Source: an uncultured beta proteobacterium (GTDB lineage: Bacteria > Pseudomonadota > Gammaproteobacteria > Burkholderiales > Burkholderiaceae_C). From it: a stretch of DNA of 64,000 bases. The position numbers and the translations under genes are program-made. Below, piece after piece: positions 1 to 64,000 of this stretch. The notes beneath the pieces are model-generated. The model saw only the letters and a program-made list of their open reading frames with translations, searched no databases and was not told the origin of the DNA. The DNA is taken from assembly GCA_903823025.1 (NCBI GenBank), contig CAIJRK010000069.1, positions 1 through 64,000 of the forward strand. The letters run 5' to 3'. Every line of letters begins with the position of its first letter. Positions within the stretch are counted from its first letter, which is position 1.

Positions 1-2
1 AG

Positions 3-131
3 CGCGTCATGACCGTGGTGGGGAGTTGCAAACTTCAAGGTCGTAGCGTCTTGGCCTTTATGACCCAGGCCATGAAGGCTCACTTCGGCTTAAACCCAAC
101 ACCTTCCCTCATTCCGATTGGGGTGGGGTGA
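3..131 (+). pseudogene. C-terminal tail of an IS66-like transposase (partial, cut by window edge)
   Basis: An open frame enters from the left edge and stops at a TGA. The roughly 42 visible residues include a CKLQGRSVLAFM stretch and a PSLIP end. This resembles the last part of IS66-family (TnpC) transposases, where a C-[RK]-x-Q-G-[RK] helix is followed by a proline-containing tail. The sequence just after the stop is also reminiscent of the terminal repeat of such elements, but no full repeat can be shown here. Only the tail is visible, so an intact transposase further left is possible. The family is a recalled resemblance, not an alignment. Confidence 0.5.
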
Positions 132-167
132 ACGCGTACTAGAGTTTATTATTTTTTTAGCGTAGCG

Positions 168-636
168 ATCAGGCGCTCGATACCTCGCTTGGCACCAATG
201 GCGGGATGTTCCTTGCTACGCCACACCACACAGAAAAATCGACATTTTTGCGCCTGAATTTGCTGCCAAAGACGCCACGCTGGCCAGCTTGGCCGCCCAA
301 GGCGTTCGGGACGCCAAAGCTGATTTTCTGAACACCGTCGCCAGTTTGCCGCCGCTGCAGTCAGCTCTGTTGTGCGAACTGGCCGCTGACGCCGCGTTAG
401 GGTCTGACGTGCGCCGACCTGATTTGTTTTCTGCCGCCATGAAGACCCGCTTGCTGGCGCGTCTGGACACGGAGATGGGCGCAGCCCACGGGGTTTCAGT
501 TGAATCACCGGCGGTTCAAAATGCGCTCGATAAATTACGCGAGGAAAACTTTCTATGGCATTCACAGCGCGGGTCCTACTCGGTCGAAGATGAGCAGTTT
601 CTGGCGTGGTTGATTGAGGAAGATAGAAGTCAGTAG
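168..636 (+). pseudogene. Internally deleted copy of the neighbouring AAA ATPase gene
   Basis: Three blocks match the intact ATPase gene at 2110-3306 in order. Block one is about 168-262, covering the P-loop region, with one 13-bp gap. Block two is a 20-bp piece at 266-285. Block three is about 288-636, covering the last 115 codons. The Walker A lysine region is damaged and the Walker B centre is gone, so this cannot be a working ATPase. The 115-codon C-terminal frame from 289 to 636 is still open and nearly identical to its counterpart. The similarity continues about 60 bp past both stop codons, so a DNA segment was duplicated and then lost internal pieces, or was copied in deleted form. Confidence 0.85.
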
Positions 637-717
637 GAAGTGAGGACTATTTCAACTTGACACTTGTCTTCACGCCACTTATCCATGCGTTTGCATTGCG
701 TTGATTTTTGGGACAAG

Positions 718-753
718 TTTCAATCCACACCCTTCAGTGATGATGAGCGAACT
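718..753 (-). repeat. CRISPR-repeat-like direct repeat, copy A
   Basis: This 36-bp sequence shares an identical 15-bp block (718-732) and a TGATGAG block with copy B at 1221-1257. Read on the minus strand it ends in GGATTGAAAC, the kind of 3' end found on many CRISPR repeats. It lies about 45 bp beyond the stop of the XRE regulator gene. Only two copies exist in the window and no cas gene was seen, so this is a pair of solo repeats, not an array. Confidence 0.4.
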
Positions 754-799
754 CCGTGTTGTGTTTCTCAAACGCAGCTTGCGCACGCAAACCAGATGG

Positions 800-1201
800 T
801 TATGTATCTGGCTGCTGCAACGCTTCTGCAATAGCTTTCATACAAATTTGACTCACTTGGATTTTTTGAATTGAGTCAGCGGGGAGCTTGTCCAGCCAGG
901 AAGCAATCAATGCAGCCTCACGGGTCATCATGACTTGCACTTTGACTGGGTCTTGTACAACATCAACATGCGGTGGATCTGTCAATTTTTCAGAATTTTC
1001 GCTTTTTAGTAACAAGTATTCCGGGTTAGTTTCTAGCACTTTTGCAATCGCTAAAACGCTTTGCCCATAGGCCCGACTGCCTGACTCGATATTGCCAATT
1101 GTTCCTTGGCTCATATCAACTCTGGCTGCAAGTTCGGCTTGCGTCAAGCGTGCAAGCCTGCGCATTTTTTTAAGCCTGATACCCATCGCATTTGTTTTCA
1201 T
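800..1201 (-). CDS. XRE-family helix-turn-helix regulator
   Basis: A 133-residue protein with a Cro/C1-type helix-turn-helix at about residues 8-63. The recognition part reads TQAELAARVDMSQGTIGNIE, and the region after residue 75 matches nothing I recognise. Small regulators of this kind usually act as repressors of mobile or phage-like DNA. Here the gene sits alone between two CRISPR-repeat-like direct repeats and downstream of the brnT-brnA pair on the same strand. The ATG at 1201 gives the full helix-turn-helix. The target genes are unknown; regulation of itself or of the island is only an inference. Confidence 0.8.
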   Translation of the reverse strand: MKTNAMGIRLKKMRRLARLTQAELAARVDMSQGTIGNIESGSRAYGQSVLAIAKVLETNPEYLLLKSENSEKLTDPPHVDVVQDPVKVQVMMTREAALIASWLDKLPADSIQKIQVSQICMKAIAEALQQPDT

Positions 1202-1220
1202 TTTTTAAGTAACCCATGTT

Positions 1221-1257
1221 TTTCAATCCACACCCGTCATCAATGATGAGGCTAACT
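1221..1257 (-). repeat. CRISPR-repeat-like direct repeat, copy B
   Basis: This 37-bp sequence matches copy A at 718-753. It contains a short hairpin, TCATC-AAT-GATGA, and on the minus strand it runs into GGATTGAAA. It lies about 20 bp upstream of the XRE regulator start, so the regulator gene is bracketed by the two copies. Confidence 0.4.
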
Positions 1258-1349
1258 TTTTCTAATCGGAAAACTTCCAATCCCCGGCTTAGCTGCGTCG
1301 GAGGTTCACCCATGCTGGACAAGTCCCCTGCTCACCCTGCACTGAAGAA

Positions 1350-1667
1350 CTATCGGTTCACCCCATGCTTGTGCAACATAGCATCGCGCAAAATAGCATT
1401 GATACGAGTCTGGTAGCCCTTCCCGGCGGATTTCAGCCATAGCAATACATCGGCATCAATACGCACGGTCGTGGTCTGCTTAGTCGGCTTGTAAAACGGG
1501 TTGCGCACTGCGTTTTTCCAGAGTTCATCCCCCAATGGCGGGATGTCGCTGTAGTCAATCTCACTGTCGGGCATTTTTGCCAACAGGCTCAGCCTTGCAC
1601 GTTGCTCGTCAGTCAACGGCGGCAGATTTTGCAAATCAATTTCTCGTTTAACGATCTTGGTTTTCAT
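1350..1667 (-). CDS. brnA: BrnA-type antitoxin
   Basis: A 105-residue protein that looks like BrnA, the antitoxin that binds BrnT and represses the operon. The C-terminal half has the ribbon-helix-helix-like pattern TTTVRIDADVLLWLKSAGKG followed by a basic helix, as expected for DNA binding. The N-terminal half carries DELWKNAVRNPFYKPTKQ, a BrnA-like segment. I take the ATG at 1667 as the start because it overlaps the end of brnT by 20 bp; a longer upstream frame has no family resemblance. It is co-transcribed with the toxin gene, and the palindrome at 1956-1977 is its likely operator. Confidence 0.85.
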   Translation of the reverse strand: MKTKIVKREIDLQNLPPLTDEQRARLSLLAKMPDSEIDYSDIPPLGDELWKNAVRNPFYKPTKQTTTVRIDADVLLWLKSAGKGYQTRINAILRDAMLHKHGVNR

Positions 1668-1947
1668 AACGTTTTCGCTCCTTACGGTCTGCGGCTCGCG
1701 CCGAAATAATGCGGATGATCTCGATGCCGTCGTCATCCTCGCCAACGGTGTGTGCCACCAATAACAACACCAAGCAATCACCCACCATTCCCAACGTTTG
1801 CCAGCGCTGTTCCAGTCCTTCGATTCGGTCTTGTATCGTCAAGGCCAATGGGTCTGCGAACACACCCATTGCGTCTTCAAAAGAAACACCATGCTTACAC
1901 AAATTGCTGGCTGCTTTGGTGTTGTCCCATTCAAATTTGGTGTACAT
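1648..1947 (-). CDS. brnT: BrnT-type ribonuclease toxin
   Basis: A 99-residue protein of the BrnT family, small RelE-like ribonucleases of type II toxin-antitoxin systems. Recognisable parts are the N-terminal FEWDNTKAASNLCKHGVSFE segment, the central DP, RWQTLG and VAHT stretches, and the C-terminal IIRIISARAADRKERK, which carries the basic residues of the family. The gene precedes and overlaps brnA, the usual order. The start at 1947 lies 9 bp from a perfect 9-bp inverted repeat, so transcription is probably autoregulated. Key residues look intact and the toxin is likely functional. Confidence 0.88.
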   Translation of the reverse strand: MYTKFEWDNTKAASNLCKHGVSFEDAMGVFADPLALTIQDRIEGLEQRWQTLGMVGDCLVLLLVAHTVGEDDDGIEIIRIISARAADRKERKRYENQDR

Positions 1948-1955
1948 CTCTCTAT

Positions 1956-1977
1956 GTTATTACATTTTTGTAATAAC
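1956..1977 (-). promoter_or_regulatory. Palindromic operator of brnTA
   Basis: A perfect inverted repeat has 9-bp arms (GTTATTACA / TGTAATAAC) around a TTTT spacer. It sits immediately upstream of the brnT start. Its position and symmetry fit a binding site for a dimeric ribbon-helix-helix antitoxin such as BrnA. Binding is inferred, not shown. Confidence 0.6.
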
Positions 1978-1993
1978 AAAAATCAAATTTTAC

Positions 1994-2032
1994 GCACCAG
2001 TCAAGCGGCTGACGCTCGTTGCAGCCGGTCGC
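1994..2032. repeat. 39-bp near-copy of the tsaC 3' end (possible old attachment site)
   Basis: It matches 4202-4240 at 35 of 39 positions. The matching DNA covers the stop codon and last ten codons of tsaC plus 7 bp beyond. The two copies are direct repeats bracketing the AAA ATPase and VapBC genes. This arrangement fits an attachment-site duplication or a remnant of an earlier tsaC 3' end displaced by an insertion. No integrase gene is present between them. Confidence 0.6.
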
Positions 2033-2109
2033 TCTTCAAGGCAAATGGACCCCCGGAATAATTCCTGATAATCTTTGATAATTTCCGATAATCGCATCAG
2101 GAGACGGTC

Positions 2110-3306
2110 ATGCCCCCATCACCAGAGTCCACCCAGGATCAGTTTTTTCATCGCCCCGAGTTGGCGACCGCGCTGGCCGATCAGGCGCAGGATACCTCGC
2201 TTGGCACCAGTGGCGGAATGTTCCTTGCCGCGCCACGACGCACAGGAAAATCGACATTTTTGCGTCAGGATTTGGTGCCTGAATTTGAGCGGCGCAACCT
2301 CAATGTCATCTATGTTGACCTTTGGATCGACAAAACGGTAAACCCGGCGATTCATATCGCCAACGCCATCCGCACCGAGCTGGCGCGTGATGATGGGTCG
2401 ATTGCTAAAACGCTCAAAAAGATAGCCAACATGTCCAAACTGACGGTTGGGGCTTGGGGCAATGGCCTGAGCTTTGATCTCTCGCAGCTCAAGATGGCCA
2501 AAGACGCCACGCTGGCCGATGCGCTCAAGGCGCTTTCGACGGCCAGCCAGAAAAAACTGATTTTCGTGATTGATGAGGCCCAACATGCGCTGACCACGGA
2601 TGAGGGCATCAACGCCCTCTTTTCTCTAAAAGCGGCGCGGGACAGTCTGAACACCGATCCGGGCAAGTATGGAATGCAGCTGGTCGCCACCGGTTCTAAC
2701 CGTGACAAGCTGGCTACTTTGGTGAATGGACGCGAGCAGGCGTTTTATGGCGCGGACATGGTGTCGTTTCCCGCGCTTGGCAAAAACTATGTTCAATGGC
2801 TGGTGAGCCGCGCCAAACTCAATCTTGACATTGACGCTGCGACCGGGGTGTTCCAAAGCGTGGGTTCGCGACCCGAACCGTTTCGTAAAGCGTTAAGCCA
2901 AACACGAATGCAACTGGCGATTAACCCCGATCAGGATGCCAACGCAATGCTAGCCCACTTGGCCGCCCAAGGCGTTCGGGACGCCAAAGCTGATTTTCTG
3001 AACACCGTAGCCAGTTTGCCGCCACTGCAGTCGGCTCTGTTGCGCGAACTGGCCGCTGACGCCGCGTTAGGGTCTGACGTGCGCCGACCCGGTTTGTTTT
3101 CTGCCGCCATGAAGACCCGTTTGCTGGCGCGTCTGGACACGGAAATGGGCGCAGCCCACGGGGTTTCAGTTGAATCACCGACTGTTCAAAATGCGCTCGA
3201 TAAGTTGCGCGAGGAGAACTTTCTATGGCGTTCACAGCGCGGGTCTTACTCGGTTGAAGATGAACAGTTTCTGGCTTGGCTGGTTGAGGAAGATAGGCGT
3301 CAGTAG
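2110..3306 (+). CDS. AAA-type P-loop ATPase of unknown role
   Basis: A 398-residue protein with a Walker A motif APRRTGKST at residues 41-49, a Walker B motif LIFVIDEAQ at 150-158 and a sensor-like VATGSNRD near 192-199. The DEAQ box and the first 230 residues resemble the STAND/archaeal-type ATPases often found in mobile DNA and stress islands. The C-terminal 115 residues probably form a winged-helix-like domain and are duplicated in the remnant at 288-636. No partner gene overlaps it; Phd/VapC follow about 110 bp downstream. It could be a defence, transposition or maintenance ATPase, but nothing in the sequence decides this. Confidence 0.75.
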   Translation: MPPSPESTQDQFFHRPELATALADQAQDTSLGTSGGMFLAAPRRTGKSTFLRQDLVPEFERRNLNVIYVDLWIDKTVNPAIHIANAIRTELARDDGSIAKTLKKIANMSKLTVGAWGNGLSFDLSQLKMAKDATLADALKALSTASQKKLIFVIDEAQHALTTDEGINALFSLKAARDSLNTDPGKYGMQLVATGSNRDKLATLVNGREQAFYGADMVSFPALGKNYVQWLVSRAKLNLDIDAATGVFQSVGSRPEPFRKALSQTRMQLAINPDQDANAMLAHLAAQGVRDAKADFLNTVASLPPLQSALLRELAADAALGSDVRRPGLFSAAMKTRLLARLDTEMGAAHGVSVESPTVQNALDKLREENFLWRSQRGSYSVEDEQFLAWLVEEDRRQ

Positions 3307-3376
3307 GACACGGGGACTATTTCAATTTGACACGTGTCTTCACGCCACTTACCCATTCGTTTGCATTGTCTTTCTT

Positions 3377-3396
3377 ATGTAGTAACATAACTACAT
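3377..3396 (+). promoter_or_regulatory. Palindromic operator upstream of the Phd/VapC pair
   Basis: Inverted repeat ATGTAGT / ACTACAT with a 6-bp spacer, about 25 bp before the antitoxin start and next to an AT-rich promoter-like stretch. Phd/YefM antitoxins bind such palindromes to repress their own operon, so this is the likely operator. Confidence 0.5.
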
Positions 3397-3420
3397 TATT
3401 CAAACATACGAGGTGTCACC

Positions 3421-3675
3421 ATGACCATTACAACCTTCTCAAGCCGCGAGTTCAACCAAAGGGCGAGCGAGGCAAAGCGGGCTGCCAATAACGGGCCGGT
3501 GTTCATTACAGATCGAGGTCGACCGGCCCATGTGCTGATGCGCTTCGAGGACTATCAGCAGCTCACAAGGCAGCGGCGCAACATTGCCGACGCACTGGCT
3601 ATGCCTGGTAGTGCCGACATCGAGTTTGAGCCTGTGCGCGTGACCATCGAACCCCGGCCTGTTGATTTCTCATGA
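3421..3675 (+). CDS. Phd/YefM-family antitoxin
   Basis: An 84-residue antitoxin. The N-terminal FSSREFNQRASEAKRAA, the FITDRGRPAHVLM strand and the EDYQQL helix are typical of the Phd/YefM fold, which binds DNA as a dimer. The C-terminal 30 residues are the likely toxin-binding tail. A GAGG ribosome-binding site lies 8 bp ahead. Its stop overlaps the start of the PIN-domain toxin gene by 4 bp, so the two are translationally coupled. Confidence 0.9.
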   Translation: MTITTFSSREFNQRASEAKRAANNGPVFITDRGRPAHVLMRFEDYQQLTRQRRNIADALAMPGSADIEFEPVRVTIEPRPVDFS

Positions 3676-4100
3676 TGTTTGTTCTTGATACCAACGTGGT
3701 GTCCGAGTTGCGCAAGGTGCGATTTGGTAAGGCCGATTTGAGCGTTGCGGCATGGGCGCAAAGCGTTGATGCCGCTGACCTCTTTGTGTCGGCCATCACC
3801 ATCATGGAGCTGGAACTTGGCGTGCTGTCGATTGAGGACAAGGATGCCACCCAAGGGGCCATGCTGCGATCGTGGCTAGAGCAACACGTATTACCCGAGT
3901 TTTCCGGGCGCACGCTGCCTGTCGATACCGCCGTGGCGCAACGCTGCGCCCGGTTGCATGTACCCGATAAGCGCGGCGAGCGCGATGCACTCATCGCCGC
4001 AACGGCTCTTGTGCATGGCATGACGGTGATCACTCGCAACGTCGCTGATTTCCAGCCCACCGGAGTAACCATCATCAATCCTTGGGCGGCCCAGAAGTGA
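3672..4100 (+). CDS. vapC: VapC-type PIN-domain ribonuclease toxin
   Basis: A 142-residue PIN-domain protein. The conserved acidic residues of the metal-binding site are present: Asp in LDTNVVSELR near the N-terminus, Glu in IMELELGV, Asp in ERDALIAATA, and Asp in TRNVADF near the C-terminus. VapC toxins cleave tRNA or rRNA and are neutralised by the antitoxin encoded just upstream. The 4-bp overlap with the antitoxin gene supports one operon. All active-site residues look intact. Confidence 0.92.
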   Translation: MMFVLDTNVVSELRKVRFGKADLSVAAWAQSVDAADLFVSAITIMELELGVLSIEDKDATQGAMLRSWLEQHVLPEFSGRTLPVDTAVAQRCARLHVPDKRGERDALIAATALVHGMTVITRNVADFQPTGVTIINPWAAQK

Positions 4101-4201
4101 AACACAACAAGTCCAGTTAAATCAGCGCGACAACGCCTACTGATCACGCTACTTGAGCAACTCAGTTGCGCATACTTTCAAAAGAAGTTCGTAAAGAAAT
4201 T

Positions 4202-4240
4202 GCACCCGTCAGGCGGCTGACGCCCGTTGCAACCGGTCGC
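4202..4240. repeat. tsaC 3'-end repeat, core copy
   Basis: This is the end of the functional tsaC gene, from 7 bp past the stop codon back into the last ten codons. A 35/39 match lies at 1994-2032. It forms the right border of the accessory island. Confidence 0.6.
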
Positions 4241-5270
4241 GCACACCGTCCCACTCGGGGGTGTCGGGTGGGGTTTCTATCCAGATCAAATCAACGCCTT
4301 GGGCATCGAGTTCACGCAGCACGGCGAACAGTTGTTGCGCGGCGGTGGTGGCATCGGCGGGCATCCGTTTGAGCAGCACTTGGCTCGAATACGTTGACAG
4401 GCAGGCGCGGGAATAGACGGCAATCGTCGGCCCGGTGCTGGCTCCATCAATCTCATGGCTCAATAAATTCAATGCGGTTTGCAAGGCTGGCGCATCCATC
4501 AAACGCACTTTGGCGTTCGGCGCGTAGTGGGATTCCAGCGTGCCGGAGGCGCGGGGGGCAGGCGCATCAAGCGATACCAACTCATCTTTTAGCAGCACTT
4601 TCAAGCCGCACGCCACTTGCACTTGTTCACGGCTAACCGCGCCGGGACGCAGCAACACGGGCACGCCGCGTGTGCAGTCGATGATGGTGGATTCAATGCC
4701 CACGGCGCAGGGGCCGCCGTCCAGAATCAGCAAATCAGCCCCAAATTCGCCTTGCACATGCCGGGCGGTGGTCGGGCTGACGCGGCCAAACTGGTTGGCG
4801 CTCGGCGCGGCAATACCCCATACTTTTTGGGGTGAAAGCGTCGAGGACAAAGGCGCTTGCAGACACGCTTGAAGCAGCGCCTGCGCGACCGGGTGCGAGG
4901 GACAACGCAAACCAATCGAGTTTTGCCCGCCCGCTGCGGCGCCCGCCACACCGTCACGGCGCGGCAAAATCAACGTAAGCGGCCCCGGCCAGAAGGCGTC
5001 GATGAGCGCCTTGGCAAAGTCCGGCACGCTGGCGGCAAAGTGCGCAACGCTGCCCGCGTCCACCACATGCACGATCAGCGGATGGTTGGCGGGGCGGCCT
5101 TTGGCGATAAAAATCTGAGCCACGGCTGCGTCGTTTTCAGCGTCGGCGGCCAAGCCGTAAACCGTCTCGGTGGGCAAGCCCAACAACCCGCCCGCCCGAA
5201 TCACCTGCGCGGCAGACGCAATGGCGGTAGCTGAAAATCCGTCAAGAATCATGGGTGTAGTCACGCTCAA
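4209..5270 (-). CDS. tsaC: L-threonylcarbamoyladenylate synthase (Sua5/TsaC family)
   Basis: A 353-residue protein of the long Sua5 type. The N-terminal YrdC domain (about residues 12-200) carries GLPTETVYGLA and the KGRPANHPLIVHV segment that binds threonine, bicarbonate and ATP. The C-terminal Sua5 domain (about 235-350) follows a linker containing SGTLESHYAPN. The enzyme makes threonylcarbamoyl-AMP for the t6A modification of tRNAs reading ANN codons. It is the last gene of purE-purK-tsaC, with a 4-bp overlap with purK. Its 3' end is the border of the accessory island, and a second copy of that end lies at 1994-2032. Confidence 0.93.
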   Translation of the reverse strand: MSVTTPMILDGFSATAIASAAQVIRAGGLLGLPTETVYGLAADAENDAAVAQIFIAKGRPANHPLIVHVVDAGSVAHFAASVPDFAKALIDAFWPGPLTLILPRRDGVAGAAAGGQNSIGLRCPSHPVAQALLQACLQAPLSSTLSPQKVWGIAAPSANQFGRVSPTTARHVQGEFGADLLILDGGPCAVGIESTIIDCTRGVPVLLRPGAVSREQVQVACGLKVLLKDELVSLDAPAPRASGTLESHYAPNAKVRLMDAPALQTALNLLSHEIDGASTGPTIAVYSRACLSTYSSQVLLKRMPADATTAAQQLFAVLRELDAQGVDLIWIETPPDTPEWDGVRDRLQRASAA

Positions 5271-6463
5271 AACGCCTCAATGCCCAGAATTTTGGCGGCG
5301 GCCAAGGCGGTGGCGCGAACCTCGGCCACGGTCGCGCCAGTGAGCGTCAAATGGCCCATTTTGCGACCCTTGTTGGCTTTCAATTTTCCGTACAAATGCA
5401 GGTGCGCGCCGGGCAATGCCAGCACTTGATTCCAAGGCGGCGGCTGGTTATCGCGCCACAAATCGCCCAACAAATTGAGCATGATGGCTGGACTGTGTTG
5501 GCGCGGCTGCACCAGCGGCAAACCCGCCAGCGTGCGCACTTGCAAGTCAAACTGAGATAGGTCGCAAGCGTCCAGACTGTAGTGACCACTGTTGTGCGGG
5601 CGCGGCGCCATCTCGTTGACGATCAGGTTGCCCAAGGCTTGCGCCGCCGGACTTCCTTCTTGCAACACAAAAAACTCAACGCACAGCACGCCAACATAGT
5701 GCAGTTCTTCCGCGATGGCTTGGGCGGCTGCCACCGCTTGTTCCGCCAACGCGGGCGGCATATTGCCTTCAAACGCTTCGGTCACTGCCAAAATGCCTTC
5801 GCGGTGCAGATTAAGTTGCACCGGCAAATTCACGCCAACGCCGTCCCAGCCACGCGCCACGATCACCGAACATTCGGCTTTGAGCGGCAGCATTTTCTCC
5901 AGCACGCAGGTCACGTTTTTCAACTCGTCCCAGCCGGCGACCAGTTCAGCGCAAGTGGTCACGCGCACTTGGCCTTTGCCGTCGTAACCCAGGCGGGCGG
6001 TTTTCAGAATGCCGGGCAGTAAATCGTCGGGCACGGCGACCAACTGCGCGGCGGTTTCGATCACGGCATACGGCGCGCAAGGCACGCCGCAACGCACAAA
6101 ATGCGCTTTCTCTTTCACCCGGTCTTGCGCAATGCCCACGGCCTCGGCGCTGGGGGCCACAGGTCGGGCAGCACCCAGTGTCATCAAGGCGGGCGCGGGC
6201 ACGTTTTCAAATTCGGTGGTGATGGCGGCGCAGCGCTGCATCAACTGCGCCAAACCTTGTTCGTCGAGGTACTCAGTTTGAATGTGGTCGTGGCTGACCC
6301 GTCCGGCGGGGCTGGTCACGTCCGGGTCCAGCACCACGGTGAAATAACCCATGGCTTGCGCGGCGTGTACAAACATGCGCCCGAGTTGGCCGCCGCCCAT
6401 CACGCCCAGCGTCGCTTGCTGGCCGTTGACCACGCTGCCGGGCAAAATCGCTAGGCGGCTCAT
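5267..6463 (-). CDS. purK: N5-carboxyaminoimidazole ribonucleotide synthase
   Basis: A 398-residue ATP-grasp enzyme of purine synthesis that converts AIR, bicarbonate and ATP to N5-CAIR. The N-terminal [12 protein letters not shown] binds nucleotide or substrate, and the ATP-grasp core includes [12 protein letters not shown] and the C-terminal [13 protein letters not shown]. The length fits PurK. Its start overlaps the end of purE by 4 bp, and its stop overlaps tsaC by 4 bp, so the three form a tightly coupled operon. Confidence 0.96.
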
Positions 6464-6954
6464 AGCACGGGGGGCAATGTCATGCCGCGTGCCACTTCGG
6501 TTTGGGCGGTGCGAAACGCGTCCAGTTTGGTGCGCAAGGCGGGGTTCGTGTTAGCCAACATCGCCACCGCAAACAGCGCCGCGTTGGCCGCACCGGCGGC
6601 ACCAATCGCGAAGGTCGCCACGGGAATGCCTTTGGGCATTTGCACAATGCTGTGCAACGAATCCACGCCCGATAAATGTTTGCTGGCAACCGGCACGCCC
6701 AACACCGGCACCGTGGTTTTGGCCGCCAACATGCCCGGCAAATGCGCCGCCCCGCCCGCGCCCGCGATGATGGCGAGCAAACCCCGCCCAACGGCGGCCT
6801 CTGCATAGGCAAACATATCGTCCGGCATCCGGTGCGCCGAGACCACGCGGGCCTCGTGTGGGATACCAAACTGTTGGAGAATGTGGACTGCGTGCTGCAT
6901 GGTGTCCCAGTCTGAACTGGAACCCATGACAATGCCGATTTGCGTATTTTTCAT
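6460..6954 (-). CDS. purE: N5-carboxyaminoimidazole ribonucleotide mutase
   Basis: A 164-residue class I PurE that turns the PurK product N5-CAIR into CAIR. The active-site segments [18 protein letters not shown] and [12 protein letters not shown] are all present. I chose the ATG at 6954 because the protein then begins right before the conserved [10 protein letters not shown] strand; the longer frame upstream crosses the divergent thioredoxin gene. It is the first gene of purE-purK-tsaC and is transcribed divergently from the CnoX-like gene, with about 34 bp between the two starts. Confidence 0.96.
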
Positions 6955-6988
6955 ACGCCAAATTTTACTTAACCCGGAGTCCCCAAAA

Positions 6989-7897
6989 ATGATAAACGTG
7001 ACGGCTGAAAACTTTGATGCCGAGGTGGTTGCTGCCTCAACGAAAATCCCGGTGTTGATTGACTTTTGGGCGCCTTGGTGCGGCCCTTGCAAAGTCATCG
7101 GCCCCTTGCTGGAAAAGCTTGAAACCGACTACGCCGGGCGCTTCAAACTGGTCAAGATTGACTCGGAACAAGAACAGGAACTCAGCGGAGCTTTTGGCAT
7201 TCGCAGTATTCCCACCTGCGTGCTGATGATTGATGGCAAGCCGGTCAATGGGTTCACCGGCGCGCTGCCTGAAGGCCAGCTCAAAGAATTTCTGGATAAA
7301 AATCTACCCGAAGGCGATGTGTTGGAGGCCGAAATCCTGAGCGTCGAGGTTACCGAGGCGCTCGCCGTCGATGACCCTATCGCCATCGACGAGGCCTTGC
7401 ATCAAGCCATGCTGAAAAACCCGGATGACGAAGACGCCCGTTTTGCCTACATCAAATGGTTGTTGCAAACGGGGCGCGAGGACGATGCCAAAGTCGCGTT
7501 TGCCCCGGTCATTGCCAAAACTGCGTTTGTGCGCCGCTTTGATTCTTTGCAACGCTGGATGAATGCCATTGACTTTGCCGCCGAACGCGCCGACATGACA
7601 GACACAGCGGCCAGTCTGGATGACCAAATCGCCCTCAATAAGCGTGATTTCGATGCCCGCTTCGCCAAAGCCCAAACCCTGATGGCGGCGCAAGACTGGA
7701 CTGGCGCCATGGACGAACTGCTTGAAATCCTGATGCGCGACAAGTCTTGGGCCGACGACTTGGCCCGCAAGACCTTCATCGCCATTCTGGACATCATCGA
7801 GCCGCCCAAAGTGGTGGTGGCCGAGGGGCAAATCCCGCCGGTGGACGCCACCGTGGCAACCTATCGCCGCCGTTTAAGCAGCGTGATTTTGAGCTAA
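6989..7897 (+). CDS. cnoX: CnoX/YbbN-like thioredoxin-TPR co-chaperone
   Basis: A 302-residue protein with an N-terminal thioredoxin domain (about 1-110, active site WCGPC at residues 30-34, cis-proline in SIPTCVLM) and a C-terminal tetratricopeptide-like region (about 145-290). This architecture is that of CnoX/YbbN, which holds unfolding proteins and hands them to GroEL or DnaK. The intact CxxC, which the E. coli protein lacks, suggests it is also a redox enzyme. The start at 6989 has a GGAGT ribosome-binding site 8 bp ahead. It is divergent from purE and convergent with purC. Confidence 0.85.
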
Positions 7898-7935
7898 ATC
7901 CGCCATCCATCCCGATGGCCCTCTTGCCCGTACTC

Positions 7936-8844
7936 TCAGGCCGTTAATCGCGCCAGCGCTTCCTGATATTTTTCAGCGGTGCGGGCAATCACTTCGTTGG
8001 GCACGCGGGGCGCGGGTGGGGTTTTGCTCCATGGCTTGCCGTTCACCTGGGCGTGCTCCAGCCAGTCGCGCACAAACTGCTTGTCAAAACTGGGCGGATT
8101 GATGCCTTCTTGGTAACTCTCGGCGGGCCAAAAGCGGGACGAATCGGGTGTCAGTACTTCATCCATCAGCGTGAGCGTGCCGTCAGCGTCCAGACCAAAC
8201 TCGAACTTGGTGTCGGCAATGATGATGCCTTTGGTCGCCGCGATTTCGCTGGCTGCTTTGTAAATCTGAAGGCTGATGTCGCGCACGCGGGTGGCCAAGT
8301 CAAGGCCGATCAGTTCGACGGTTTGCTCAAACGTGATGTTCTCGTCATGGTCGCCAGCGGCGGCTTTGGCAGCGGGCGTGTAAATCGGCTCGGGCAGTTT
8401 GGACGCATTCTTCAATCCAGCGGGCAGTTTGACGCCGCACACGGCTTGATTTTCCTGGTATTCCTTCAGGCCACTGCCCGCCAGATAACCGCGAACCACC
8501 GCCTCAATCGGCAGCGGTTTAAGCCGTTTGACCAGCATCGAGCGACCCACCACCTGTGAAATTTCGTCGATGGTGACGGCGCTTTCTGGCGCCTCGCCGG
8601 TCAGGTGCGTGGGGCAAATGTTCAAACCGTTGGGGCCGAGTTTGTCAAACCAGAACAGCGCCATTTGCGTCAGCAGCACGCCTTTGCCAGGAATCGGCTC
8701 GCCCATGATGACATCAAACGCACTCAGGCGGTCACTGGCGACCATCAAAATGCGGTCAGTGCCGACGGCGTAGTTATCGCGCACCTTGCCACGAGCAAGC
8801 AAGGGCAAAGAGGTGAGCATGGAAGTGTGCAGGGCAGCAGTCAT
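7936..8844 (-). CDS. purC: Phosphoribosylaminoimidazole-succinocarboxamide synthase
   Basis: A 302-residue SAICAR synthase that joins aspartate to CAIR in purine synthesis. [21 protein letters not shown] and [15 protein letters not shown] mark the ATP and substrate sites. The start at 8844 (MTAALHTS) matches the usual N-terminus. A longer frame reaching 8892 would run through the poly-T of the fba terminator and is unlikely. fba and pyk lie upstream on the same strand, an order common in Burkholderiales, but the strong terminator at 8878-8920 implies purC has its own promoter. Confidence 0.96.
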
Positions 8845-8877
8845 ATCAATCAATCTGTGCAAAGGGGCCAAGTGGGC

Positions 8878-8920
8878 AAAAAAAAGACTCACTGCGGTGC
8901 CTTCACCGCCAGCGAGTCTT
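8878..8920 (-). terminator. Rho-independent terminator after fba
   Basis: On the minus strand a long GC-rich hairpin (AAGACTCGCTG pairing with CAGTGAGTCTT, then GCGGTG with CACCGC around an AAGG loop) is followed by a run of eight T. It lies 19 bp past the fba stop codon and before purC. Confidence 0.85.
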
Positions 8921-8938
8921 GATTATCGCAACAAGAAA

Positions 8939-10003
8939 TTACTGCACAACTTGTGCCAGTTCACCGCGTGCATATTGACCGGCTACCGTGAAGAGGCTGT
9001 GACTTTTGATCTTGCTGGCTTGACCTTCGCAGCCGAACTCGATGTAGCGCTGTTTGCAAAGCTGCTTGGCCGCTTCACGGGCGGGCTTGAGCCAGTCGCG
9101 CGGGTCGAACTTGTCGGGGTTTTGCGCTAAATATTGGCGCACGGCAGCGGTCATGGCCAAGCGAATATCGGTGTCGATGTTGATCTTGCGCACGCCGAAC
9201 TGGATGGCTTTTTGAATTTCTTCTACCGGCACGCCATAGGTTTCTTTCATGTCGCCGCCAAACTCACGAATGATGGCGAGGAATTCTTGCGGCACGCTGC
9301 TGGAGCCGTGCATGACCAAATGGGTATTGGGAATGCGCCGGTTGATCTCTTGCACGCGGTCAATGGCCAGAATGTCGCCGGTGGGCTTGCGGGTGAACTT
9401 GTAGGCGCCGTGGCTGGTGCCAATGGCAATCGCCAAGGCGTCCAACTGCGTGCGTTTGACGAAGTCGGCGGCTTGCTCGGGGTCGGTCAACATTTGCTCA
9501 CGCGTCATGATGGCGTCAGTGCCGTGGCCATCTTCTTTGTCGCCTTGCATGGTTTCAAGAGAGCCTAAGCAACCCAGTTCACCTTCAACCGTCACGCCAG
9601 TGGCGTGCGCCAGGTCCACCACTTTGCGGGTGACCTCGACGTTGTACTCATAGCTGGCAATGGTTTTGCCATCGGCCATCAATGAGCCATCCATCATCAC
9701 CGAGCTAAAGCCTAAGTTGATGGCGCCTTGGCACACATCAGGGCTTTGGCCGTGGTCTTGATGCATCACCACGGGAATGTTGGGGTAGCTCTCGACGGCG
9801 GCCTGAATCAGGTATTTCAAGAAACCTTCACCGGCGTATTTGCGGGCACCCGCGCTGGCTTGCATGATCACCGGCGCACCGACTTCTTTCGCGGCCTCCA
9901 TGATGGCCTGAACCTGTTCCAGGTTGTTGACGTTAAAAGCTGGAATGCCGTAGCCGTTTTCAGCCGCATGATCCAGTAACTCGCGCATCGAGACAAGTGC
10001 CAT
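8939..10003 (-). CDS. fba: Class II fructose-1,6-bisphosphate aldolase
   Basis: A 354-residue zinc-dependent aldolase of glycolysis, gluconeogenesis and the Calvin cycle. The zinc-binding histidines lie in VVMHQDHGQ and in the VMHGSSS and SHGAYKF regions, and [11 protein letters not shown] carries catalytic-loop acids. The length fits the Calvin-type class II subgroup (CbbA-like). An AGGAAG ribosome-binding site precedes the ATG at 10003. It follows pyk on the same strand with an 86-bp gap and is closed by a strong terminator. Confidence 0.96.
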
Positions 10004-10089
10004 TTTTTAATCTTCCTAGAGTGTTGGTAACCGACTGGTAACTAAGTACCATTTCAGTGGATTTTACCCGTCGGCTCCCAACAGGGGTC

Positions 10090-11523
10090 TTACGACACCT
10101 TACAAATCTTGAGCATATTGGTGCCGCCCGGCGCCCCCATCGGTTCGCCGCAAGTAATGGCGTAAATATCGCCAGCTTGCACGATACCCCGGGCTTTCAG
10201 GTGACTCTCAGCCTCTCTGAGTGCCGTGTCGCGGTCGGCGCTGGTGTCCACAAACAGCGGCTGAACGTTGCGAAACAGCGCCATTTTTCGCTGCGTCGCC
10301 ACTTTGGATGTCAGCGCATAAATCGGCACTTGAATCAAGTGCCGACTCATCCACAGCGCGGTGGAGCCGCTGTCGGTCATCGCCACAATTGCTTTGGCGC
10401 CCAGGTGATGCGCGGTAAACAGCGCGCCCATGGCAATCGACTGGTCAATGCGCTGGAACGTCTTGCCGGTGAAGTCGGCCTCCAGTTTGAAGTCTTCATT
10501 GCCCTCTGCTGCATGGCAAATGTTGGCCATCTCGATCACCGTTTCCAGCGGAAATTTGCCGGACGCAGTTTCGGCGGACAGCATCACGGCGTCGGTGCCG
10601 TCCAGCACGGCGTTGGCCACATCGCTTACTTCAGCGCGGGTCGGCACCGGGTTAGTGATCATCGACTCCATCATTTGCGTGGCGGTAATCACCACCTTGT
10701 CGTACTCGCGGGCCAGCTTGATCATGCGTTTTTGCAGTGCGGGCACGGCGGCATTGCCAACCTCTACAGCCAAGTCACCCCGAGCCACCATGATGCCGTC
10801 GCTGGCGAGCAAAATTTCAACCAGTCGGGGAATCGCCTCGGCGCGCTCGATCTTGGCAATCATGCCGGGCTTGTGCCCAAATTCAGCGGCAGCGACGTTG
10901 CACAACTGGCGGGCCATTTCCATATCAATCGCGTTTTTAGGAAAACTCACGGCCACATAGTCGGCCTGAAAACTCATGGCGGTGCGAATGTCGTCCATGT
11001 CTTTGGCGGTCAACGCAGGCGCGGTCAGTCCGCCGCCTTGTTTGTTGATGCCTTTGTTGTTGGACAACTCGCCGCCAAGCTTGACGGTGGTGTGGACCTG
11101 TTCGCCAATGACGGCATCAACCGTGATGACGATCAGGCCGTCGTTGAGCAGCAACACATCACCGGCCTTGACCTCATGCGGCAACGCTTTGTAGTCCAGC
11201 CCCACGGCACTAATATCGCCCGGCTCGGTGCGCGCAGCATCCAGCACAAAAGATTGACCCGGCAGCAAGAAAACCTTGCCATCTACAAATTTGCCGACCC
11301 GAATTTTGGGACCTTGCAGGTCGGCCATGATGGCGACTTCACAACCCACGCGTTGCGCAATCTCGCGCACCAGGCGGGCACGGTCAATATGATCTTGCGC
11401 CGTGCCATGACTAAAGTTAAGGCGCGCCACGTTAACCCCCGCTCTAATCATCTTCTCAAGCAACACGGGGTCGCTGCAGGCAGGGCCAAGGGTGGCAACA
11501 ATTTTGGTGGTGCGACGGAACAT
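10090..11523 (-). CDS. pyk: Pyruvate kinase
   Basis: A 477-residue pyruvate kinase that makes pyruvate and ATP from phosphoenolpyruvate. Visible signatures are RLNFSHGTAQDH near the N-terminus, the active-site IAKIERAEA helix, MVARGDLAVEVG and the ATQMMESMI segment. A strong AAGGAGA ribosome-binding site lies 8 bp upstream of the ATG at 11523. A 494-codon frame on the opposite strand is a shadow of this GC-rich gene. Confidence 0.97.
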   Translation of the reverse strand: MFRRTTKIVATLGPACSDPVLLEKMIRAGVNVARLNFSHGTAQDHIDRARLVREIAQRVGCEVAIMADLQGPKIRVGKFVDGKVFLLPGQSFVLDAARTEPGDISAVGLDYKALPHEVKAGDVLLLNDGLIVITVDAVIGEQVHTTVKLGGELSNNKGINKQGGGLTAPALTAKDMDDIRTAMSFQADYVAVSFPKNAIDMEMARQLCNVAAAEFGHKPGMIAKIERAEAIPRLVEILLASDGIMVARGDLAVEVGNAAVPALQKRMIKLAREYDKVVITATQMMESMITNPVPTRAEVSDVANAVLDGTDAVMLSAETASGKFPLETVIEMANICHAAEGNEDFKLEADFTGKTFQRIDQSIAMGALFTAHHLGAKAIVAMTDSGSTALWMSRHLIQVPIYALTSKVATQRKMALFRNVQPLFVDTSADRDTALREAESHLKARGIVQAGDIYAITCGEPMGAPGGTNMLKICKVS

Positions 11524-11802
11524 AAAGAGGTCTCCTTGTAATTAAGTTTCAATTCTTGCACGCAAACAGTTACATGCCAACGACAGCTTGCTGATCAATC
11601 GGTCAAGGCTTATTCCACTAATCGGCAGGCAACACTTGTCAAAAAGAGATAAATTATTGTGTTTTCAAATAAATTTAAATGAATTTAAAGCTGTTTTTTG
11701 ATTTTTGTTGTACTCAACAGACAGACTTGAGCGGTATCAGGCGTCGAACGCATTAGCATTGAAAAAACCCGGACTTGGGTCGTTAAACAAAAGAGGTCGT
11801 CA
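11524..11802. other. Intergenic region between divergent pyk and a hypothetical gene
   Basis: About 280 bp, clearly AT-richer than its neighbours. It must hold the pyk promoter on the minus strand and a promoter for the plus-strand gene at 11803. A TTGACA hexamer is visible on the minus strand near 11635-11640, but no convincing -10 box is spaced 17 bp from it. I see no RNA gene here. Confidence 0.4.
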
Positions 11803-12138
11803 TTGGCTAAAAAAATAGCATGGTTTGTGCGGCTTGGGTCGCTGGAGTGGTCTCGATTTACTTATGCGCGCCCGGAGGGCGATGCATTGCAACTGCTGGG
11901 CAGCGTCAAGCGTGGGCCGCAAATGGGCGCGCTCGCCCTCACGCAGGACGGGCACTATGTGCAGGTGGTGGGAGACTTCATCACGCCACTCAACACCAGT
12001 CAACTCACACGGGCCGTCGCACTGGCCAAAACCCGGGAACCTGAACGCCACGCCTTGCCCCGCATGGCGGCGCGAACCACACCCACCACCGTGCCCGTGG
12101 TAACCGTGAAACGGCGGCGCACTTATGTGCCGAATTGA
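11803..12138 (+). CDS. Hypothetical small basic protein
   Basis: A 111-residue protein beginning with a TTG codon, preceded by an AGAGGT ribosome-binding site. No family is recognised. The first 75 residues look like a small beta-rich domain (FVRLGSLEWSRFTY, GALALTQDGHYVQVVGDF). The tail is proline-, threonine- and arginine-rich and ends in KRRRTYVPN, so it may bind nucleic acid. It stands alone between pyk and the truncated Rpn-like gene. The coding call rests on the ribosome-binding site and an uninterrupted frame. Confidence 0.55.
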   Translation: MAKKIAWFVRLGSLEWSRFTYARPEGDALQLLGSVKRGPQMGALALTQDGHYVQVVGDFITPLNTSQLTRAVALAKTREPERHALPRMAARTTPTTVPVVTVKRRRTYVPN

Positions 12139-12192
12139 GCAGGGCAAAGTGGACAGAAAAACATCAAGGAATCGTCGGCTACCATTCTGGGC

Positions 12193-12621
12193 ATGACTGC
12201 TGAACCCGACTCATACGACACGCCCTGGAAAGACGCCATCGAGCGCTACTTTTCTGAATTCATGGGGTTTTACTTTCCCCAAGCGCACCGCCAGATCGAC
12301 TGGGACAAGGGCTACACCTTTTTAGAACAAGAACTGCAAGCCATCACGCAAGATGCCGAACTCGGCAAACGCTTTGTGGATAAGCTGGTGCGCGTGACCC
12401 GCCTCATCACCGGCCAGGAAGACTGGATTTACATCCACTTGGAGGTGCAAGGCACCGCCCAGACTGAATTTGCTGAACGTATGTTCGTGTACAACTACCG
12501 CATTTATGACCGCTATCGGCGCCCCGTGGCCAGCATGGCGGTGCTGGCGGATGATGGCCTTAACTGGAAGCCGCAGGCCTTTGGTTTTGAGGTACTGGGC
12601 CAATACTGTTTGTTTAGGTGA
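12193..12621 (+). pseudogene. Rpn/PD-(D/E)XK transposase-like gene, truncated by an inverted-repeat element
   Basis: The first about 136 codons look like the N-terminal part of the Rpn family of putative PD-(D/E)XK nucleases: DAIERYFSEFMGFYFP, the IHLEVQG strand carrying the nuclease E-x-Q, FAERMFVYNYRIYDRY, and ADDGLNWKPQAFGFE. Family members usually run to about 300 residues. Here the family-like sequence ends at LG, exactly where the left arm of a 33-bp inverted repeat begins, and a TGA follows within the arm. The rest of the gene is not found on the other side. It is most likely a dead fragment. Confidence 0.75.
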
Positions 12622-12741
12622 TTTTTTGGCAGCTCCCAAAAGGCTGATAAAGGCATTAATGGGACCATGATGATGGTCAGGTCAATGGGTTGATGCAACC
12701 TCTTGGCGACTGCCAAAAAATCACCTAAAAAATAGTATTGG
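12600..12741. mobile_element. MITE-like 142-bp element with long terminal inverted repeats
   Basis: The left arm 12600-12632 and right arm 12710-12741 are inverted repeats. The inner 20 bp of each (12613-12632 and 12710-12729) are perfectly complementary, and the outer 8 bp (CCAATACT / AGTATTGG) also match. The 77-bp middle contains a small GACCAT/ATGGTC hairpin and no gene. The size and structure suit a miniature inverted-repeat element; a direct target duplication is not obvious. It interrupts the Rpn-like gene. Confidence 0.65.
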
Positions 12742-12821
12742 GTTCTACGCCCGAATCCACGAAAATTTCAAAGCGTCAGGACTCATACGCACTGAGTCCT
12801 GAAATATCGCGGGTGGTTGTT

Positions 12822-14192
12822 TCATTTCAGCAAGCTCCTTGCTTTTTCGGTCAGGCGGTATTGCTGCAGGCGGCTGTTGGGTTTGTCGGGCAGGGTTGGC
12901 TCGATCACGCCCGCAGCCAAAGCCGGCAGCAAGTAGGCCTTGCGGAAGTGTTCGCGGTCGGCCAGGCGCAACAAGGTTTGTAGCTCTTGCCGGGCGTGTT
13001 CACCCGTGAAGACACGCAGCAGTTGCCCAACTTGCGGGGTGACTTGCGGGGTGACTTGCGGGGTGACTGGGTCGGCCACTGGTGCCTCAATCTCGGTTGC
13101 TGAATACACCGGCCCACTGGCTGGAAACGTCACCCGCAAAAAGTTTTCGGTGAAGCGAAAGCACTCCGGCCCAAAAAATTCGGTGATGCGGGGCAGGCCC
13201 GAGCCGAGGTGTTCCACCATATCCAGGTCTTTAAAGATGCGCATCAGCTCCTTGTTGCGCGGGATGGAATAGCCTTCAAAAAACTCGGCTTGGGTCAAGC
13301 CTTCGGGCAGTGCGCAGGCTGAGGTAATTTCGATGCGGTCGGCAAAGATTTCAAACTTGGGCGGCACTTCGCGGGTGTAGTCGTTGTGGACGATAGCGTT
13401 GATGACGGCCTCACGCAGGGCAATGGGGTTCCACAGGCGCACGTCTTGCCGCTCTTTGGCGGTGATAGTGGAGGCGGTTTTGTTTTCAAGGTCCAGCTTG
13501 TCGAGCACGCTTTTGGTGGCTTTTATAAGCGAGCAGTAACCGTATTCGTTGCTCTCGATCAGGTGTATGCGGTCTTTGCCCCGATATTTGGCCACCTTGA
13601 TGGACGTGCCGTTTTCGTCGGCCAGCAGATAGGCGGCGTAGTTGAGCGCGCCGTCTTCGGTGGTCAGTTCCAGATTGATTTTGAACTGTTTGCCCAGTGG
13701 TTTGCGCTTTTCCTCATAGTAAATGCGCAGCTGCTCAAAGCTCAAGGCTTGGCGGTGGGCTTTAATTTTCCCAATGGAGTTGCGAGTGCGGGTGGAAAAA
13801 AGCTTTTCGATCATGGCCACGGGCATCGGCTCGGCGGCAGTACCAATGCGCAGAAAGCAGCCTTTTTCTGTCATACCGTATTTCTTTTTGGCATAGGGCT
13901 GTTCGCTGCCGCTGGCCACAATGATTTTGATGCAGTGGACGCCTTGGGTTTGCTCTTCCTCCACCATATCAAACAAGCCCATAGCGGAAGGGGCGATGTT
14001 ATTTTTGATGCGGTCTTTGATTTTGAGCATGTCGCCATCCACATCGGCCACGCCGACGCGCTTGCCGGTTTTGTCGATGCCGAGGTAAATCAGCCCGCCT
14101 TCGCGGGTGTTAAGAAAGGCAATGACTTCTTTCTCAAGATCGAGTTCGGGCGTGAGTTCGCGCTTGTATTCAATGCGGTGGTTTTCAGTCAT
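12822..14192 (-). CDS. AlbA/Schlafen-domain ATP-binding transcriptional-regulator-like protein
   Basis: A 456-residue protein with an N-terminal Schlafen/AlbA_2 domain (about 5-125; EYKRELT, ITFLN-type helix, GLIYLGID) and a GHKL-like ATPase part (ALREAVINAIVHNDY near the middle, GSGLPRITEFFG near 340). The C-terminal winged-helix-like region follows. A linker holds three VTPQ repeats encoded by perfect 12-bp DNA repeats at 13031-13066. Such proteins are often next to type I restriction genes. It lies just downstream of hsdR on the same strand with 32 bp between, so co-transcription is likely. Confidence 0.8.
   Translation of the reverse strand: MTENHRIEYKRELTPELDLEKEVIAFLNTREGGLIYLGIDKTGKRVGVADVDGDMLKIKDRIKNNIAPSAMGLFDMVEEEQTQGVHCIKIIVASGSEQPYAKKKYGMTEKGCFLRIGTAAEPMPVAMIEKLFSTRTRNSIGKIKAHRQALSFEQLRIYYEEKRKPLGKQFKINLELTTEDGALNYAAYLLADENGTSIKVAKYRGKDRIHLIESNEYGYCSLIKATKSVLDKLDLENKTASTITAKERQDVRLWNPIALREAVINAIVHNDYTREVPPKFEIFADRIEITSACALPEGLTQAEFFEGYSIPRNKELMRIFKDLDMVEHLGSGLPRITEFFGPECFRFTENFLRVTFPASGPVYSATEIEAPVADPVTPQVTPQVTPQVGQLLRVFTGEHARQELQTLLRLADREHFRKAYLLPALAAGVIEPTLPDKPNSRLQQYRLTEKARSLLK
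13031..13066 (-). repeat. Three perfect 12-bp tandem repeats inside the AlbA-domain gene
   Basis: CTTGCGGGGTGA occurs three times in a row. In the minus-strand gene it encodes a repeated Val-Thr-Pro-Gln linker. Because the unit is a multiple of three, copy-number change would lengthen or shorten the linker without a frameshift. Confidence 0.85.
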
Positions 14193-14224
14193 GGTCTGCG
14201 GGGTCTGGGGATGCCATGGTGAAG

Positions 14225-17200
14225 TTATGACACATACGCACTCAACCCTGAAATGTCGCGGCCTTGAGCGCGTTTGGTGAGCAGGGGCACCAGGTCTGCC
14301 ATCAGAGCAAGTTCAGCCTGGGTGCGGGCCTTCCAGCCAAGTTCCAGTGGGGCCATCAGATCGCCGAGCTGTTCGCCGTCAAAGATCCTGCGTTGCAAGA
14401 TGCCGTCCACAAAGCTTTGCAGGGCAGCGGGGGCTAGGCGGTGTTGGCCTGCGATGGCGGCAAGTTCGCCAGCGTCTTTTTCCTTTTTAAACCGGGTGTA
14501 GCCATCGCGGATGGCGGCCTCAGACAGGCCTTCACCGGCTTTGAGGGTGGCAATAAAGGCGGCAATGTCGTCGCGCTCGTTCATGAACTTGGCATCGGAC
14601 TGGATGAGGCCAACCAGCTGTTCGCGACTCATCTTCTGCTTGCCCGGTTCCTGCTGCGAGAAGCGGGACATGAGTCCCATGATGTAGTCGTAGTCAATGA
14701 GGGCGCTGGCGAACAACACGAACTCAAAATCGAGCTGGTCCACGTCGGTGGCGGGGCCATCTGCATCTTTGCCGCCTTTGCCCTGTTGAGCCTTGAGACG
14801 CTGGGCTGTTTCCAGATAAACGCCGCGAAAGCCAAGCAGGTTTTCCTGGGGCAGGATGTGCTCAATGCTGGCAGCGTTGTCTTCGGTCAGGTCGGTGTAT
14901 TGGTCAAGCTGGGTTTTGAGCCGCTGCACTTCCTTGAATTTTTTGATGAAGCCCGCGCGGGCATCGTCGCCCTTGAGATGGGGCACGGCCTCAGGCGCGC
15001 TCTCAAGGCCTTGGGACTGCATGAAGTCATCGAGTTCTTGCACAGCGGCTTGCAGTTTTTCTATGACTACGGGGGCTTTGTCCACCAGCCAGATTTCACG
15101 AGCTTGCGGGCCGGACTTTTCACCAGAGAACAGGGTGATGGCGGCGTCCACAGCGTCTTGCTGCTGGCGAAAGTCGAGGATGTTGCCGTAGGGCTTGGTG
15201 CCGTTGAGCACGCGGTTGGTGCGCGAGAAAGCCTGAATCAAGCTGTGATGCTTGAGGTTTTTGTCCACGTAGAGCGTGTTCAGGTATTTGGAATCGAAGC
15301 CGGTGAGCAGCATGTCCACCACGATGGTGATGTCGATTTTCTGCGCATGTGGGTGATCGGCATTGGGCCACTGCTGGTCTTTGATGCGCTTTTGCACGTC
15401 CTGGTAGTACAGGTCGAATTCGTTGACGGTGTGGTGGGTGCCAAAGCGGGCGTTGTAGTTGCACAGAATGACCTTGAGGGCGTCTTTTTTCGTCTCTGGC
15501 TCGACTTCGTTATCTTCTTTTTCCTGCGGCAGGTCTTCCTGAATTTGCTTCACGTCGGCATTGCCCTCGGCAGGCGGGGAGAAAACACAGGCGATATTCA
15601 GCGGCTTGAAGTGGGGGTCGGCCAGCTGTCTGGCCTGTTGTAGCTCGGCAAAGAGGCCGTGGTATTCGATGGCGTCGTTGATGCTGGCGGTGGCCAGGAT
15701 GGCATTGAAGCGGCGCCCACCGGTGGCTATGTCGTGCTTAGCTAAAACGGCCTCAATAACCGCTCTCTTGGCCAGGCCTTCACCGGGTTTGGACGGGTTT
15801 TTACCCTCGGGTTTGAAGTAATCAATATGGAAGCGCAGCACGTTGGCGTCTTCAATGGCGTGGGTGATGGTGTAGGCGTGGAGCTGCTTTTGAAAAAGGT
15901 CTTCGGTGGTCTTGAACTGCCCCTCCTCGCCCTCGAATTGCTTGGCCGTGGCGTTGTCCACAAAGATGGGTGTGCCAGTAAAACCAAAAAGCTGGGCCTT
16001 GGGGAAGAACTCCTTGATAGCCTTGTGGTTGTCGCCAAACTGGGAGCGGTGGCATTCGTCAAAGATAAAAACGATGCGTTTGTCCTGCAGCGGCGCCAAC
16101 TGCTCTTTGTAGGTCAGTTGATCGTTCTTTTTGCGCTGTTTGTTGCGCTTGCTGTTTTCATCGAGCGCCAAGCCAAGCTTTTGGATGGTCGTGACGATGA
16201 CCTTGTCGGCGTAGTCTTCGGACAGCAGACGACGCACGAGCGCGCCAGTGTTGGTGTTTTCCTCCACGCAGCCTTCCTGAAACTTGTTGAACTCTTCGCG
16301 GGTCTGGCGGTCGAGGTCTTTGCGGTCCACGACAAAAAGGCACTTCTCGATGTCGGAGTTGTCCTTGAGTAGGGTGGAGGCTTTGAAGGAGGTGAGTGTT
16401 TTGCCGCTGCCGGTGGTGTGCCAGATGTAACCGTTGCCGCAGTTTTGCCGGATGCAGTTCACGATAGCCTTGACGGCATAGACCTGATAGGGACGCATCA
16501 TCATGAGCTTTTGCTCGCTGGCAATCAGTACCATGTAGCGGCTGATGGCCTCGCCAAGCGTGCATTTGGCGAGGAAGGTCTCGGCGAAGCTGTCGAGATG
16601 GGTGATCTTTTTGTTCGCCTCGTCGGCAAACTGGTAGATGGGCAGAAAACGCTCGTCTTGATTAAAGGAAAAGTGGCGCGCGTTGTTGTTGGCGAAATAC
16701 CAGGTATCGGTGCGGTTGCTGACGATGAAGAGCTGCAAAAAGCAAAGCAGAGTCTTGGCGTAGCCGTTGCCGGGGTCGTTTTTGTAGTCAACGATCTGCT
16801 CCATGGCGCGGCGCGGGCTGATGCCCAGGGTTTTCAACTCGATCTGGACGCATGGCACACCATTGATGAGGATGAGAACATCAAAACGGTGGTGGCTGTT
16901 GTCGGTGTTGATGCGCAGCTGGTTGATCACCTCGAAGGTGTTTTTGCACCAGTCTCGGATGTTGACCAGGGTGTAGTTCAGCGGGGTCCCGTCGTCGCGG
17001 GTGAAGGCATTGCGGTCGCGCAGGGTGCGGGCGGCAGTGAAGACGTCGGGGCTGACGATTTCATCGAGCAAGCGGGTGAACTCGCCGTCGGTGAGGTGGA
17101 CGCGGTTGAGCGCCTCAAACTTTTCGCGAAAGTTGCGCTCTAGTGTTACGCGGTCACGAATGTCGGCGCGGTAGTCGTATTTGAGATTTTGGAGTTTGCC

Positions 17201-17287
17201 GATGAAGCCATATTCGATCTGCTCCTCTTTGACGACGGAACTGGGCGCGCCAGATGGCAGGGCGTAGTTGGACTTGGATGAAGGCAT
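14225..17287 (-). CDS. hsdR: Type I restriction endonuclease subunit R
   Basis: A 1020-residue HsdR, the ATP-driven translocase and nuclease of type I restriction. The N-terminal nuclease domain has RFDVLILINGVP then VQIELKTLG, the D...E-x-K pattern, near residues 135-152. The helicase motor has Walker A TTGSGKTLTS near 294 and DECH near 412, plus a helicase motif VI-like SRTNRV. The C-terminal region resembles the EcoR124I-type subunit. All key residues look intact. No hsdM or hsdS lies next to it. The only ones in the window are 42 kb away at 59.1-63.0 kb, and that HsdM has damaged motifs. Confidence 0.93.
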   Translation of the reverse strand: MPSSKSNYALPSGAPSSVVKEEQIEYGFIGKLQNLKYDYRADIRDRVTLERNFREKFEALNRVHLTDGEFTRLLDEIVSPDVFTAARTLRDRNAFTRDDGTPLNYTLVNIRDWCKNTFEVINQLRINTDNSHHRFDVLILINGVPCVQIELKTLGISPRRAMEQIVDYKNDPGNGYAKTLLCFLQLFIVSNRTDTWYFANNNARHFSFNQDERFLPIYQFADEANKKITHLDSFAETFLAKCTLGEAISRYMVLIASEQKLMMMRPYQVYAVKAIVNCIRQNCGNGYIWHTTGSGKTLTSFKASTLLKDNSDIEKCLFVVDRKDLDRQTREEFNKFQEGCVEENTNTGALVRRLLSEDYADKVIVTTIQKLGLALDENSKRNKQRKKNDQLTYKEQLAPLQDKRIVFIFDECHRSQFGDNHKAIKEFFPKAQLFGFTGTPIFVDNATAKQFEGEEGQFKTTEDLFQKQLHAYTITHAIEDANVLRFHIDYFKPEGKNPSKPGEGLAKRAVIEAVLAKHDIATGGRRFNAILATASINDAIEYHGLFAELQQARQLADPHFKPLNIACVFSPPAEGNADVKQIQEDLPQEKEDNEVEPETKKDALKVILCNYNARFGTHHTVNEFDLYYQDVQKRIKDQQWPNADHPHAQKIDITIVVDMLLTGFDSKYLNTLYVDKNLKHHSLIQAFSRTNRVLNGTKPYGNILDFRQQQDAVDAAITLFSGEKSGPQAREIWLVDKAPVVIEKLQAAVQELDDFMQSQGLESAPEAVPHLKGDDARAGFIKKFKEVQRLKTQLDQYTDLTEDNAASIEHILPQENLLGFRGVYLETAQRLKAQQGKGGKDADGPATDVDQLDFEFVLFASALIDYDYIMGLMSRFSQQEPGKQKMSREQLVGLIQSDAKFMNERDDIAAFIATLKAGEGLSEAAIRDGYTRFKKEKDAGELAAIAGQHRLAPAALQSFVDGILQRRIFDGEQLGDLMAPLELGWKARTQAELALMADLVPLLTKRAQGRDISGLSAYVS

Positions 17288-17410
17288 GGATTGGCGATTG
17301 ACGTTATCGATTGCTTAAGATCTGGTCGCTTTATGGATTACCCCACGATTGTGACCGCTTGGCCTACGAAACCAACACTACGCCTACGCACAATATCCCC
17401 CACCCACACA

Positions 17411-17448
17411 GCAAAAAGCCCGAACCGGTGAGGGTTCGGGCTTTTTGC
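17411..17448. terminator. Bidirectional rho-independent terminator
   Basis: A perfect 16-bp stem (GCAAAAAGCCCGAACC and its complement) surrounds a 6-base loop, with A- and T-rich ends on both strands. It lies downstream of ssb on the minus strand and separates it from hsdR. The rest of 17288-17559 holds no gene I can support. Confidence 0.85.
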
Positions 17449-17559
17449 AGGGTCGTTTGGATCTGCTCGCTCAAAGCGCATCATGAAGCGCGTGATCACA
17501 CACAGGATCTTGAAAAGGATGCCAGACGAAAACTTTACAAAACAAGTCTAAGGCATGAC

Positions 17560-18066
17560 TCAGAAAGGAATGTCATCATCCATATCGTCAAATCCGCTAG
17601 CGGGCTTGGACTGCGCCGGGACTTGGCGTTGTGCGGGGGCCGGTGCAGGCGCTGATGGACGTGGTGCCGGCGCTGGGCGCGACGAATAACCGCCGCCGGA
17701 ATGACCTTCATCGCCCGACGGTTCGCCCATGCCTTCACGACCGCCCAACATTTGCATTTCATTGGCCACGATGTCGGTTGCGTATTTTTCAACGCCGTCT
17801 TTATCGGTGTACTTGCGGGTCTTGATGCGGCCTTCCACATACACGGAACGGCCTTTTTTCAGATATTGGCCCACGATTTCAGCCAGTTTGCCGAAGAAGG
17901 TGACGCGATGCCATTCGGTCTCTTCGACCATGTTGCCGTCTTTGCCTTTGTACTTGCTGCTGGTGGCAATCGTGATGTTGGCCACAGCGTCGCCACTGGG
18001 CAGGTAGCGGACTTCGGGGTCGCGCCCCAAGTTGCCTACGAGAATGACTTTGTTAACGGATGCCAT
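17560..18066 (-). CDS. ssb: Single-stranded DNA-binding protein
   Basis: A 168-residue SSB. The N-terminal OB fold (about 1-110) starts [20 protein letters not shown] and includes the [14 protein letters not shown] segment. A flexible Gly/Pro/Ala-rich linker leads to the acidic C-terminal tip DDMDDDIPF, which recruits repair and replication proteins. An AAGGA ribosome-binding site precedes the ATG at 18066. Its neighbours, an MFS gene and uvrA, are a common order in Burkholderiales. Confidence 0.97.
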
Positions 18067-18089
18067 GGTTTTCCTTATGTGTTGGTTGG

Positions 18090-18206
18090 GGACAGCGCTG
18101 GCTCATCTGGCGCAGCTGGGGGTCTGTCCCGCAAGGTTTCAGTTTAATGGAGGACAGCGTTGGTCACGATGCCCGCAGCGGCCTGTTCTGCCAAGTTTCA
18201 GACTTA
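18090..18206. repeat. Imperfect tandem repeat of about 60 bp between ssb and the MFS gene
   Basis: Two units, 18090-18147 and 18152-18206, both begin GGACAGCG-TGG and share a central CGCAGC, a TGT and a final A-GTTTCAG block, with several differences between them. The second unit reaches the stop codon of the MFS gene. No clear terminator structure is formed. Confidence 0.5.
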
Positions 18207-19478
18207 TGCGCCTGCCTCGGGGGCCAGCGCCGCCGCGCCAACTCCGGGTGCGCGCATGGGCCAAGCCACCAGCAACCACAGCAACATGACCCCGGCACAG
18301 GCCGCAAACAACCCCGACGCACCCAAGTGTTTGACCAGCCAGCCGCCCATCACGCCACCGGCAAAAAAGCCCAACGATTGCAATGTGTTGTAAACCCCCA
18401 TGGCCGCACCACGGGCATGGGCCGGGGCCACCCGCGACGCCATGCTGGGCTGACTGGCCTCCAGCACGTTGAAGCCGCAAAAGAACAAAAACAGCAAAAC
18501 GGCCAACGCCGTCACGCTAGGCGCGCCTGAAGCGGCCACGGCTAAAAAGCCCACTTGCACGACCGTGATCAGCCCGACAGCGGTTAAAAACACTGCCCGC
18601 AAGTAGCCCCGTTTTTCCAGTGGAAACAAACTGAAGCCCATCACCAGGAACGAGGCCAACACGGCGGGTAAGTAAATCCACCAGTGATGCTCATGCGGTA
18701 AACCGGCTTGCACCAGCAGCGCGGGCACCGCCATCCACATGGCGAGTTGCACCGCGTGCAGCACAAACACCCCAAAATTCAAACGCAACAAAGCAGGCAG
18801 GCGCAAAACTTCCGACAAACGCCCGCGCGGCAGGTTTTTATGTTGCAAAGGCTCAGTGGGCACCCACCAAACGACCACCCCAATCCCCAGCAGCGCCAGC
18901 ACAGCTGTGATCACAAACAAGCCAGCCAACCCGGTGTAGGCCACCAGCAAAGGCGCCACCACCAAAGAGAGCGCAAACATCAGCCCGATGCTGGCACCCA
19001 CCAGCGCCATCGATTTGGTGCGCACGACATCGCGCGTCTGATCCGCCAACAACGCCGTCACTGCCGCCGAGACTGCTCCCGCGCCCTGCACCGCCCGCCC
19101 AATGGCCAGCCAGGTAAGACTGGGCGCCCAAGCCGCAATACAACTGCCCACGGCAAACAACAACAACCCAAAAATAATGATGCGCTTGCGTCCCAGCCGG
19201 TCCGATGCCAGCCCAAAGGGAAATTGCAGCAAAGCTTGCGTCAAGCCATAAATCCCCATGGCCAAGCCAATCAAAGCGGGATCAGCGCCGCCGGGGTACT
19301 TGGCGGCTTCAATCGCAAACACCGGCAAGATCAGGAACAGGCCCAACATGCGCAGGGCAAAAATAGTGGCCAGCGAAAAACTGGCGCGCCGTTCAACGGG
19401 CGTCATCGCGGTACTGACAACCGCTTTTTTCCCGTCCAACGGGGTAGCAACTTTAGGCAAAACAGCATTCTCCAACAC
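18204..19478 (-). CDS. Major facilitator superfamily transporter
   Basis: A 424-residue inner-membrane transporter with about 12 hydrophobic helices. The loop between helices 2 and 3 has the MFS signature ASDRLGRKR, and GSCIAAWAP and [12 protein letters not shown] fit helices 4 and 5. This resembles the drug or sugar efflux branch. The substrate cannot be told from sequence. The start at 19478 is used; an internal ATG at MTPVERRAS is possible. The gene lies between ssb and the divergent uvrA, a conserved arrangement in this group. Confidence 0.9.
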
Positions 19479-19608
19479 ACAAAACCATGAAAAGTCACGG
19501 TCATATAAGTCCCGAATTGTCCCCGATCTGAATTACCCCTCAGTCCACTCGGATGCCCGCACGGCCATCATTCACTATCATGTTGGGTTTTTCCGAGCAC
19601 ATTTCACC

Positions 19609-22600
19609 TTGAACTCATCCCCCGACGGCACTTACCTCGCAAACGCCTTGCAGCTGCAAACCATCAGCATTCGCGGGGCGCGCACGCACAACCTCAAGAA
19701 TATTGATCTTGACATTCCGCGCAACCAGTTGGTCGTCATCACCGGTTTGAGCGGCTCCGGTAAATCCAGTCTGGCGTTTGACACGCTGTATGCCGAAGGA
19801 CAGCGCCGTTATGTCGAAAGTCTCTCGACCTACGCTCGCCAGTTTTTGCAGCTCATGGACAAGCCTGATGTGGACGTCATTGAAGGCCTGAGTCCCGCCA
19901 TCTCAATTGAGCAAAAAGCGACCTCGCACAACCCGCGCTCCACCGTCGGCACCGTGACCGAGATTCACGACTACCTGCGTTTGCTATTTGCCCGCGCTGG
20001 CACACCCTTTTGCCCCGACCACCATTTGCCCCTGCAAGCGCAAACCGTGAGCCAAATGGTGGACGCCGTGCTCGCGATGCCGCCCGACACCCGACTGATG
20101 ATTCTGGCCCCCGTTGCCCGTGAAAAAAAGGGCGAATTTCTGGACGTATTTGCCGACATGCAGGCGCAAGGCTACGTGCGGTTTCGGGTCAACGGACAAG
20201 CCTACGAGTTTGACCAACTGCCGCCGCTCAAGAAAACTGAAAAGCACGACATTGACGTGGTGATTGACCGCATCAAAGTGCGCCCGGATTTGAAGCAACG
20301 GCTGGCTGAAAGCTTTGAAGCGGCCTTGCGCGTGGCGGGCGGTCGCGCCATTGCGCTTGAAATGGACAGCACGCCCAGCCCGGCGGACTTGGGTCACAGT
20401 CCCAAAGAGCATTTATTCAACGCCAAGTTTTCTTGCCCGGCGTGCAACTACTCCATCAGCGAACTGGAGCCGCGCCTGTTCTCGTTCAACTCGCCAGTGG
20501 GGGCTTGCCCGGCTTGCGACGGTTTGGGAATGCAAGAGTTTTTTGACCCGGCGCGGGTCGTGGCCTTCCCCACATTGAGTTTGGCCAGCGGGGCCATCAA
20601 AGGCTGGGACCGGCGCAACAATTATTACTTTGCCATGCTGGAGAGTCTGGCCAAGCACTACAAATTTGACCTTAACCAAGCCTTCGAGACGCTGCCCGCC
20701 GAGGTTCAACAAGCGGTGTTGCATGGCTCGGGCGAAGAAGTGATCAAGTTCAGCTACCTGATGGATTCTGGCGTTTCGCAGGGCAAGAAGGTCAGTAAAA
20801 AGCATCCGTTTGAAGGGATTATTCCCAACATGCAGCGGCGCTACAAAGAAACCGATTCGGCGCTCGTGCGTGAGGACTTGGCGCGCTACCGCAGCACCCA
20901 GCCTTGCACCGACTGTGGCGGGTCACGACTGCGCCGTGAAGCGCGCCACGTCAAGATTGGCGAGGGCACGCAAGCGCGGGCTATTTTTGAGATCAGCCAC
21001 GCCACGCTGCGCGACGCTTTCACTTATTTCAACACCCTGCAAATGCACGGCGCCAAGGGCGAGATTGCGGGCAAAGTGGTGCGTGAAATCGGCCTGCGTT
21101 TGAAGTTTCTCAACGACGTCGGGCTGAACTATCTCAGTCTGGATCGCAGCGCAGAGACGTTGAGCGGCGGCGAATCGCAACGCATTCGCCTCGCCAGCCA
21201 AATCGGCTCCGGCTTGACCGGCGTGATGTACGTGCTGGACGAGCCCAGTATCGGCCTGCATCAGCGCGACAACGACCGCCTGATCGACACTTTGAAACAT
21301 CTGCGCAACATCGGCAACAGCGTGCTGGTGGTGGAGCACGACGAAGACATGATGCGCGCAGCCGACCACATCATCGACATGGGGCCGGGCGCAGGCGTGC
21401 ATGGCGGGCGCGTGATGGCGCAAGGCACGTTTGACGAAGTCAAGGCCAATCCCAACTCGCTCACCGGCCAGTACTTGGCGCACACCCTGAAAATCGCCGT
21501 GCCCACGCGCCGCACGCCGTGGCTGCCCACCGTCCATACGGCGCAGGCGGCTGACAAATACACCTCGGCCCACCACGCGCCCAGCCCAGCCGCCGAACGC
21601 CGGGCCGCGCGTGAGGCCAACCACTTGGCGACGCAAGGCGACATGCAATGCCTGCGCGTCATCGGTGCCAGCGGGCACAACCTGACCGGCGTCACCGTTG
21701 AATTTCCGGTCGGCCTGTTCACCTGCGTGACGGGTGTGTCGGGCTCCGGCAAATCGACGCTGGTCAACGACACGCTTTACAAAGCCGTGGCGCGCACGCT
21801 GTACCGTGCCCACGACGAACCCGCCGAGCACGAATCCATCGAAGGTATTGAACATTTCGACAAAGTCATCAACGTCGATCAATCCCCGATTGGCCGCACG
21901 CCGCGTTCCAACCCCGCCACCTACACCGGCCTGTTCACCCCGATTCGTGAGCTGATGGCCGAAGTGCCGATGGCCCGCGAACGCGGCTATGGCCCGGGGC
22001 GCTTCAGCTTTAACGTGGCGGGCGGTCGCTGCGAAGCCTGTCAGGGCGACGGCATGGTGAAAGTGGAGATGCACTTTTTGCCCGATGTCTATGTGCCGTG
22101 CGACGTGTGCGCTGGCAAACGCTACAACCGCGAAACGCTTGAAGTGCTCTACAAAGGCAAGAACATCGCGCAAATTCTGGACCTCACGGTCGAGGCCGCG
22201 CACGAGTATTTCAAAGCGCTGCCCAGCATTGCCCGCAAATTGCACACGCTGCTGGATGTGGGGTTGAGTTACATCCGCTTGGGCCAATCGGCCACCACGC
22301 TGTCCGGCGGCGAAGCGCAACGCGTGAAACTCGCGCTGGAACTGAGCAAACGCGACACCGGGCGCACGCTCTACATTTTGGACGAACCCACCACCGGCCT
22401 GCACTTTGCCGACATCGACCTGCTGCTCAAAGTCTTGCACCAGTTGCGCGACGCGGGCAACACCATCGTGGTGATTGAACATAATCTGGACGTCATCAAA
22501 ACCGCCGACTGGCTGATTGACATGGGGCCGGAAGGCGGCGCGGGTGGCGGTCAAGTGGTCGGCGTCGGCACACCGGAGGCGATTGCTGAGAACCCGGCCA

Positions 22601-22635
22601 GCCACACCGGGCGCTATTTGAAACGGCTATTGTGA
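19609..22635 (+). CDS. uvrA: Excinuclease ABC subunit A
   Basis: About 1008 residues. UvrA is the damage-sensing ATPase of nucleotide excision repair. It has two ABC ATPase modules: Walker [16 protein letters not shown] and [15 protein letters not shown], with signatures [12 protein letters not shown] and [12 protein letters not shown]. Zinc-binding cysteine pairs appear in CPAC...CPAC, CTDCGG and CEACQG...CDVC. No ATG lies between the MFS gene and the conserved IRGARTHNL segment, so I chose a TTG at 19609; a TTG 45 bp further in is an alternative. An upstream ATG at 19258 lies inside the divergent MFS gene and is unlikely. Confidence 0.95.
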
Positions 22636-22650
22636 ACGGCTGACCCCTCC

Positions 22651-23772
22651 TCAACTACACAGACCCACGGCCCGATCTTGCGGACGACAAGCGTTTGGTT
22701 TTTGTGTCGCCGGGGCATTGGTTTGACAGTTAGCCAGCCGGTCTTTGACTTTGTCGGAATACTGCCAGCCCGCTGCCAGCGGCGGCAACGAGGTGCCGGG
22801 TTGCCACGTCAGCGACTTCCATTTGACGTGTCCCTTGTTTTGCAAAACACTGAACTTATTACAAAATTGATCTGCAAAATCCTGGATGAATTTGTTGCGT
22901 TCAGGATCAGCAAAGTTAGCCGTGATCATGTAGGAATCAACTGCTAACGAGGTCAACGCATCCCCGCTGATATTCAACAAAGGATAGCTGGATTTCTTGA
23001 TATCCGCCTTTTGATAGTCTTGCAACAGCTTCCCGGACATGGCCTGTGACGGATCAAACTTCAGTAGTTTGAGGTTGGCGGGGATGGCCGTTGCCAGCAG
23101 TTCAAGCGGCTGCCCCCCGACCAAAACCAGCACATCAATTTTGGGATAGGACTGGTAAAACGACGGATCACTCAAGGCCATCAAGGCCGAGCGGCGGCGC
23201 TTGGTGCCTTCGTCTTCGCCAGTAGCCGTTGTATTGATAAACGGCTCCACCGTATTGGGGCGCTCCTGAAACATCTTGCTGTAGATATTCAAAGCAGTCA
23301 GGTAGGTGCCGCTTTTCTCCGCATCCATCCAAATCGGCTTGCCTTTGATTTGATGGATGAATTCAATCGGATCGTCCTTGCGCACCAAAAAATGGATTTC
23401 TTCTTTGTACAAAGGCATGAAGACCCGCAAGTTCGACAGCAGTTGACTGTATTCGCGGCGAGTCGCCTCCGGCACGCCCTGCGCGTCCCTTAACAGAACG
23501 AATGAGGCGTACACATCCGACTGAACAATCGCCAGACTGACCCCTTTCGTGCGGCTCATATCTTCGACGTTGGCCCAAGAACCTTTTGAAGTTTTGACCT
23601 CCAGTGTCGGCAAAACAAGGTCGCGCAAATTAGTGCCGATGGCGTAATAAGTGCCCGTCTTGCCGCCCGTGACAATGCTTTCCGCTGTGGCCGCCAGCGA
23701 CGAAATCGCCAAGGCCATGCCCGTCACCAGAATTTTGGTGGAAGTGATCCACTTGTTAGGCAATTGATTCAT
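22651..23772 (-). CDS. TAXI-family TRAP-type solute-binding protein with a C-terminal cysteine motif
   Basis: A 373-residue protein with a signal peptide (about 1-30, ending AATA) followed by a TAXI-type periplasmic binding domain: TGGKTGTYYAIG, the SQDV-like AIVQSDVYA, then GKPIWMDAEKSGTY. Such proteins usually feed TRAP transporters, but no TRAP membrane gene is nearby. After about residue 345 a Pro/Ala/Gln linker leads to the ending NACRPQDRAVGLCS. The C-x3-D-x3-G-L-C pattern is shared with the membrane protein encoded upstream. It is the last gene of the tubulin-like operon, with an AAGGAAG ribosome-binding site and a 23-bp gap. Confidence 0.8.
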   Translation of the reverse strand: MNQLPNKWITSTKILVTGMALAISSLAATAESIVTGGKTGTYYAIGTNLRDLVLPTLEVKTSKGSWANVEDMSRTKGVSLAIVQSDVYASFVLLRDAQGVPEATRREYSQLLSNLRVFMPLYKEEIHFLVRKDDPIEFIHQIKGKPIWMDAEKSGTYLTALNIYSKMFQERPNTVEPFINTTATGEDEGTKRRRSALMALSDPSFYQSYPKIDVLVLVGGQPLELLATAIPANLKLLKFDPSQAMSGKLLQDYQKADIKKSSYPLLNISGDALTSLAVDSYMITANFADPERNKFIQDFADQFCNKFSVLQNKGHVKWKSLTWQPGTSLPPLAAGWQYSDKVKDRLANCQTNAPATQKPNACRPQDRAVGLCS

Positions 23773-23795
23773 TTTTTAAACTTCCTTGAAAAAAG

Positions 23796-24185
23796 TTAAC
23801 GCGAAATTTTGCAAACACCGGCCATCTCGTCGGCAGCCGAACAGTTACCGCTGAGTGATCCCGAGGGTGTCGCGGGCGGCGCTTTTTCTACCGGCGCAGA
23901 GGTCTGGGGCAGCGGTGTTGGGTCAACGCTTTTTTTGCCCGACAACACGAACCAGGAGGCACCAACCAGAAGGAGAAAAATGACCAGCAGCACGCCCGCC
24001 ACGAGGGTCTTTGAACGACCGGCTGGACTGCCCGCATCCATAAGTAGCAAAGGCTTGCGGCACTCGGTGCAAACAAAGTCCAGTCCGCTGGGGACTTCGA
24101 CCGTCGTGCGGGCATCGGCGATAGAACAGTTGCCAAAGTTCGAGCATTTACCGGCCTTGCTGTTGATAGAAGTTAAGGTTGCCAT
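23796..24185 (-). CDS. Zinc-ribbon single-pass membrane protein in the tubulin-like operon
   Basis: A 129-residue protein of unknown function. The cytoplasmic N-terminal part has four cysteines (KCSNFGNC and FVCTEC, near residues 13, 19, 38 and 41) suited to a zinc ribbon. One strong membrane helix at about 57-80 (LVAGVLLVIFLLLVGASWFV) follows. The outside part is Pro/Ser-rich and ends GNCSAADEMAGVCKISR, with the same C-x3-D-x3-G-V-C pattern as the TAXI protein. The start at 24185 has an AGGAAA site; a start at 24230 adds 15 residues without clear merit. It lies between the tubulin-like and TAXI genes on the same strand and probably links the two across the membrane. Confidence 0.7.
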   Translation of the reverse strand: MATLTSINSKAGKCSNFGNCSIADARTTVEVPSGLDFVCTECRKPLLLMDAGSPAGRSKTLVAGVLLVIFLLLVGASWFVLSGKKSVDPTPLPQTSAPVEKAPPATPSGSLSGNCSAADEMAGVCKISR

Positions 24186-24262
24186 CAGAGATTTCCTATA
24201 GTTTCTCGGCGAGAGATTAAAAGCCTGCAAGAGGCGGACTTGTCAAAAAAGCATCTAAAAAA

Positions 24263-27200
24263 TCAGGCGGATTCGCCTTTCAGAATGGCGGTGGCCCGCC
24301 GTCCTGCATCCAGAAATCGGCGGTAGGTTTCATCTTGAATGTTGCCGTCGCGCAAAGCCTTGATCGCCTCCACCTGCGTGAGAATAGCGCGCTGGACTTC
24401 GTTGCGTCGGTCTTGGTGCATGAACGCGGCGCTCGCCAATGTCGTGTCGCAAACCGACTTGATGGTGTATAGATTTTCCAGGTTGATGCTCTCGGCGCTG
24501 ACCAAAAAGCTTTGACCCAGGACGACCGGGTCGTTGTCGAAACCATCGGCATCTTTGGTTAACAAAAGCACTTCATCCAGACCCGTTGACGGGTTCTTGC
24601 CTTCATGCAAAAACCCGAGTGCTTTGGCCAGCAACACGTAGGGCAGTCCCTGATGTTTGACCTCGGCGCTAGAGGCCACAAACAGCCGGGGCCAGGCGTT
24701 GCCATCGCCTTCGGTGTGCAGTTCAAGCCGCGCCCGCGCACCGCCGGTTTCAATACGGCGGCGGTATTTTTCTTCCAGAAACTTGAGCGGTTTCAGGTAA
24801 CGCAGCGCAAACAAATTGGTGATGGACACCAGCGTGATTTCGTTAGGTCGGCCATCGGACTCAATGATTTCCACATCACCGGTTTTGGCACCGCGCAGCG
24901 CCGCTTGCAGCGCTTTGGAAAACTCGGCTTGTTCAGGCGCTTTCGGCACGATCGCGGTGAATTTGCTCACCGCTGTGGGCACGCCCACGGGAATGCCGGG
25001 CGCGGCCCGGTGAATTTCCAGCGAATCCAACGCAACAAAATTGCCCGCCCGGTTCACCAGTTCACTGACAAAACTTTTTAACTCCTGCGGGTCGGCCCCA
25101 TAACGGTCGCACAACTTGTCAATGATTGACATACCCAGCAAACGCTCGTTGGGGTTTTGCACCAGATTTTGATGCGCGATGCGTGCGTTGTCCTCGCACA
25201 CCGTTTCAAGCACATCCAGAAAAGTTGTTTCAGAGACACGCTGATTGAACAGGGTAAAGGTGGAATCTACGCCTATTTTTTCAACCAATGCGGCGCGCAC
25301 ACGGTTGGTCTGGGTCTTCTGTTCGGCCTCGTCAATCACCAAGCGCCGACTGATGGTCTTGACCAAAACCGGGTCATAAAAGCGGATCAAATGCTGACGC
25401 AAATCGCCTGAGCCGGTGTCGGTCAGTCGTGCTTCAATGCCGACCTCAAACTTTTTCAAAGCTTGCTGCAAGATGTTCGCCACCTTGTCCACTTCGCCCT
25501 TCAGGTCGGTGATTTCAGCGATCACTTCCATCAGCAAAACTTTGGCAAAGCTCCAGCCTTCGGCGCGGGTGCGATAAACATACATCTCTTGCAGATGCAC
25601 GCCATGTGCGTCGAGCAGACTGTCCGGCGTGCCCAGAAGATGCCGGGCAAGCAAACCCATGTCAGCCCATTTCTGGGCGTTCCCCAAGACCCGCGACTGC
25701 ACTTCTTCTTCCGCGTTTCGCGTGCGCGCGATGTTTTCATCGCAGGCTTTCAAGCGCTCATCGAGCGTTTGTATCAGCGCGATCAACAGGCGGGAAATAT
25801 CCCACGCGGACTTGGCACCGACCTTCCATTCGTTGATCAACTCTTGCTCAATGCGCAGCCGAATCTCACGCGCCATGTCTTTGCGCGCCTTGAGTTTGGT
25901 GCGATAAAAGTCGGGAACGCCTAAGGTGCGGTAGTCATCCTGATAACGTTTCTCACACAGTTGGGTGAGTTCATCGAGCCAGGTGGCGCGGTCACGCTCG
26001 CGCACCAGCGACTTGAAGTTAGGAATGACGGCTTCCCACTCGCCGGTGAACGACTTCCAGCGTTTGTTGGCCGCGTCTTCGGGCAGGATGCCGAGCGCCA
26101 GCGTCACATGGTCGTCGGACAGCAGCCAGCGCAGTTGCGTCTCTTTTTGTTGCACAAACTCGTTGAAGTCTTGTTTGCGCGGCTCTTCAATGAAGCCGGA
26201 GGCCTCTTGCCAGTGGTTGTAGCGCAGCTGCAGCGTGGCTTGCCGGGCAAAACTATAGGTTAGATATTCGCAAATCTCTTCTTCAGGAATTGCCAGTCTT
26301 TTGATGCCAAATGCCAAGAACCGCTTGGAGCGCTCAGGCGTGCGCCCTTGCGGTGCGGTTTCGGGCGAACCATCACCGTTTTCGGCGTTCTCCATGCGGC
26401 CCAGAGACGCCCAGTTGACGTTGTTTACCGCCACAATTTTTTGGTACAAAAAGTCGGCGACGATGCCCGGCAAATCACGATCTACATCGACGGTCAACCC
26501 GTTCTCGTTTTCGTTGCTAAAGATGTAGCAGCCGTTGAACGGGTCACTTAACTGGAGTCGTTCCTTGACGCCGGTGACGTCATAGGGCTGGTAGGCACCC
26601 ACGGACATCGCGTTGAGTTCCGTCAGGGCTGCAAATCCGTTGGCGTGGTAGTTGCCGGTATCCCAATTGGGATGCGGATAGGCATCGGGCAACAGCGTGT
26701 AGATCAGGATGCGAAATCGTTTGGAATCGGGGTACAAATCACGCAGTTGTGCGACCGCGTCGATGACACTGCCGCTGCCGGTGCCGCCCGCTAAACCGAC
26801 AACGATATGAAAGGTGACTTCGGTCTGGCCATTTTGTTGCAGCAACTTGACTTGCGACTGCACTTGTTCTCGGTATTTGTCGGCTTTGCAGGCAAACAGA
26901 AAACGCCCGAGTCGGCGCTTTTGGCCGCCCAGCGTGGCGCCCACAATGCTGTTCAGAATGTCTCGCCATTCTTGCGGACTACCCAGCCAGTGCTTGAGGC
27001 CCGGATAGCTGTCCAGGTTGTCAAGCCGCGACGTCAGATTAGCATCGGTGATCAGCAATTGGCTGGCTTTGGATAACTGGACGGAGGTGCCCAAAGTCTT
27101 CCAGCTGGGGTCGTCAATGGCCATCATCTCGGTGGACGAATCAATGTAGAGATAACCGATCTCAACACCGCCCAGCTTGTCACCATGGAACTCTTGATAC

Positions 27201-27268
27201 AGACTCTTGCGAAGCGCACGGATGATTTTGCCCCCCGTGCCGCCCAACCCGATGACGAGGTGATTCAT
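24263..27268 (-). CDS. Large tubulin/FtsZ-superfamily GTPase-like protein
   Basis: A 1001-residue cytoplasmic protein. It starts with the nucleotide-binding GLGGTGGKI (residues 7-15) and has the tubulin signature loop GGTGSGS at 161-167 inside a hydrophobic strand-turn. This is the pattern of the tubulin-like family known from Pfam as Tubulin_2, proteins much larger than FtsZ. The middle (about 400-650) is rich in charged helices and may coil. The C-terminal 250 residues are not recognised. It is the first gene of an operon with a zinc-ribbon membrane protein and a TAXI protein. A GGETPase role in polymer formation is inferred from the family fold; no partner from known division systems is present. 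Confidence 0.8.
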   Translation of the reverse strand: MNHLVIGLGGTGGKIIRALRKSLYQEFHGDKLGGVEIGYLYIDSSTEMMAIDDPSWKTLGTSVQLSKASQLLITDANLTSRLDNLDSYPGLKHWLGSPQEWRDILNSIVGATLGGQKRRLGRFLFACKADKYREQVQSQVKLLQQNGQTEVTFHIVVGLAGGTGSGSVIDAVAQLRDLYPDSKRFRILIYTLLPDAYPHPNWDTGNYHANGFAALTELNAMSVGAYQPYDVTGVKERLQLSDPFNGCYIFSNENENGLTVDVDRDLPGIVADFLYQKIVAVNNVNWASLGRMENAENGDGSPETAPQGRTPERSKRFLAFGIKRLAIPEEEICEYLTYSFARQATLQLRYNHWQEASGFIEEPRKQDFNEFVQQKETQLRWLLSDDHVTLALGILPEDAANKRWKSFTGEWEAVIPNFKSLVRERDRATWLDELTQLCEKRYQDDYRTLGVPDFYRTKLKARKDMAREIRLRIEQELINEWKVGAKSAWDISRLLIALIQTLDERLKACDENIARTRNAEEEVQSRVLGNAQKWADMGLLARHLLGTPDSLLDAHGVHLQEMYVYRTRAEGWSFAKVLLMEVIAEITDLKGEVDKVANILQQALKKFEVGIEARLTDTGSGDLRQHLIRFYDPVLVKTISRRLVIDEAEQKTQTNRVRAALVEKIGVDSTFTLFNQRVSETTFLDVLETVCEDNARIAHQNLVQNPNERLLGMSIIDKLCDRYGADPQELKSFVSELVNRAGNFVALDSLEIHRAAPGIPVGVPTAVSKFTAIVPKAPEQAEFSKALQAALRGAKTGDVEIIESDGRPNEITLVSITNLFALRYLKPLKFLEEKYRRRIETGGARARLELHTEGDGNAWPRLFVASSAEVKHQGLPYVLLAKALGFLHEGKNPSTGLDEVLLLTKDADGFDNDPVVLGQSFLVSAESINLENLYTIKSVCDTTLASAAFMHQDRRNEVQRAILTQVEAIKALRDGNIQDETYRRFLDAGRRATAILKGESA

Positions 27269-27381
27269 TCAATTTCCCTTGTTCTAATCAGCAAAATAGC
27301 AATTATTACCGATGCACAAAGTCGCCTGACTAATCCGGCAGGCTTAAAGAAGTCCGCTATTCAACGTGGGACGAACGTCTC

Positions 27382-30348
27382 TTAAATGAGCGTGGCGGCA
27401 TGGGCGCGCACAAATGCCTCAAATTGGTCAGCGGGCAGGGGTTTGCTGTAGAGATAGCCTTGCACTTCATCACATCCTTGCTCGCGCAAAAAGGCCAGTT
27501 GCCCCGTCGTCTCGACCCCTTCGGCAATGGTTTTAAAGCCCAGGCTGTGTGCCAGCGCAATGATGGCGCCCACGATGGCTTTGTCGTCCAAATCATCGGT
27601 GATGTCACGCACAAAAGACTGGTCAATCTTGAGTTTGTAGGCCTGAAACCGCTTGAGGTAATTGAGCGACGAGTAGCCGGTGCCAAAGTCGTCAATCGAC
27701 ATGCGCACACCGTGCTGATTGAGGTTGTTCATCACCTCAATGGCGCCCAGCGGGTCGGTCATGGCGACGCCTTCGGTCAGCTCCAACTCCAGGTATTGCG
27801 GCAACAAATCAGCATCCAGCAGCACTTGCGTGACCATCTGGAGCAGATTTTCATGGCTAAACTGCACCGCCGAGAGGTTGACGGCGACCTGCTGCAAAGG
27901 CAGTTGGGCGTCCAGCCAGACCCGCATTTGCCGGGTGGCCGTGCGCAGCACCCATTCACCAATGGGCAAAATCAGGCCACTGTCTTCGGCCACCGGAATG
28001 AATTCAGCGGGCGACACGTTGCCCAGCACAGGATGCTGCCAGCGCAGCAAGGCCTCCATCCCGATCACCCGGCCATCGTGCAATGACACCTGCGGCTGGT
28101 ACACCAAGTGCAATTGCTGCAAATCCAGCGCATGACGCAACCCGTTTTCAAGTTGCAGCGTGCGCGACGATTGCGACTGCATCTCCGGGGTAAAAAAGCG
28201 GTAGGTGTTACGCCCGGCTTGTTTGGCGCGGTACATGGCGGTGTCGGCACTCATCGACAGGCTCTCAAAAGAGTCACCGTCCATCGGATAAAGGGCAATG
28301 CCGGTTGAGAAGGTCATGACCAACTCCTGCGGCTCAATCAAGTAGCGCTGCAGCGTCATTTCTTGCACTTTGTCAGCAATATGGGCGGCGCCCAACGCAT
28401 CGACACCGGGACACAGCAGCACAAACTCGTCACCCCCGACGCGGCACACCGTGTCAACCTCGCGCAGTACGGACTTCAACCGTTGGGCGACTTGAATCAG
28501 CAGCTCATCGCCCAACTGATGCCCCAAGGAGTCATTCACGTTTTTGAAGCGATCCAAGTCCATAAACATCAGCGCCAGCCCTTCGCCATGGCGCTGGGCA
28601 TGAACCAGGGCGCTGTCCACCCGGGTACGCAGCAAGCGTCGATTGGGCAGGCCGGTCAGCGGGTCAAAGTCAACCAAGCGGCGAATATGGGCTTCATCTT
28701 TTTTGAGTTTGCTGATGTCACGGCCCACGGAGACGTAGTTGGCGACAGCGCCGCTACTGTCACGCAACACACTGATGGAAAGCTGCTCCGGGTAGAGCGT
28801 CCCGTCCTTATGGCAATTCCAGATTTCACCCTCCCACTGCCCGCGTGCATGGACAACTTCCCAGACTTGCCTGAAGAAGTCCGTATCGTGCCGTCCCGAA
28901 GAAAGCAGACTCGGATTACGACCCAGCACCTCCGCCTCGCTGTAACCGGTAATCCGGACAAAAGCCTGGTTCACACGCAAAATTCGGCGCTGGCTGTCCG
29001 TGATCATGATGGCTTCACTGCCTTGCTCAAACACCTTGGCCGCCAGTTGCAACTGCAGCTCGGCTTGCTTGCGATCAATGGCAATCGCGGTGAAATGGGC
29101 GGCCATCTCAATCAACTCAAGCGCCTGTGGTTGCGGCATGGCCGGTATGGTGTGATAAATCGCAAAGGTGCCCATGACCTGATTCATGCCGGAGCGAATG
29201 GGTTCAGACCAACAAGCGGCCAACCCGGCGCGTTGCGCCAAATCCTTGAAATCAGCCCAATAAGGATGATGGGCAATATCACCCACCACCACCCGCTGAC
29301 CGGTAAAAGCGGCGGTGCCACAAGAGCCGGCCGCCGCGCTGATTTGCAGGCCGTCAATCGCCTTGTTGTAAAAATCAGGCAGATGTGGGGCGGCCCCCAG
29401 GTGAAGCCGCTGACCTGCGGCATCCAGCAACAAAATGGAACACAGCGCACCCGGCATGGCCTCTTCAATCTTGACCACAAAGTCGTTGAGCACCTGCGTT
29501 AACGGGCGTGCGCTGGTGAGGCGCTCCAGCATAAAGGCACGCAAGGCATCTATTTGTTGGGTGTGCACGCGGTGCGCCAAGTCCAGCGCACGGGCGGCCT
29601 CGCGGTCAAAATTGCGCAGGGCATAGTCGATATCGGAGGCGACCTCAAGTAACAAGTGTTGCACCGGCTGATCAAATGCGTGCGGCTCTGCGGCATGAAC
29701 ATGGAGAGCGCCCATCACGATCCCCTGCCGATGCAAGGGCAGGGCCGCCAATGCCGCCCAGCCAAACTTGATGCCCAACGGGTGCCAAAGGGCCGTCGCG
29801 GGGTCGTTCAAATAGTCCTGACACCAAAAGGGTTGATCACGGCGTATGGTCTCGCTCACCGGGCCTTGACCCAAGGCGTCGCTGGCTTGCATCGCCAGGT
29901 GAACGTCTTTCAGGCAGTCCACGCCTACCCCGTAAGAGGCCACGGGCTTGATGCGTTGGTCTTGCGGGTCCAGCAAACCGATCCAGGCCATCTTCATGCC
30001 ACCGTGTTCGACCACTGCCCGGCATATTTTGTCCAGCAACGCCTGTTCGCTGTCACAACGAACAATGGCTTGATTACAGTCACTGAGCGCTGAATAAAGT
30101 TGCGCCAGTCGCTGAAGCTTGGCGCCAACCGCCTGATGCGAGGCGGCTGTTTGCCGACCCTGACGCTGCATTTGAGCCAGCCAACCCAATAAACCTATAC
30201 CCAGCGCAACAAAAGTCACTTGCAGCCACACAGCATTTTTTTCGGCGCGGTCAGCTGCTAAAAAAAACACAAGCATCAGCACGCACACGAGAACCGTCGC
30301 AATCCTTAAATTGAATGAAAAAGAGGAGGGTGGAGGAGGCGAAGACAT
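27382..30348 (-). CDS. Membrane GAF-GAF-PAS-GGDEF-EAL cyclic-di-GMP signalling protein
   Basis: A 988-residue sensor. Two hydrophobic helices (about 12-65) anchor it. Two GAF domains (about 85-245 and 265-420) and a PAS domain (about 425-545) come next, then GGDEF (about 555-715) and EAL (about 735-980). The cyclase motif GGDEF is intact, and an RxxD inhibitory site lies five residues before it (REVD). The phosphodiesterase motif is EALLRW. It could both make and break c-di-GMP. It is on the same strand as, and 113 bp upstream of, the tubulin-like gene, so shared transcription is possible but not shown. Confidence 0.93.
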   Translation of the reverse strand: MSSPPPPSSFSFNLRIATVLVCVLMLVFFLAADRAEKNAVWLQVTFVALGIGLLGWLAQMQRQGRQTAASHQAVGAKLQRLAQLYSALSDCNQAIVRCDSEQALLDKICRAVVEHGGMKMAWIGLLDPQDQRIKPVASYGVGVDCLKDVHLAMQASDALGQGPVSETIRRDQPFWCQDYLNDPATALWHPLGIKFGWAALAALPLHRQGIVMGALHVHAAEPHAFDQPVQHLLLEVASDIDYALRNFDREAARALDLAHRVHTQQIDALRAFMLERLTSARPLTQVLNDFVVKIEEAMPGALCSILLLDAAGQRLHLGAAPHLPDFYNKAIDGLQISAAAGSCGTAAFTGQRVVVGDIAHHPYWADFKDLAQRAGLAACWSEPIRSGMNQVMGTFAIYHTIPAMPQPQALELIEMAAHFTAIAIDRKQAELQLQLAAKVFEQGSEAIMITDSQRRILRVNQAFVRITGYSEAEVLGRNPSLLSSGRHDTDFFRQVWEVVHARGQWEGEIWNCHKDGTLYPEQLSISVLRDSSGAVANYVSVGRDISKLKKDEAHIRRLVDFDPLTGLPNRRLLRTRVDSALVHAQRHGEGLALMFMDLDRFKNVNDSLGHQLGDELLIQVAQRLKSVLREVDTVCRVGGDEFVLLCPGVDALGAAHIADKVQEMTLQRYLIEPQELVMTFSTGIALYPMDGDSFESLSMSADTAMYRAKQAGRNTYRFFTPEMQSQSSRTLQLENGLRHALDLQQLHLVYQPQVSLHDGRVIGMEALLRWQHPVLGNVSPAEFIPVAEDSGLILPIGEWVLRTATRQMRVWLDAQLPLQQVAVNLSAVQFSHENLLQMVTQVLLDADLLPQYLELELTEGVAMTDPLGAIEVMNNLNQHGVRMSIDDFGTGYSSLNYLKRFQAYKLKIDQSFVRDITDDLDDKAIVGAIIALAHSLGFKTIAEGVETTGQLAFLREQGCDEVQGYLYSKPLPADQFEAFVRAHAATLI

Positions 30349-30481
30349 GAAGGGCTTGGTTTTGAAAATGCCTGTTCATTATGTCCTTGTCAATTGACAA
30401 ACAGATGTAACTTATCCGGCATTATTTTCAATGACTAATGAATAAACGACACATCAAGGCGCCCCCCCTGCCAACAGTGCT

Positions 30482-32149
30482 TCAGCGTAACTGGCGCCGC
30501 AAAATCTTGCCTATATTGGATTTAGGCAACGGCTCATCACGAAACTCAACTTGTTTGGGCACCTTGTAAGCGGTCAGGTATTGTCGGCAATGTTCAATTA
30601 AATCGGTGGCCGTCAGCGTCAGATCACGCCTGACAACGATGATCTTGACGACCTCGCCCGACTTCTCATCGGGCACCCCAAGGGCCGCCACCTCTGAGAC
30701 GCCAGGGTGCAGCATCACCACCGCCTCAATCTGCGTCGGAAACACTTTGAAGCCCGAGACCACCATCATGTCTTTCTTGCGATCCGTCAGCGTGACATAG
30801 CCGCGCGCGTCCATCACCCCCATGTCGCCGGTGCGCAGCCAGCCTTCGGGCGTCAAGACCAGCGCCGTCTCATCGGGGCGCCGCCAGTAACACGGCATCA
30901 CTTGCGGACCTCGCACCGCGATCTCGCCAACCTCACCGATAGGCAGTACGCGCGCGTGCTCGTCCAGAATGGCGACCTGCGTGGACGGCAAGGGCAGGCC
31001 AATTGTGGCGTTCCAGTCTTGAGTCGTGAGCGGGTTAAAGGTCACGCCGGGTGAGGCTTCAGTCAATCCATAAGACTCGACGATAGGCACGCCCGTGGCT
31101 GTTTTCCAGCGATTTGCGACCGCCCGTTGCGTGGCCATGCCACCGGCTACGACCAGCTTGAGATGCGGCATCCGCACCTCGGAAAATTCAGGCGTCTCCA
31201 GCAGTGCCCGGTACAAGGTGTTGACGCCTATCAAAATCGTCACCGGGTACTTCTTGAGATCATGAATAAAAGCTGGCATATCTTTCGGATTCGTGATCAG
31301 AACAGTGTGTGCCCCGATTTTGAAAAAAACGAGGCTCGCCGTCAGGGCAAAGATGTGATAGAGCGGTAAGGGGCAAACCAGAACTTCTCGTCCTTCCTGT
31401 ACCTGCAGGGCCATCCAGGCAGCCAATTGCTGCAGATTCGCCACGACATTGCCATGCGTCAATACCGCGCCTTTAGACACGCCTGTTGTGCCGCCGGTGT
31501 ACTGCAAAAAAGCAATGTCGTCGTGTTTTAGCGGCACATGGTAGAGCGGCTGAGAACGCCCGGCTCGTAACGCGGCATTGAACCGGATGGCGCCTTCAAT
31601 GTGCCAGGCAGGCACCCTTTTCTTGACGTACTTGACGACGATATTGGTCATCAACTCCTTGACTACGGGCAACAAGTCGCCCACCTGAGTCGTGACGACG
31701 GTCAGCGTCAAAGTAGGGTGTGTTTGCAGCACTTGCTGCAGCGTGTGGGCAAAGTTCTCCAGCACCACAATGGCGACCACGTCAGCATCTAGGAGCTGCT
31801 CGGCCAACTCAGACGCCGTGTACTGCGGATTCACGTTAACGACCACCAAACCCGCGCGTAGAACACCTAACAAAGCGACCGGATATTGCAACAAATTAGG
31901 CAACATCAGAGCCACCCGATCACCCCGATTCAAACCCGGAATGTTTTGCAACCAAGCCGCAAAATTTCGGCTGTGCTGATCCAATTCAGCGTAGGAGATC
32001 GAAGCCCCTAAATTGGTGTAGGCGGGTAATTCAGAAAACTGGTCGCAACTGTGTCGCAGCACCTCTCTAAGCGAGGCGAACGCTTGCACATCGACCTCGG
32101 CGGGCACCCCTTTGGGATAATGCTGCAACCAGATTTTGTCCATGTTCAA
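30482..32149 (-). CDS. fadD: Long-chain fatty acid-CoA ligase
   Basis: A 555-residue adenylate-forming enzyme that activates fatty acids to acyl-CoA for beta-oxidation. The P-loop YTGGTTGVSKGA, the ESYGLTEASP segment, the GWLRTGDMGVMD motif and the C-terminal Lys in LPKSNIGKILRR are all present. Length and sequence fit FadD. It is divergent from the chemoreceptor gene, with 187 bp between them. Confidence 0.93.
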   Translation of the reverse strand: MNMDKIWLQHYPKGVPAEVDVQAFASLREVLRHSCDQFSELPAYTNLGASISYAELDQHSRNFAAWLQNIPGLNRGDRVALMLPNLLQYPVALLGVLRAGLVVVNVNPQYTASELAEQLLDADVVAIVVLENFAHTLQQVLQTHPTLTLTVVTTQVGDLLPVVKELMTNIVVKYVKKRVPAWHIEGAIRFNAALRAGRSQPLYHVPLKHDDIAFLQYTGGTTGVSKGAVLTHGNVVANLQQLAAWMALQVQEGREVLVCPLPLYHIFALTASLVFFKIGAHTVLITNPKDMPAFIHDLKKYPVTILIGVNTLYRALLETPEFSEVRMPHLKLVVAGGMATQRAVANRWKTATGVPIVESYGLTEASPGVTFNPLTTQDWNATIGLPLPSTQVAILDEHARVLPIGEVGEIAVRGPQVMPCYWRRPDETALVLTPEGWLRTGDMGVMDARGYVTLTDRKKDMMVVSGFKVFPTQIEAVVMLHPGVSEVAALGVPDEKSGEVVKIIVVRRDLTLTATDLIEHCRQYLTAYKVPKQVEFRDEPLPKSNIGKILRRQLR

Positions 32150-32336
32150 GTCTAGAAAACCGCCTTTTTAGGCCCTTGATATTTCTCAAATTGACGCGGG
32201 CGCGCAACGCAAAAAATTGAATTCAGGATACGGTTAAGCTTTGCTGAAATTTTTATCAGCGCACAGGCAGATCCCAGTCTGTGAGACACCGCGAACACGC
32301 GGCTATCTCTACGTCTAATCATTAGGGAAAACACTT

Positions 32337-34259
32337 ATGTCTTTACTACATCGTCTCAATCTTTCCCAAAAATTTCTTATTCTTGGCTTCATCGCTTTGT
32401 GCATGGTGGCCTTGCCATCGGGGCTTTATTTCAAACGTATATTTTCTGAAATTGAGACCGCGCAGCGTGAGGCGCGTGGCAGTGGCTCGCTAGTGGCGCT
32501 GAACAAAGTGATTCAGCATTTGCAATCGCACCGGGGCATGTCCTCGGGCATGTTGAGCGGCAGCGAAGCCTTGGCCGCCCGTCGGCCCGCCATGCGCGAT
32601 AACGTGACCAAGGCGATGGATGCAGTCGAGGTCGAATTCAAAAAAGCCGAGGTCTCGCCAGCCACACAAACCCAGTGGAATGACTGGCGACAACGCTGGG
32701 TCACCCTGGAGCAAGGCGTTGCCAGTCGCCAGCTACCAGCCGCTGAAAGTACACGGCGCCACACCGAACTGATCCGTGGCGAGTTATTGGTCAGCGAGGC
32801 CTTGCTCGATGAATTCAGCCTGACCCTGGACCCCAACCTCGACACCTATTCGCTGATTCGCGCCTCCTTGATCAACATGCCCTGGTTGTCTGAAAACATG
32901 GGCATCATGCGTGCGCTGGGCAGCGGCTATTTGTCGCAAGGCTATTTACCCCCCGAAGGTCGGGCCGCTCTGCAAGCCCTGCAAAAGCGTGCGCTTGATG
33001 TGCAAGGCGAGATGTTTCGTAACCTTAAAAAAGCCAATGAAGCTAACCCTGGTTTGAAGACCATCCTGCAAGCCAAAGCCGAGACCGGGCGCGTCACCGT
33101 GGACCAAACGCTGGCCATGGCCGAGCGCGACTTGATTAACGCGGGCGCACTCAGCTTGCCCGCTACCGCTTACTTTGACGACTTCACCCACACCATTGAC
33201 GGCTTGTTTGAGTTCAACGCGCTGGCCATGAAAGCCCTGACCGACACGCTGCACGAGCGGGTCAGCGCCTTGCAACGCATGGGTTATCTGGTGCTGGCTC
33301 TGTTGTTGCTCGGTCTGGTGGCCTCACTGACGCTGGCTGTGGCGTTTGTGCGCAGCATTACCGGCCCGGTGCATGAGGCCGTTGAGGTCGCCCGTGCCGT
33401 AGCCGATGGCAATCTGCGAGTCCAAGTTCCGGTGCGCGGCAGCAATGAATTAGGCCAGTTAATGCAGGCCTTGACCGCCATGCGTGACAACTTGGCCCAA
33501 GTCGTGACGCAGGTCTTGCAAGGCTCGGAAAACGTCGCCACCGCCAGTGCACAAATCGCCCAGGGCAATACCGATCTGAGCAGCCGCACGGAAGAAGAAG
33601 CCAGTGCGCTGGAGCAAACCTCGGCGGCCATGGAGCAACTCGGCGCCACCGTCAACCAAAATGCCGACAACGCGCGCCAAGCCAACCAACTGGCACAAAG
33701 TGCCAGCACGGTGGCGGTGCAAGGGGGTGAGGTGATGGGACAAGTGGTGCTCACCATGAAAGACATTAACGTGTCGTCCCGGCGCATTGGCGACATCATC
33801 GGCGTGATTGATGGCATTGCTTTTCAGACCAACATTCTGGCCCTGAATGCGGCAGTAGAAGCGGCCCGCGCCGGTGAGCATGGCCGTGGTTTTGCGGTGG
33901 TTGCCAGTGAAGTACGGTCTTTGGCTGGGCGCAGCGCTGAAGCCGCCAAAGAAATTAAAAGCCTCATCGCAGCCAGCGTTGAGCGGGTGCAAGACGGCAC
34001 CCGTCTGGTCGATCAGGCCGGGGTCACGATGCAGGAAGTGGTGGCTTCCATCCGGCGCGTCAGCAGCATCGTGGCTGAGATCAGTGCTGCCAGTGCCGAG
34101 CAAAGCACCGGCGTGTCCCAGGTCGTAGAAGCTGTCTCACAAATGGACCAAACGACCCAACAAAATGCGGCGCTGGTCGAAGAAAGCGCCGCCGCCGCCG
34201 ACAGTTTGCGCGGTCAGGCCGAGCAACTGGTGCAGACCGTTTCAGTGTTCAAGCTTTGA
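32337..34259 (+). CDS. Methyl-accepting chemotaxis protein
   Basis: A 640-residue chemoreceptor. The first membrane helix is at about 12-33 and the second at about 315-337, bracketing a helical periplasmic sensing domain of about 280 residues. HAMP follows at about 338-390. The cytoplasmic coiled coil has the conserved hairpin IDGIAFQTNILALNAAVEAA (about 490-510), which contacts CheA and CheW. No C-terminal CheR pentapeptide is present; the protein ends VSVFKL. The ligand is unknown. Confidence 0.95.
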   Translation: MSLLHRLNLSQKFLILGFIALCMVALPSGLYFKRIFSEIETAQREARGSGSLVALNKVIQHLQSHRGMSSGMLSGSEALAARRPAMRDNVTKAMDAVEVEFKKAEVSPATQTQWNDWRQRWVTLEQGVASRQLPAAESTRRHTELIRGELLVSEALLDEFSLTLDPNLDTYSLIRASLINMPWLSENMGIMRALGSGYLSQGYLPPEGRAALQALQKRALDVQGEMFRNLKKANEANPGLKTILQAKAETGRVTVDQTLAMAERDLINAGALSLPATAYFDDFTHTIDGLFEFNALAMKALTDTLHERVSALQRMGYLVLALLLLGLVASLTLAVAFVRSITGPVHEAVEVARAVADGNLRVQVPVRGSNELGQLMQALTAMRDNLAQVVTQVLQGSENVATASAQIAQGNTDLSSRTEEEASALEQTSAAMEQLGATVNQNADNARQANQLAQSASTVAVQGGEVMGQVVLTMKDINVSSRRIGDIIGVIDGIAFQTNILALNAAVEAARAGEHGRGFAVVASEVRSLAGRSAEAAKEIKSLIAASVERVQDGTRLVDQAGVTMQEVVASIRRVSSIVAEISAASAEQSTGVSQVVEAVSQMDQTTQQNAALVEESAAAADSLRGQAEQLVQTVSVFKL

Positions 34260-34300
34260 GTTGAGTTACGTGGCGTGGCGTTGAACGCCGACATCCTCTA

Positions 34301-35164
34301 TCAGGCCTGGTCTTTGGCGGCTTGCAACAGGTCGCGGGTTTTAAGCGCTTCGTGCCGGGCGACAGCGGCAAAGTCGGCGCCACTGGCGGCATACAAAATA
34401 GCGCGTGACGAGTTGACGATGATCGGGGCGACAGTTTCGTCCCGGTCGCCATTGATGCTTTTCGTTCCGCGCCAGCCCGCTTTAACGGTCGCCACCGCAT
34501 CACCACCTTGCGCACCCACGCCGGGAATGAGCAGCGGCAAGGTCGGTGCAACGGCGCGCACGCGCTCAATTTCTGCCGGGTATGTGGCGCCCACGACTAG
34601 CCCCAATTGACCATTCAAATTCCAGGGGCCTTGCGCCAGCCGTGCCACATGCTCATACAACAACGGCGCGCCTTCAACGCTGGACAGCCGCTGAATCTGC
34701 AAATCGTCGCCGCCGGGGTTGGAGGTGCGGCACAACAAAAATGCGCCCTTGTCGTGGTACTTCAAATAAGGTTGCACCGAGTCAAAGCCCATGAAGGGCG
34801 AGAGCGTGACCGCGTCCGCGCCGTAACGCTCAAAGGCTTCAATCGCGTACTGCTCGGCGGTGCTGCCAATGTCGCCGCGCTTGGCGTCCAGGATGATCGG
34901 CACATGCGGAGCGCTTTGGCGCATGTGTGCCATCAAGCGCTCCAGCTGGTCTTCGGCGCGGTGCGCGGCAAAGTAGGCAATTTGCGGCTTGAAGGCAATG
35001 ACCAAATCGGCGGTGGCGTCCACAATGGCGGCGCAAAAGTCGTAAATCTTGCTGGCATCACCCCGGCTGGCAAGCGGGAATTTAGCAGGATCGGGGTCAA
35101 GACCCACGCACAACATCGAACCGTTTTGGCGCTCGGCGGCGCGCAGCATATCTAAAAATTTCAT
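34301..35164 (-). CDS. pyrF: Orotidine 5'-phosphate decarboxylase (type 2)
   Basis: A 287-residue type 2 OMP decarboxylase that makes UMP in the last step of pyrimidine synthesis. The CVGLDPDP strand near the N-terminus and the active-site [14 protein letters not shown] are present. The start at 35164 (MKFLDML) is the usual N-terminus; the upstream extension to 35200 has no support. It converges with the chemoreceptor gene, 41 bp away. Confidence 0.95.
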
Positions 35165-35271
35165 GGCTGCATTGTAAGAAGCGCGGCCTCGAAGTCCCAA
35201 CGCCCTAAGACCCCGTTAAGACTGGCGCGCGAAGATAGGGACATCGACTCACTCCAACAAAGAGGTTCCCC

Positions 35272-35436
35272 ATGGATTCATCCCTTCGGTTATTTATCAC
35301 CCAATTCTCAGGCGTTGTATTGGCCACACTGGTGCCGGTCATCTTGATCGCCTTCATGTCCGTCCCCGTGACTTTGGGCGGACACAACCACGATATGTAT
35401 TCAGAAAATACGCCGGTGGCACAACACATGACCTAA
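35272..35436 (+). CDS. Small membrane protein, 54 residues
   Basis: An ATG at 35272 with an AGAGG ribosome-binding site 7 bp ahead opens a 54-codon frame. The predicted protein is one hydrophobic helix (about 13-34: SGVVLATLVPVILIAFMSVP) followed by a short His-, Asp- and Thr-containing tail ending QHMT. It lies between pyrF (divergent) and the formate/nitrite channel gene, 271 bp upstream of the latter on the same strand. No family or function is recognised. Good start signals and a clear helix support it as real. Confidence 0.6.
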   Translation: MDSSLRLFITQFSGVVLATLVPVILIAFMSVPVTLGGHNHDMYSENTPVAQHMT

Positions 35437-35707
35437 AGCGTTTGCAGCGTAGGCAGCCCCTTGCACCGAGCATTTCTGCCAACGCTTCTTGCGCCTTTCT
35501 TGCGCGGCAAGTCGCTTGTCTCGCGTTTCGGAAATAGATTCTTTTGTCTAAAGTTCGCATCTAAAACACAGTAATAAATAAGGCTCTCACGCTATTTTTA
35601 AATTAAGCTTCAGCGCAGAAAAATACCAACTGCCGCCGCTTTTCGGCCACATCGCCTGACAAAGCGAATGCGAGGATTGGCTATTTAAACGAGCAAAGAG
35701 GCTTCCT
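35437..35707. other. Intergenic region ahead of the formate/nitrite channel gene
   Basis: 271 bp with no supported gene. The middle (about 35540-35620) is AT-rich and probably carries the channel gene promoter. No FNR-type TTGAT-N4-ATCAA site was found by eye. Confidence 0.4.
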
Positions 35708-36520
35708 ATGTCCGAACTCTATGGGTCTGACGCTTATGCGCCGAGTGACGTGGCGCAGCGCATTGAAACCGTGGGCGTTGCCAAAGCACATTTGGCGACG
35801 TTGCCGCTGTTAATGCTGGGTTTGTTGGCCGGGGCGTTTATCGGCTTGGGTGCCTTGTTTTTTGTGCTGGTCAAATCAGACCCGACGCTGGGGTTTGCGG
35901 CTAGTTCGGTGCTGGGCGGACTGGTGTTTTCGCTGGGGCTGTTGCTGGTTGTTGTGGCCGGGGCAGAGCTGTTTACCGGCAACAATTTGCTGGCGATGGC
36001 GTGGGCTGACGGCAAAATCAGCAGCGCCGATGTGTTGCGTAACTGGGTGCTGGTGTGTGGCGCCAACTTTGTCGGAGCGGCCGGTTTGGCGGTGCTGGTG
36101 TATGCCAGTGGACACACGCACTTGAACGGCGGCGCCATTGGTCAGCAGGTGGTGAAGATGGCGTTGGCCAAGCAGAACCTGTCCCTTGAACAAGCTTTTT
36201 TCAGAGGTGTGCTGTGCAATGTGCTGGTTTGCATGGCCGTGTGGATGGCGATGGCCGGTCGCAGCGTGACCGACAAAATGGTGGCGATTGTGTTGCCGGT
36301 GAGTGCCTTTGTAGCAGCGGGTTTTGAGCACAGCATTGCCAATATGTACATCATGCCGCTGGCGATGCTGATCCAACACTTTGACCCCAGTGCAGCGGGC
36401 ACCGATTGGGTGACCTGGTCGGGCATGGCGGGTAATTTATTGCCGGTCATCGCGGGCAATCTGGTGGGCGGCAGTGTGTTGGTGGGCCTGGCTTATTACG
36501 TTATTTATCGGCGCTGTTGA
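35708..36520 (+). CDS. Formate/nitrite transporter (FocA/NirC family)
   Basis: A 270-residue inner-membrane channel with six hydrophobic helices. Family features are the N-terminal KAHLATLPLLMLGLLAG, the GAELFTGNN loop and the CNVLVCMAVWMA helix with GFEHSIANMY. The GNN and GFEHSIAN motifs mark the formate/nitrite family. Whether it moves formate, nitrite or hydrosulfide cannot be decided. A GAGG-like site lies just before the ATG. The ammonium channel gene follows on the same strand. Confidence 0.9.
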   Translation: MSELYGSDAYAPSDVAQRIETVGVAKAHLATLPLLMLGLLAGAFIGLGALFFVLVKSDPTLGFAASSVLGGLVFSLGLLLVVVAGAELFTGNNLLAMAWADGKISSADVLRNWVLVCGANFVGAAGLAVLVYASGHTHLNGGAIGQQVVKMALAKQNLSLEQAFFRGVLCNVLVCMAVWMAMAGRSVTDKMVAIVLPVSAFVAAGFEHSIANMYIMPLAMLIQHFDPSAAGTDWVTWSGMAGNLLPVIAGNLVGGSVLVGLAYYVIYRRC

Positions 36521-36680
36521 AGCCATTGGAAATGGCGCAGCATGTCGCCGCCATCAGCTGCTTCGGTCCGACATCCCGTCCAAACAAGTGGGCGCAAATC
36601 ATGGCTCTGGCGAACTGACCCAGTGGCGCTTGAGTCTTATTGGCGCGCTGTTATGCCCTGCTCAATGCACCAGCACCGAT

Positions 36681-36698
36681 TTGGCTCGATTTATGCTT
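36681..36698 (+). promoter_or_regulatory. Probable sigma-54 promoter of the ammonium channel gene
   Basis: TTGGCTCGATTTATGCTT has GG (36683-36684) and GC (36695-36696) separated by 10 bases, the rule for sigma-54 promoters. It is about 80 bp upstream of the amtB start. A TGCACCA half-site resembling NtrC targets lies about 15 bp upstream. Nitrogen control of amtB is well known in proteobacteria. Confidence 0.45.
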
Positions 36699-36779
36699 TA
36701 TCTCGGTGCGTTTTTGATTCACTCAAAATAAACGCACCAATTACAACCACCCCAACTCATTTCATTCTCAAAGGTTCAC

Positions 36780-37982
36780 ATGGAAGCACTAAAGCAGGGC
36801 GCAGACACCTTGTTCATTCTTCTTGGCGCCATCATGGTGCTGTCCATGCACGCTGGTTTTGCATTTCTGGAACTGGGCACCGTGCGGCGCAAAAACCAGG
36901 TGAATGCGCTGGTCAAGATTCTGGTGGACTTTTCGGTCTCCACGGTGGTGTATTTCATGGTGGGCTACAGCGTGGCTTACGGCACCAGCTTCTTTGTGGG
37001 CGCGGAGCAATTGGCGGCTAAGAACGGTTTCGAGTTGGTCCGGTTCTTCTTTTTGCTGACCTTCGCCGCCGCCATTCCCGCCATCATCTCGGGCGGCATT
37101 GCCGAACGCGCCAAGTTTTGGCCGCAGTTGATGGCGACCGCTGTGATAGTGGGCTTCGTTTACCCCTTCTTTGAAGGGATGATGTGGAACCAGCACTTTG
37201 GCGTGCAAGCCTGGATCCAAGGTTTAACGGGTGCGCCGTTTCATGACTTTGCGGGCAGCGTGGTGGTTCATGCTTTGGGCGGCTGGATCGCTTTGCCAGC
37301 TGTCATATTGTTAGGGGCGCGCAGCAATCGCTACCGCAAAGATGGCGCTATTTCAGCGCATCCACCGTCGAGTATTCCGTTTTTGGCCTTGGGCGCGTGG
37401 GTGCTCACCGTGGGCTGGTTCGGCTTCAACGTGATGAGCGCGCAAACGCTGGACAAGGTTTCGGGCTTGGTAGCGGTGAACTCGCTGATGGCAATGGTGG
37501 GCGGCACGCTGGCTGCGCTGGTCGTGGGCAAGAACGACCCCGGTTTTGTCCACAACGGCCCGCTGGCTGGGTTGGTCGCTGTGTGCGCAGGGTCGGACTT
37601 GATGCACCCGCTGGGCGCTTTGGTAGTAGGCGCTGTGGCAGGGGCCATTTTTGTTTCCATGTTCACATTGACGCAAAACAAATGGAAAATTGATGACGTG
37701 CTGGGCGTGTGGCCGCTGCACGGTTTGTGCGGGACGTGGGGCGGCCTGGCGGCTGGCATTTTTGGCGCCAAAGCCTTGGGTGGACTGGGCGGCGTCACGC
37801 TCGGTGCCCAACTGATTGGCACCGTCATGGGCGTGGTTTGGGCCTTGATCGGCGGGCTTGTGGTTTACGGTTTGCTCAAAGTCACGCTGGGTTTGCGCCT
37901 GAGTCAGGAAGAAGAATATGACGGCGCTGACCTGTCAATCCATAAGATCAGCGCTTCGCCGGAGCGTGAAGCCAACTGGTAA
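36780..37982 (+). CDS. amtB: Ammonium transporter
   Basis: A 400-residue Amt/AmtB channel with about 11 hydrophobic helices. The twin histidines of the pore are in VVHALGGW and WPLHGLCGTWGG. The N-terminus lacks an obvious cleaved signal peptide. No glnK gene lies before it. A plausible sigma-54 site upstream suggests induction under nitrogen limitation. Its 3' end overlaps the convergent cytochrome b gene by 35 bp. Confidence 0.95.
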   Translation: MEALKQGADTLFILLGAIMVLSMHAGFAFLELGTVRRKNQVNALVKILVDFSVSTVVYFMVGYSVAYGTSFFVGAEQLAAKNGFELVRFFFLLTFAAAIPAIISGGIAERAKFWPQLMATAVIVGFVYPFFEGMMWNQHFGVQAWIQGLTGAPFHDFAGSVVVHALGGWIALPAVILLGARSNRYRKDGAISAHPPSSIPFLALGAWVLTVGWFGFNVMSAQTLDKVSGLVAVNSLMAMVGGTLAALVVGKNDPGFVHNGPLAGLVAVCAGSDLMHPLGALVVGAVAGAIFVSMFTLTQNKWKIDDVLGVWPLHGLCGTWGGLAAGIFGAKALGGLGGVTLGAQLIGTVMGVVWALIGGLVVYGLLKVTLGLRLSQEEEYDGADLSIHKISASPEREANW

Positions 37983-39129
37983 CGGGCAGACGCATCGCAC
38001 CATCCTCAAAGGTTCCGGCGTCCGCATCTTGATGACAGGCGGCACAGTTGGTGCGGCTTTTAATGGCAGGCGACAGCCACTCGGCTGGCGTGATGTCTTG
38101 GTGCTTTTTAACCCAATAAGGCGTCTCGGTCATGCGCAATGGCGTGACTCCCGGTGGGATGGACTGCTCAATTTTGTAGGCGGCCTCGGTGGCGTGCTGG
38201 TCGGCGGCGTTCGCACGCATGAACGTCAACAACGCGGCTATGGTGGCCTCATCAAGGTACAAGTCGGAGCCGAAATGGTCTTGTTGTTCCGCCATCATTC
38301 GGACCCAGGATCGACTGGGCAACAACGACGGATGAAACGCCATATGGCAACTGCTGCACTCCTCTCGCCACTGGGCGTTGTCCGCCAGCGTGCGGCCTAC
38401 GAAAGGCACGTTGGACGTTTTGAACGTGCCTTCCATCAGCCCCAATTGCTTTTCCAGCGGCGCATGTAAGGCGTAGAAAAACCACCAACCAGCAAACCCC
38501 AGCATCAGCACCCCCATCACAGCGGCCACGCCACCGCGTGCGCGGGTGATTGGCGTGTTGGCCTCGGCTAATTTGGTGCCGGTCAGCATGGACTTGGCCA
38601 GATTTTCGCGGTGTATCAGGCTCTCGACAATGACACCGGCGATGTGGCCCGCCACCACCCCTAACATCGCGATAGCCGCGAGTTCGTGTATTTGTTTGAC
38701 GGTTTGGGCTTGCGCAAAGCTGATCCAGCCCGCCACCAAGCCTTGCTGCTCGTCGCCACCCAGCGTGAAGATGCCGGTCAGGCCCACCACCCCGGCGAGT
38801 ACCAACAGTAAATAGATAGCCCAACTACCCGCCGGGTTGTGCCCAATATGGCGCGCCGCCCGGTGAGCGATGAGTTGACGCACATAAGTCAGCGCGGCTT
38901 GAGGCCCAAAACCAAATGAGCTAAAGCGGGCGTAGTGCGAACCCACCAGCCCCCAGATCACCCGAAAAACCAACAAGCCGAGCATGAGATAACCCAAGAA
39001 CACATGCACGGATAACCACTGATCTTCCTCGCTGGTTAGCCAGGCACCGGCAAAGCTCAGGGCGAGAGTCCAATGAAACAAGCGGGTCGGAACGTCCCAA
39101 ATCAGGTGACGTTGCATGGGTTGCTGCAT
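37948..39129 (-). CDS. Cytochrome b561-type membrane protein fused to a diheme cytochrome c domain
   Basis: A 393-residue protein. The first about 220 residues form a four-helix cytochrome b561 domain (WDVPTRLFHW, VHVFLGY, KQIHELAA, GHIAGV give heme-ligand histidines), plus a fifth helix at about 200-220. The C-terminal part has CSSCH at 258-262 and CAACH at 362-366 and closely resembles the free diheme cytochrome encoded next door, including CHMAF, the LLP-SW segment and the TE-x-W/YW region. It is the last gene of the SHP operon. It probably passes electrons from the membrane to the diheme cytochrome or SHP. The fused domain is unusual. Confidence 0.88.
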   Translation of the reverse strand: MQQPMQRHLIWDVPTRLFHWTLALSFAGAWLTSEEDQWLSVHVFLGYLMLGLLVFRVIWGLVGSHYARFSSFGFGPQAALTYVRQLIAHRAARHIGHNPAGSWAIYLLLVLAGVVGLTGIFTLGGDEQQGLVAGWISFAQAQTVKQIHELAAIAMLGVVAGHIAGVIVESLIHRENLAKSMLTGTKLAEANTPITRARGGVAAVMGVLMLGFAGWWFFYALHAPLEKQLGLMEGTFKTSNVPFVGRTLADNAQWREECSSCHMAFHPSLLPSRSWVRMMAEQQDHFGSDLYLDEATIAALLTFMRANAADQHATEAAYKIEQSIPPGVTPLRMTETPYWVKKHQDITPAEWLSPAIKSRTNCAACHQDADAGTFEDGAMRLPVTSWLHAPAKR

Positions 39130-39159
39130 GGGTTGAGTCTCTTAACGGCGGTCGTGGGT

Positions 39160-39651
39160 TTATTGCGGAATGTGGATGCTTCTCTCGTCGAAGTTGCCCT
39201 TGTCGGCGCCGCTATGGCAAGCCATGCAATTGGCCCGACTCTTGATAGAAGCTCGTTTCCAGACCGCTGGAGAAATCTCGCGACTATCGTGCTTGGATTT
39301 GAACCATGCTGACTCTGTAATGCGCAGCGGCGCGGTGTTGGCCGTCCAGCGGTTCGAGTCGTTTTCAACCAAAAACCGGGTAATCTCCAGCGTCTCCTGC
39401 GGGGTCAGAGACGCATCGGTTTCAAAATGCTTATCCAAGCCCGACATGATCTTGCGCCAGGACGCAGCAGGCAACAAACCCGGCGGAAAAGCCATATGAC
39501 AGGCCGCGCATTCCTGTTTCCACTTCTGATTGATTTGCGCGGGCATCACCGGTTTGCCACGGTTTTCACCGTCATATTTATTGCTGTCGGCCTGAACCCC
39601 CAAAGCAGCCACGACGGCCAGCGCCACAAGAATTTTTTTAAGATATTTCAT
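39160..39651 (-). CDS. Periplasmic diheme cytochrome c (DHC)
   Basis: A 163-residue protein with a signal peptide (about 1-21) and two heme c sites, CAACH at 48-52 and CMACH at 142-146. This matches DHC, the electron donor to sphaeroides heme protein in Rhodobacter and Shewanella operons. It lies between the SHP gene and the cytochrome b gene on the same strand. The C-terminal domain of the cytochrome b is its paralogue. Confidence 0.9.
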   Translation of the reverse strand: MKYLKKILVALAVVAALGVQADSNKYDGENRGKPVMPAQINQKWKQECAACHMAFPPGLLPAASWRKIMSGLDKHFETDASLTPQETLEITRFLVENDSNRWTANTAPLRITESAWFKSKHDSREISPAVWKRASIKSRANCMACHSGADKGNFDERSIHIPQ

Positions 39652-39665
39652 GATGCCCGTCTCTC

Positions 39666-40070
39666 TTATTTAGCCGATAGCACGTAGGCGATGAAGTCAC
39701 CCTTTTCTTGTGCCGTGCAGGCGCGGCTCAAGACATCGTTGCAGTTGCGCTTGAACCATTTCTCGACCGTGGCAGCTTCTGTGAATCGTTTGGGATTGGC
39801 GGACGGTGACAACGGCAAGATGACTTTGTTGGTCTTGACGTGCTTGCCAGTGTTGGTGGGTGAACTGGTGTGGCATGACGCGCACGACAGTTCATTAATT
39901 TTGGTGTTGTAAAGCTTTTCGCCAGCGGCAACGGAGAAGTCTTTGAAGGCCGCATTTTCTTGTTTGGCCGGGGTGCGGTAGCTGTCCTGAATCGGGTTGG
40001 CCACAGCACATAAGGGCAGGGCCAACACCAAACAGGCCAACAAGCTTGTCTTGTTCAGATTCTTTTTCAT
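39666..40070 (-). CDS. Sphaeroides heme protein (SHP)-like cytochrome c, DUF1924
   Basis: A 134-residue secreted monoheme cytochrome c. The signal peptide ends near residue 24, and the heme site is CASCH at 63-67. After it comes the SHP/DUF1924 region with KRNCNDVLSRAC (107-118). In the Rhodobacter protein an Asn in this area is the second heme ligand and leaves on reduction, so the protein can bind oxygen or nitric oxide. The Asn residues at 109 and 111 are candidates here. It is the first gene of the SHP-DHC-cytochrome b operon. Confidence 0.88.
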   Translation of the reverse strand: MKKNLNKTSLLACLVLALPLCAVANPIQDSYRTPAKQENAAFKDFSVAAGEKLYNTKINELSCASCHTSSPTNTGKHVKTNKVILPLSPSANPKRFTEAATVEKWFKRNCNDVLSRACTAQEKGDFIAYVLSAK

Positions 40071-40202
40071 CAGGAACTCCTTTGTTAAAAAACAAAATCA
40101 AAAGGTAGTGACCCTCGTGAGGTTATTTAACCCTATAAATTCAGGGTTATTCATCCTAAAACAAACAGCTTAAAGAAATCTTAAATGAATTTTTTATGCG
40201 CC

Positions 40203-42371
40203 TTACAGAAGGGCCAACGCCGTGCGCACTTCTTGCACCGTCAAAATCTCGGTCAAGACGACCGGTGCCCGACCCGTTTTATAGAGCACATAAACCGGCA
40301 CGCCGTTGCGGCCTAGTTCGCTTAACGCGGCAGTGATGGCCGGGTCGCGGCGCGTCCAGTCGGCGCGCAGCAGGGTGACTTTTTTGGCAGTCATGTCGGC
40401 CAGCACCTCTTGATTAACCAGCGTTGTTTTCTTGTTGTACTGGCAAGTCACGCACCAAGCAGCGGTGAAATCGACAAACACGGGCGCACCCGTTGCCAAC
40501 GCCTGTTCCACCCGACCCGGCGCCCAAGTCTGCCAGCGATCTCCACTGGCTGCCGCCTCGGAAGTTTCTAAAGTTTTTGTGATATTTCGGCCAATCGTCC
40601 CTGTCAGCAAGGCGAAAAACGCGATTGAAATAGCCACCATGATCCAGCGACTTCGCCCCTTGAGCGTGAGCGACCAAAGCACCCCACTCAAAGCCACCAA
40701 CAGCGCCAGCAACGCGCCCGCGCCGTCAATGCCGCTTTGCTGACCCAGCACCCAGACCAGCCAGACAACGGTGGCAAACATCGGAAACGCCATCGCGCGG
40801 CGGAAGGTGTTCATCCACGCGCCAGGCCGGGGCAGCAACTTGGCGATTGCCGGAATCAAGCTGGCCGCCAGATACGGCAACGCCATACCGACGCCAATCG
40901 TGGCAAAAATCAGCAAAGCTTGTGCGGCGGGCAACCCCAGCGCCAACCCGAGCGACGCACCCATGAACGGCGCGGTGCAAGGCGACGCAATAGCGACCGC
41001 CAATACGCCCGACAAAAACGCATCCACCGCCGGATTTTTGGATTGGATCGTCGTCACGCGGCTAGGCAAAAAATGACCAAACTCAAACATCCCGGCCAAG
41101 TTCAACCCCATCACCGTGAACAACACGGCCAGCGCCGCCACCACCGCAGGCGACTGCAACTGAAAGCCCCAGCCCAACTGTTCACCCGCGCTGCGCAGGC
41201 CCAACATCAACGCGCCCAAGGCCAAAAATGACAGCACCACGCCTGCGGTATAGGCCAGCCCGCTGATGCGGTGGCCGCGACGGTCATTGGCGTGGCGCGT
41301 GAAACTCATCACCTTGATGGCCAGTATCGGAAACACGCAAGGCATTAAATTAAGAATAAGGCCGCCCAACAGGGCGCCCACCAAGGCAGCCCATAAACCC
41401 ATGGAGACCGTTGGCGCGGCAGGCAATATTGTTCCGGTGTCCAAGTTGGCCTTGAGCGCCGCCGCCAAAGCAGGCGACACCTCTTGCAAAGCGGCCACCG
41501 CAGGCCAGTTGCCCGTGACTGTGGCCTGGGCCAAAAATCCTTCGCGCTGGCCATTAAGTTCTCCCGCTACCACCAACGGCATCACGTTCGGGCTTTGGCT
41601 GCGGTGCGCGGACAAAGGCACATTGGCCGTCCACAGGTTGCCCTGCCAGTTTTGCGTCCATTGGCCCGCCGTCTCAATCACCTCGGACGTTTCCGGGAAA
41701 AATTCCAGCGCTTGGCCTTGCAACGCAGTGGGTAGTCCGGCTACCGTGACTTTAAGCGTGTTGCCCGCCACTTCAACCCGACTGTCGCCCGTCAAGGCTT
41801 GCGGCTGTGCTTTCAAGGCAGCTTCAAAGGCGGCACCGTTCAGCGCGGTAGAGCCGCGAACCGGCAAGCGCAGCACAAATTCGCCTTCTTGTGGAATGCA
41901 TTCTTTGCGGCACACCAGCCACGTCGCCTTGAGTTTGATTTCCAGGTCGCTGTTGAGCAACGAGGGCTTGAAGTCCGGCGTAATCGTGAGCGGCACCGGC
42001 AATAACACGGTGCCTTCATAACCGTAGTTAGCCAAGTTGCCAATTGGAATCTTTTTGGGCAGCGGCCACGCGATGTCGCCCGCCATGACGCCAGGCGGCA
42101 ACGTCCATTGCAGATCGGTGGGCAAACCGGAGTCGCCGGAGTTCTTCCAGTAAGTGTGCCATTCGGGCTGGTGCGTAAGCTGCAAACCGACCCACACGGT
42201 TTTTCCGGAGTCGGCCCCGTCCGGCGCATGGGCCAACAACTCGGCCCGCACTTGAGCGGTGGTGACGACGGAGGACACGCTCAGTTGGGCGCTGGCAGCG
42301 GTCGAAAGCAAGCTCATCACGAGCCAAAGTGCAGCCATCCAAAGCCGCTGGGGGAATTTTAAAAAGTTCAT
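40203..42371 (-). CDS. dsbD: Thiol:disulfide interchange protein DsbD
   Basis: A 722-residue protein that carries electrons from cytoplasmic thioredoxin to the periplasm. A signal peptide (to about residue 30, ASA) and an N-terminal periplasmic domain lead into the membrane core with cysteines in PCVFPILAIKVM and ASPCTAPFMGAS. The C-terminal thioredoxin domain has AAWCVTCQYNK near residue 639. The start at 42371 gives a proper signal peptide; the upstream frame to 42422 does not. The N-terminal domain is of the ScsB/DsbD-like type. With a three-gene cytochrome c operon next door, a role in heme-protein maturation is likely but inferred. Confidence 0.93.
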   Translation of the reverse strand: MNFLKFPQRLWMAALWLVMSLLSTAASAQLSVSSVVTTAQVRAELLAHAPDGADSGKTVWVGLQLTHQPEWHTYWKNSGDSGLPTDLQWTLPPGVMAGDIAWPLPKKIPIGNLANYGYEGTVLLPVPLTITPDFKPSLLNSDLEIKLKATWLVCRKECIPQEGEFVLRLPVRGSTALNGAAFEAALKAQPQALTGDSRVEVAGNTLKVTVAGLPTALQGQALEFFPETSEVIETAGQWTQNWQGNLWTANVPLSAHRSQSPNVMPLVVAGELNGQREGFLAQATVTGNWPAVAALQEVSPALAAALKANLDTGTILPAAPTVSMGLWAALVGALLGGLILNLMPCVFPILAIKVMSFTRHANDRRGHRISGLAYTAGVVLSFLALGALMLGLRSAGEQLGWGFQLQSPAVVAALAVLFTVMGLNLAGMFEFGHFLPSRVTTIQSKNPAVDAFLSGVLAVAIASPCTAPFMGASLGLALGLPAAQALLIFATIGVGMALPYLAASLIPAIAKLLPRPGAWMNTFRRAMAFPMFATVVWLVWVLGQQSGIDGAGALLALLVALSGVLWSLTLKGRSRWIMVAISIAFFALLTGTIGRNITKTLETSEAAASGDRWQTWAPGRVEQALATGAPVFVDFTAAWCVTCQYNKKTTLVNQEVLADMTAKKVTLLRADWTRRDPAITAALSELGRNGVPVYVLYKTGRAPVVLTEILTVQEVRTALALL

Positions 42372-42434
42372 TGGGAAATAAGAGTGGCGCAAGGCGACAA
42401 AGTTCCAGTTACCGTGCAGCAACAGGGCGGCAGA

Positions 42435-42776
42435 TCAGTCGTCGTGGTCGGGCAACAAAGCGCCTTGCGAAAACACGGCAGGCAGTTTTTTCGGCGCCTT
42501 GATACGCATCTGTTTGTTCACGTTCATACGGCCAAACACCACTTCAATATCGCTCACCGACACGCCAAACTCATGCGCCAAAAACCGCAGCATGTGGTCA
42601 GTCGCCTTGCCCGACACGGGTGCCGCCGTCACGCTAACCTTGAGTTGCGTACCTTTGGGTTTGCCGATGACGTCGCGCGCGGCGCTGGGTTTGCCCAGAA
42701 TGTTGACCACCAATACGTCGCCGTCCCAGGCAAAGAATGAATCGCCCGTGGCGTTTTTGAGTTGTCCGCGACTCAT
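42435..42776 (-). CDS. yggU: YggU-family DUF167 protein
   Basis: A 113-residue protein of the small DUF167/YggU family, with the conserved LKVSVTAAPVSGKATDHMLRFLA segment present in shortened form (VTAAPVSGKATDHML) and KQMRIKAP near the C-terminus. The cellular function is unknown. It lies 63 bp upstream of dsbD on the same strand and may be co-transcribed. Confidence 0.85.
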   Translation of the reverse strand: MSRGQLKNATGDSFFAWDGDVLVVNILGKPSAARDVIGKPKGTQLKVSVTAAPVSGKATDHMLRFLAHEFGVSVSDIEVVFGRMNVNKQMRIKAPKKLPAVFSQGALLPDHDD

Positions 42777-42935
42777 AAGGCAAGGCCCGATGTGCGGTGT
42801 CGGAATAGGTTTTGGGGTTGAAGGTTCATCAAAGTTCTGTGCATCAGTTTTGAAATTAGAAGTGAATGTTGTATTGGATACCTGTTTTAACCGCGCCTAA
42901 AATGTAGTCACTGTAATTACTTTATAGGTCAAATC

Positions 42936-43214
42936 ATGCCCCCCTCAAGCACCGTGCATCCTCTCAAAATCATTGCCATTGGCAACTCACGCGGCGTTCG
43001 TTTGCCGCAAGCCTTGCTGCGCCGCTACGGCATGGCCGACGAGATCACGCTGGAAGAGTTGCCCGAAGGGCTTTTGCTACGCGGTTCGGCCTCCAGCAAG
43101 CTGTCGCTCAAGCAAACCTTTACCGAGATGGCGCGTGAGCAGGCGGCAGGCCTTGAGGACTGGCGCGATCTGGACGGGACAGCGGCTGACGGGCTGGATC
43201 ACGTCAAATGGTGA
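42936..43214 (+). CDS. mazE: AbrB/MazE-family antitoxin
   Basis: A 92-residue antitoxin. The N-terminal half has the MazE/AbrB swapped-hairpin pattern, with IIAIGNSRGVRLPQALL and DEITLEELPEGLLLRG. The C-terminal tail (WRDLDG...DHVKW) would bind the toxin. The start is the ATG at 42936. Its 3' end overlaps the mazF start by 7 bp, so the two are coupled. Confidence 0.88.
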   Translation: MPPSSTVHPLKIIAIGNSRGVRLPQALLRRYGMADEITLEELPEGLLLRGSASSKLSLKQTFTEMAREQAAGLEDWRDLDGTAADGLDHVKW

Positions 43215-43546
43215 CGGCCAAAGTTTCCCGCTACGGTTTGTATGGGGCGCAGTTAGACCCGACGCGCGGCAGCGAAATCGCCAAGACCCGACCCGTGGTC
43301 GTGGTCAGTCCTGACGAGATGAACCGCCACCTTGAAACCGTGGTCATTTGCCCTTTGACCAGCCAGTTGCATCCGCAGTGGGCGAGTCGTGTGCCGTGTC
43401 GGTGTGAGGGTGTCGCCAGCGAGATTGCCGTGGATCAGATTCGCACCGTGAGCAAGTCGCGCCTGACGCAGTCCTTGGGACGCATTGACGCCGCCACCGT
43501 GCAAGAGTTGCGACAAGTGATTGCCCTGCTTTACGTGAAAGATTGA
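43208..43546 (+). CDS. mazF: MazF/PemK-family ribonuclease toxin
   Basis: A 112-residue MazF-like endoribonuclease. The fold-defining KTRPVVVVSPDEMN, VVICPLTSQ and the QIRTVSKSRL segments are present, with the Arg and Thr-Ser residues expected at the active site. It is neutralised by the overlapping upstream MazE. The radical SAM gene begins 2 bp after its stop, which is unusual. Confidence 0.9.
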   Translation: MVTAKVSRYGLYGAQLDPTRGSEIAKTRPVVVVSPDEMNRHLETVVICPLTSQLHPQWASRVPCRCEGVASEIAVDQIRTVSKSRLTQSLGRIDAATVQELRQVIALLYVKD

Positions 43547-43548
43547 CC

Positions 43549-45207
43549 ATGCCTTTGCCCACCATCCTCCTAGCCACACTCAACGCCAAATACATTCACG
43601 CCTCCTTGGGCTTGCGCTACCTGCTCGCCAACATGGGCGAGTTGAAACCACAGACCACGTTGTGCGAATTCACGATTGCCCGCCAGCCGCAAGACGTGGT
43701 CGATGCATTACTGCAAACCCTGGATGGCCCGGCGGCCTGCGATCAGCCGCGCAATACCAGCGAAACCTCACCAGCGCCGCGCCCACAAATCATCGGCTTT
43801 GGCGTGTATATCTGGAACGTAACGCCCACTTGCGAGGTCGTGCGCCTGCTGAAAATCCAACGGCCCGAGATCAAAGTGATTTTGGGTGGTCCGGAGGTGA
43901 GCCACGAGATCAACGAGCAAGACATCGTGCGCCTGGCCGATCACGTCATCACGGGTTGGGGCGATGTGAGCTTTCCCAAACTGTGCCGCGCTTTGTTGCA
44001 CGGCCCGCAGCCGTTGATGAAAGTGATCGCGGGCGAACAACCCCCGCTGGATCAAATTGTGCTGCCCTACGCCGAGTACACCGAGGCCGATCTGGCGCAC
44101 CGCCTGCTTTATGTGGAGGCATCGCGCGGTTGCCCGTTCAAGTGCGAGTTTTGTTTGAGTTCGCTGGACAAAACCGCTTGGGCGTTTGATCTGGAAACAT
44201 TTCTTACTGAAATGCAGGGTCTGTACCAGCGCGGCGCTCGCAACTTCAAATTTGTGGATCGCACGTTTAATTTGAAGATTGACGCCTCGGTTCGTATCCT
44301 GCAATTTTTTCTGGACAAACTGCCCGCGCCGGGTTCAACCGATTTAAAAAACGATTCAGCGAACGATTTGTTTGTTCATTTTGAAGTCATCCCCGACCAA
44401 CTGCCGGAGCGACTCAAGCACATGATTGCGCAGTTTCCGCCCGGCGTGTTGCAGTTTGAGGTGGGCATTCAAAGTTTCAACGTGGATGTGCAACAACGCA
44501 TTTCGCGCAAACAGGACAACGACAAAACGGCGGCTAATTTGCGTTGGCTGGTGGACGAATCGAACGCCCATTTGCACACGGATTTGATTTTTGGTCTGCC
44601 CGGCGAAACACTGCAAAGCTTTGCCACCGGCTTTGACCGACTGCACGCGTTGCGCCCGCATGAGATACAGCTCGGCATTTTGAAGCGCCTGCGCGGCACA
44701 CCGATTGCCCGCCATAGCGTCGCCTACGGCATGGTGTACGACGCCAATCCGCCATACACGGTGCGGCAAACCGGTGCAGTCGATGCCGCCACAATGCAGC
44801 GCTTTACCCGCTTCGCGCGCTATTGGGATTTGGTGGCAAACTCCGGGCGCTTCAAGCAAACTTTGGCTTTGTTGCTGGCGGAGGGCGTGGCGTCCGATGC
44901 AAGTGCCACGCCATCCCCGTTTGAGGCGTTTCTCGCTTTTGCCGATTGGCTGTGGCAAACCACGGGGAAAACCAGCGGTTTGTCGCCCGAGATATTGGTC
45001 GATGCGCTGTTTGATTACCTTTGCAGCATGAGTCACTTGTCCATTCAAACCGTACAACAAACCTTGTTGAACGACTATGTGGCCAGTGGCGCCAGAGCGC
45101 GTCCACACAGTCTCAAAGACGTGTTGCCCAAACAAGAAGCGCCCCAAAGTCAGGCCGCCAAAACGCTGGCGCAACGTCAGGAACGGCATCTGTCAGCACC
45201 GATTTGA
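43549..45207 (+). CDS. B12-binding radical SAM protein (DUF4080)
   Basis: A 552-residue enzyme. A cobalamin-binding-like domain (about 1-150; [10 protein letters not shown] and the [11 protein letters not shown] segment) is followed by a radical SAM domain with GCPFKCEFC (about residues 195-203), the C-x3-C-x2-C that holds the 4Fe-4S cluster. The C-terminal part resembles DUF4080. The ATG at 43549 is used, as it fits [17 protein letters not shown], though a TTG 6 bp earlier overlaps the mazF stop. The substrate is unknown. It is probably co-transcribed with the MazEF genes. Confidence 0.88.
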
Positions 45208-45295
45208 GCGGGCATGGCGCTCCTTATACTTGCTGGGTTGGCCCGGCTCCACCCTTGGTGCTGGCTGGTGGCCTGCTTCTTTACTCAAACTCCCC

Positions 45296-45637
45296 ATGCA
45301 AAATTTACCCGCCTGCCCCCAATGCACCCTTGAAAACACCTATCTGGATGGCGACAACTTGATCTGCCCCGACTGCGCACACGAGTGGCCCGCCACCGCA
45401 CCCACGGACGACGGCGAAGAAGGCAGCGCCGTCATCAAAGACGCCAACGGCAACCCGCTGGCCGACGGCGATTCGGTCATTTTGATCAAAGACCTGAAAG
45501 TCAAAGGTTCGTCAACCATCCTGAAAAAAGGCACCAAAGTCAAAAGCATTCGCCTCGTCGGCGGCGACCATGAAGTCGATTGCAAGATGGACGCAGGCAG
45601 CTTTATGCTGAAAGCCTGTTTTCTGAAAAAAGCGTAA
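45296..45637 (+). CDS. PhnA/YjdM-family zinc-ribbon protein
   Basis: A 113-residue protein of the PhnA (YjdM) family. The N-terminal CPQC...CPDC pair forms a zinc ribbon. The C-terminal domain contains [15 protein letters not shown] and [18 protein letters not shown], typical of the family. Despite the old name, its role in phosphonate use is not established. The ATG at 45296 begins right before the zinc ribbon. An inverted repeat AGCCAAC / GTTGGCT starting near 45639 may help end transcription. Confidence 0.9.
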
Positions 45638-45696
45638 AGCCAACACTCGCCGGAAGTGCCCGGTTGGCTGGTCAAAATGTGTCTGGCGTGCTGAAA

Positions 45697-46455
45697 CTAA
45701 TGCAGGGTCAAACGCACACCAGCACGCTGTTGAAGCGTGGTCATGTCGATGACTGGACTGGCGCCACTGAGCACCATGCTTTCGCGTTTGGCGGCCTGTT
45801 CATCGTGTCGGTTGTCCAGCACCACCAGCGTGTTTAGCTTGGCATTGACTGGCAGGTTGCGAATATCCACCAGTTTATGGAGCGCCGCACTGGTTGCGCT
45901 GTGGTGTGATCCGACCGCCAACACCAAAGTGCCATCCAGATCAAAATCCAAGGCGTAAACCTTGCCAGTAATACCTGTTACCTGCGGATTACGAGTGATG
46001 TTGGCCCCCTTTTTCCATGCTGCCAGACAGTGCGCCACCTCTTCAACAAAGAGTGAGTCATCCGTCGAAATTCCAGTGTGCTCACTCTCCCAGCGAGCCA
46101 AGTCCATCAATGTGGCGATATAGCGGGCAAAGCCCTCAGAGGCCGTATCGGCTCGACTCCAGACTTCAATCTCACCCTCGTCAGTGAAGGATGCGCCATG
46201 CGCTTGCGCTGCTGTTTTGATGAATCTTGTGTGCGTGGCGCTGGAAAGGGTGACGCCTCGACTGCGAAAGTGCAAGAACACCGCACCATCATCAAAAAAT
46301 CTGATTTGTTCCCCCGCGTGCTCCACAAACACCGGCATCGCATCGCCATCGTTGAAGCAAAAAGGAGTTTCAATCATGACCACATTGCCAGCATCGTCCA
46401 GCGGATGGCAGGCCAATCCCAATAGTAATGTAAGTTGTGTGCAAATCATGATCAT
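45697..46455 (-). CDS. DUF1828-type protein of unknown function
   Basis: A 252-residue protein. The N-terminal half has the DUF1828 pattern: FVEHAGEQIRFFDDGAVFLHF, then GVTLS and a helix before EGEIEVWS. The second half is less clear and includes LVLAVGSHHSATSAALHKL and NTLVVLDNRHDE. DUF1828 proteins are often near mobile or defence genes. Its start overlaps the end of the frameshifted partner at 46452-46906 by 4 bp, so the two form an operon. No catalytic motif is recognised. Confidence 0.75.
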   Translation of the reverse strand: MIMICTQLTLLLGLACHPLDDAGNVVMIETPFCFNDGDAMPVFVEHAGEQIRFFDDGAVFLHFRSRGVTLSSATHTRFIKTAAQAHGASFTDEGEIEVWSRADTASEGFARYIATLMDLARWESEHTGISTDDSLFVEEVAHCLAAWKKGANITRNPQVTGITGKVYALDFDLDGTLVLAVGSHHSATSAALHKLVDIRNLPVNAKLNTLVVLDNRHDEQAAKRESMVLSGASPVIDMTTLQQRAGVRLTLH

Positions 46456-46906
46456 CCTTTCAATTCAAAAGCCTCTGGATGGCTAACAGGGGGTAAGAAT
46501 TCTATTTTCGTTTGCTCACTGAAGCGTTGCAAGACATCTTCCATTTGCCATTTTTGCCAACTCAACTCGCCATTCACACGCCGCTTGCCGATATGTTCAT
46601 GTGGTTGGCTGTGTTTATCTTTGATGGGACGTCGGGAATGCGTGACATCCAACTGGTAAACCCGCTCCAGTCCCCAGGCATGGCGCAGAAAGACGGTAAA
46701 TTTATACCAATTGAGGCCTGTTTTTCGGCTATGGCGGTAGATCAGTTCAACCAGCAATTGGGTGCGTATGCCGTCTTGGTCAAGCACTCCGACAGACAAT
46801 GACCATGTATCGCGCTGTTGTTTTTCGGGTTGCCAAGTGCCTGAATTTTCACAGAGATGGGGGTTTTAAGTAACTCTTGCGCCTCTTCGTAGCTGACATC
46901 ATGCAT
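46452..46906 (-). pseudogene. DUF6978-like partner gene with a probable frameshift
   Basis: A frame from an ATG at 46906 begins MHDVSYEEAQELLKTPISVK and resembles the start of small DUF6978-type proteins. The matching rest (WQPEKQQRDTWSLSVGVL onward, including YRHSRKTGLNWYKF) continues in a different frame that is closed upstream by a stop. The switch must lie near 46830, close to a run of five A. One base appears to be missing. A downstream TTG at 46799 could start a shorter 115-residue protein. Sequence error or a real mutation cannot be separated here. Confidence 0.6.
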
Positions 46907-46924
46907 GTCTTAAGTCCTTGCCAG

Positions 46925-47944
46925 CTATATTTTTTGCAGCACATCAGTGGCAGTAATGTCCACCAGACAGCGCGTGTGGCCTAACGGACATGCGCGCTCG
47001 AAGCAAGGCGCGCAGTCGAGTGGCGGCTGGTAGGTTGGCTCGTTTTTGAGCCATAACACGCGGGCTTTGTCATTCAAAGGCGGCGTGTGCAGCGGACTGC
47101 TAGAGCCGAAAATCGCCACTTGGGGCGTGCCGAAAGCGGCCGCTACGTGCATCAACCCCGAATCATTGCTAATGACCTGTTTGGCCGCTGCTATGGCACT
47201 GAAGGCGTAGGCCAGCGACGTTTTTCCGGCCAGATTGAAGCATTTGCCGGGCTGTTCGTCGTTTACCGGTGCAGCGATTTCGTGACACAAATCAAATTCT
47301 TTGCCGGAGCCGAGCAACACCACGGGCAGATCAAGACGCCGGGCCAATTCGGTAAAGTGCCCGGCGGGCCAGCGTTTGGCGGGGCCGTATTCAGCGCCCG
47401 GCGCAAAGACGTAATAGGCACCACGCTGCAAACCCATGGCCACCAACGCCTGATCGACTTCGGTGGCGTCCATTTGCAACTGCGGTTGGTCGCGGGCGAT
47501 ATCGGCGTCGCCACTGAGCGCCGAATAAAAAGCGACCATCGGCGGACGTTGGCCCTTGGATGGATTTTTCAGGCGGCGCGTCAGCAGCCCGATTCGCGCT
47601 TCGCCCAGATAACCGACGCGCTTTGGAATGCTCGCCAGAAACGGCAGCAGCGCGCTTTTGAGGGAATTGGGGCAAATGTAGGCGGTGTCAAACCGGCCTT
47701 CAAGCTGTTGGGCCAGACGGCGCCGCGCCTTGAATTGCAGGCCGCCGTGGGCGAACGGAAATTCAATGACTTCGGCCACCTGCGGCATGGCCCGATAAAC
47801 CGGCGCCACCCAAGGCAGCGCGCCGACCGTGAGCCGTTCGCCCCGGCCTGCGAGGCGGCGCATCAGCGGCTCGGTCATCACGGCGTCCCCAATCCACTGG
47901 GGCGCGATGACCAAAGAATGAGCGTTTGACGCCAATTCTTTCAA
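46925..47944 (-). CDS. waaF: ADP-heptose:LPS heptosyltransferase II
   Basis: A 339-residue family-9 glycosyltransferase that adds the second heptose to the lipopolysaccharide inner core. Typical segments are APQWIGDAVMTEPL, FAPGAEYGPAKRWP and the VSNDSGLMHVAAAFG nucleotide-sugar site. The C-terminal ends with cysteines (DCAPCFERACPLGHTRC). It is followed on the chromosome, upstream on the same strand, by a zinc-finger gene and ilvE, an order common in this family of bacteria. Confidence 0.93.
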   Translation of the reverse strand: MKELASNAHSLVIAPQWIGDAVMTEPLMRRLAGRGERLTVGALPWVAPVYRAMPQVAEVIEFPFAHGGLQFKARRRLAQQLEGRFDTAYICPNSLKSALLPFLASIPKRVGYLGEARIGLLTRRLKNPSKGQRPPMVAFYSALSGDADIARDQPQLQMDATEVDQALVAMGLQRGAYYVFAPGAEYGPAKRWPAGHFTELARRLDLPVVLLGSGKEFDLCHEIAAPVNDEQPGKCFNLAGKTSLAYAFSAIAAAKQVISNDSGLMHVAAAFGTPQVAIFGSSSPLHTPPLNDKARVLWLKNEPTYQPPLDCAPCFERACPLGHTRCLVDITATDVLQKI

Positions 47945-47947
47945 CGC

Positions 47948-48154
47948 TTAGTGCCCACCGGCGAAGTGTTCGCCTTCTTTCAGTTTGTAAACCGTGCCGC
48001 AGTACGGGCACTTGGCTTCACCGGTGCGACCCACGTCGAGGTAAACCTTGGGATGGCCGTCCCAGATTTTCATATTCGCCAACGGGCTGGGGCAATACAC
48101 GCCGCCTTGCAGATTCAAATCTTTGGCCAGGATTTCAGTGACAGATTTTTCCAT
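47948..48154 (-). CDS. Zinc-finger domain protein (NDUFS6-like)
   Basis: A 68-residue protein. YCPSP, HPKVYLDV and KCPYCGTVYKL supply the Cys/His residues of the NDUFS6-like zinc-finger family. The ATG at 48154 gives the usual start; it is 2 bp from the ilvE stop. The bacterial role is not established. It lies between waaF and ilvE on the same strand. Confidence 0.88.
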   Translation of the reverse strand: MEKSVTEILAKDLNLQGGVYCPSPLANMKIWDGHPKVYLDVGRTGEAKCPYCGTVYKLKEGEHFAGGH

Positions 48155-48156
48155 GA

Positions 48157-49095
48157 TCAAACCTTGGTGAGCCAATGGGCATATTTAGGATTGCGGCCAT
48201 TGACGATGTCAAAGTACGCGCTTTGAATTTTTTCGGTGATCGGGCCGCGCGAACCGCTGCCGATTTCAAGCCGGTCCAACTCACGAATCGGCGTTATTTC
48301 AGCAGCGGTGCCACTGAAGAAGGCTTCGTCGGCGATATAAACCTCGTCGCGGGTGATGCGTTTTTGCACCAGCTCCAGCCCCAAATCTTTGCAGATATTG
48401 AGCACGGTGTCGCGGGTGATACCGTTCAGCGCACCGGCGGACAGGTCAGGCGTGTAAACCACGCCGCGCTTGACCACAAAGATATTTTCACCCGAGCCTT
48501 CGGAGACGAAACCGTTGGCATCGAGCAGCAAAGCTTCGTCGTAACCGTCGTCGGTGGCTTCCATGTTGGCCAGAATCGAGTTGGTGTAATTGCTCACCGC
48601 TTTGGCCTGCGTCATGGTGATGTTGACGTGGTGACGGGTGAAGCTTGACACCTTGACCCGAATGCCCTTGGTCATGCCTTCTTCACCGAGGTAAGCACCC
48701 CACGGCCAAGCCGCGACCATCAAATGAATGGTGTTGCCTTTGGGGCTGACGCCCAGTTTGCGGTCGCCAATCCAGGCCAGCGGGCGCAGGTAGCAGCTTT
48801 CAAGCTTGTTTTCACGCACCACGGCTTTTTGGGCCTCAATGACTTCTTCCTGCGTGAAGGGCAGTTTCATGCGCAAGATTTTGGCGCTGTTGAACAGGCG
48901 TTCGGTGTGCTCTTCCAGCCGAAAAATGGCGGTGCCGCCCGCGCCGTTGTAGGCGCGAACGCCCTCAAAAGCACCGCAGCCGTAGTGCAGGGTGTGGGTC
49001 AGAACGTGGATTTTGGCGTCGCGCCAGTCCACCATCTGGCCATCCATCCAGATTTTGCCGTCGCGGTCAGACATGGAAGGGGGGAGTGCAGTCAT
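48157..49095 (-). CDS. ilvE: Branched-chain amino acid aminotransferase
   Basis: A 312-residue fold-type IV PLP enzyme for leucine, isoleucine and valine. HTLHYGCGAFEGVRAY near the N-terminus and the catalytic-region KAVSNYTNS and DEALLLDANGFVSEGSGENI are present. The start at 49095 is used; a start at MSDRDGKIW is also possible. Confidence 0.95.
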   Translation of the reverse strand: MTALPPSMSDRDGKIWMDGQMVDWRDAKIHVLTHTLHYGCGAFEGVRAYNGAGGTAIFRLEEHTERLFNSAKILRMKLPFTQEEVIEAQKAVVRENKLESCYLRPLAWIGDRKLGVSPKGNTIHLMVAAWPWGAYLGEEGMTKGIRVKVSSFTRHHVNITMTQAKAVSNYTNSILANMEATDDGYDEALLLDANGFVSEGSGENIFVVKRGVVYTPDLSAGALNGITRDTVLNICKDLGLELVQKRITRDEVYIADEAFFSGTAAEITPIRELDRLEIGSGSRGPITEKIQSAYFDIVNGRNPKYAHWLTKV

Positions 49096-49413
49096 GAGGT
49101 TTCCTTAAGAATTTACGGAGGCAGGTCTTACAAAAAAATAGATTTTACGGGCCTGCGTGAGCGTTGAAATCGTCTGCTGCTTCGTCTGCCTGAATCGGGC
49201 AGATTAGATTTCATTTTTGGTTTGCCGCAATGAAGTTCACAAATCAGATTCGACGGCGTGATCTCAACCGAAAGTACAGCGCTGGTTGGGTATTTTTAGG
49301 GTTAATTAGTTCGCTCAACGATTGGGGGCATGACCAATCCGTGCCAAAGTATTGCGCCTGTTAAGTGGGCTTTTCAGTGTTTCGTGAGTCCCGCATTCTT
49401 TAGGACTCTTCGG
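49096..49413. other. Intergenic region between ilvE and the P-loop ATPase gene
   Basis: About 320 bp. It carries the ilvE promoter on the minus strand and the end of the HEPN/ParA/P-loop operon. No RNA gene, repeat or terminator structure stood out by eye. Confidence 0.4.
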
Positions 49414-50877
49414 TCACAGGGGCGCTGTGCCACCTTTCTTAAGCAACTTGGCCGCCACCCGAAATAAATCAGGCATATCCAATCGTCCATCTTTACGGCT
49501 GAACATCACTCCAATTCTTTCTAAGGCCAAGAATAAATCACGCTCACTGTTTGATTCTGTAATCTCAAATGGGGGGAGGTATTTGCTACTCTTCGCATCT
49601 GCAATCATGTGAGCTAACGTTTTTGTCTTGCGCCATGCATTAAAAACTTCTTCCTCATTTTGTGGAAGAAGTAAACCAGCGAGTGGAGCCAGTACCCCCT
49701 TAATCCAGAGAAATTCTTGATGCAATTGATCAACGCGAGTCTTGGATGCAGCCCTCAATCCATGCCGAATGCCCTCGGAGGTCATCGCGCGATCATCAGG
49801 CACTTCACCGTACTTTGACGCCGCAATCATTAACCCCAGAAAACTTCTCGGCGTTACTTCCGAAAATGCATCGGCAAGGTGTGCAATCGGCCAATCGTAG
49901 GTTTTTCCTTTTTTGAATCCATTGCGGCCATCCCCCATAAAAGGGCTGGCTAAAACTGCCATAACCCGAGATTGATTTTCAGTGTTGTGGGCAAGTGACC
50001 ACTGCCTAGCCAGAATCGTTTCTTGATCAGCTGTAGGAATGTTGAGACTTAGAAGTAGTTGATTAAATGCATTCTTAGCTGGGTCAACTTGCGACAAAAT
50101 TAATCTGGTGTAGAGCAGTCCATAAAGGTCGGTACCAGACCACGTCAGGCGAATAGCGCCGGTACGTAATTTGGGTAACTCGACGAATCGAAGTGCATCA
50201 TCGTCAATTTGATCTGGCCTCAGGAACAACTTGACCTTGATCCGGCGATACGCACGCATAGCCCAAACGACTTCCAGTAGCGCCTCAGTCAGGAGGCGCC
50301 TCCTTGGCCATGTAATAGCCACAGTGTCCAAGGCATCGTAAACAACAAGAAATGTTAAATCCTGGACTTGAAAATATTTCTCTAATCTATCCAGAACCTT
50401 GTTTCTCTCCTCCCAGTCCAAAGCCATGCGAACCGCATCCTTGAAATTTAGAGGTGTCTCGCCTGCACCTTTGGTCGCTGCACGCAATATCGTGGCCCAC
50501 CAAAAACCCTTTGCCTCGTCTGGCGTTGCCTCAATCCCGATAAATGAATTGAGCATTTCAGGCGTCACCCCTTCGCTTCCACCGACAGCGCCAGTGAATC
50601 CAAAGCCTACTTGAACCCGATCAAGATCCAGATTAGGGTAGGCTTTGGCCGCCGCAAGGCGCGTCTCGTTTTGCCCCAAGACGCCTGACCAAAAGCTTTT
50701 ACCCGCCCCTCTCGGTCCAACGACAATCGGTACGCTAGGGGCCAATGCGGCTGCGTGAGTTTCTGGTGCAAAGATGTCCTGCAACTTGGGTGCATATACA
50801 CCGACAGCGTCATTCGACACATCAGCAGAAATGGAAGATATCGCATCGCGCAAGGCTTTGAAATCAGTTTGCAGCAT
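49414..50877 (-). CDS. P-loop ATPase, third gene of a HEPN/ParA-like module
   Basis: A 487-residue protein. Walker A is VVGPRGAGKSFW near residues 52-63, and a Walker B-like FLVVYDALD lies near 173-181. The rest is helix-rich and not recognised; RPDQIDDDALRF and GLLLPQNEEEVF are typical stretches. It starts 14 bp inside the end of the ParA-like gene, so the two are translationally coupled. The operon context with a ParA-like ATPase and a HEPN-like protein suggests a defence or conflict role. No known system is matched. Confidence 0.7.
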   Translation of the reverse strand: MLQTDFKALRDAISSISADVSNDAVGVYAPKLQDIFAPETHAAALAPSVPIVVGPRGAGKSFWSGVLGQNETRLAAAKAYPNLDLDRVQVGFGFTGAVGGSEGVTPEMLNSFIGIEATPDEAKGFWWATILRAATKGAGETPLNFKDAVRMALDWEERNKVLDRLEKYFQVQDLTFLVVYDALDTVAITWPRRRLLTEALLEVVWAMRAYRRIKVKLFLRPDQIDDDALRFVELPKLRTGAIRLTWSGTDLYGLLYTRLILSQVDPAKNAFNQLLLSLNIPTADQETILARQWSLAHNTENQSRVMAVLASPFMGDGRNGFKKGKTYDWPIAHLADAFSEVTPRSFLGLMIAASKYGEVPDDRAMTSEGIRHGLRAASKTRVDQLHQEFLWIKGVLAPLAGLLLPQNEEEVFNAWRKTKTLAHMIADAKSSKYLPPFEITESNSERDLFLALERIGVMFSRKDGRLDMPDLFRVAAKLLKKGGTAPL

Positions 50878-52243
50878 GATCCGCCCTCTTCAAGTCAGGG
50901 AATGACTCACTCACGCGATTCAGGAACTCGCCGTAAGACGACCAATACACATCAGTCGAAAGTAATTTTCTTTTTTGTCGAGGGTCGAATTGCATGAATT
51001 GCTCATTGTTCAAAATCGCCACGGGTTCTCGAAAGACGCGCAACTCCTTTGGTAAGACATCCTCATCGCTTTGATCATCGTCCCAGGGCACATTGCTAAA
51101 AGATCCGGCAGCAGGGCGTGGCTCAATGGCTCGCAGTGGAGTGGATGTTTCTAGTCCACTGTCAATAAATAACTGCTTGCACTTGTCTGCAAATGCCTCT
51201 CTGGCACTTGCGTCCGCAGGAGCCTTACCTTGAATCATGGACAGTCTGCCCAACCACTCGGGAACTTCGTCCGTGGCGGGTTTTGCAAAACGGTCCAAAT
51301 GACCAAGCAATGCTGCGTAGCCTTGGAAGGTTTGAGGTTCATCCAAACCGAAGAGAAACACCTCGGCCCCCAAACCAAGAATTGCCGTTGCAGTTGTTTC
51401 ATGCAAACCGGCGCGAGCATCTACAAGAATGGCGTCATAGCGAGTGGGATCCGAGAAGTGGTTAACAAGCTCAGCCACTTGGTCAAGAATGGATGCAAGG
51501 CTGCCGTCTGGTCGGATGTCCTCCGTGTATGCGCGGGCAATTTTTGAAAGTACATCCCCCGGATGTTTTACTGACCGTTGCCCAAAAGCAGGAATGACGT
51601 CTATTCGTCCATGTCGATCTGCCAGATCAGAAGGCCCGACAAGATCAGCCAAAAACGCTTCATCTAGTGGTCCCAGTCCATTTTCGACGAGTGCATCAAT
51701 GAGGCCAAATTCTGGCAAAGTGCCTTTGTCGAGTAACAATGAACCGAGTCCTGGTGCTTCCATATCAAGGTCAATAGCCAATACGCGTTTCCCGGCAGAA
51801 GCTAGATGGGCGGCGGTTATGGCCAATGCCGTAGATCGGCCAACCCCTCCTTTAAGGCTTGCAAAAACGAAGCGCGGCGGTGGGGGAGCCTTGTTTGCGG
51901 GTGCGCGCAACCAGTCTGCGCCAACAAGCCGTCGATCTATCAGTCGTATGTTGCTGTCGTTTACTTTGACCAATAAGGCCGAAGGTGCCTTCAGCAGAGA
52001 CTCTGCACCAAAGTCGGTTGACGTTATCAGCAGACGATCACTGCGAGCGTAGGGGCCGAGCGCATGTTGCAGAAGCTTGCCGACGCGCTCAACGAGGTCA
52101 GCTTCAAACTCGGTAGGAAGCACGAATGCAAGGCGACCCGTGATGTCGCGTACAGCAACACCGTTCGCAAGTGCTGCATTGCCAAATCCAGTTTCAATAA
52201 CTGATGCAAGTGCCGGAAGGCTGTCGTCAAATCGAATAGTCAT
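50864..52243 (-). CDS. ParA/MinD-like ATPase with an Arg-type Walker A motif
   Basis: A 459-residue protein. An unfamiliar N-terminal domain of about 120 residues and a proline-rich hinge precede a ParA/MinD-type ATPase. Its Walker A is KGGVGRST (131-138): the signature Lys is present but the usual GK-[ST] lysine is Arg. AIDLDMEAPGLGS and ILVDARAGLHET give the Walker A' and B regions. Arg-type motifs recur in a branch of these ATPases. The start at 52243 lies 8 bp after the upstream HEPN-like stop. Confidence 0.8.
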   Translation of the reverse strand: MTIRFDDSLPALASVIETGFGNAALANGVAVRDITGRLAFVLPTEFEADLVERVGKLLQHALGPYARSDRLLITSTDFGAESLLKAPSALLVKVNDSNIRLIDRRLVGADWLRAPANKAPPPPRFVFASLKGGVGRSTALAITAAHLASAGKRVLAIDLDMEAPGLGSLLLDKGTLPEFGLIDALVENGLGPLDEAFLADLVGPSDLADRHGRIDVIPAFGQRSVKHPGDVLSKIARAYTEDIRPDGSLASILDQVAELVNHFSDPTRYDAILVDARAGLHETTATAILGLGAEVFLFGLDEPQTFQGYAALLGHLDRFAKPATDEVPEWLGRLSMIQGKAPADASAREAFADKCKQLFIDSGLETSTPLRAIEPRPAAGSFSNVPWDDDQSDEDVLPKELRVFREPVAILNNEQFMQFDPRQKRKLLSTDVYWSSYGEFLNRVSESFPDLKRADHAAN

Positions 52244-52251
52244 AGGAGTCC

Positions 52252-52647
52252 TCAAGTGTCGATTGCCCCAACGGCCTGCCGCGCTTGGTCTGACCAAGCA
52301 TCAACCCATTTTTTCAAAATTTCATCTCCTTTGCAGTAGCGCATATCAATTGCCCATTGACTCAAAAATGAACTATCCCTGAAAAAAGTTGCTAGTGTGG
52401 CTGCCCGCCTACCTTCCAGGTTGTTAAGAAGGGTTGTACGTAAATGAGGGAAGTGCAGGAAAAACGGATCATTTGAACGATCATCGGTGGGTCGAATGCC
52501 AGCCTCTAGCATCATCGCTTTGATAGCACACTCAGCGGCTATTCCGTATAAATACCCCGCTACATCACGACGGTGACCTACATTCAATTTATCAGCAGCG
52601 TCAAGGTGTCTCCGGGCAGAAGCTGCCATGTTGGGTGGAAATGTCAT
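52252..52647 (-). CDS. HEPN-like helical protein, first gene of the module
   Basis: A 131-residue protein. The helix HLDAADKL...VAGYLYGIAAECAIKAMMLEAG resembles HEPN-domain proteins, but the classical R-x4-6-H ribonuclease motif is not obvious. It could be an antitoxin-like or scaffold protein. The gene begins the three-gene operon on the minus strand. An AGGAT-like site precedes the ATG at 52647. Confidence 0.65.
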   Translation of the reverse strand: MTFPPNMAASARRHLDAADKLNVGHRRDVAGYLYGIAAECAIKAMMLEAGIRPTDDRSNDPFFLHFPHLRTTLLNNLEGRRAATLATFFRDSSFLSQWAIDMRYCKGDEILKKWVDAWSDQARQAVGAIDT

Positions 52648-52735
52648 CCCCGATCCTTTTAGGTTTATTAACCATCGTAACGGATAGTTGTCGGGCTGAA
52701 ATGAAAGGGATTGCCCCTTCTCATAAACACGTCCG

Positions 52736-54091
52736 TTATACCGGCCACTGCACCGTCACGGCCAGTCCGCCCAGTCGTTCTGAGCGACTAATTTGCACTT
52801 GGGCGCCAAAGAGATTGGCAATCCTTTTGACGATGGACCAGCCCAGGCCACTGCCAGGCTGGTCGTGGCCCAGCACGCGGTAAAAACGTTCGCCCAAGCG
52901 GGCCATCTCAGGTTCGGTCATGCCGGGTCCGCTGTCTTGCACCCGTAAAACAGGGTGGCCCGACTCGGTCACCACCTGCACCAAAATCTCGGCTTTAGAC
53001 GGGCTGTAGCGCATGGCGTTGTCCATCAAATTACGCACAAGAACGCCGACCAGCACCTCATCACCGGCGACAACACAGGGGGCCAGCGCGTCGAGTTCGA
53101 GCACTTGATGGCGGGCCAGCGCGGTGGGCGCCAAATCGGCGGCTACCCGGCGCGCCACGGCGCTTAAGTCCACCGTCGTTGCTGAAGGGGGCGCCGCATC
53201 AGGGGCCGCTTCCAGACGGGCGAGGGTGAGCAGTTGTTCGACCAGACGCGTCGCCCGGTCGCAGCCGGCCAGTGTGGCGTGCAGCGCATGTTGGCGTTGT
53301 TCGACATCGGCCCCGGCGCCCAATGCCACCTGCGCCTGTGCCCGGATGCCGGCAATCGGTGTGCGCAACTCATGTGCGGCATCGGCGGTAAAACGACGCT
53401 CGGAGGCGACCATGCTTTCAATGCGCGCGAACAAGTCGTTGAGCGACTCCACCATGGGCCTCATTTCTGAGGGCATATCAGCCAGCACCACCTGCTTAAG
53501 GGCTTGTGGACGTCGCTGACTCAGCACATGACTGAGCTGGCGAAAAGGCGCCAGCCCCTGCCGCACGGCCCACCAGCCCCCCAGCGCCAGCAGCGGCAAG
53601 GCATACAAAAGCGGAACGAGGACACTTTCCAAAATAACCCAAAGAATCGCGTTGCGTGATTCAACGCGCTCACCCACATAAACCTGCACATTGCTTTTGG
53701 CCCCTTGCGTTGAAAACACGCGCCACTTGTCACCATCGCTTTGTTTGACGGTTTTAAAGCCGTGGTCTTTGGGCGACATCGGCACCAAGCCGGCGTTGGA
53801 CGAGCGCATCACCAGTTGGTCTTTATGAAAAATTTGAAACGCCACCTGGGGCGCATATTTGTGCAACGAGGGGGCGTTTTTGATGCTGTCATGGTCATCG
53901 CTGCTGGCTTGTTGCACCACCAGCAGCGCGGCGGTCTGGGCTAAATGACCGTCCAGCAAATCATCCAGTTCTTCGCGGGCCTCAACCAGAGTGAGAACCG
54001 CAGCCCCCAACCAGATGACTGCAACCAACAACAAAAGAGGCGCCAGCAACCGGGCATGCAACGATTGAAAGCGTCGTCTCAGAGGCTTCAT
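52736..54091 (-). CDS. Two-component sensor histidine kinase
   Basis: A 451-residue membrane kinase of the QseC/TctE type. Membrane helices are at about 16-36 and 155-178, with a sensing domain between. The H box DAAHELRTPIAGIRAQAQ, N box NLMDNAMRYSP and G boxes DSGPGM and GSGLGWSIVKR are intact. It overlaps the response regulator gene by 4 bp. The signal is unknown. Confidence 0.93.
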   Translation of the reverse strand: MKPLRRRFQSLHARLLAPLLLLVAVIWLGAAVLTLVEAREELDDLLDGHLAQTAALLVVQQASSDDHDSIKNAPSLHKYAPQVAFQIFHKDQLVMRSSNAGLVPMSPKDHGFKTVKQSDGDKWRVFSTQGAKSNVQVYVGERVESRNAILWVILESVLVPLLYALPLLALGGWWAVRQGLAPFRQLSHVLSQRRPQALKQVVLADMPSEMRPMVESLNDLFARIESMVASERRFTADAAHELRTPIAGIRAQAQVALGAGADVEQRQHALHATLAGCDRATRLVEQLLTLARLEAAPDAAPPSATTVDLSAVARRVAADLAPTALARHQVLELDALAPCVVAGDEVLVGVLVRNLMDNAMRYSPSKAEILVQVVTESGHPVLRVQDSGPGMTEPEMARLGERFYRVLGHDQPGSGLGWSIVKRIANLFGAQVQISRSERLGGLAVTVQWPV

Positions 54092-54759
54092 GACAACAGT
54101 TGCGTTCGCAGCGCGGTGTAGCCAACGCCGCGCACCGTCTGAATGACATCCGGGTGCAGTTTGCGCCGCAAGTGGTGAATGTGGACTTCGATGGCATTGC
54201 TATCGACTTCATAACCCCAGCTGTAGAGTTGCTGCTCCAGTTGTTCGCGCGACATCACGCGGTCGGCGTTGAGCATCAGGACGTGGAGCAAATCAAACTC
54301 CCGGGTGGACAGTGTCACCGCTTCGCCCTTCAGGCTAACCCGGCGGGTGGCAGGCTCCAGCAGCACTTCGCCGCATTGCAAAGTGTCTTGCATCTGACCG
54401 TGTGAGCGGCGCACCAGAGAGCGCAGGCGCGCGCCCAGTTCATGCAAATCCACCGGTTTGATAACGTAGTCGTCAGCCCCCAAATCCAGCCCACGAATGC
54501 GATCCGGCACTGCATCACGGGCCGTCAAAACCAGCACCGGGGTGGCTATTTTGTGCGCCCGCAAGGACTGCAACACATCCAGACCATCCTTTAAAGGCAG
54601 GCCCAAATCGAGCACGGCGGCGGTGTAGTCGCCGGAGGTTAACTCACGCTCGGCGGCCACGCCGTCACGCACCCAATCCACTTGAAACCCGAGCTGGCGC
54701 AAACCAGCGCGCAGCCCATCACCCAGGATAGGGTCGTCTTCAGCCAGCAAAATACGCAT
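54088..54759 (-). CDS. OmpR-family response regulator
   Basis: A 223-residue regulator. The receiver has LAEDDP and the phospho-acceptor Asp51 in VLDLGLPLKDGLDV. The winged-helix DNA-binding domain has IEVHIHHLRRKL and VRGVGY. It precedes and overlaps the sensor kinase gene, so the pair is co-expressed. Confidence 0.94.
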   Translation of the reverse strand: MRILLAEDDPILGDGLRAGLRQLGFQVDWVRDGVAAERELTSGDYTAAVLDLGLPLKDGLDVLQSLRAHKIATPVLVLTARDAVPDRIRGLDLGADDYVIKPVDLHELGARLRSLVRRSHGQMQDTLQCGEVLLEPATRRVSLKGEAVTLSTREFDLLHVLMLNADRVMSREQLEQQLYSWGYEVDSNAIEVHIHHLRRKLHPDVIQTVRGVGYTALRTQLLS

Positions 54760-54893
54760 TCAAAGCTCCCGAAATAATTAAGTTTTCTTGCCAAGCACCT
54801 GATCTGCGCTCTGGCGGGTAGCCACCTTAGCGCGGAAAAATTAAGCCCAGCTTAAGCCCACCGATTCAACCCGACGGTTCGGCAGCTTGGGGT

Positions 54894-56261
54894 TCAGCCT
54901 AGTTCACGCACCACGTTCATCGCCTCTTCGACCCGCTCGACGGCGTGCAGGGTCAGCCCCTTAATTGGTTTTTTGGGCGCGTTGGCTTTGGGCACGACCG
55001 CCACGGTAAAGCCCAGTTTGGCGGCTTCGCGCAGGCGCTCCTGACCGCGTGGCGCCGGGCGCACTTCACCGACTAGCCCCACTTCACCAAAGGCAAAGAA
55101 GCCTTTGGGTAGCGGCTTGCCGCGCAGGCTTGACGTGATCGCCAGCAACACCGCCAAGTCAGCGGCTGGCTCGCTGATGCGCACGCCGCCGACAGCATTC
55201 ACAAACACGTCCTGATCCATGCAGGCAACGCCCGCATGGCGGTGCAGCACAGCGAGCAACATGGCCAGGCGGTCTTTGTCCAGCCCTACAGAAAGGCGTC
55301 GGGGCGAAGGCCCGCCGCTGTCCACCAGCGCCTGAATCTCCACCAACATGGGGCGCGTGCCCTCCAGCGTGACCATCACGCAACTGCCCGGCACCGGCTC
55401 TGCATGTTGACTCAAGAAAATGGCGCTTGGGTTGGACACGCCTTTAAGGCCTTTCTCGGTCATGGCAAACACGCCGATTTCATTGACGGCGCCAAAGCGG
55501 TTTTTGATGGCGCGCACCAGCCTGAAACTTGAATGTGTATCGCCTTCAAAGTAAAGCACCGTGTCCACCATGTGCTCCAACACCCGTGGCCCGGCCAGAG
55601 TGCCTTCTTTGGTGACGTGCCCAACCAGCACAATGCACACGCCGCTGGCCTTGGCCGCGCGCGTCAGATGCGCGGCGCATTCACGCACCTGCGCCACCGA
55701 GCCGGGCGCCGAGGTGAGTTGGTCGGAGTACACGGTTTGAATCGAGTCGATGACGGCGACGTCGGGTTGCAAAACGTGCAGCGTGGCGAGAATTTTTTCC
55801 AGTCCAATCTCGGCCAGCACCTTGACTTGGCTGTTGTCCAGCCCGAGGCGGCGCGAGCGTAACGCCACTTGCGCGCCACTTTCTTCACCCGTGACGTACA
55901 AGGTTTTTTGCCCACTGCGTTGCAGCGAATCCAGCGCCTGCAGCAGCAGCGTGGATTTACCAATACCCGGATCACCGCCAATCAGCACCACGCCGCCCTC
56001 CACAATACCGCCGCCCAGCACGCGATCCAGCTCTTCATGACCGGTGGGCGTGCGGGCCATGTCCACCGCGTTGATGTCGCCCAGGGTGACGACCTCAGCC
56101 GTTTTGGCCAGCGCGGCAAAGCGGTTTTTGGTGGGCATTGTGCTTTCGGCGACGGACTCAATCAGCGTGTTCCAGGCGTTGCAACTGGGGCATTTGCCCA
56201 GCCATTTGGGGCTGGTGCCGCCACACTCAGAACATACATAAACAGTTTTTTCTTTTGCCAT
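54894..56261 (-). CDS. radA: DNA repair protein RadA
   Basis: A 455-residue RecA-like protein that drives branch migration during recombination. The N-terminal zinc finger CSECGG...CPSC, Walker A GGDPGIGKSTLL, the KNRFG motif (KNRFGAVNEIG) and a C-terminal Lon-protease-like domain are present. It is transcribed divergently from the diguanylate cyclase gene. Confidence 0.95.
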   Translation of the reverse strand: MAKEKTVYVCSECGGTSPKWLGKCPSCNAWNTLIESVAESTMPTKNRFAALAKTAEVVTLGDINAVDMARTPTGHEELDRVLGGGIVEGGVVLIGGDPGIGKSTLLLQALDSLQRSGQKTLYVTGEESGAQVALRSRRLGLDNSQVKVLAEIGLEKILATLHVLQPDVAVIDSIQTVYSDQLTSAPGSVAQVRECAAHLTRAAKASGVCIVLVGHVTKEGTLAGPRVLEHMVDTVLYFEGDTHSSFRLVRAIKNRFGAVNEIGVFAMTEKGLKGVSNPSAIFLSQHAEPVPGSCVMVTLEGTRPMLVEIQALVDSGGPSPRRLSVGLDKDRLAMLLAVLHRHAGVACMDQDVFVNAVGGVRISEPAADLAVLLAITSSLRGKPLPKGFFAFGEVGLVGEVRPAPRGQERLREAAKLGFTVAVVPKANAPKKPIKGLTLHAVERVEEAMNVVRELG

Positions 56262-56420
56262 GCCTGAATAGTACTTGGCAGCGCCGCTAATCCCATGAAG
56301 TCATCGTGGAGAATAGTCTCTTGGCGAGCCTGCTTCATCGCAAGCGCGTCAGTCACGCGTACCACTCCTCAAAACCCAAGAAGCCCGGATAAAAAATCGG
56401 GCCAACAGAGAGACACCCCA

Positions 56421-57578
56421 ATGACCGCGCACCGCATTGCAGATTTCATATGGCAACGACTCACCGGGCTGATGCCGGGCGAGCTTAAACAAGCTGAACT
56501 AGGGTGGCTGGCACTGCCGCACCTGCACATGGCGCTCTTGACGCGCCGCCGGGCGACCATGATTGTGAATCGGGTGCGCCTGTTCTCCTTCTTGTTCGCG
56601 GTGTTGACGCCGCTTTGGAGTCTGGTTGATCTGGTCGTTTTTCCGTTTCCGTTGTGGCTCAGTCTGGCCGCGATGCGGTTGTTGGCCGGGGCCGCTTTTG
56701 GCATGTTGCTGCTGTACCGCCCCAACGGCGAGCTGTTTGACGCCTACCGCGCCATGGCGTTATTGTTTGCCATTCCGACCGCTTTTTATGTGGCCTCGTT
56801 CTCGCTACTGGGTCACTACCAGCTCACCGGCATCTCGGCGGCGATTGGCGCGGGCTATGCTTTTTTGCCCTTCGTGCTGCTGGCCGGTCTGGCCATCTTC
56901 CCGCTCACCTTGCTTGAAAACGTGGTGATTGCCAGTCCGATTTTGATTGCGCAAGCCATCGCCGGATCAATGCGCTGGGCCACGCTGGACTGGCCCTCGT
57001 TTGCCGGCGCTTTCTGGCTGCTGGTGTTGATTACCGGCGTGGCCACGCTGGCGGGCATGAGTCAGCTGGCGTTCATGATCGTGCTGGTGCGCCAAGCCAT
57101 TCGAGACCCGCTGACTGGCGTTTTTTCACGCGCCAGCGGCGAGGAGGTGCTGACTTTGCAGTTCACGATTGCCCGTCGCAGCAAGGCCGCGCTGTCGGTG
57201 GCCTTCATTGATCTGGATCACTTCAAAAACATCAACGACCAGTTTGGTCATGATGCGGGCGACAAGGCGCTGATCGATATGACCAGCATCGTCAGCGGCC
57301 ACTTGCGTCAGGGCGACATGCTGGTGCGTTGGGGCGGTGAGGAGTTCTTGCTGGTCATGCCCAACACCGACGCGGCGCAGGCGCAAACCGCACTGTTACG
57401 GATGCGAAGCGCGGGCTTTGGTTTGCGCCCCGAGAAAACACCGTTGACGGCCAGCATCGGGCTGGCCGAGTGCCGCGCCGATCAAAGCCCGGACTGGAAA
57501 ACACTGGTGGAACTGGCCGACAAACGCATGTACCAAGCCAAAGAAGGCGGGCGTGATCAGGTCGTTGGCCCAACGTGA
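56421..57578 (+). CDS. Membrane diguanylate cyclase
   Basis: A 385-residue protein with about six hydrophobic helices (about 50-225) and a C-terminal GGDEF domain. The catalytic motif is GGEEF, with an RxxD inhibitory site (RQGD) five residues before it. It should make cyclic di-GMP. The ATG at 56421 follows AGAGAGACACCCCA; the longer upstream frame is not supported. The PglL-like gene follows on the same strand. Confidence 0.9.
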   Translation: MTAHRIADFIWQRLTGLMPGELKQAELGWLALPHLHMALLTRRRATMIVNRVRLFSFLFAVLTPLWSLVDLVVFPFPLWLSLAAMRLLAGAAFGMLLLYRPNGELFDAYRAMALLFAIPTAFYVASFSLLGHYQLTGISAAIGAGYAFLPFVLLAGLAIFPLTLLENVVIASPILIAQAIAGSMRWATLDWPSFAGAFWLLVLITGVATLAGMSQLAFMIVLVRQAIRDPLTGVFSRASGEEVLTLQFTIARRSKAALSVAFIDLDHFKNINDQFGHDAGDKALIDMTSIVSGHLRQGDMLVRWGGEEFLLVMPNTDAAQAQTALLRMRSAGFGLRPEKTPLTASIGLAECRADQSPDWKTLVELADKRMYQAKEGGRDQVVGPT

Positions 57579-57636
57579 CCCGCTAAACCGCAACGCAAAT
57601 TTGGGCGGTGGCCCTGGTCGCGACAATGTCACCCTT

Positions 57637-59094
57637 ATGCCCTCTATTGCTGCTTTCTTTTTTATTGCCTTGCCCTGGTTGAATCCGTGGGCGCCAGGGC
57701 CGTCCTCGGCGGTCATGCCCTGGGTGCTGACGTTGGTCAGTTTTGCGTTTGTGTTGCTGGTTGCACCACGGGTTCGGCTGGCCGAGGTGGCGCCTGCTGC
57801 CTGGCTGTTTGCCGCGTTGCTCAGTAGCTTGCTGGGCTTGCTGCAATACTTTGGTGCGACGGCGGCGTTGGGGGCTTGGGTCAACAGCACCGGCATAGGC
57901 GAGGCTTATGCCAACCTGCGCCAGCGTAACCAGTTTGCCACGCTGACCAATATCGGCTTGGCCGTCTTGCTGTGGTGGGGCGTCAAACAGCCTTTAGCCC
58001 GCGCGTGGCTAGTGGCTGCTGCCGTGTTGCTGGCACTGGGCAATGCCACCTCGTCATCGCGCACGGGGTTGTTGCAATTGGGCGTGTTGGTGGCCCTGGT
58101 CTGGCTTTGGCGGCGCAACGACAGTGGGCAACAGCGACCGGCTATCGGGCCACTGGCGGTGCTGACAATCGCCGTGCTGACCTATGGCCTTGGCGCTTGG
58201 GCTTTGCCGTTTTTAGCCCATCTTGATCCAAACGCCACAGGCATTTTTGCGCGCTTGCAAGCAGACAGCCCAAGCTGCGCCAGTCGCCTGACGTTGTGGG
58301 GCAACGTGCTGCACCTGATCGCCCAAAAGCCGATGTGGGGCTGGGGTTGGGGTGAGCTGGATTACGCGCATTTCATCACGCTGTACCCCGGCGCGCGGTT
58401 TTGTGAAATTCTGGATAACGCCCATAACCTGCCTTTGCATCTGGCTGTCGAACTGGGTGTGCCGCTGGCCTTGACGATCTGCGGCGTGGGCGTTTGGGCA
58501 CTGTGGCGCGCCCAACCCTGGCGCGAGACGAACGCGACGCGGCAAATGGCGTGGGCCGTGCTGGCCGTTATTTTGACGCACAGCTTGCTGGAATATCCCT
58601 TGTGGTACGGGCCGTTTCAAGTCGCCTTTGGCCTGTGTCTCTGGTTGTTGTGGCGCACACCGAAGTCACCTCTTTTGGTGCGGCGGGCCTCCATTTGGGC
58701 CATGGCGCTGGCGCTGTCTTTGGTGGTGTTTTCCGGCTATGTGGCGTGGGACTATCAGCGCATCAGCCAACCCTTTCGCGTGCCTGATCAGCGTTGGGAG
58801 ACCTATCGCGCCGACCCGCTGGCGCAGATAGGCGACTCGTGGCTGTTTCAAGGTCAGCTGCGGTTTGCTGAACTCACCACCACCACGCTGACGCCAGACA
58901 ATGCGGCGCAACAACACGCGCTGGCTTTGACCACGCTGCACTTTTCTCCCGAGCCGCGTGTGATTGAGTTGCTCATTGAGAGCGCCGAGTTGTTGGGCCA
59001 TCACGACGACGCGCTGTTTTATCGGGCACGTTATCAGGCTGCGTTTTCGACCGCCTACGCGGCGTGGGTCACGCGGAATTCAAAATCAAAATGA
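57637..59094 (+). CDS. Wzy/WaaL/PglL-type O-oligosaccharyltransferase or ligase
   Basis: A 485-residue membrane protein with about 11 hydrophobic helices. The loop with DNAHNLPLHLAVELG and the RLTLWGNVLHLI segment match the Wzy_C region of O-antigen ligases and pilin glycosylation enzymes. The length and the cytoplasmic or periplasmic tail suggest PglL type, but a ligase or polymerase is possible. The start at 57637 is used; the frame opens earlier inside the cyclase gene. No other glycan genes are nearby. Confidence 0.8.
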   Translation: MPSIAAFFFIALPWLNPWAPGPSSAVMPWVLTLVSFAFVLLVAPRVRLAEVAPAAWLFAALLSSLLGLLQYFGATAALGAWVNSTGIGEAYANLRQRNQFATLTNIGLAVLLWWGVKQPLARAWLVAAAVLLALGNATSSSRTGLLQLGVLVALVWLWRRNDSGQQRPAIGPLAVLTIAVLTYGLGAWALPFLAHLDPNATGIFARLQADSPSCASRLTLWGNVLHLIAQKPMWGWGWGELDYAHFITLYPGARFCEILDNAHNLPLHLAVELGVPLALTICGVGVWALWRAQPWRETNATRQMAWAVLAVILTHSLLEYPLWYGPFQVAFGLCLWLLWRTPKSPLLVRRASIWAMALALSLVVFSGYVAWDYQRISQPFRVPDQRWETYRADPLAQIGDSWLFQGQLRFAELTTTTLTPDNAAQQHALALTTLHFSPEPRVIELLIESAELLGHHDDALFYRARYQAAFSTAYAAWVTRNSKSK

Positions 59095-59113
59095 TTAAAA
59101 AGGAACCCTGAAT

Positions 59114-60667
59114 ATGCTCGACGACATCAAGAAAACCCTCTGGGCCACCGCCGACAAACTGCGCGCCAACATGGACGCCGCTGAATACAAACACTTGGTG
59201 CTCGGCCTCATCTTCGTCAAATACATCTCCGACACCTTTGCCGCCCGGCGCGCGGAATTGATGACGCGCTTGACCAACCCCGCAGACGAGTATTTCTACC
59301 ATGAAGCTGGCCCCGGTGATGTTGAGGCTGAACTCGAAGACCGCGACTATTACAAAGAAGTCAACGTCTTCTGGGTGCCTGAATCGGCTCGTTGGGAAAG
59401 CCTGCGCGCGGCCGCCAAGCAAGTGGACATTGGCAAGCGCATTGACGAAGCCCTGACGCAGATTGAAGCGGAGAACCCCAAGCTCAAAGGCATTCTGGAC
59501 AAACGCTACGCCCGCGCCCAATTGCCTGACGGCAAGCTAGGTGAACTGGTCGATTTGGTGTCCACCATCGGCTTTGGCGACAACCCCTCGGTTGCCCGCG
59601 ATGTGTTGGGTCAGGTGTACGAATACTTTCTGGGCATGTTCGCCAGCGCCGAAGGCAAACGGGGCGGTGACGATTACACCCCACGTAGCGTCGATTGGTT
59701 GCTGGTGTCCATCCTCGCCCCGATGCGCGGACAAATTTACGACCCCTGCTGTGGCGCCGCCAGTACCCTTGCACTCGCCGATGAGTATTCAAAAGCTCAC
59801 GGCAGCAAACCGAGTGATCTATCCCTCTACGGGCAAGAGGCCAACCCGACCACTTGGCGTCTTGCGATCATGCATCTGGCCATTCGTGGCATCGACTTCA
59901 ACCTGGGCCGAGAGCCAGGAAACACCTTTACCCACAACCTGCACGCCAATTTGCGCGCCGACTTCGTTGTCGCGGGTCCCCCGTTCAATATCAGCGACTG
60001 GTGGCATGGCAGTTTGACGGGCGACCCGCGCTGGGTTTACGGCGACCCGCCGCCGGGCAACGCCAACTACGCTTGGTTGCAGCACATGCTGCACCACCTC
60101 AAACCTTCGGGCCGCGCGGGCATCGTGCTGGCCAACGGCGCCATGAGTTCCAGTCAGAACAGCGAGGGCAGCATCCGCGCCGCGATGGTCGAGGCTGACG
60201 TGGTGGAGGTCATGGTGGCGTTGCCGGGCCAGTTGTTCTTCAACACGCAAATTCCCGCTTGCCTGTGGTTTTTAGTCAAACAAAAAACCCAGCGCCAAGG
60301 CGAAGTGTTGTTCATCGACGCCCGCAAACTGGCAACCATGATCAGCCGGGTGCAGGCTGAACTGACGGATGCGGTGATTGAGCGCATTGCCCAAACAGTT
60401 GCCGCTTGGCGCGGTGAACCGGATGCGAGCGAGTACCAGGATATTGCCGGCTTTTGCCGCAGCGTCACGCTGGCAGAGATTGCCCAGCACGGCCACGTCC
60501 TCACGCCGGGCCGCTACGTCGGGGCCGAAGAAGTTGAAGACAACGACGAAGACTTCGCCACCAAGATGCAGCAACTCACCGCAAAGCTGGGCGAGCAAAT
60601 GACCAAAGGCGCGGAACTAGACCAGTTGATCCGGCAGAAGCTGGGAGGGTTAGGCTATGCGTTCTGA
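59114..60667 (+). CDS. hsdM: Type I methyltransferase subunit HsdM with degenerate catalytic motifs
   Basis: A 517-residue HsdM by length and overall sequence (LGLIFVKYISDTF, GNANYAWLQHMLHHL, ALPGQLFFNTQIPACLWFL). Two key motifs are changed. Motif I reads DPCCGAAS at 210-217 where family members have DPCCGSGG, so the SAM-binding glycines are lost. Motif IV reads AGPPF at 287-291 where ANPPF is expected; the catalytic Asn is Gly288 (codon 59975-59977). Methylation is therefore unlikely. DNA binding through HsdS may be kept. It is the first gene of the operon with DUF1016, hsdS and a HipA-like kinase. Confidence 0.9.
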   Translation: MLDDIKKTLWATADKLRANMDAAEYKHLVLGLIFVKYISDTFAARRAELMTRLTNPADEYFYHEAGPGDVEAELEDRDYYKEVNVFWVPESARWESLRAAAKQVDIGKRIDEALTQIEAENPKLKGILDKRYARAQLPDGKLGELVDLVSTIGFGDNPSVARDVLGQVYEYFLGMFASAEGKRGGDDYTPRSVDWLLVSILAPMRGQIYDPCCGAASTLALADEYSKAHGSKPSDLSLYGQEANPTTWRLAIMHLAIRGIDFNLGREPGNTFTHNLHANLRADFVVAGPPFNISDWWHGSLTGDPRWVYGDPPPGNANYAWLQHMLHHLKPSGRAGIVLANGAMSSSQNSEGSIRAAMVEADVVEVMVALPGQLFFNTQIPACLWFLVKQKTQRQGEVLFIDARKLATMISRVQAELTDAVIERIAQTVAAWRGEPDASEYQDIAGFCRSVTLAEIAQHGHVLTPGRYVGAEEVEDNDEDFATKMQQLTAKLGEQMTKGAELDQLIRQKLGGLGYAF

Positions 60668-61715
60668 AGCAATGGCACCCGTGGGTTATGGCGACTTCCT
60701 GATTGAGGTCAAGACACAGATTCGTCAGCGGCAGTTGTCTGCATTTCGGGCCGCCAACACGGAGTTGATCAAGCTTTACTGGTGGCTGGGTGAAAACATC
60801 AGTCAGCGGCAAGCCGCATTGGGCTGGGGCAAAGCCGTGGTTGAGAATTTAGCGCGGGATTTGCAGGCAGCATTTCCGGGGCGCAACGGGTTTTCTGCGC
60901 AAAACCTGTGGCTGATGCGCCAATTTTTCAACGAATACACCACCAGAGCAAAACTCCAACCGCTGGTTGGAGAAATCAGTTGGACTAAAAACCTGCTCAT
61001 CATGGCGCGCTGCAAAGACGACCTTGAGCGCGAGTTTTACCTGCGTGCCACGGCGCGTTTCGGCTGGACAAAAAACGTGTTGCAGCATCAACTGGACAAC
61101 CACAGCTACCGCCAATACCTGCTGGGCCAAACTAACTTTGACGCAGCCGTGCCGGAGAGCATCAAGGCGCAAGCACTGCTGGCCATCAAAGACCACTACA
61201 CCTTTGATTTCTTGGGGCTGGCCGAACAGCATTCTGAACGCGAACTGGAACAGTCGCTGGTTGCCAATTTGCGTGGTTTTCTGGCGGAAATGGGCGGTGC
61301 ATTCACCTTTGTGGGCAACCAGTTCAAGCTGGAAAGCGAAGGCCGCGAATACTTTATCGACCTGCTGCTGTTTCACCGGCGACTGCGCTGTCTGGTGGCG
61401 ATTGAATTGAAGATTGGCGAGTTCAAACCCGAGCACAAGGGACAAATCGAGTTCTATCTGGATCAGCTTGACCAGCATCACCGAATGGAGGGCGAAAACC
61501 CGCCGATTGGCATCGTGATTTGCAGAAGCAAGACGCGCACGATGGTGGAATACGCCCTGCGCACCATGACGCGCCCGCTGGGCATTGCCACCTACACCGT
61601 CACCCCGCAACTGCCCGCCGACTTTCAGGGCGAATTGCCCAGCCCCGAACAAATCGCGGAACGCTTGGCCGGTTGGGCGCGGGATTCGGTAGCGTTTGAT
61701 GGGGAGGGGGTATGA
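60657..61715 (+). CDS. YhcG-family DUF1016 PD-(D/E)XK nuclease-like protein
   Basis: A 352-residue protein. The N-terminal DUF1016 part (NLARDLQAAFPGRNGFSAQNL) is followed by a nuclease domain with YFIDLLLFHRRL and LVAIELKIGEF, the D...E-x-K signature. Such proteins commonly sit inside type I restriction operons, but the role is unclear. It overlaps hsdM by 11 bp and hsdS by 4 bp, so the three are coupled. Confidence 0.88.
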   Translation: MRSEAMAPVGYGDFLIEVKTQIRQRQLSAFRAANTELIKLYWWLGENISQRQAALGWGKAVVENLARDLQAAFPGRNGFSAQNLWLMRQFFNEYTTRAKLQPLVGEISWTKNLLIMARCKDDLEREFYLRATARFGWTKNVLQHQLDNHSYRQYLLGQTNFDAAVPESIKAQALLAIKDHYTFDFLGLAEQHSERELEQSLVANLRGFLAEMGGAFTFVGNQFKLESEGREYFIDLLLFHRRLRCLVAIELKIGEFKPEHKGQIEFYLDQLDQHHRMEGENPPIGIVICRSKTRTMVEYALRTMTRPLGIATYTVTPQLPADFQGELPSPEQIAERLAGWARDSVAFDGEGV

Positions 61716-63001
61716 GTGCGGAGTGGCAAGAAGCCCAGCTTTCTGAACTCATTACGGTAAAGCACGGCTTCGCATTCAAGGGCGAGCATTTCAGTGATTC
61801 CGCTACAGCCTATCAGTTGGTGACGCCCGGTAACTTCTCGATTGGAGGAGGTTTTCAGCTAGGCAAAGGGAAGTATTACAACGGCCCAGTTCCCAACGAC
61901 TATGTTCTTCAAAAGGGCGAAGTTGTCGTAACGATGACAGACCTCAGTAAAGCTGCTGACACGCTGGGCTTCGCTGCCGTAATTCCAAAAACGCAAGGTA
62001 CCACTTGGCTGCATAACCAGCGAGTTGGACTAATAGAAGTCCGCCCAAACGCTCCTCTAACCTTGGGTTTTGTTCACTATTTGATGAGGACCAGTGAATA
62101 TCGCCACTGGGTCGTTTCGAGTGCCACTGGATCAACGGTCAAACACACAGCGCCTAGTCGTATATGTAGCTATCGCTTTAGATTGCCACCAGTTTCGGAT
62201 CAAATTGGTATTGCCAATATATTGACAGCCCTTGACGACCGCATCACCCTCCTGCGCGAAACCAATGCCACGCTGGAAGCCATCGCCCAGGCGCTGTTCA
62301 AGTCGTGGTTTGTCGATTTCGACCCCGTGCGCGCCAAGCTGGAAGGCCGCGCCCCCGAAGGCATGGATGAAGCCACCGCCCGACTGTTTCCCGACAGCTT
62401 CGAGGAATCGGAGTTGGGCTTGGTGCCGAGGGGGTGGCGGGTGGAGTCCGTCTACACCGTATCAACCTTGATTTACGGCGCACCGTTTGCGTCCAAACAA
62501 TTCAACTCGAACCGCGATGGCGCACCGCTCATTCGGATACGCGATTTGCGTGACGAAGCTCCCGGAGTCTTCACGCCAGAGGTGCACCCAAAAGGCTACA
62601 TGGTTCAACCAGGGGACATTGTGGTCGGCATGGATGGCGAATTCCGGGCTTACTTGTGGGGTGGTGAGCCCGCTTGGCTAAATCAGCGAGTTTGCGTTGT
62701 TGCACCTAAAGCGGGATGCCCTGCTGCGTTTGTCCATCGAGCCATCATGCCCCTGCTTGCAGCGGTTGAAGCGTCAGAAACTGCCACGACGGTAATTCAC
62801 TTGGGAAAGAACGACATTGATCGGTTCAGAATACTGGTTCCTGATGCGCGTGTACTCGCTGCCTTTGGCAAGTTGACTGGTGGCCTGTATTCCAAAATCG
62901 TCAATAGCAAGCAAAGCGCAAGAACCCTAGCCACCCTGCGCGACACCCTGCTGCCGCGCCTGATCTCGGGTCAGTTGCGGCTAACCCTAGAATCAAACTG
63001 A
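61712..63001 (+). CDS. hsdS: Type I specificity subunit HsdS
   Basis: A 429-residue HsdS. Two target-recognition domains (about 1-155 and 230-380) are separated by a central helical repeat (ITLLRETNATLEAIAQALFKSWF), and the second repeat is at the C-terminus (LATLRDTLLPRLISGQLRL). It sets the DNA site bound by the complex. It is preceded by the DUF1016 gene and followed 20 bp later by the HipA-like gene. Both domains look complete. Confidence 0.92.
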   Translation: MSAEWQEAQLSELITVKHGFAFKGEHFSDSATAYQLVTPGNFSIGGGFQLGKGKYYNGPVPNDYVLQKGEVVVTMTDLSKAADTLGFAAVIPKTQGTTWLHNQRVGLIEVRPNAPLTLGFVHYLMRTSEYRHWVVSSATGSTVKHTAPSRICSYRFRLPPVSDQIGIANILTALDDRITLLRETNATLEAIAQALFKSWFVDFDPVRAKLEGRAPEGMDEATARLFPDSFEESELGLVPRGWRVESVYTVSTLIYGAPFASKQFNSNRDGAPLIRIRDLRDEAPGVFTPEVHPKGYMVQPGDIVVGMDGEFRAYLWGGEPAWLNQRVCVVAPKAGCPAAFVHRAIMPLLAAVEASETATTVIHLGKNDIDRFRILVPDARVLAAFGKLTGGLYSKIVNSKQSARTLATLRDTLLPRLISGQLRLTLESN

Positions 63002-63021
63002 ATAGAGTCAAAAATTAGGGA

Positions 63022-63732
63022 GTGCAAATGTCCAGAATTCTTGTTGGTGTGCTTCAACCCGGCGCACGCTTGCTGGGTGCGGGCATTAATGGTGCCCGGC
63101 GCGGCGTAGCCATGTTTGACGGGCAACCCAGAGGGGTTATTGTCAAAAATTGCCCACCGCAGGAACTGGCTGCGGAGTGTTTTTGTGCTTTGCTCGCAGA
63201 TGCCTTGTCCGTGAATTCACCGCCTGTTGGTATTGTTTTTGAAGGGAAAACGCCTCTGTTTGCCAGCATTGATGTGCAAGCGCCCAATTTGATGCAGCAG
63301 TTTTGCATCAACCCGGATGCACCCAACAGCGCCGAGTTGCAGGTGTTGGTGGATGAATTGGTGCAGTGGGTGGGCTTGGGGCGCCTGATTGCACTGGATG
63401 TTCTGGTGCGCAATGCCGACCGCAACCCAGGCAATTTACTGACTGATGGGCAGGACTATTGGGCGATTGATCACGGGCAAACTTTGGATTTGTTTCCGTA
63501 TCAACGCCACAAGACGTATCGGGTGATTTCCCAGTTTTCAAACGCCTTGGTTTGTGCCAATATTGAAAGCAGCGCCATTAGCAATGCGTTGACCTTCCCC
63601 ACGGGCTGCGAGTTGCCTGCGTGGCATGCCGTTGGCAACCATGCTTTGGTTGCAGCTTATGCACAGGGGTTTGCCCAAGCAGTTGCCAGCCGCCTGCCTT
63701 CTCTTGCATCTTCCATAAAGGGGCTTTTATGA
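63022..63732 (+). CDS. HipA-like kinase-fold protein
   Basis: A 236-residue protein of the short HipA_2-like group. RNADRNPGNLL carries the catalytic Asp and Asn, and WAIDHGQTLD supplies the metal-binding Asp. The N-terminal IVKNCPPQELAAECF contains the ATP-site Lys and a Glu. It may be a kinase toxin or regulator. A GGGAG site lies 8 bp ahead. Its stop overlaps the next start (ATGA), so it is coupled with the following gene. Confidence 0.8.
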   Translation: MQMSRILVGVLQPGARLLGAGINGARRGVAMFDGQPRGVIVKNCPPQELAAECFCALLADALSVNSPPVGIVFEGKTPLFASIDVQAPNLMQQFCINPDAPNSAELQVLVDELVQWVGLGRLIALDVLVRNADRNPGNLLTDGQDYWAIDHGQTLDLFPYQRHKTYRVISQFSNALVCANIESSAISNALTFPTGCELPAWHAVGNHALVAAYAQGFAQAVASRLPSLASSIKGLL

Positions 63733-64000
63733 ATACTCAAACAGCTGTAATTGATGTTCCCACACTACCTGCCCATACCGGTCAGTGGCGCGCCATCTAT
63801 TGGGAGCCGGTTATGCAAACCGGGGAGCGTATTTGTGTGGGGTTTTTGACTTCATGGAATGGGCAAAATCGGGCGGTCGTGACGCTTCGTCCGGATTTGC
63901 TGGTGACTTTGTTTGGTGCGACTGGGCAAAAGGTGCAGATGTTGTTAGAGCGTGGGTTTCGCATGATGAATGCGCAACTTGGCAGCGGTCGCACTTTGAC
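63729..64000 (+). CDS. Unknown protein downstream of the HipA-like gene (cut by window end)
   Basis: An ATG at 63729 overlaps the HipA-like stop and opens a frame running past the window end; 90 codons are visible. It contains YWEPVMQTGERICVGFLTSW and MLLERGFRMM. The GERICVGF stretch recalls DUF3037 proteins, which often accompany HipA-like kinases, but this is weak. No function is assigned. Confidence 0.55.
   Translation, partial: MNTQTAVIDVPTLPAHTGQWRAIYWEPVMQTGERICVGFLTSWNGQNRAVVTLRPDLLVTLFGATGQKVQMLLERGFRMMNAQLGSGRTL

Follow-up and report, generated by a model that had tools for sequence, protein, structure and literature searches.

Gene organization of the cassette

The window analyzed here, a stretch of 64,000 nucleotides from an uncultured beta proteobacterium (contig CAIJRK010000069.1), carries a cassette of three genes on the minus strand, encoding in order a tubulin-superfamily protein (TUB), a zinc-ribbon membrane protein (ZNR) and a TAXI solute-binding protein (TAXI). 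Its features are as follows.

22636..27381, strand not applicable: insertion lying between uvrA (stop at 22635) and an EAL-type gene (stop at 27382), from comparison of congener loci
24263..27268, minus strand: TUB, first gene of the cassette, Tubulin_2 / FtsZ-like 1 protein of 1001 aa (Pfam PF13809)
27227..27250, minus strand: T1-type loop GLGGTGGK, TUB residues 7-14, read from the translation
26768..26797, minus strand: T4-type GTP-binding loop GLAGGTGSGS, TUB residues 158-167, read from the translation
23796..24185, minus strand: ZNR, 129 aa with corrected start, zinc ribbon and one transmembrane segment
24060..24146, minus strand: zinc ribbon of ZNR, predicted cytoplasmic, C14, C20, C39 and C42, read from the sequence
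23943..24008, minus strand: putative transmembrane segment, ZNR residues 60-81 (approximate), predicted from hydrophobicity, orientation presumed
23811..23843, minus strand: C-terminal CX9C tail of ZNR, CSAADEMAGVC, C115-C125
22651..23772, minus strand: TAXI, secreted NMT1_3/TAXI solute-binding protein of 373 aa (Pfam PF16868)
22657..22689, minus strand: C-terminal CX9C tail of TAXI, CRPQDRAVGLC, C362-C372

The open reading frames lie where the original prediction had placed them, in one order on one strand, and the gaps are indeed short (77 nt between TUB and ZNR, 23 nt between ZNR and TAXI). The start of ZNR was set at ATG 24185 rather than TTG 24230, because ZNR homologues begin near this ATG. 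In line with the stated absence of a TRAP transporter, no TRAP membrane gene, and hence no linked membrane subunit of the kind that characterizes a TAXI-TRAP transporter, was recognized among the ORFs adjoining the cassette in the window. The two DctM matches of the genome are located on other contigs.

The tubulin-superfamily protein

TUB matches Pfam Tubulin_2 (PF13809) over residues 4-344 with E=1.4e-77 and 261.8 bits against a cut-off of 27, in line with the Pfam check proposed for it; Pfam Tubulin gave a weak match under its cut-off (E=0.0006). Both predicted motifs, the N-terminal GLGGTGGK and the GGTGSGS loop, are present in this 1001-residue protein; G9, G10 and G12 of the T1-type loop and T163 and G164 of the T4-type loop are invariant in 17 Tubulin_2 proteins. 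The TUB sequence profile matched no tubulin or FtsZ in the PDB at E up to 1, and profile-profile alignment with FtsZ by hhalign was weak, covering 43 columns around the T4 loop alone (probability 7.7). A weak PDB match of residues 504-614 to outer capsid protein sigma-1 (E=0.36) was taken as chance.

The Tubulin_2/FtsZl1 family itself is already known. In the order Burkholderiales it was found in 10 of 399 genomes, and relatives of TUB at E up to 1e-20 occur in 3 of the 89 genomes of the genus, its own included. Matches were also present in five plasmid records, one of which covered most of the length.

The solute-binding protein and the zinc-ribbon protein

The expected secreted TAXI binding protein was recovered with Pfam NMT1_3 (PF16868; E=4.4e-15, 56.5 bits, cut-off 27), whereas the match to TIGR02122 TRAP_TAXI stayed under its cut-off (56.4 against 84.35 bits). 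The TAXI profile matches TAXI structures in the PDB, e.g. 4ddd, 1us4 and 8s4j. Y45, S75, Q93 and E125 are given as glutamate contacts in the available account of VcGluP; through the 1us4 alignment these contacts map to Y42, S65, Q84 and E124 of TAXI, all invariant in 53 TAXI proteins. It is therefore probable, as judged from these residues, that the pocket is of the glutamate type and that glutamate or a similar amino acid is the ligand. C304, C349, C362 and C372 are likewise invariant in the 53 rows of the alignment.

No Pfam family matched ZNR above its cut-off. A putative ribbon and one hydrophobic segment can nevertheless be read in it, in agreement with the single-pass zinc-ribbon protein predicted after TUB, and all four ribbon cysteines are retained in the ten homologues compared. 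By script, a gene combining a ribbon and a hydrophobic segment was detected at most 1.2 kb downstream in 13 of 19 Tubulin_2 loci, and none was found downstream of Tubulin_2 in L026, L034, L143, L144 and L146.

Paired C-terminal CX9C tails

All 80 TAXI relatives kept for comparison contain a CX9C motif at most 16 residues from the end, and at 66 of these 80 loci an upstream partner, mostly a zinc-ribbon membrane protein, also has a C-terminal CX9C. The background of terminal CX9C was 11 of 961 other ORFs, counted after removal of nine missed partners and including some ORFs that are not real genes. In 14 of the 66 partners a zinc ribbon was not detected by script, three of them being cut by contig ends. 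At seven Burkholderia-type loci the partner has a CX7C located away from the C-terminus, and at six loci, L063 included, no partner adjoining TAXI was found; a search for a ZNR belonging to the L063/G532 TAXI had no success, and its empty answer is not evidence of absence. In two alphaproteobacterial pairs each protein has a Cys-ended tail, and in two others neither has one. Such a tail is also missing from the single TRAP-linked TAXI that was inspected, and by script the CX9C tail was not flagged in the 12 tubulin-linked ribbon proteins lacking an adjacent TAXI.

The tails of partner and TAXI resemble each other in letters more than shuffled pairs do at positions 1, 4 and 7, a similarity that is confounded by kinship. 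Natural ZNR-TAXI fusions suspected in Azohydromonas (L088, L096 and L099) were rejected, since the long ORFs there cover the ZNR gene in a different reading frame.

Disulfide-linked CX9C helices are familiar from the twin CX9C (CHCH) proteins of mitochondria, in which both motifs lie in one protein. Here, in contrast, each of two proteins contributes one: ZNR and TAXI of the window contain one CX9C each, and among the 80 loci two per protein (by a tighter motif) were counted solely in the partner at L074. A structural likeness of the cassette tails to the CHCH proteins is a guess by analogy. Literature matches listed for CX9C in the bacterial periplasm were mostly mitochondrial.

Recurrence and insertion of the cassette

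Of the 15 nearest TAXI relatives, 10 show the same order TUB-ZNR-TAXI, and so does L142, a diverged copy with identities of 57, 46 and 36% for TUB, ZNR (over 41 ribbon residues) and TAXI, respectively. The conserved order that had been anticipated thus holds among close relatives, but it is not general in Burkholderiales, given the scarcity of Tubulin_2 in the order and the 65 more distant TAXI loci, where no tubulin gene was found in the surrounding DNA (for 51 of these loci 4.6 kb or more of upstream sequence was covered). This search of the 80 TAXI loci was made with an N-terminal TUB profile and then with full-length TUB, with the same outcome. The six congeners with a TAXI of the distant type likewise gave no TUB match at E up to 1e-20. 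Therefore, the ZNR-TAXI pair seems to function without a tubulin. Near most of the more distant ZNR-TAXI pairs no other common gene was detected; the clusters of neighbours comprised at most 16 loci and differed in distance and strand.

Within its genome the cassette represents an insertion. Ten of 12 congener loci lack it at the uvrA/EAL site, with 20-905 nt between the gene ends, which leaves no room for a cassette, and less than 100 nt in eight; the remaining two were counted neither way. In a comparison of 11 cassette loci with the window, ten had the cassette genes alone in common with it, and for L142 nothing was paired. Across the 11 cassettes the identities of TUB and TAXI are correlated with r=0.99, or 0.88 without L142. 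GC content does not clearly point to a foreign origin.

Adaptor fusions in relatives

Three other Tubulin_2 loci encode a zinc-ribbon protein that carries a fused solute-binding domain. In the congener G769, which has a TUB 79% identical, the next gene encodes a ribbon-membrane protein joined to PBP_like_2, a binding domain different from TAXI, and to OmpA; it contains no cysteine outside the ribbon, and the Cys tail is gone. Similar fusions are present in L027 and L025, both of which retain two cysteines in or after the OmpA region, the hydrophobic segment after the ribbon being weak in L025. The postulated link from TUB through a membrane zinc-ribbon protein to a periplasmic binding protein consequently has strong circumstantial support from gene order, insertion, shared CX9C tails and the three adaptor fusions.

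A putative membrane-spanning receptor

The pairing of the cassette parts is well supported, and it stands about an even chance that TUB, ZNR and TAXI form one horizontally mobile receptor cassette spanning the inner membrane. TAXI would be exported and bind a small ligand in the periplasm, probably glutamate or a related amino acid, feeding no transporter. Its Cys tail would dock on the matching tail of ZNR, most likely via disulfides between the tails, and TAXI would so be held at the membrane. ZNR would cross the membrane once, its cytoplasmic ribbon contacting the tubulin-like GTPase, and ligand binding or release by TAXI may alter the nucleotide state or assembly of TUB. Of this picture, the sequences show the gene order, the insertion, the conserved pocket residues, the joint occurrence of Cys tails and the adaptor fusions to a different binding domain in relatives, and from there we infer the disulfide clasp, the membrane orientation, the contact between ribbon and GTPase, and the output. 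More tentatively, and with the balance tipping against it, a heterotypic clasp to which a solute-binding protein and a single-pass zinc-ribbon adaptor each give one CX9C helix could be a general two-part receptor of Betaproteobacteria with many cytoplasmic outputs, here driving a tubulin-superfamily GTPase as a ligand-gated cytoskeletal or signaling NTPase.

A role in stress or phage conflict is unlikely. In that case the receptor would detect infection or a damaged envelope, and a harmful or protective response would be triggered by the tubulin-like NTPase. L143, which the tree places as the sister to the TAXI clade (50% identity across 872 residues), carries a fused STAND-type NTPase and adjoins an AAA-TIR gene and a TPR-S gene; other Tubulin_2 loci are flanked by caspase-type genes, and the cassette itself is inserted and patchily distributed. 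Tubulins have moreover been placed in GTPase-centred conflict systems (Kaur et al., 2020; PMC7159879). As far as the available text describes them, these systems resemble the cassette in that tubulin-family proteins take part in NTP-dependent processes close to the membrane, zinc ribbons and transmembrane segments being present on other components. They differ in belonging to Firmicutes and Actinobacteria and in having double GTPases, GAP1 and vWA; no double GTPase or GAP1 gene was recognized among the window ORFs, and the main text of Kaur et al. showed no mention of solute-binding. Against a conflict role, no effector gene was recognized in the cassette, no PADLOC model matched TUB, ZNR or TAXI at E up to 1, and no relative was found by the viral-contig scan or in the phage collection.

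Membrane remodelling, in which TUB filaments shape the inner membrane with ZNR as anchor and TAXI as accessory regulator, appears rather unlikely. It follows the proposal made for FtsZl1, the family of TUB (Makarova and Koonin, 2010; PMC2875224), and ZNR would indeed supply a membrane anchor. The operons treated in the available parts of that paper resemble the cassette in the family and size of the tubulin and are rich in membrane and periplasmic proteins, whereas no zinc-ribbon membrane adaptor, Cys tail or fusion of adaptor and solute-binding protein is described there. Against remodelling, no vWA, OmpA or kinase gene was recognized in the cassette, the G769 fusion indicates ligand binding in the nearest relatives, and T6-H7 elements, which contribute to filaments, were not identifiable in FtsZl1 by the 2010 authors, according to the same parts of the paper.

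It is improbable that the paired tails act as a redox sensor, with a clasp opened or closed by periplasmic oxidation and the ligand secondary. The two cysteines near the end of each partner are conserved together, as such a sensor would have it, but the loss of the tail in G769 once a binding domain was fused to the ribbon protein better fits a structural link, and the ligand pocket of TAXI is invariant. Very improbable is orphan transport, whereby TAXI works for a TRAP transporter encoded elsewhere and its position after TUB and ZNR is functionally meaningless: the genome has DctM matches elsewhere, and orphan TRAP binding proteins are known (PMC12344293, available text), yet the conserved order, the insertion as a unit, the fused form of ZNR with a different binding domain and the matching tails, missing from the TRAP-linked TAXI examined, all argue against it.

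Among the closest known systems is TAXI-GltS of Bordetella pertussis, which in the available text (PMC12344293) is likewise a TAXI that lacks TRAP membrane subunits and is tethered to the membrane, with natural fusions in support. Its partner, however, is a transporter, and its tether consists of an N-terminal lipid and added domains, where the cassette would use a single-pass adaptor and a Cys tail at the C-terminus.

Implications

The arrangement had been thought not to be a described system, which holds for the zinc-ribbon adaptor and the paired Cys tails, neither of which was found described in the literature searched. A reviewer of the 2010 paper, on the other hand, had already remarked that FtsZl1 of Polaromonas naphthalenivorans has a TRAP-type periplasmic gene as its neighbour; in the exchange available, the authors put this neighbour aside as confined to few organisms and replied that the picture was too complicated for reconstruction (PMC2875224). 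The zinc-ribbon adaptor, its C-terminal tail and the fusions of adaptor and binding domain offer a concrete, testable answer to the FtsZl1 puzzle. If it is true, relatives of tubulin would be under receptor control across the membrane, and one family of solute-binding proteins would signal via a tail-to-tail link, which would extend to the many ZNR-TAXI pairs with no tubulin nearby.

Genes of the Cassette

The cassette comprises three genes on the minus strand and is inserted, in plus-strand order, between uvrA and a gene provisionally named EAL-type from its sequence.

27268-24263, minus strand: TUB, tubulin-like protein of 1001 aa, first of the three same-strand genes
24185-23796, minus strand: ZNR, zinc-ribbon membrane protein of 129 aa, its start moved to an ATG near which homologues begin
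23772-22651, minus strand: TAXI, secreted solute-binding protein of 373 aa

The Pfam Tubulin_2 match of TUB is clear (E=1.4e-77); the classic Pfam Tubulin model matches residues 131-189 only (E=0.0006), under its cut-off. TAXI is matched by NMT1_3 (E=4.4e-15) and scores below the cut-off of TIGR02122 (TRAP_TAXI). Profile searches found no accepted family for ZNR, whose putative ribbon cysteines and single hydrophobic segment were recognised by reading its sequence. PADLOC models gave no match to the three proteins at E up to 1. A short hairpin followed by a T-run, picked up by consensus scan only, lies at the end of TUB (24265-24278, minus strand) and may act as an attenuator between TUB and ZNR. 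In addition, the genome of the window holds a second, weak FtsZ_C match (G000:C26:48147-48434, E=7e-8) beside a normal FtsZ.

Conservation of Gene Order

A 12-row TAXI alignment scanned against genome contigs yielded 261 relatives, and the 80 best were retained; the locus counts depend on this choice by TAXI similarity and were made with simple regular expressions and hydropathy thresholds. The order TUB, ZNR, TAXI occurs in 10 of the 15 closest relatives among these 80 (65-76% identity), namely L054-L062 and L064, the TUB of the last being interrupted by a contig end. As for the other five, L063 has a Tubulin_2 gene of another type 4.2 kb away from TAXI, on the opposite strand; a ZNR-type gene precedes TAXI in L065 and L066, with tubulin absent from about 9.9 kb upstream; and in L067 and L068, which have no tubulin within 0.5 and 6 kb upstream respectively, the preceding gene has no ribbon and is lipoprotein-like in L068. 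Near the remaining 65 of the 80 loci no tubulin gene was found in the DNA covered, which reached at least 4.6 kb upstream in 51 of them. A more diverged copy with the same gene order is present in another family of the same class (L142), where identities to the window are 57% for TUB, 46% for ZNR (41 ribbon residues) and 36% for TAXI. TUB and TAXI identities across 11 cassettes, window included, correlate with r=0.99 (r=0.88 without L142).

Tubulin_2 proteins are rare and scattered, occurring in 10 of 399 order genomes, 5 of 369 class genomes and 8 of 398 phylum genomes, and relatives of TUB in 7 of 299 family genomes (E up to 0.001) and 3 of 89 genus genomes (E up to 1e-20); each tally counts the window's own genome, and the genome draws overlap.

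Insertion and Possible Transfer

The cassette genes are the sole genes common to the window and 10 of 11 cassette loci in a flank comparison whose gene picker overlooked some cassette genes and in which nothing was paired for L142. A search with the EAL gene (E up to 1e-200) gave 12 loci, spread over 11 congeneric genomes besides that of the window, where the insertion site was compared. The uvrA end adjoins the EAL end in ten of them, and therefore all ten are without the cassette at this site; the gap between the alignment ends is 20-85 nt in eight loci, about 0.7 kb in L172 and about 0.9 kb in L175. The other two either end at a contig edge (L171) or show no uvrA (L178).

Accumulibacter belongs to Rhodocyclales. 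In the TUB tree its copies lie amid those of Polaromonas and other Burkholderiales, a placement which also suggests transfer of the cassette. The tree of 25 TUB-type proteins groups by neighbourhood into TAXI, caspase-neighbour, fusion and vWA-neighbour clades, the labels being assigned by us from gene neighbours; several branches are long, several forks fall below 95%, and the congener G769 was left out, whose inclusion would break the pure label of the TAXI clade. Sister to the TAXI clade is L143, which shares 50% identity with TUB along 872 residues.

L143:8170-13850: Tubulin_2 protein of L143

This protein carries a fused C-terminal STAND-type NTPase, with an AAA-TIR gene next and a TPR-S gene upstream. 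In view of this context a conflict-system role is possible. Kaur et al. (2020; PMC7159879) assign tubulins to conflict systems. Caspase-type genes flank other Tubulin_2 genes in L022, L023, L024 and L150; in L022, L023 and L150 DUF4384 genes are present as well.

Paired Cysteine Tails

Two cysteines spaced by nine residues (CX9C) lie within 16 residues of the C-terminus in 80 of the 80 TAXI proteins. An alignment of 53 rows, built from 51 of these 80 proteins together with those of the window and L142, shows no variation at C304, C349, C362 and C372. PDB TAXI structures match the TAXI profile solely within positions 18-292 of 354, and therefore the cysteine tail belongs to an added C-terminal stretch.

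A same-strand upstream gene, the partner, also ends in CX9C at 66 of the 80 loci, counting one about 1.5 kb upstream that was included by hand (L076). Among other ORFs the motif ends 20 of 970, or 11 of 961 once nine partners missed by the first filter are removed, the ORFs being chosen by length and not all real genes. Ribbon and hydrophobic segment are combined in 51 of the 66 partners, ten have the hydrophobic segment only and one the ribbon only; four have neither by the script thresholds, three of these being cut by contig ends. The other 14 loci comprise seven with Burkholderia-type partners whose CX7C lies further from the end, L071, where one cysteine is lost, and six where no partner was found beside TAXI. 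One partner has an AAA ATPase in place of the zinc ribbon and retains the CX9C end (L123:8310-9935), and in another (L074:3-1001) the C-terminal part holds two CX9C motifs at a distance of 64 residues.

Among more distant plasmid TAXI proteins, five of the 11 matches ranking under the Burkholderiales ones were examined: two pairs are Cys-ended on both proteins with other spacings, two pairs on neither, and the single one accompanied by a TRAP permease has no Cys-ended tail. In alphaproteobacterial pairs (L182:2199-5014 and L183:2405-4945), one protein is coiled-coil-like and terminates in LGGC or LGSC, and the other, a TAXI, has VVGC or VMGC as its last residues; we read these ends as a variant of the paired tails.

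Exchange of the Binding Protein

In the congener G769, TUB shares 79% identity with that of the window and is followed by a fusion.

L180:442-2019, minus strand: ZNR fusion of G769 (ZNR, PBP_like_2 and OmpA), 47 nt after TUB

Its first 89 residues are 46% identical to ZNR, and PBP_like_2 solute-binding (E=1.3e-28) and OmpA (E=4.6e-18) domains are present. Like fusions lie downstream of TUB in L027 and L025, the post-ribbon hydrophobic segment being weak in the latter. Since all three carry ZNR fusions after TUB, TUB-ZNR is retained and the binding protein exchanged. With the fusion in cis the cysteine tail is gone in G769, whose four cysteines all lie within the ribbon; the L025 and L027 fusions retain two in or after the OmpA region.

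Among 19 Tubulin_2 loci fetched from genome searches and one plasmid, the script placed a gene with ribbon and hydrophobic segment within 1.2 kb downstream in 13, and L030 was added by eye. The script flagged a terminal CX9C in none of these 13 ribbon proteins. Only L142 among the 13 has an adjacent TAXI, and its ribbon protein ends in CX12C; in L029 TAXI is 4.2 kb distant on the opposite strand.

A Proposed Receptor

According to Davies et al. (2024), VcGluP contacts glutamate through residues that include Y45, S75, Q93 and E125; Y45 and Q93 are the decisive ones, and the Thermus protein (1us4) has a pocket that they term almost identical. By our own mapping via the 1us4 alignment these residues correspond to Y42, S65, Q84 and E124 of TAXI, invariant in the 53 rows, and the ligand is predicted to be glutamate or a related amino acid.

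FtsZl1 was defined by Makarova and Koonin (2010; PMC2875224). The reviewer Jekely pointed out there that Polaromonas naphthalenivorans has a TRAP-type periplasmic gene beside FtsZl1 and put forward a role in transport or signalling, to which the authors replied that such genes were restricted to one or few related organisms. Among open-licence papers, none was found linking TAXI, TRAP transporter and zinc ribbon, and the titles and abstract openings listed in related searches describe no such system.

We think that the cassette is a receptor, of which we infer the attachment to ZNR and the cytoplasmic step. TAXI would bind its ligand in the periplasm while attached tail-to-tail to ZNR, and the signal would pass via the ZNR ribbon to the GTPase TUB. 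The ZNR-TAXI pair is widespread without tubulin nearby, which suggests that this receptor half is a module in its own right.
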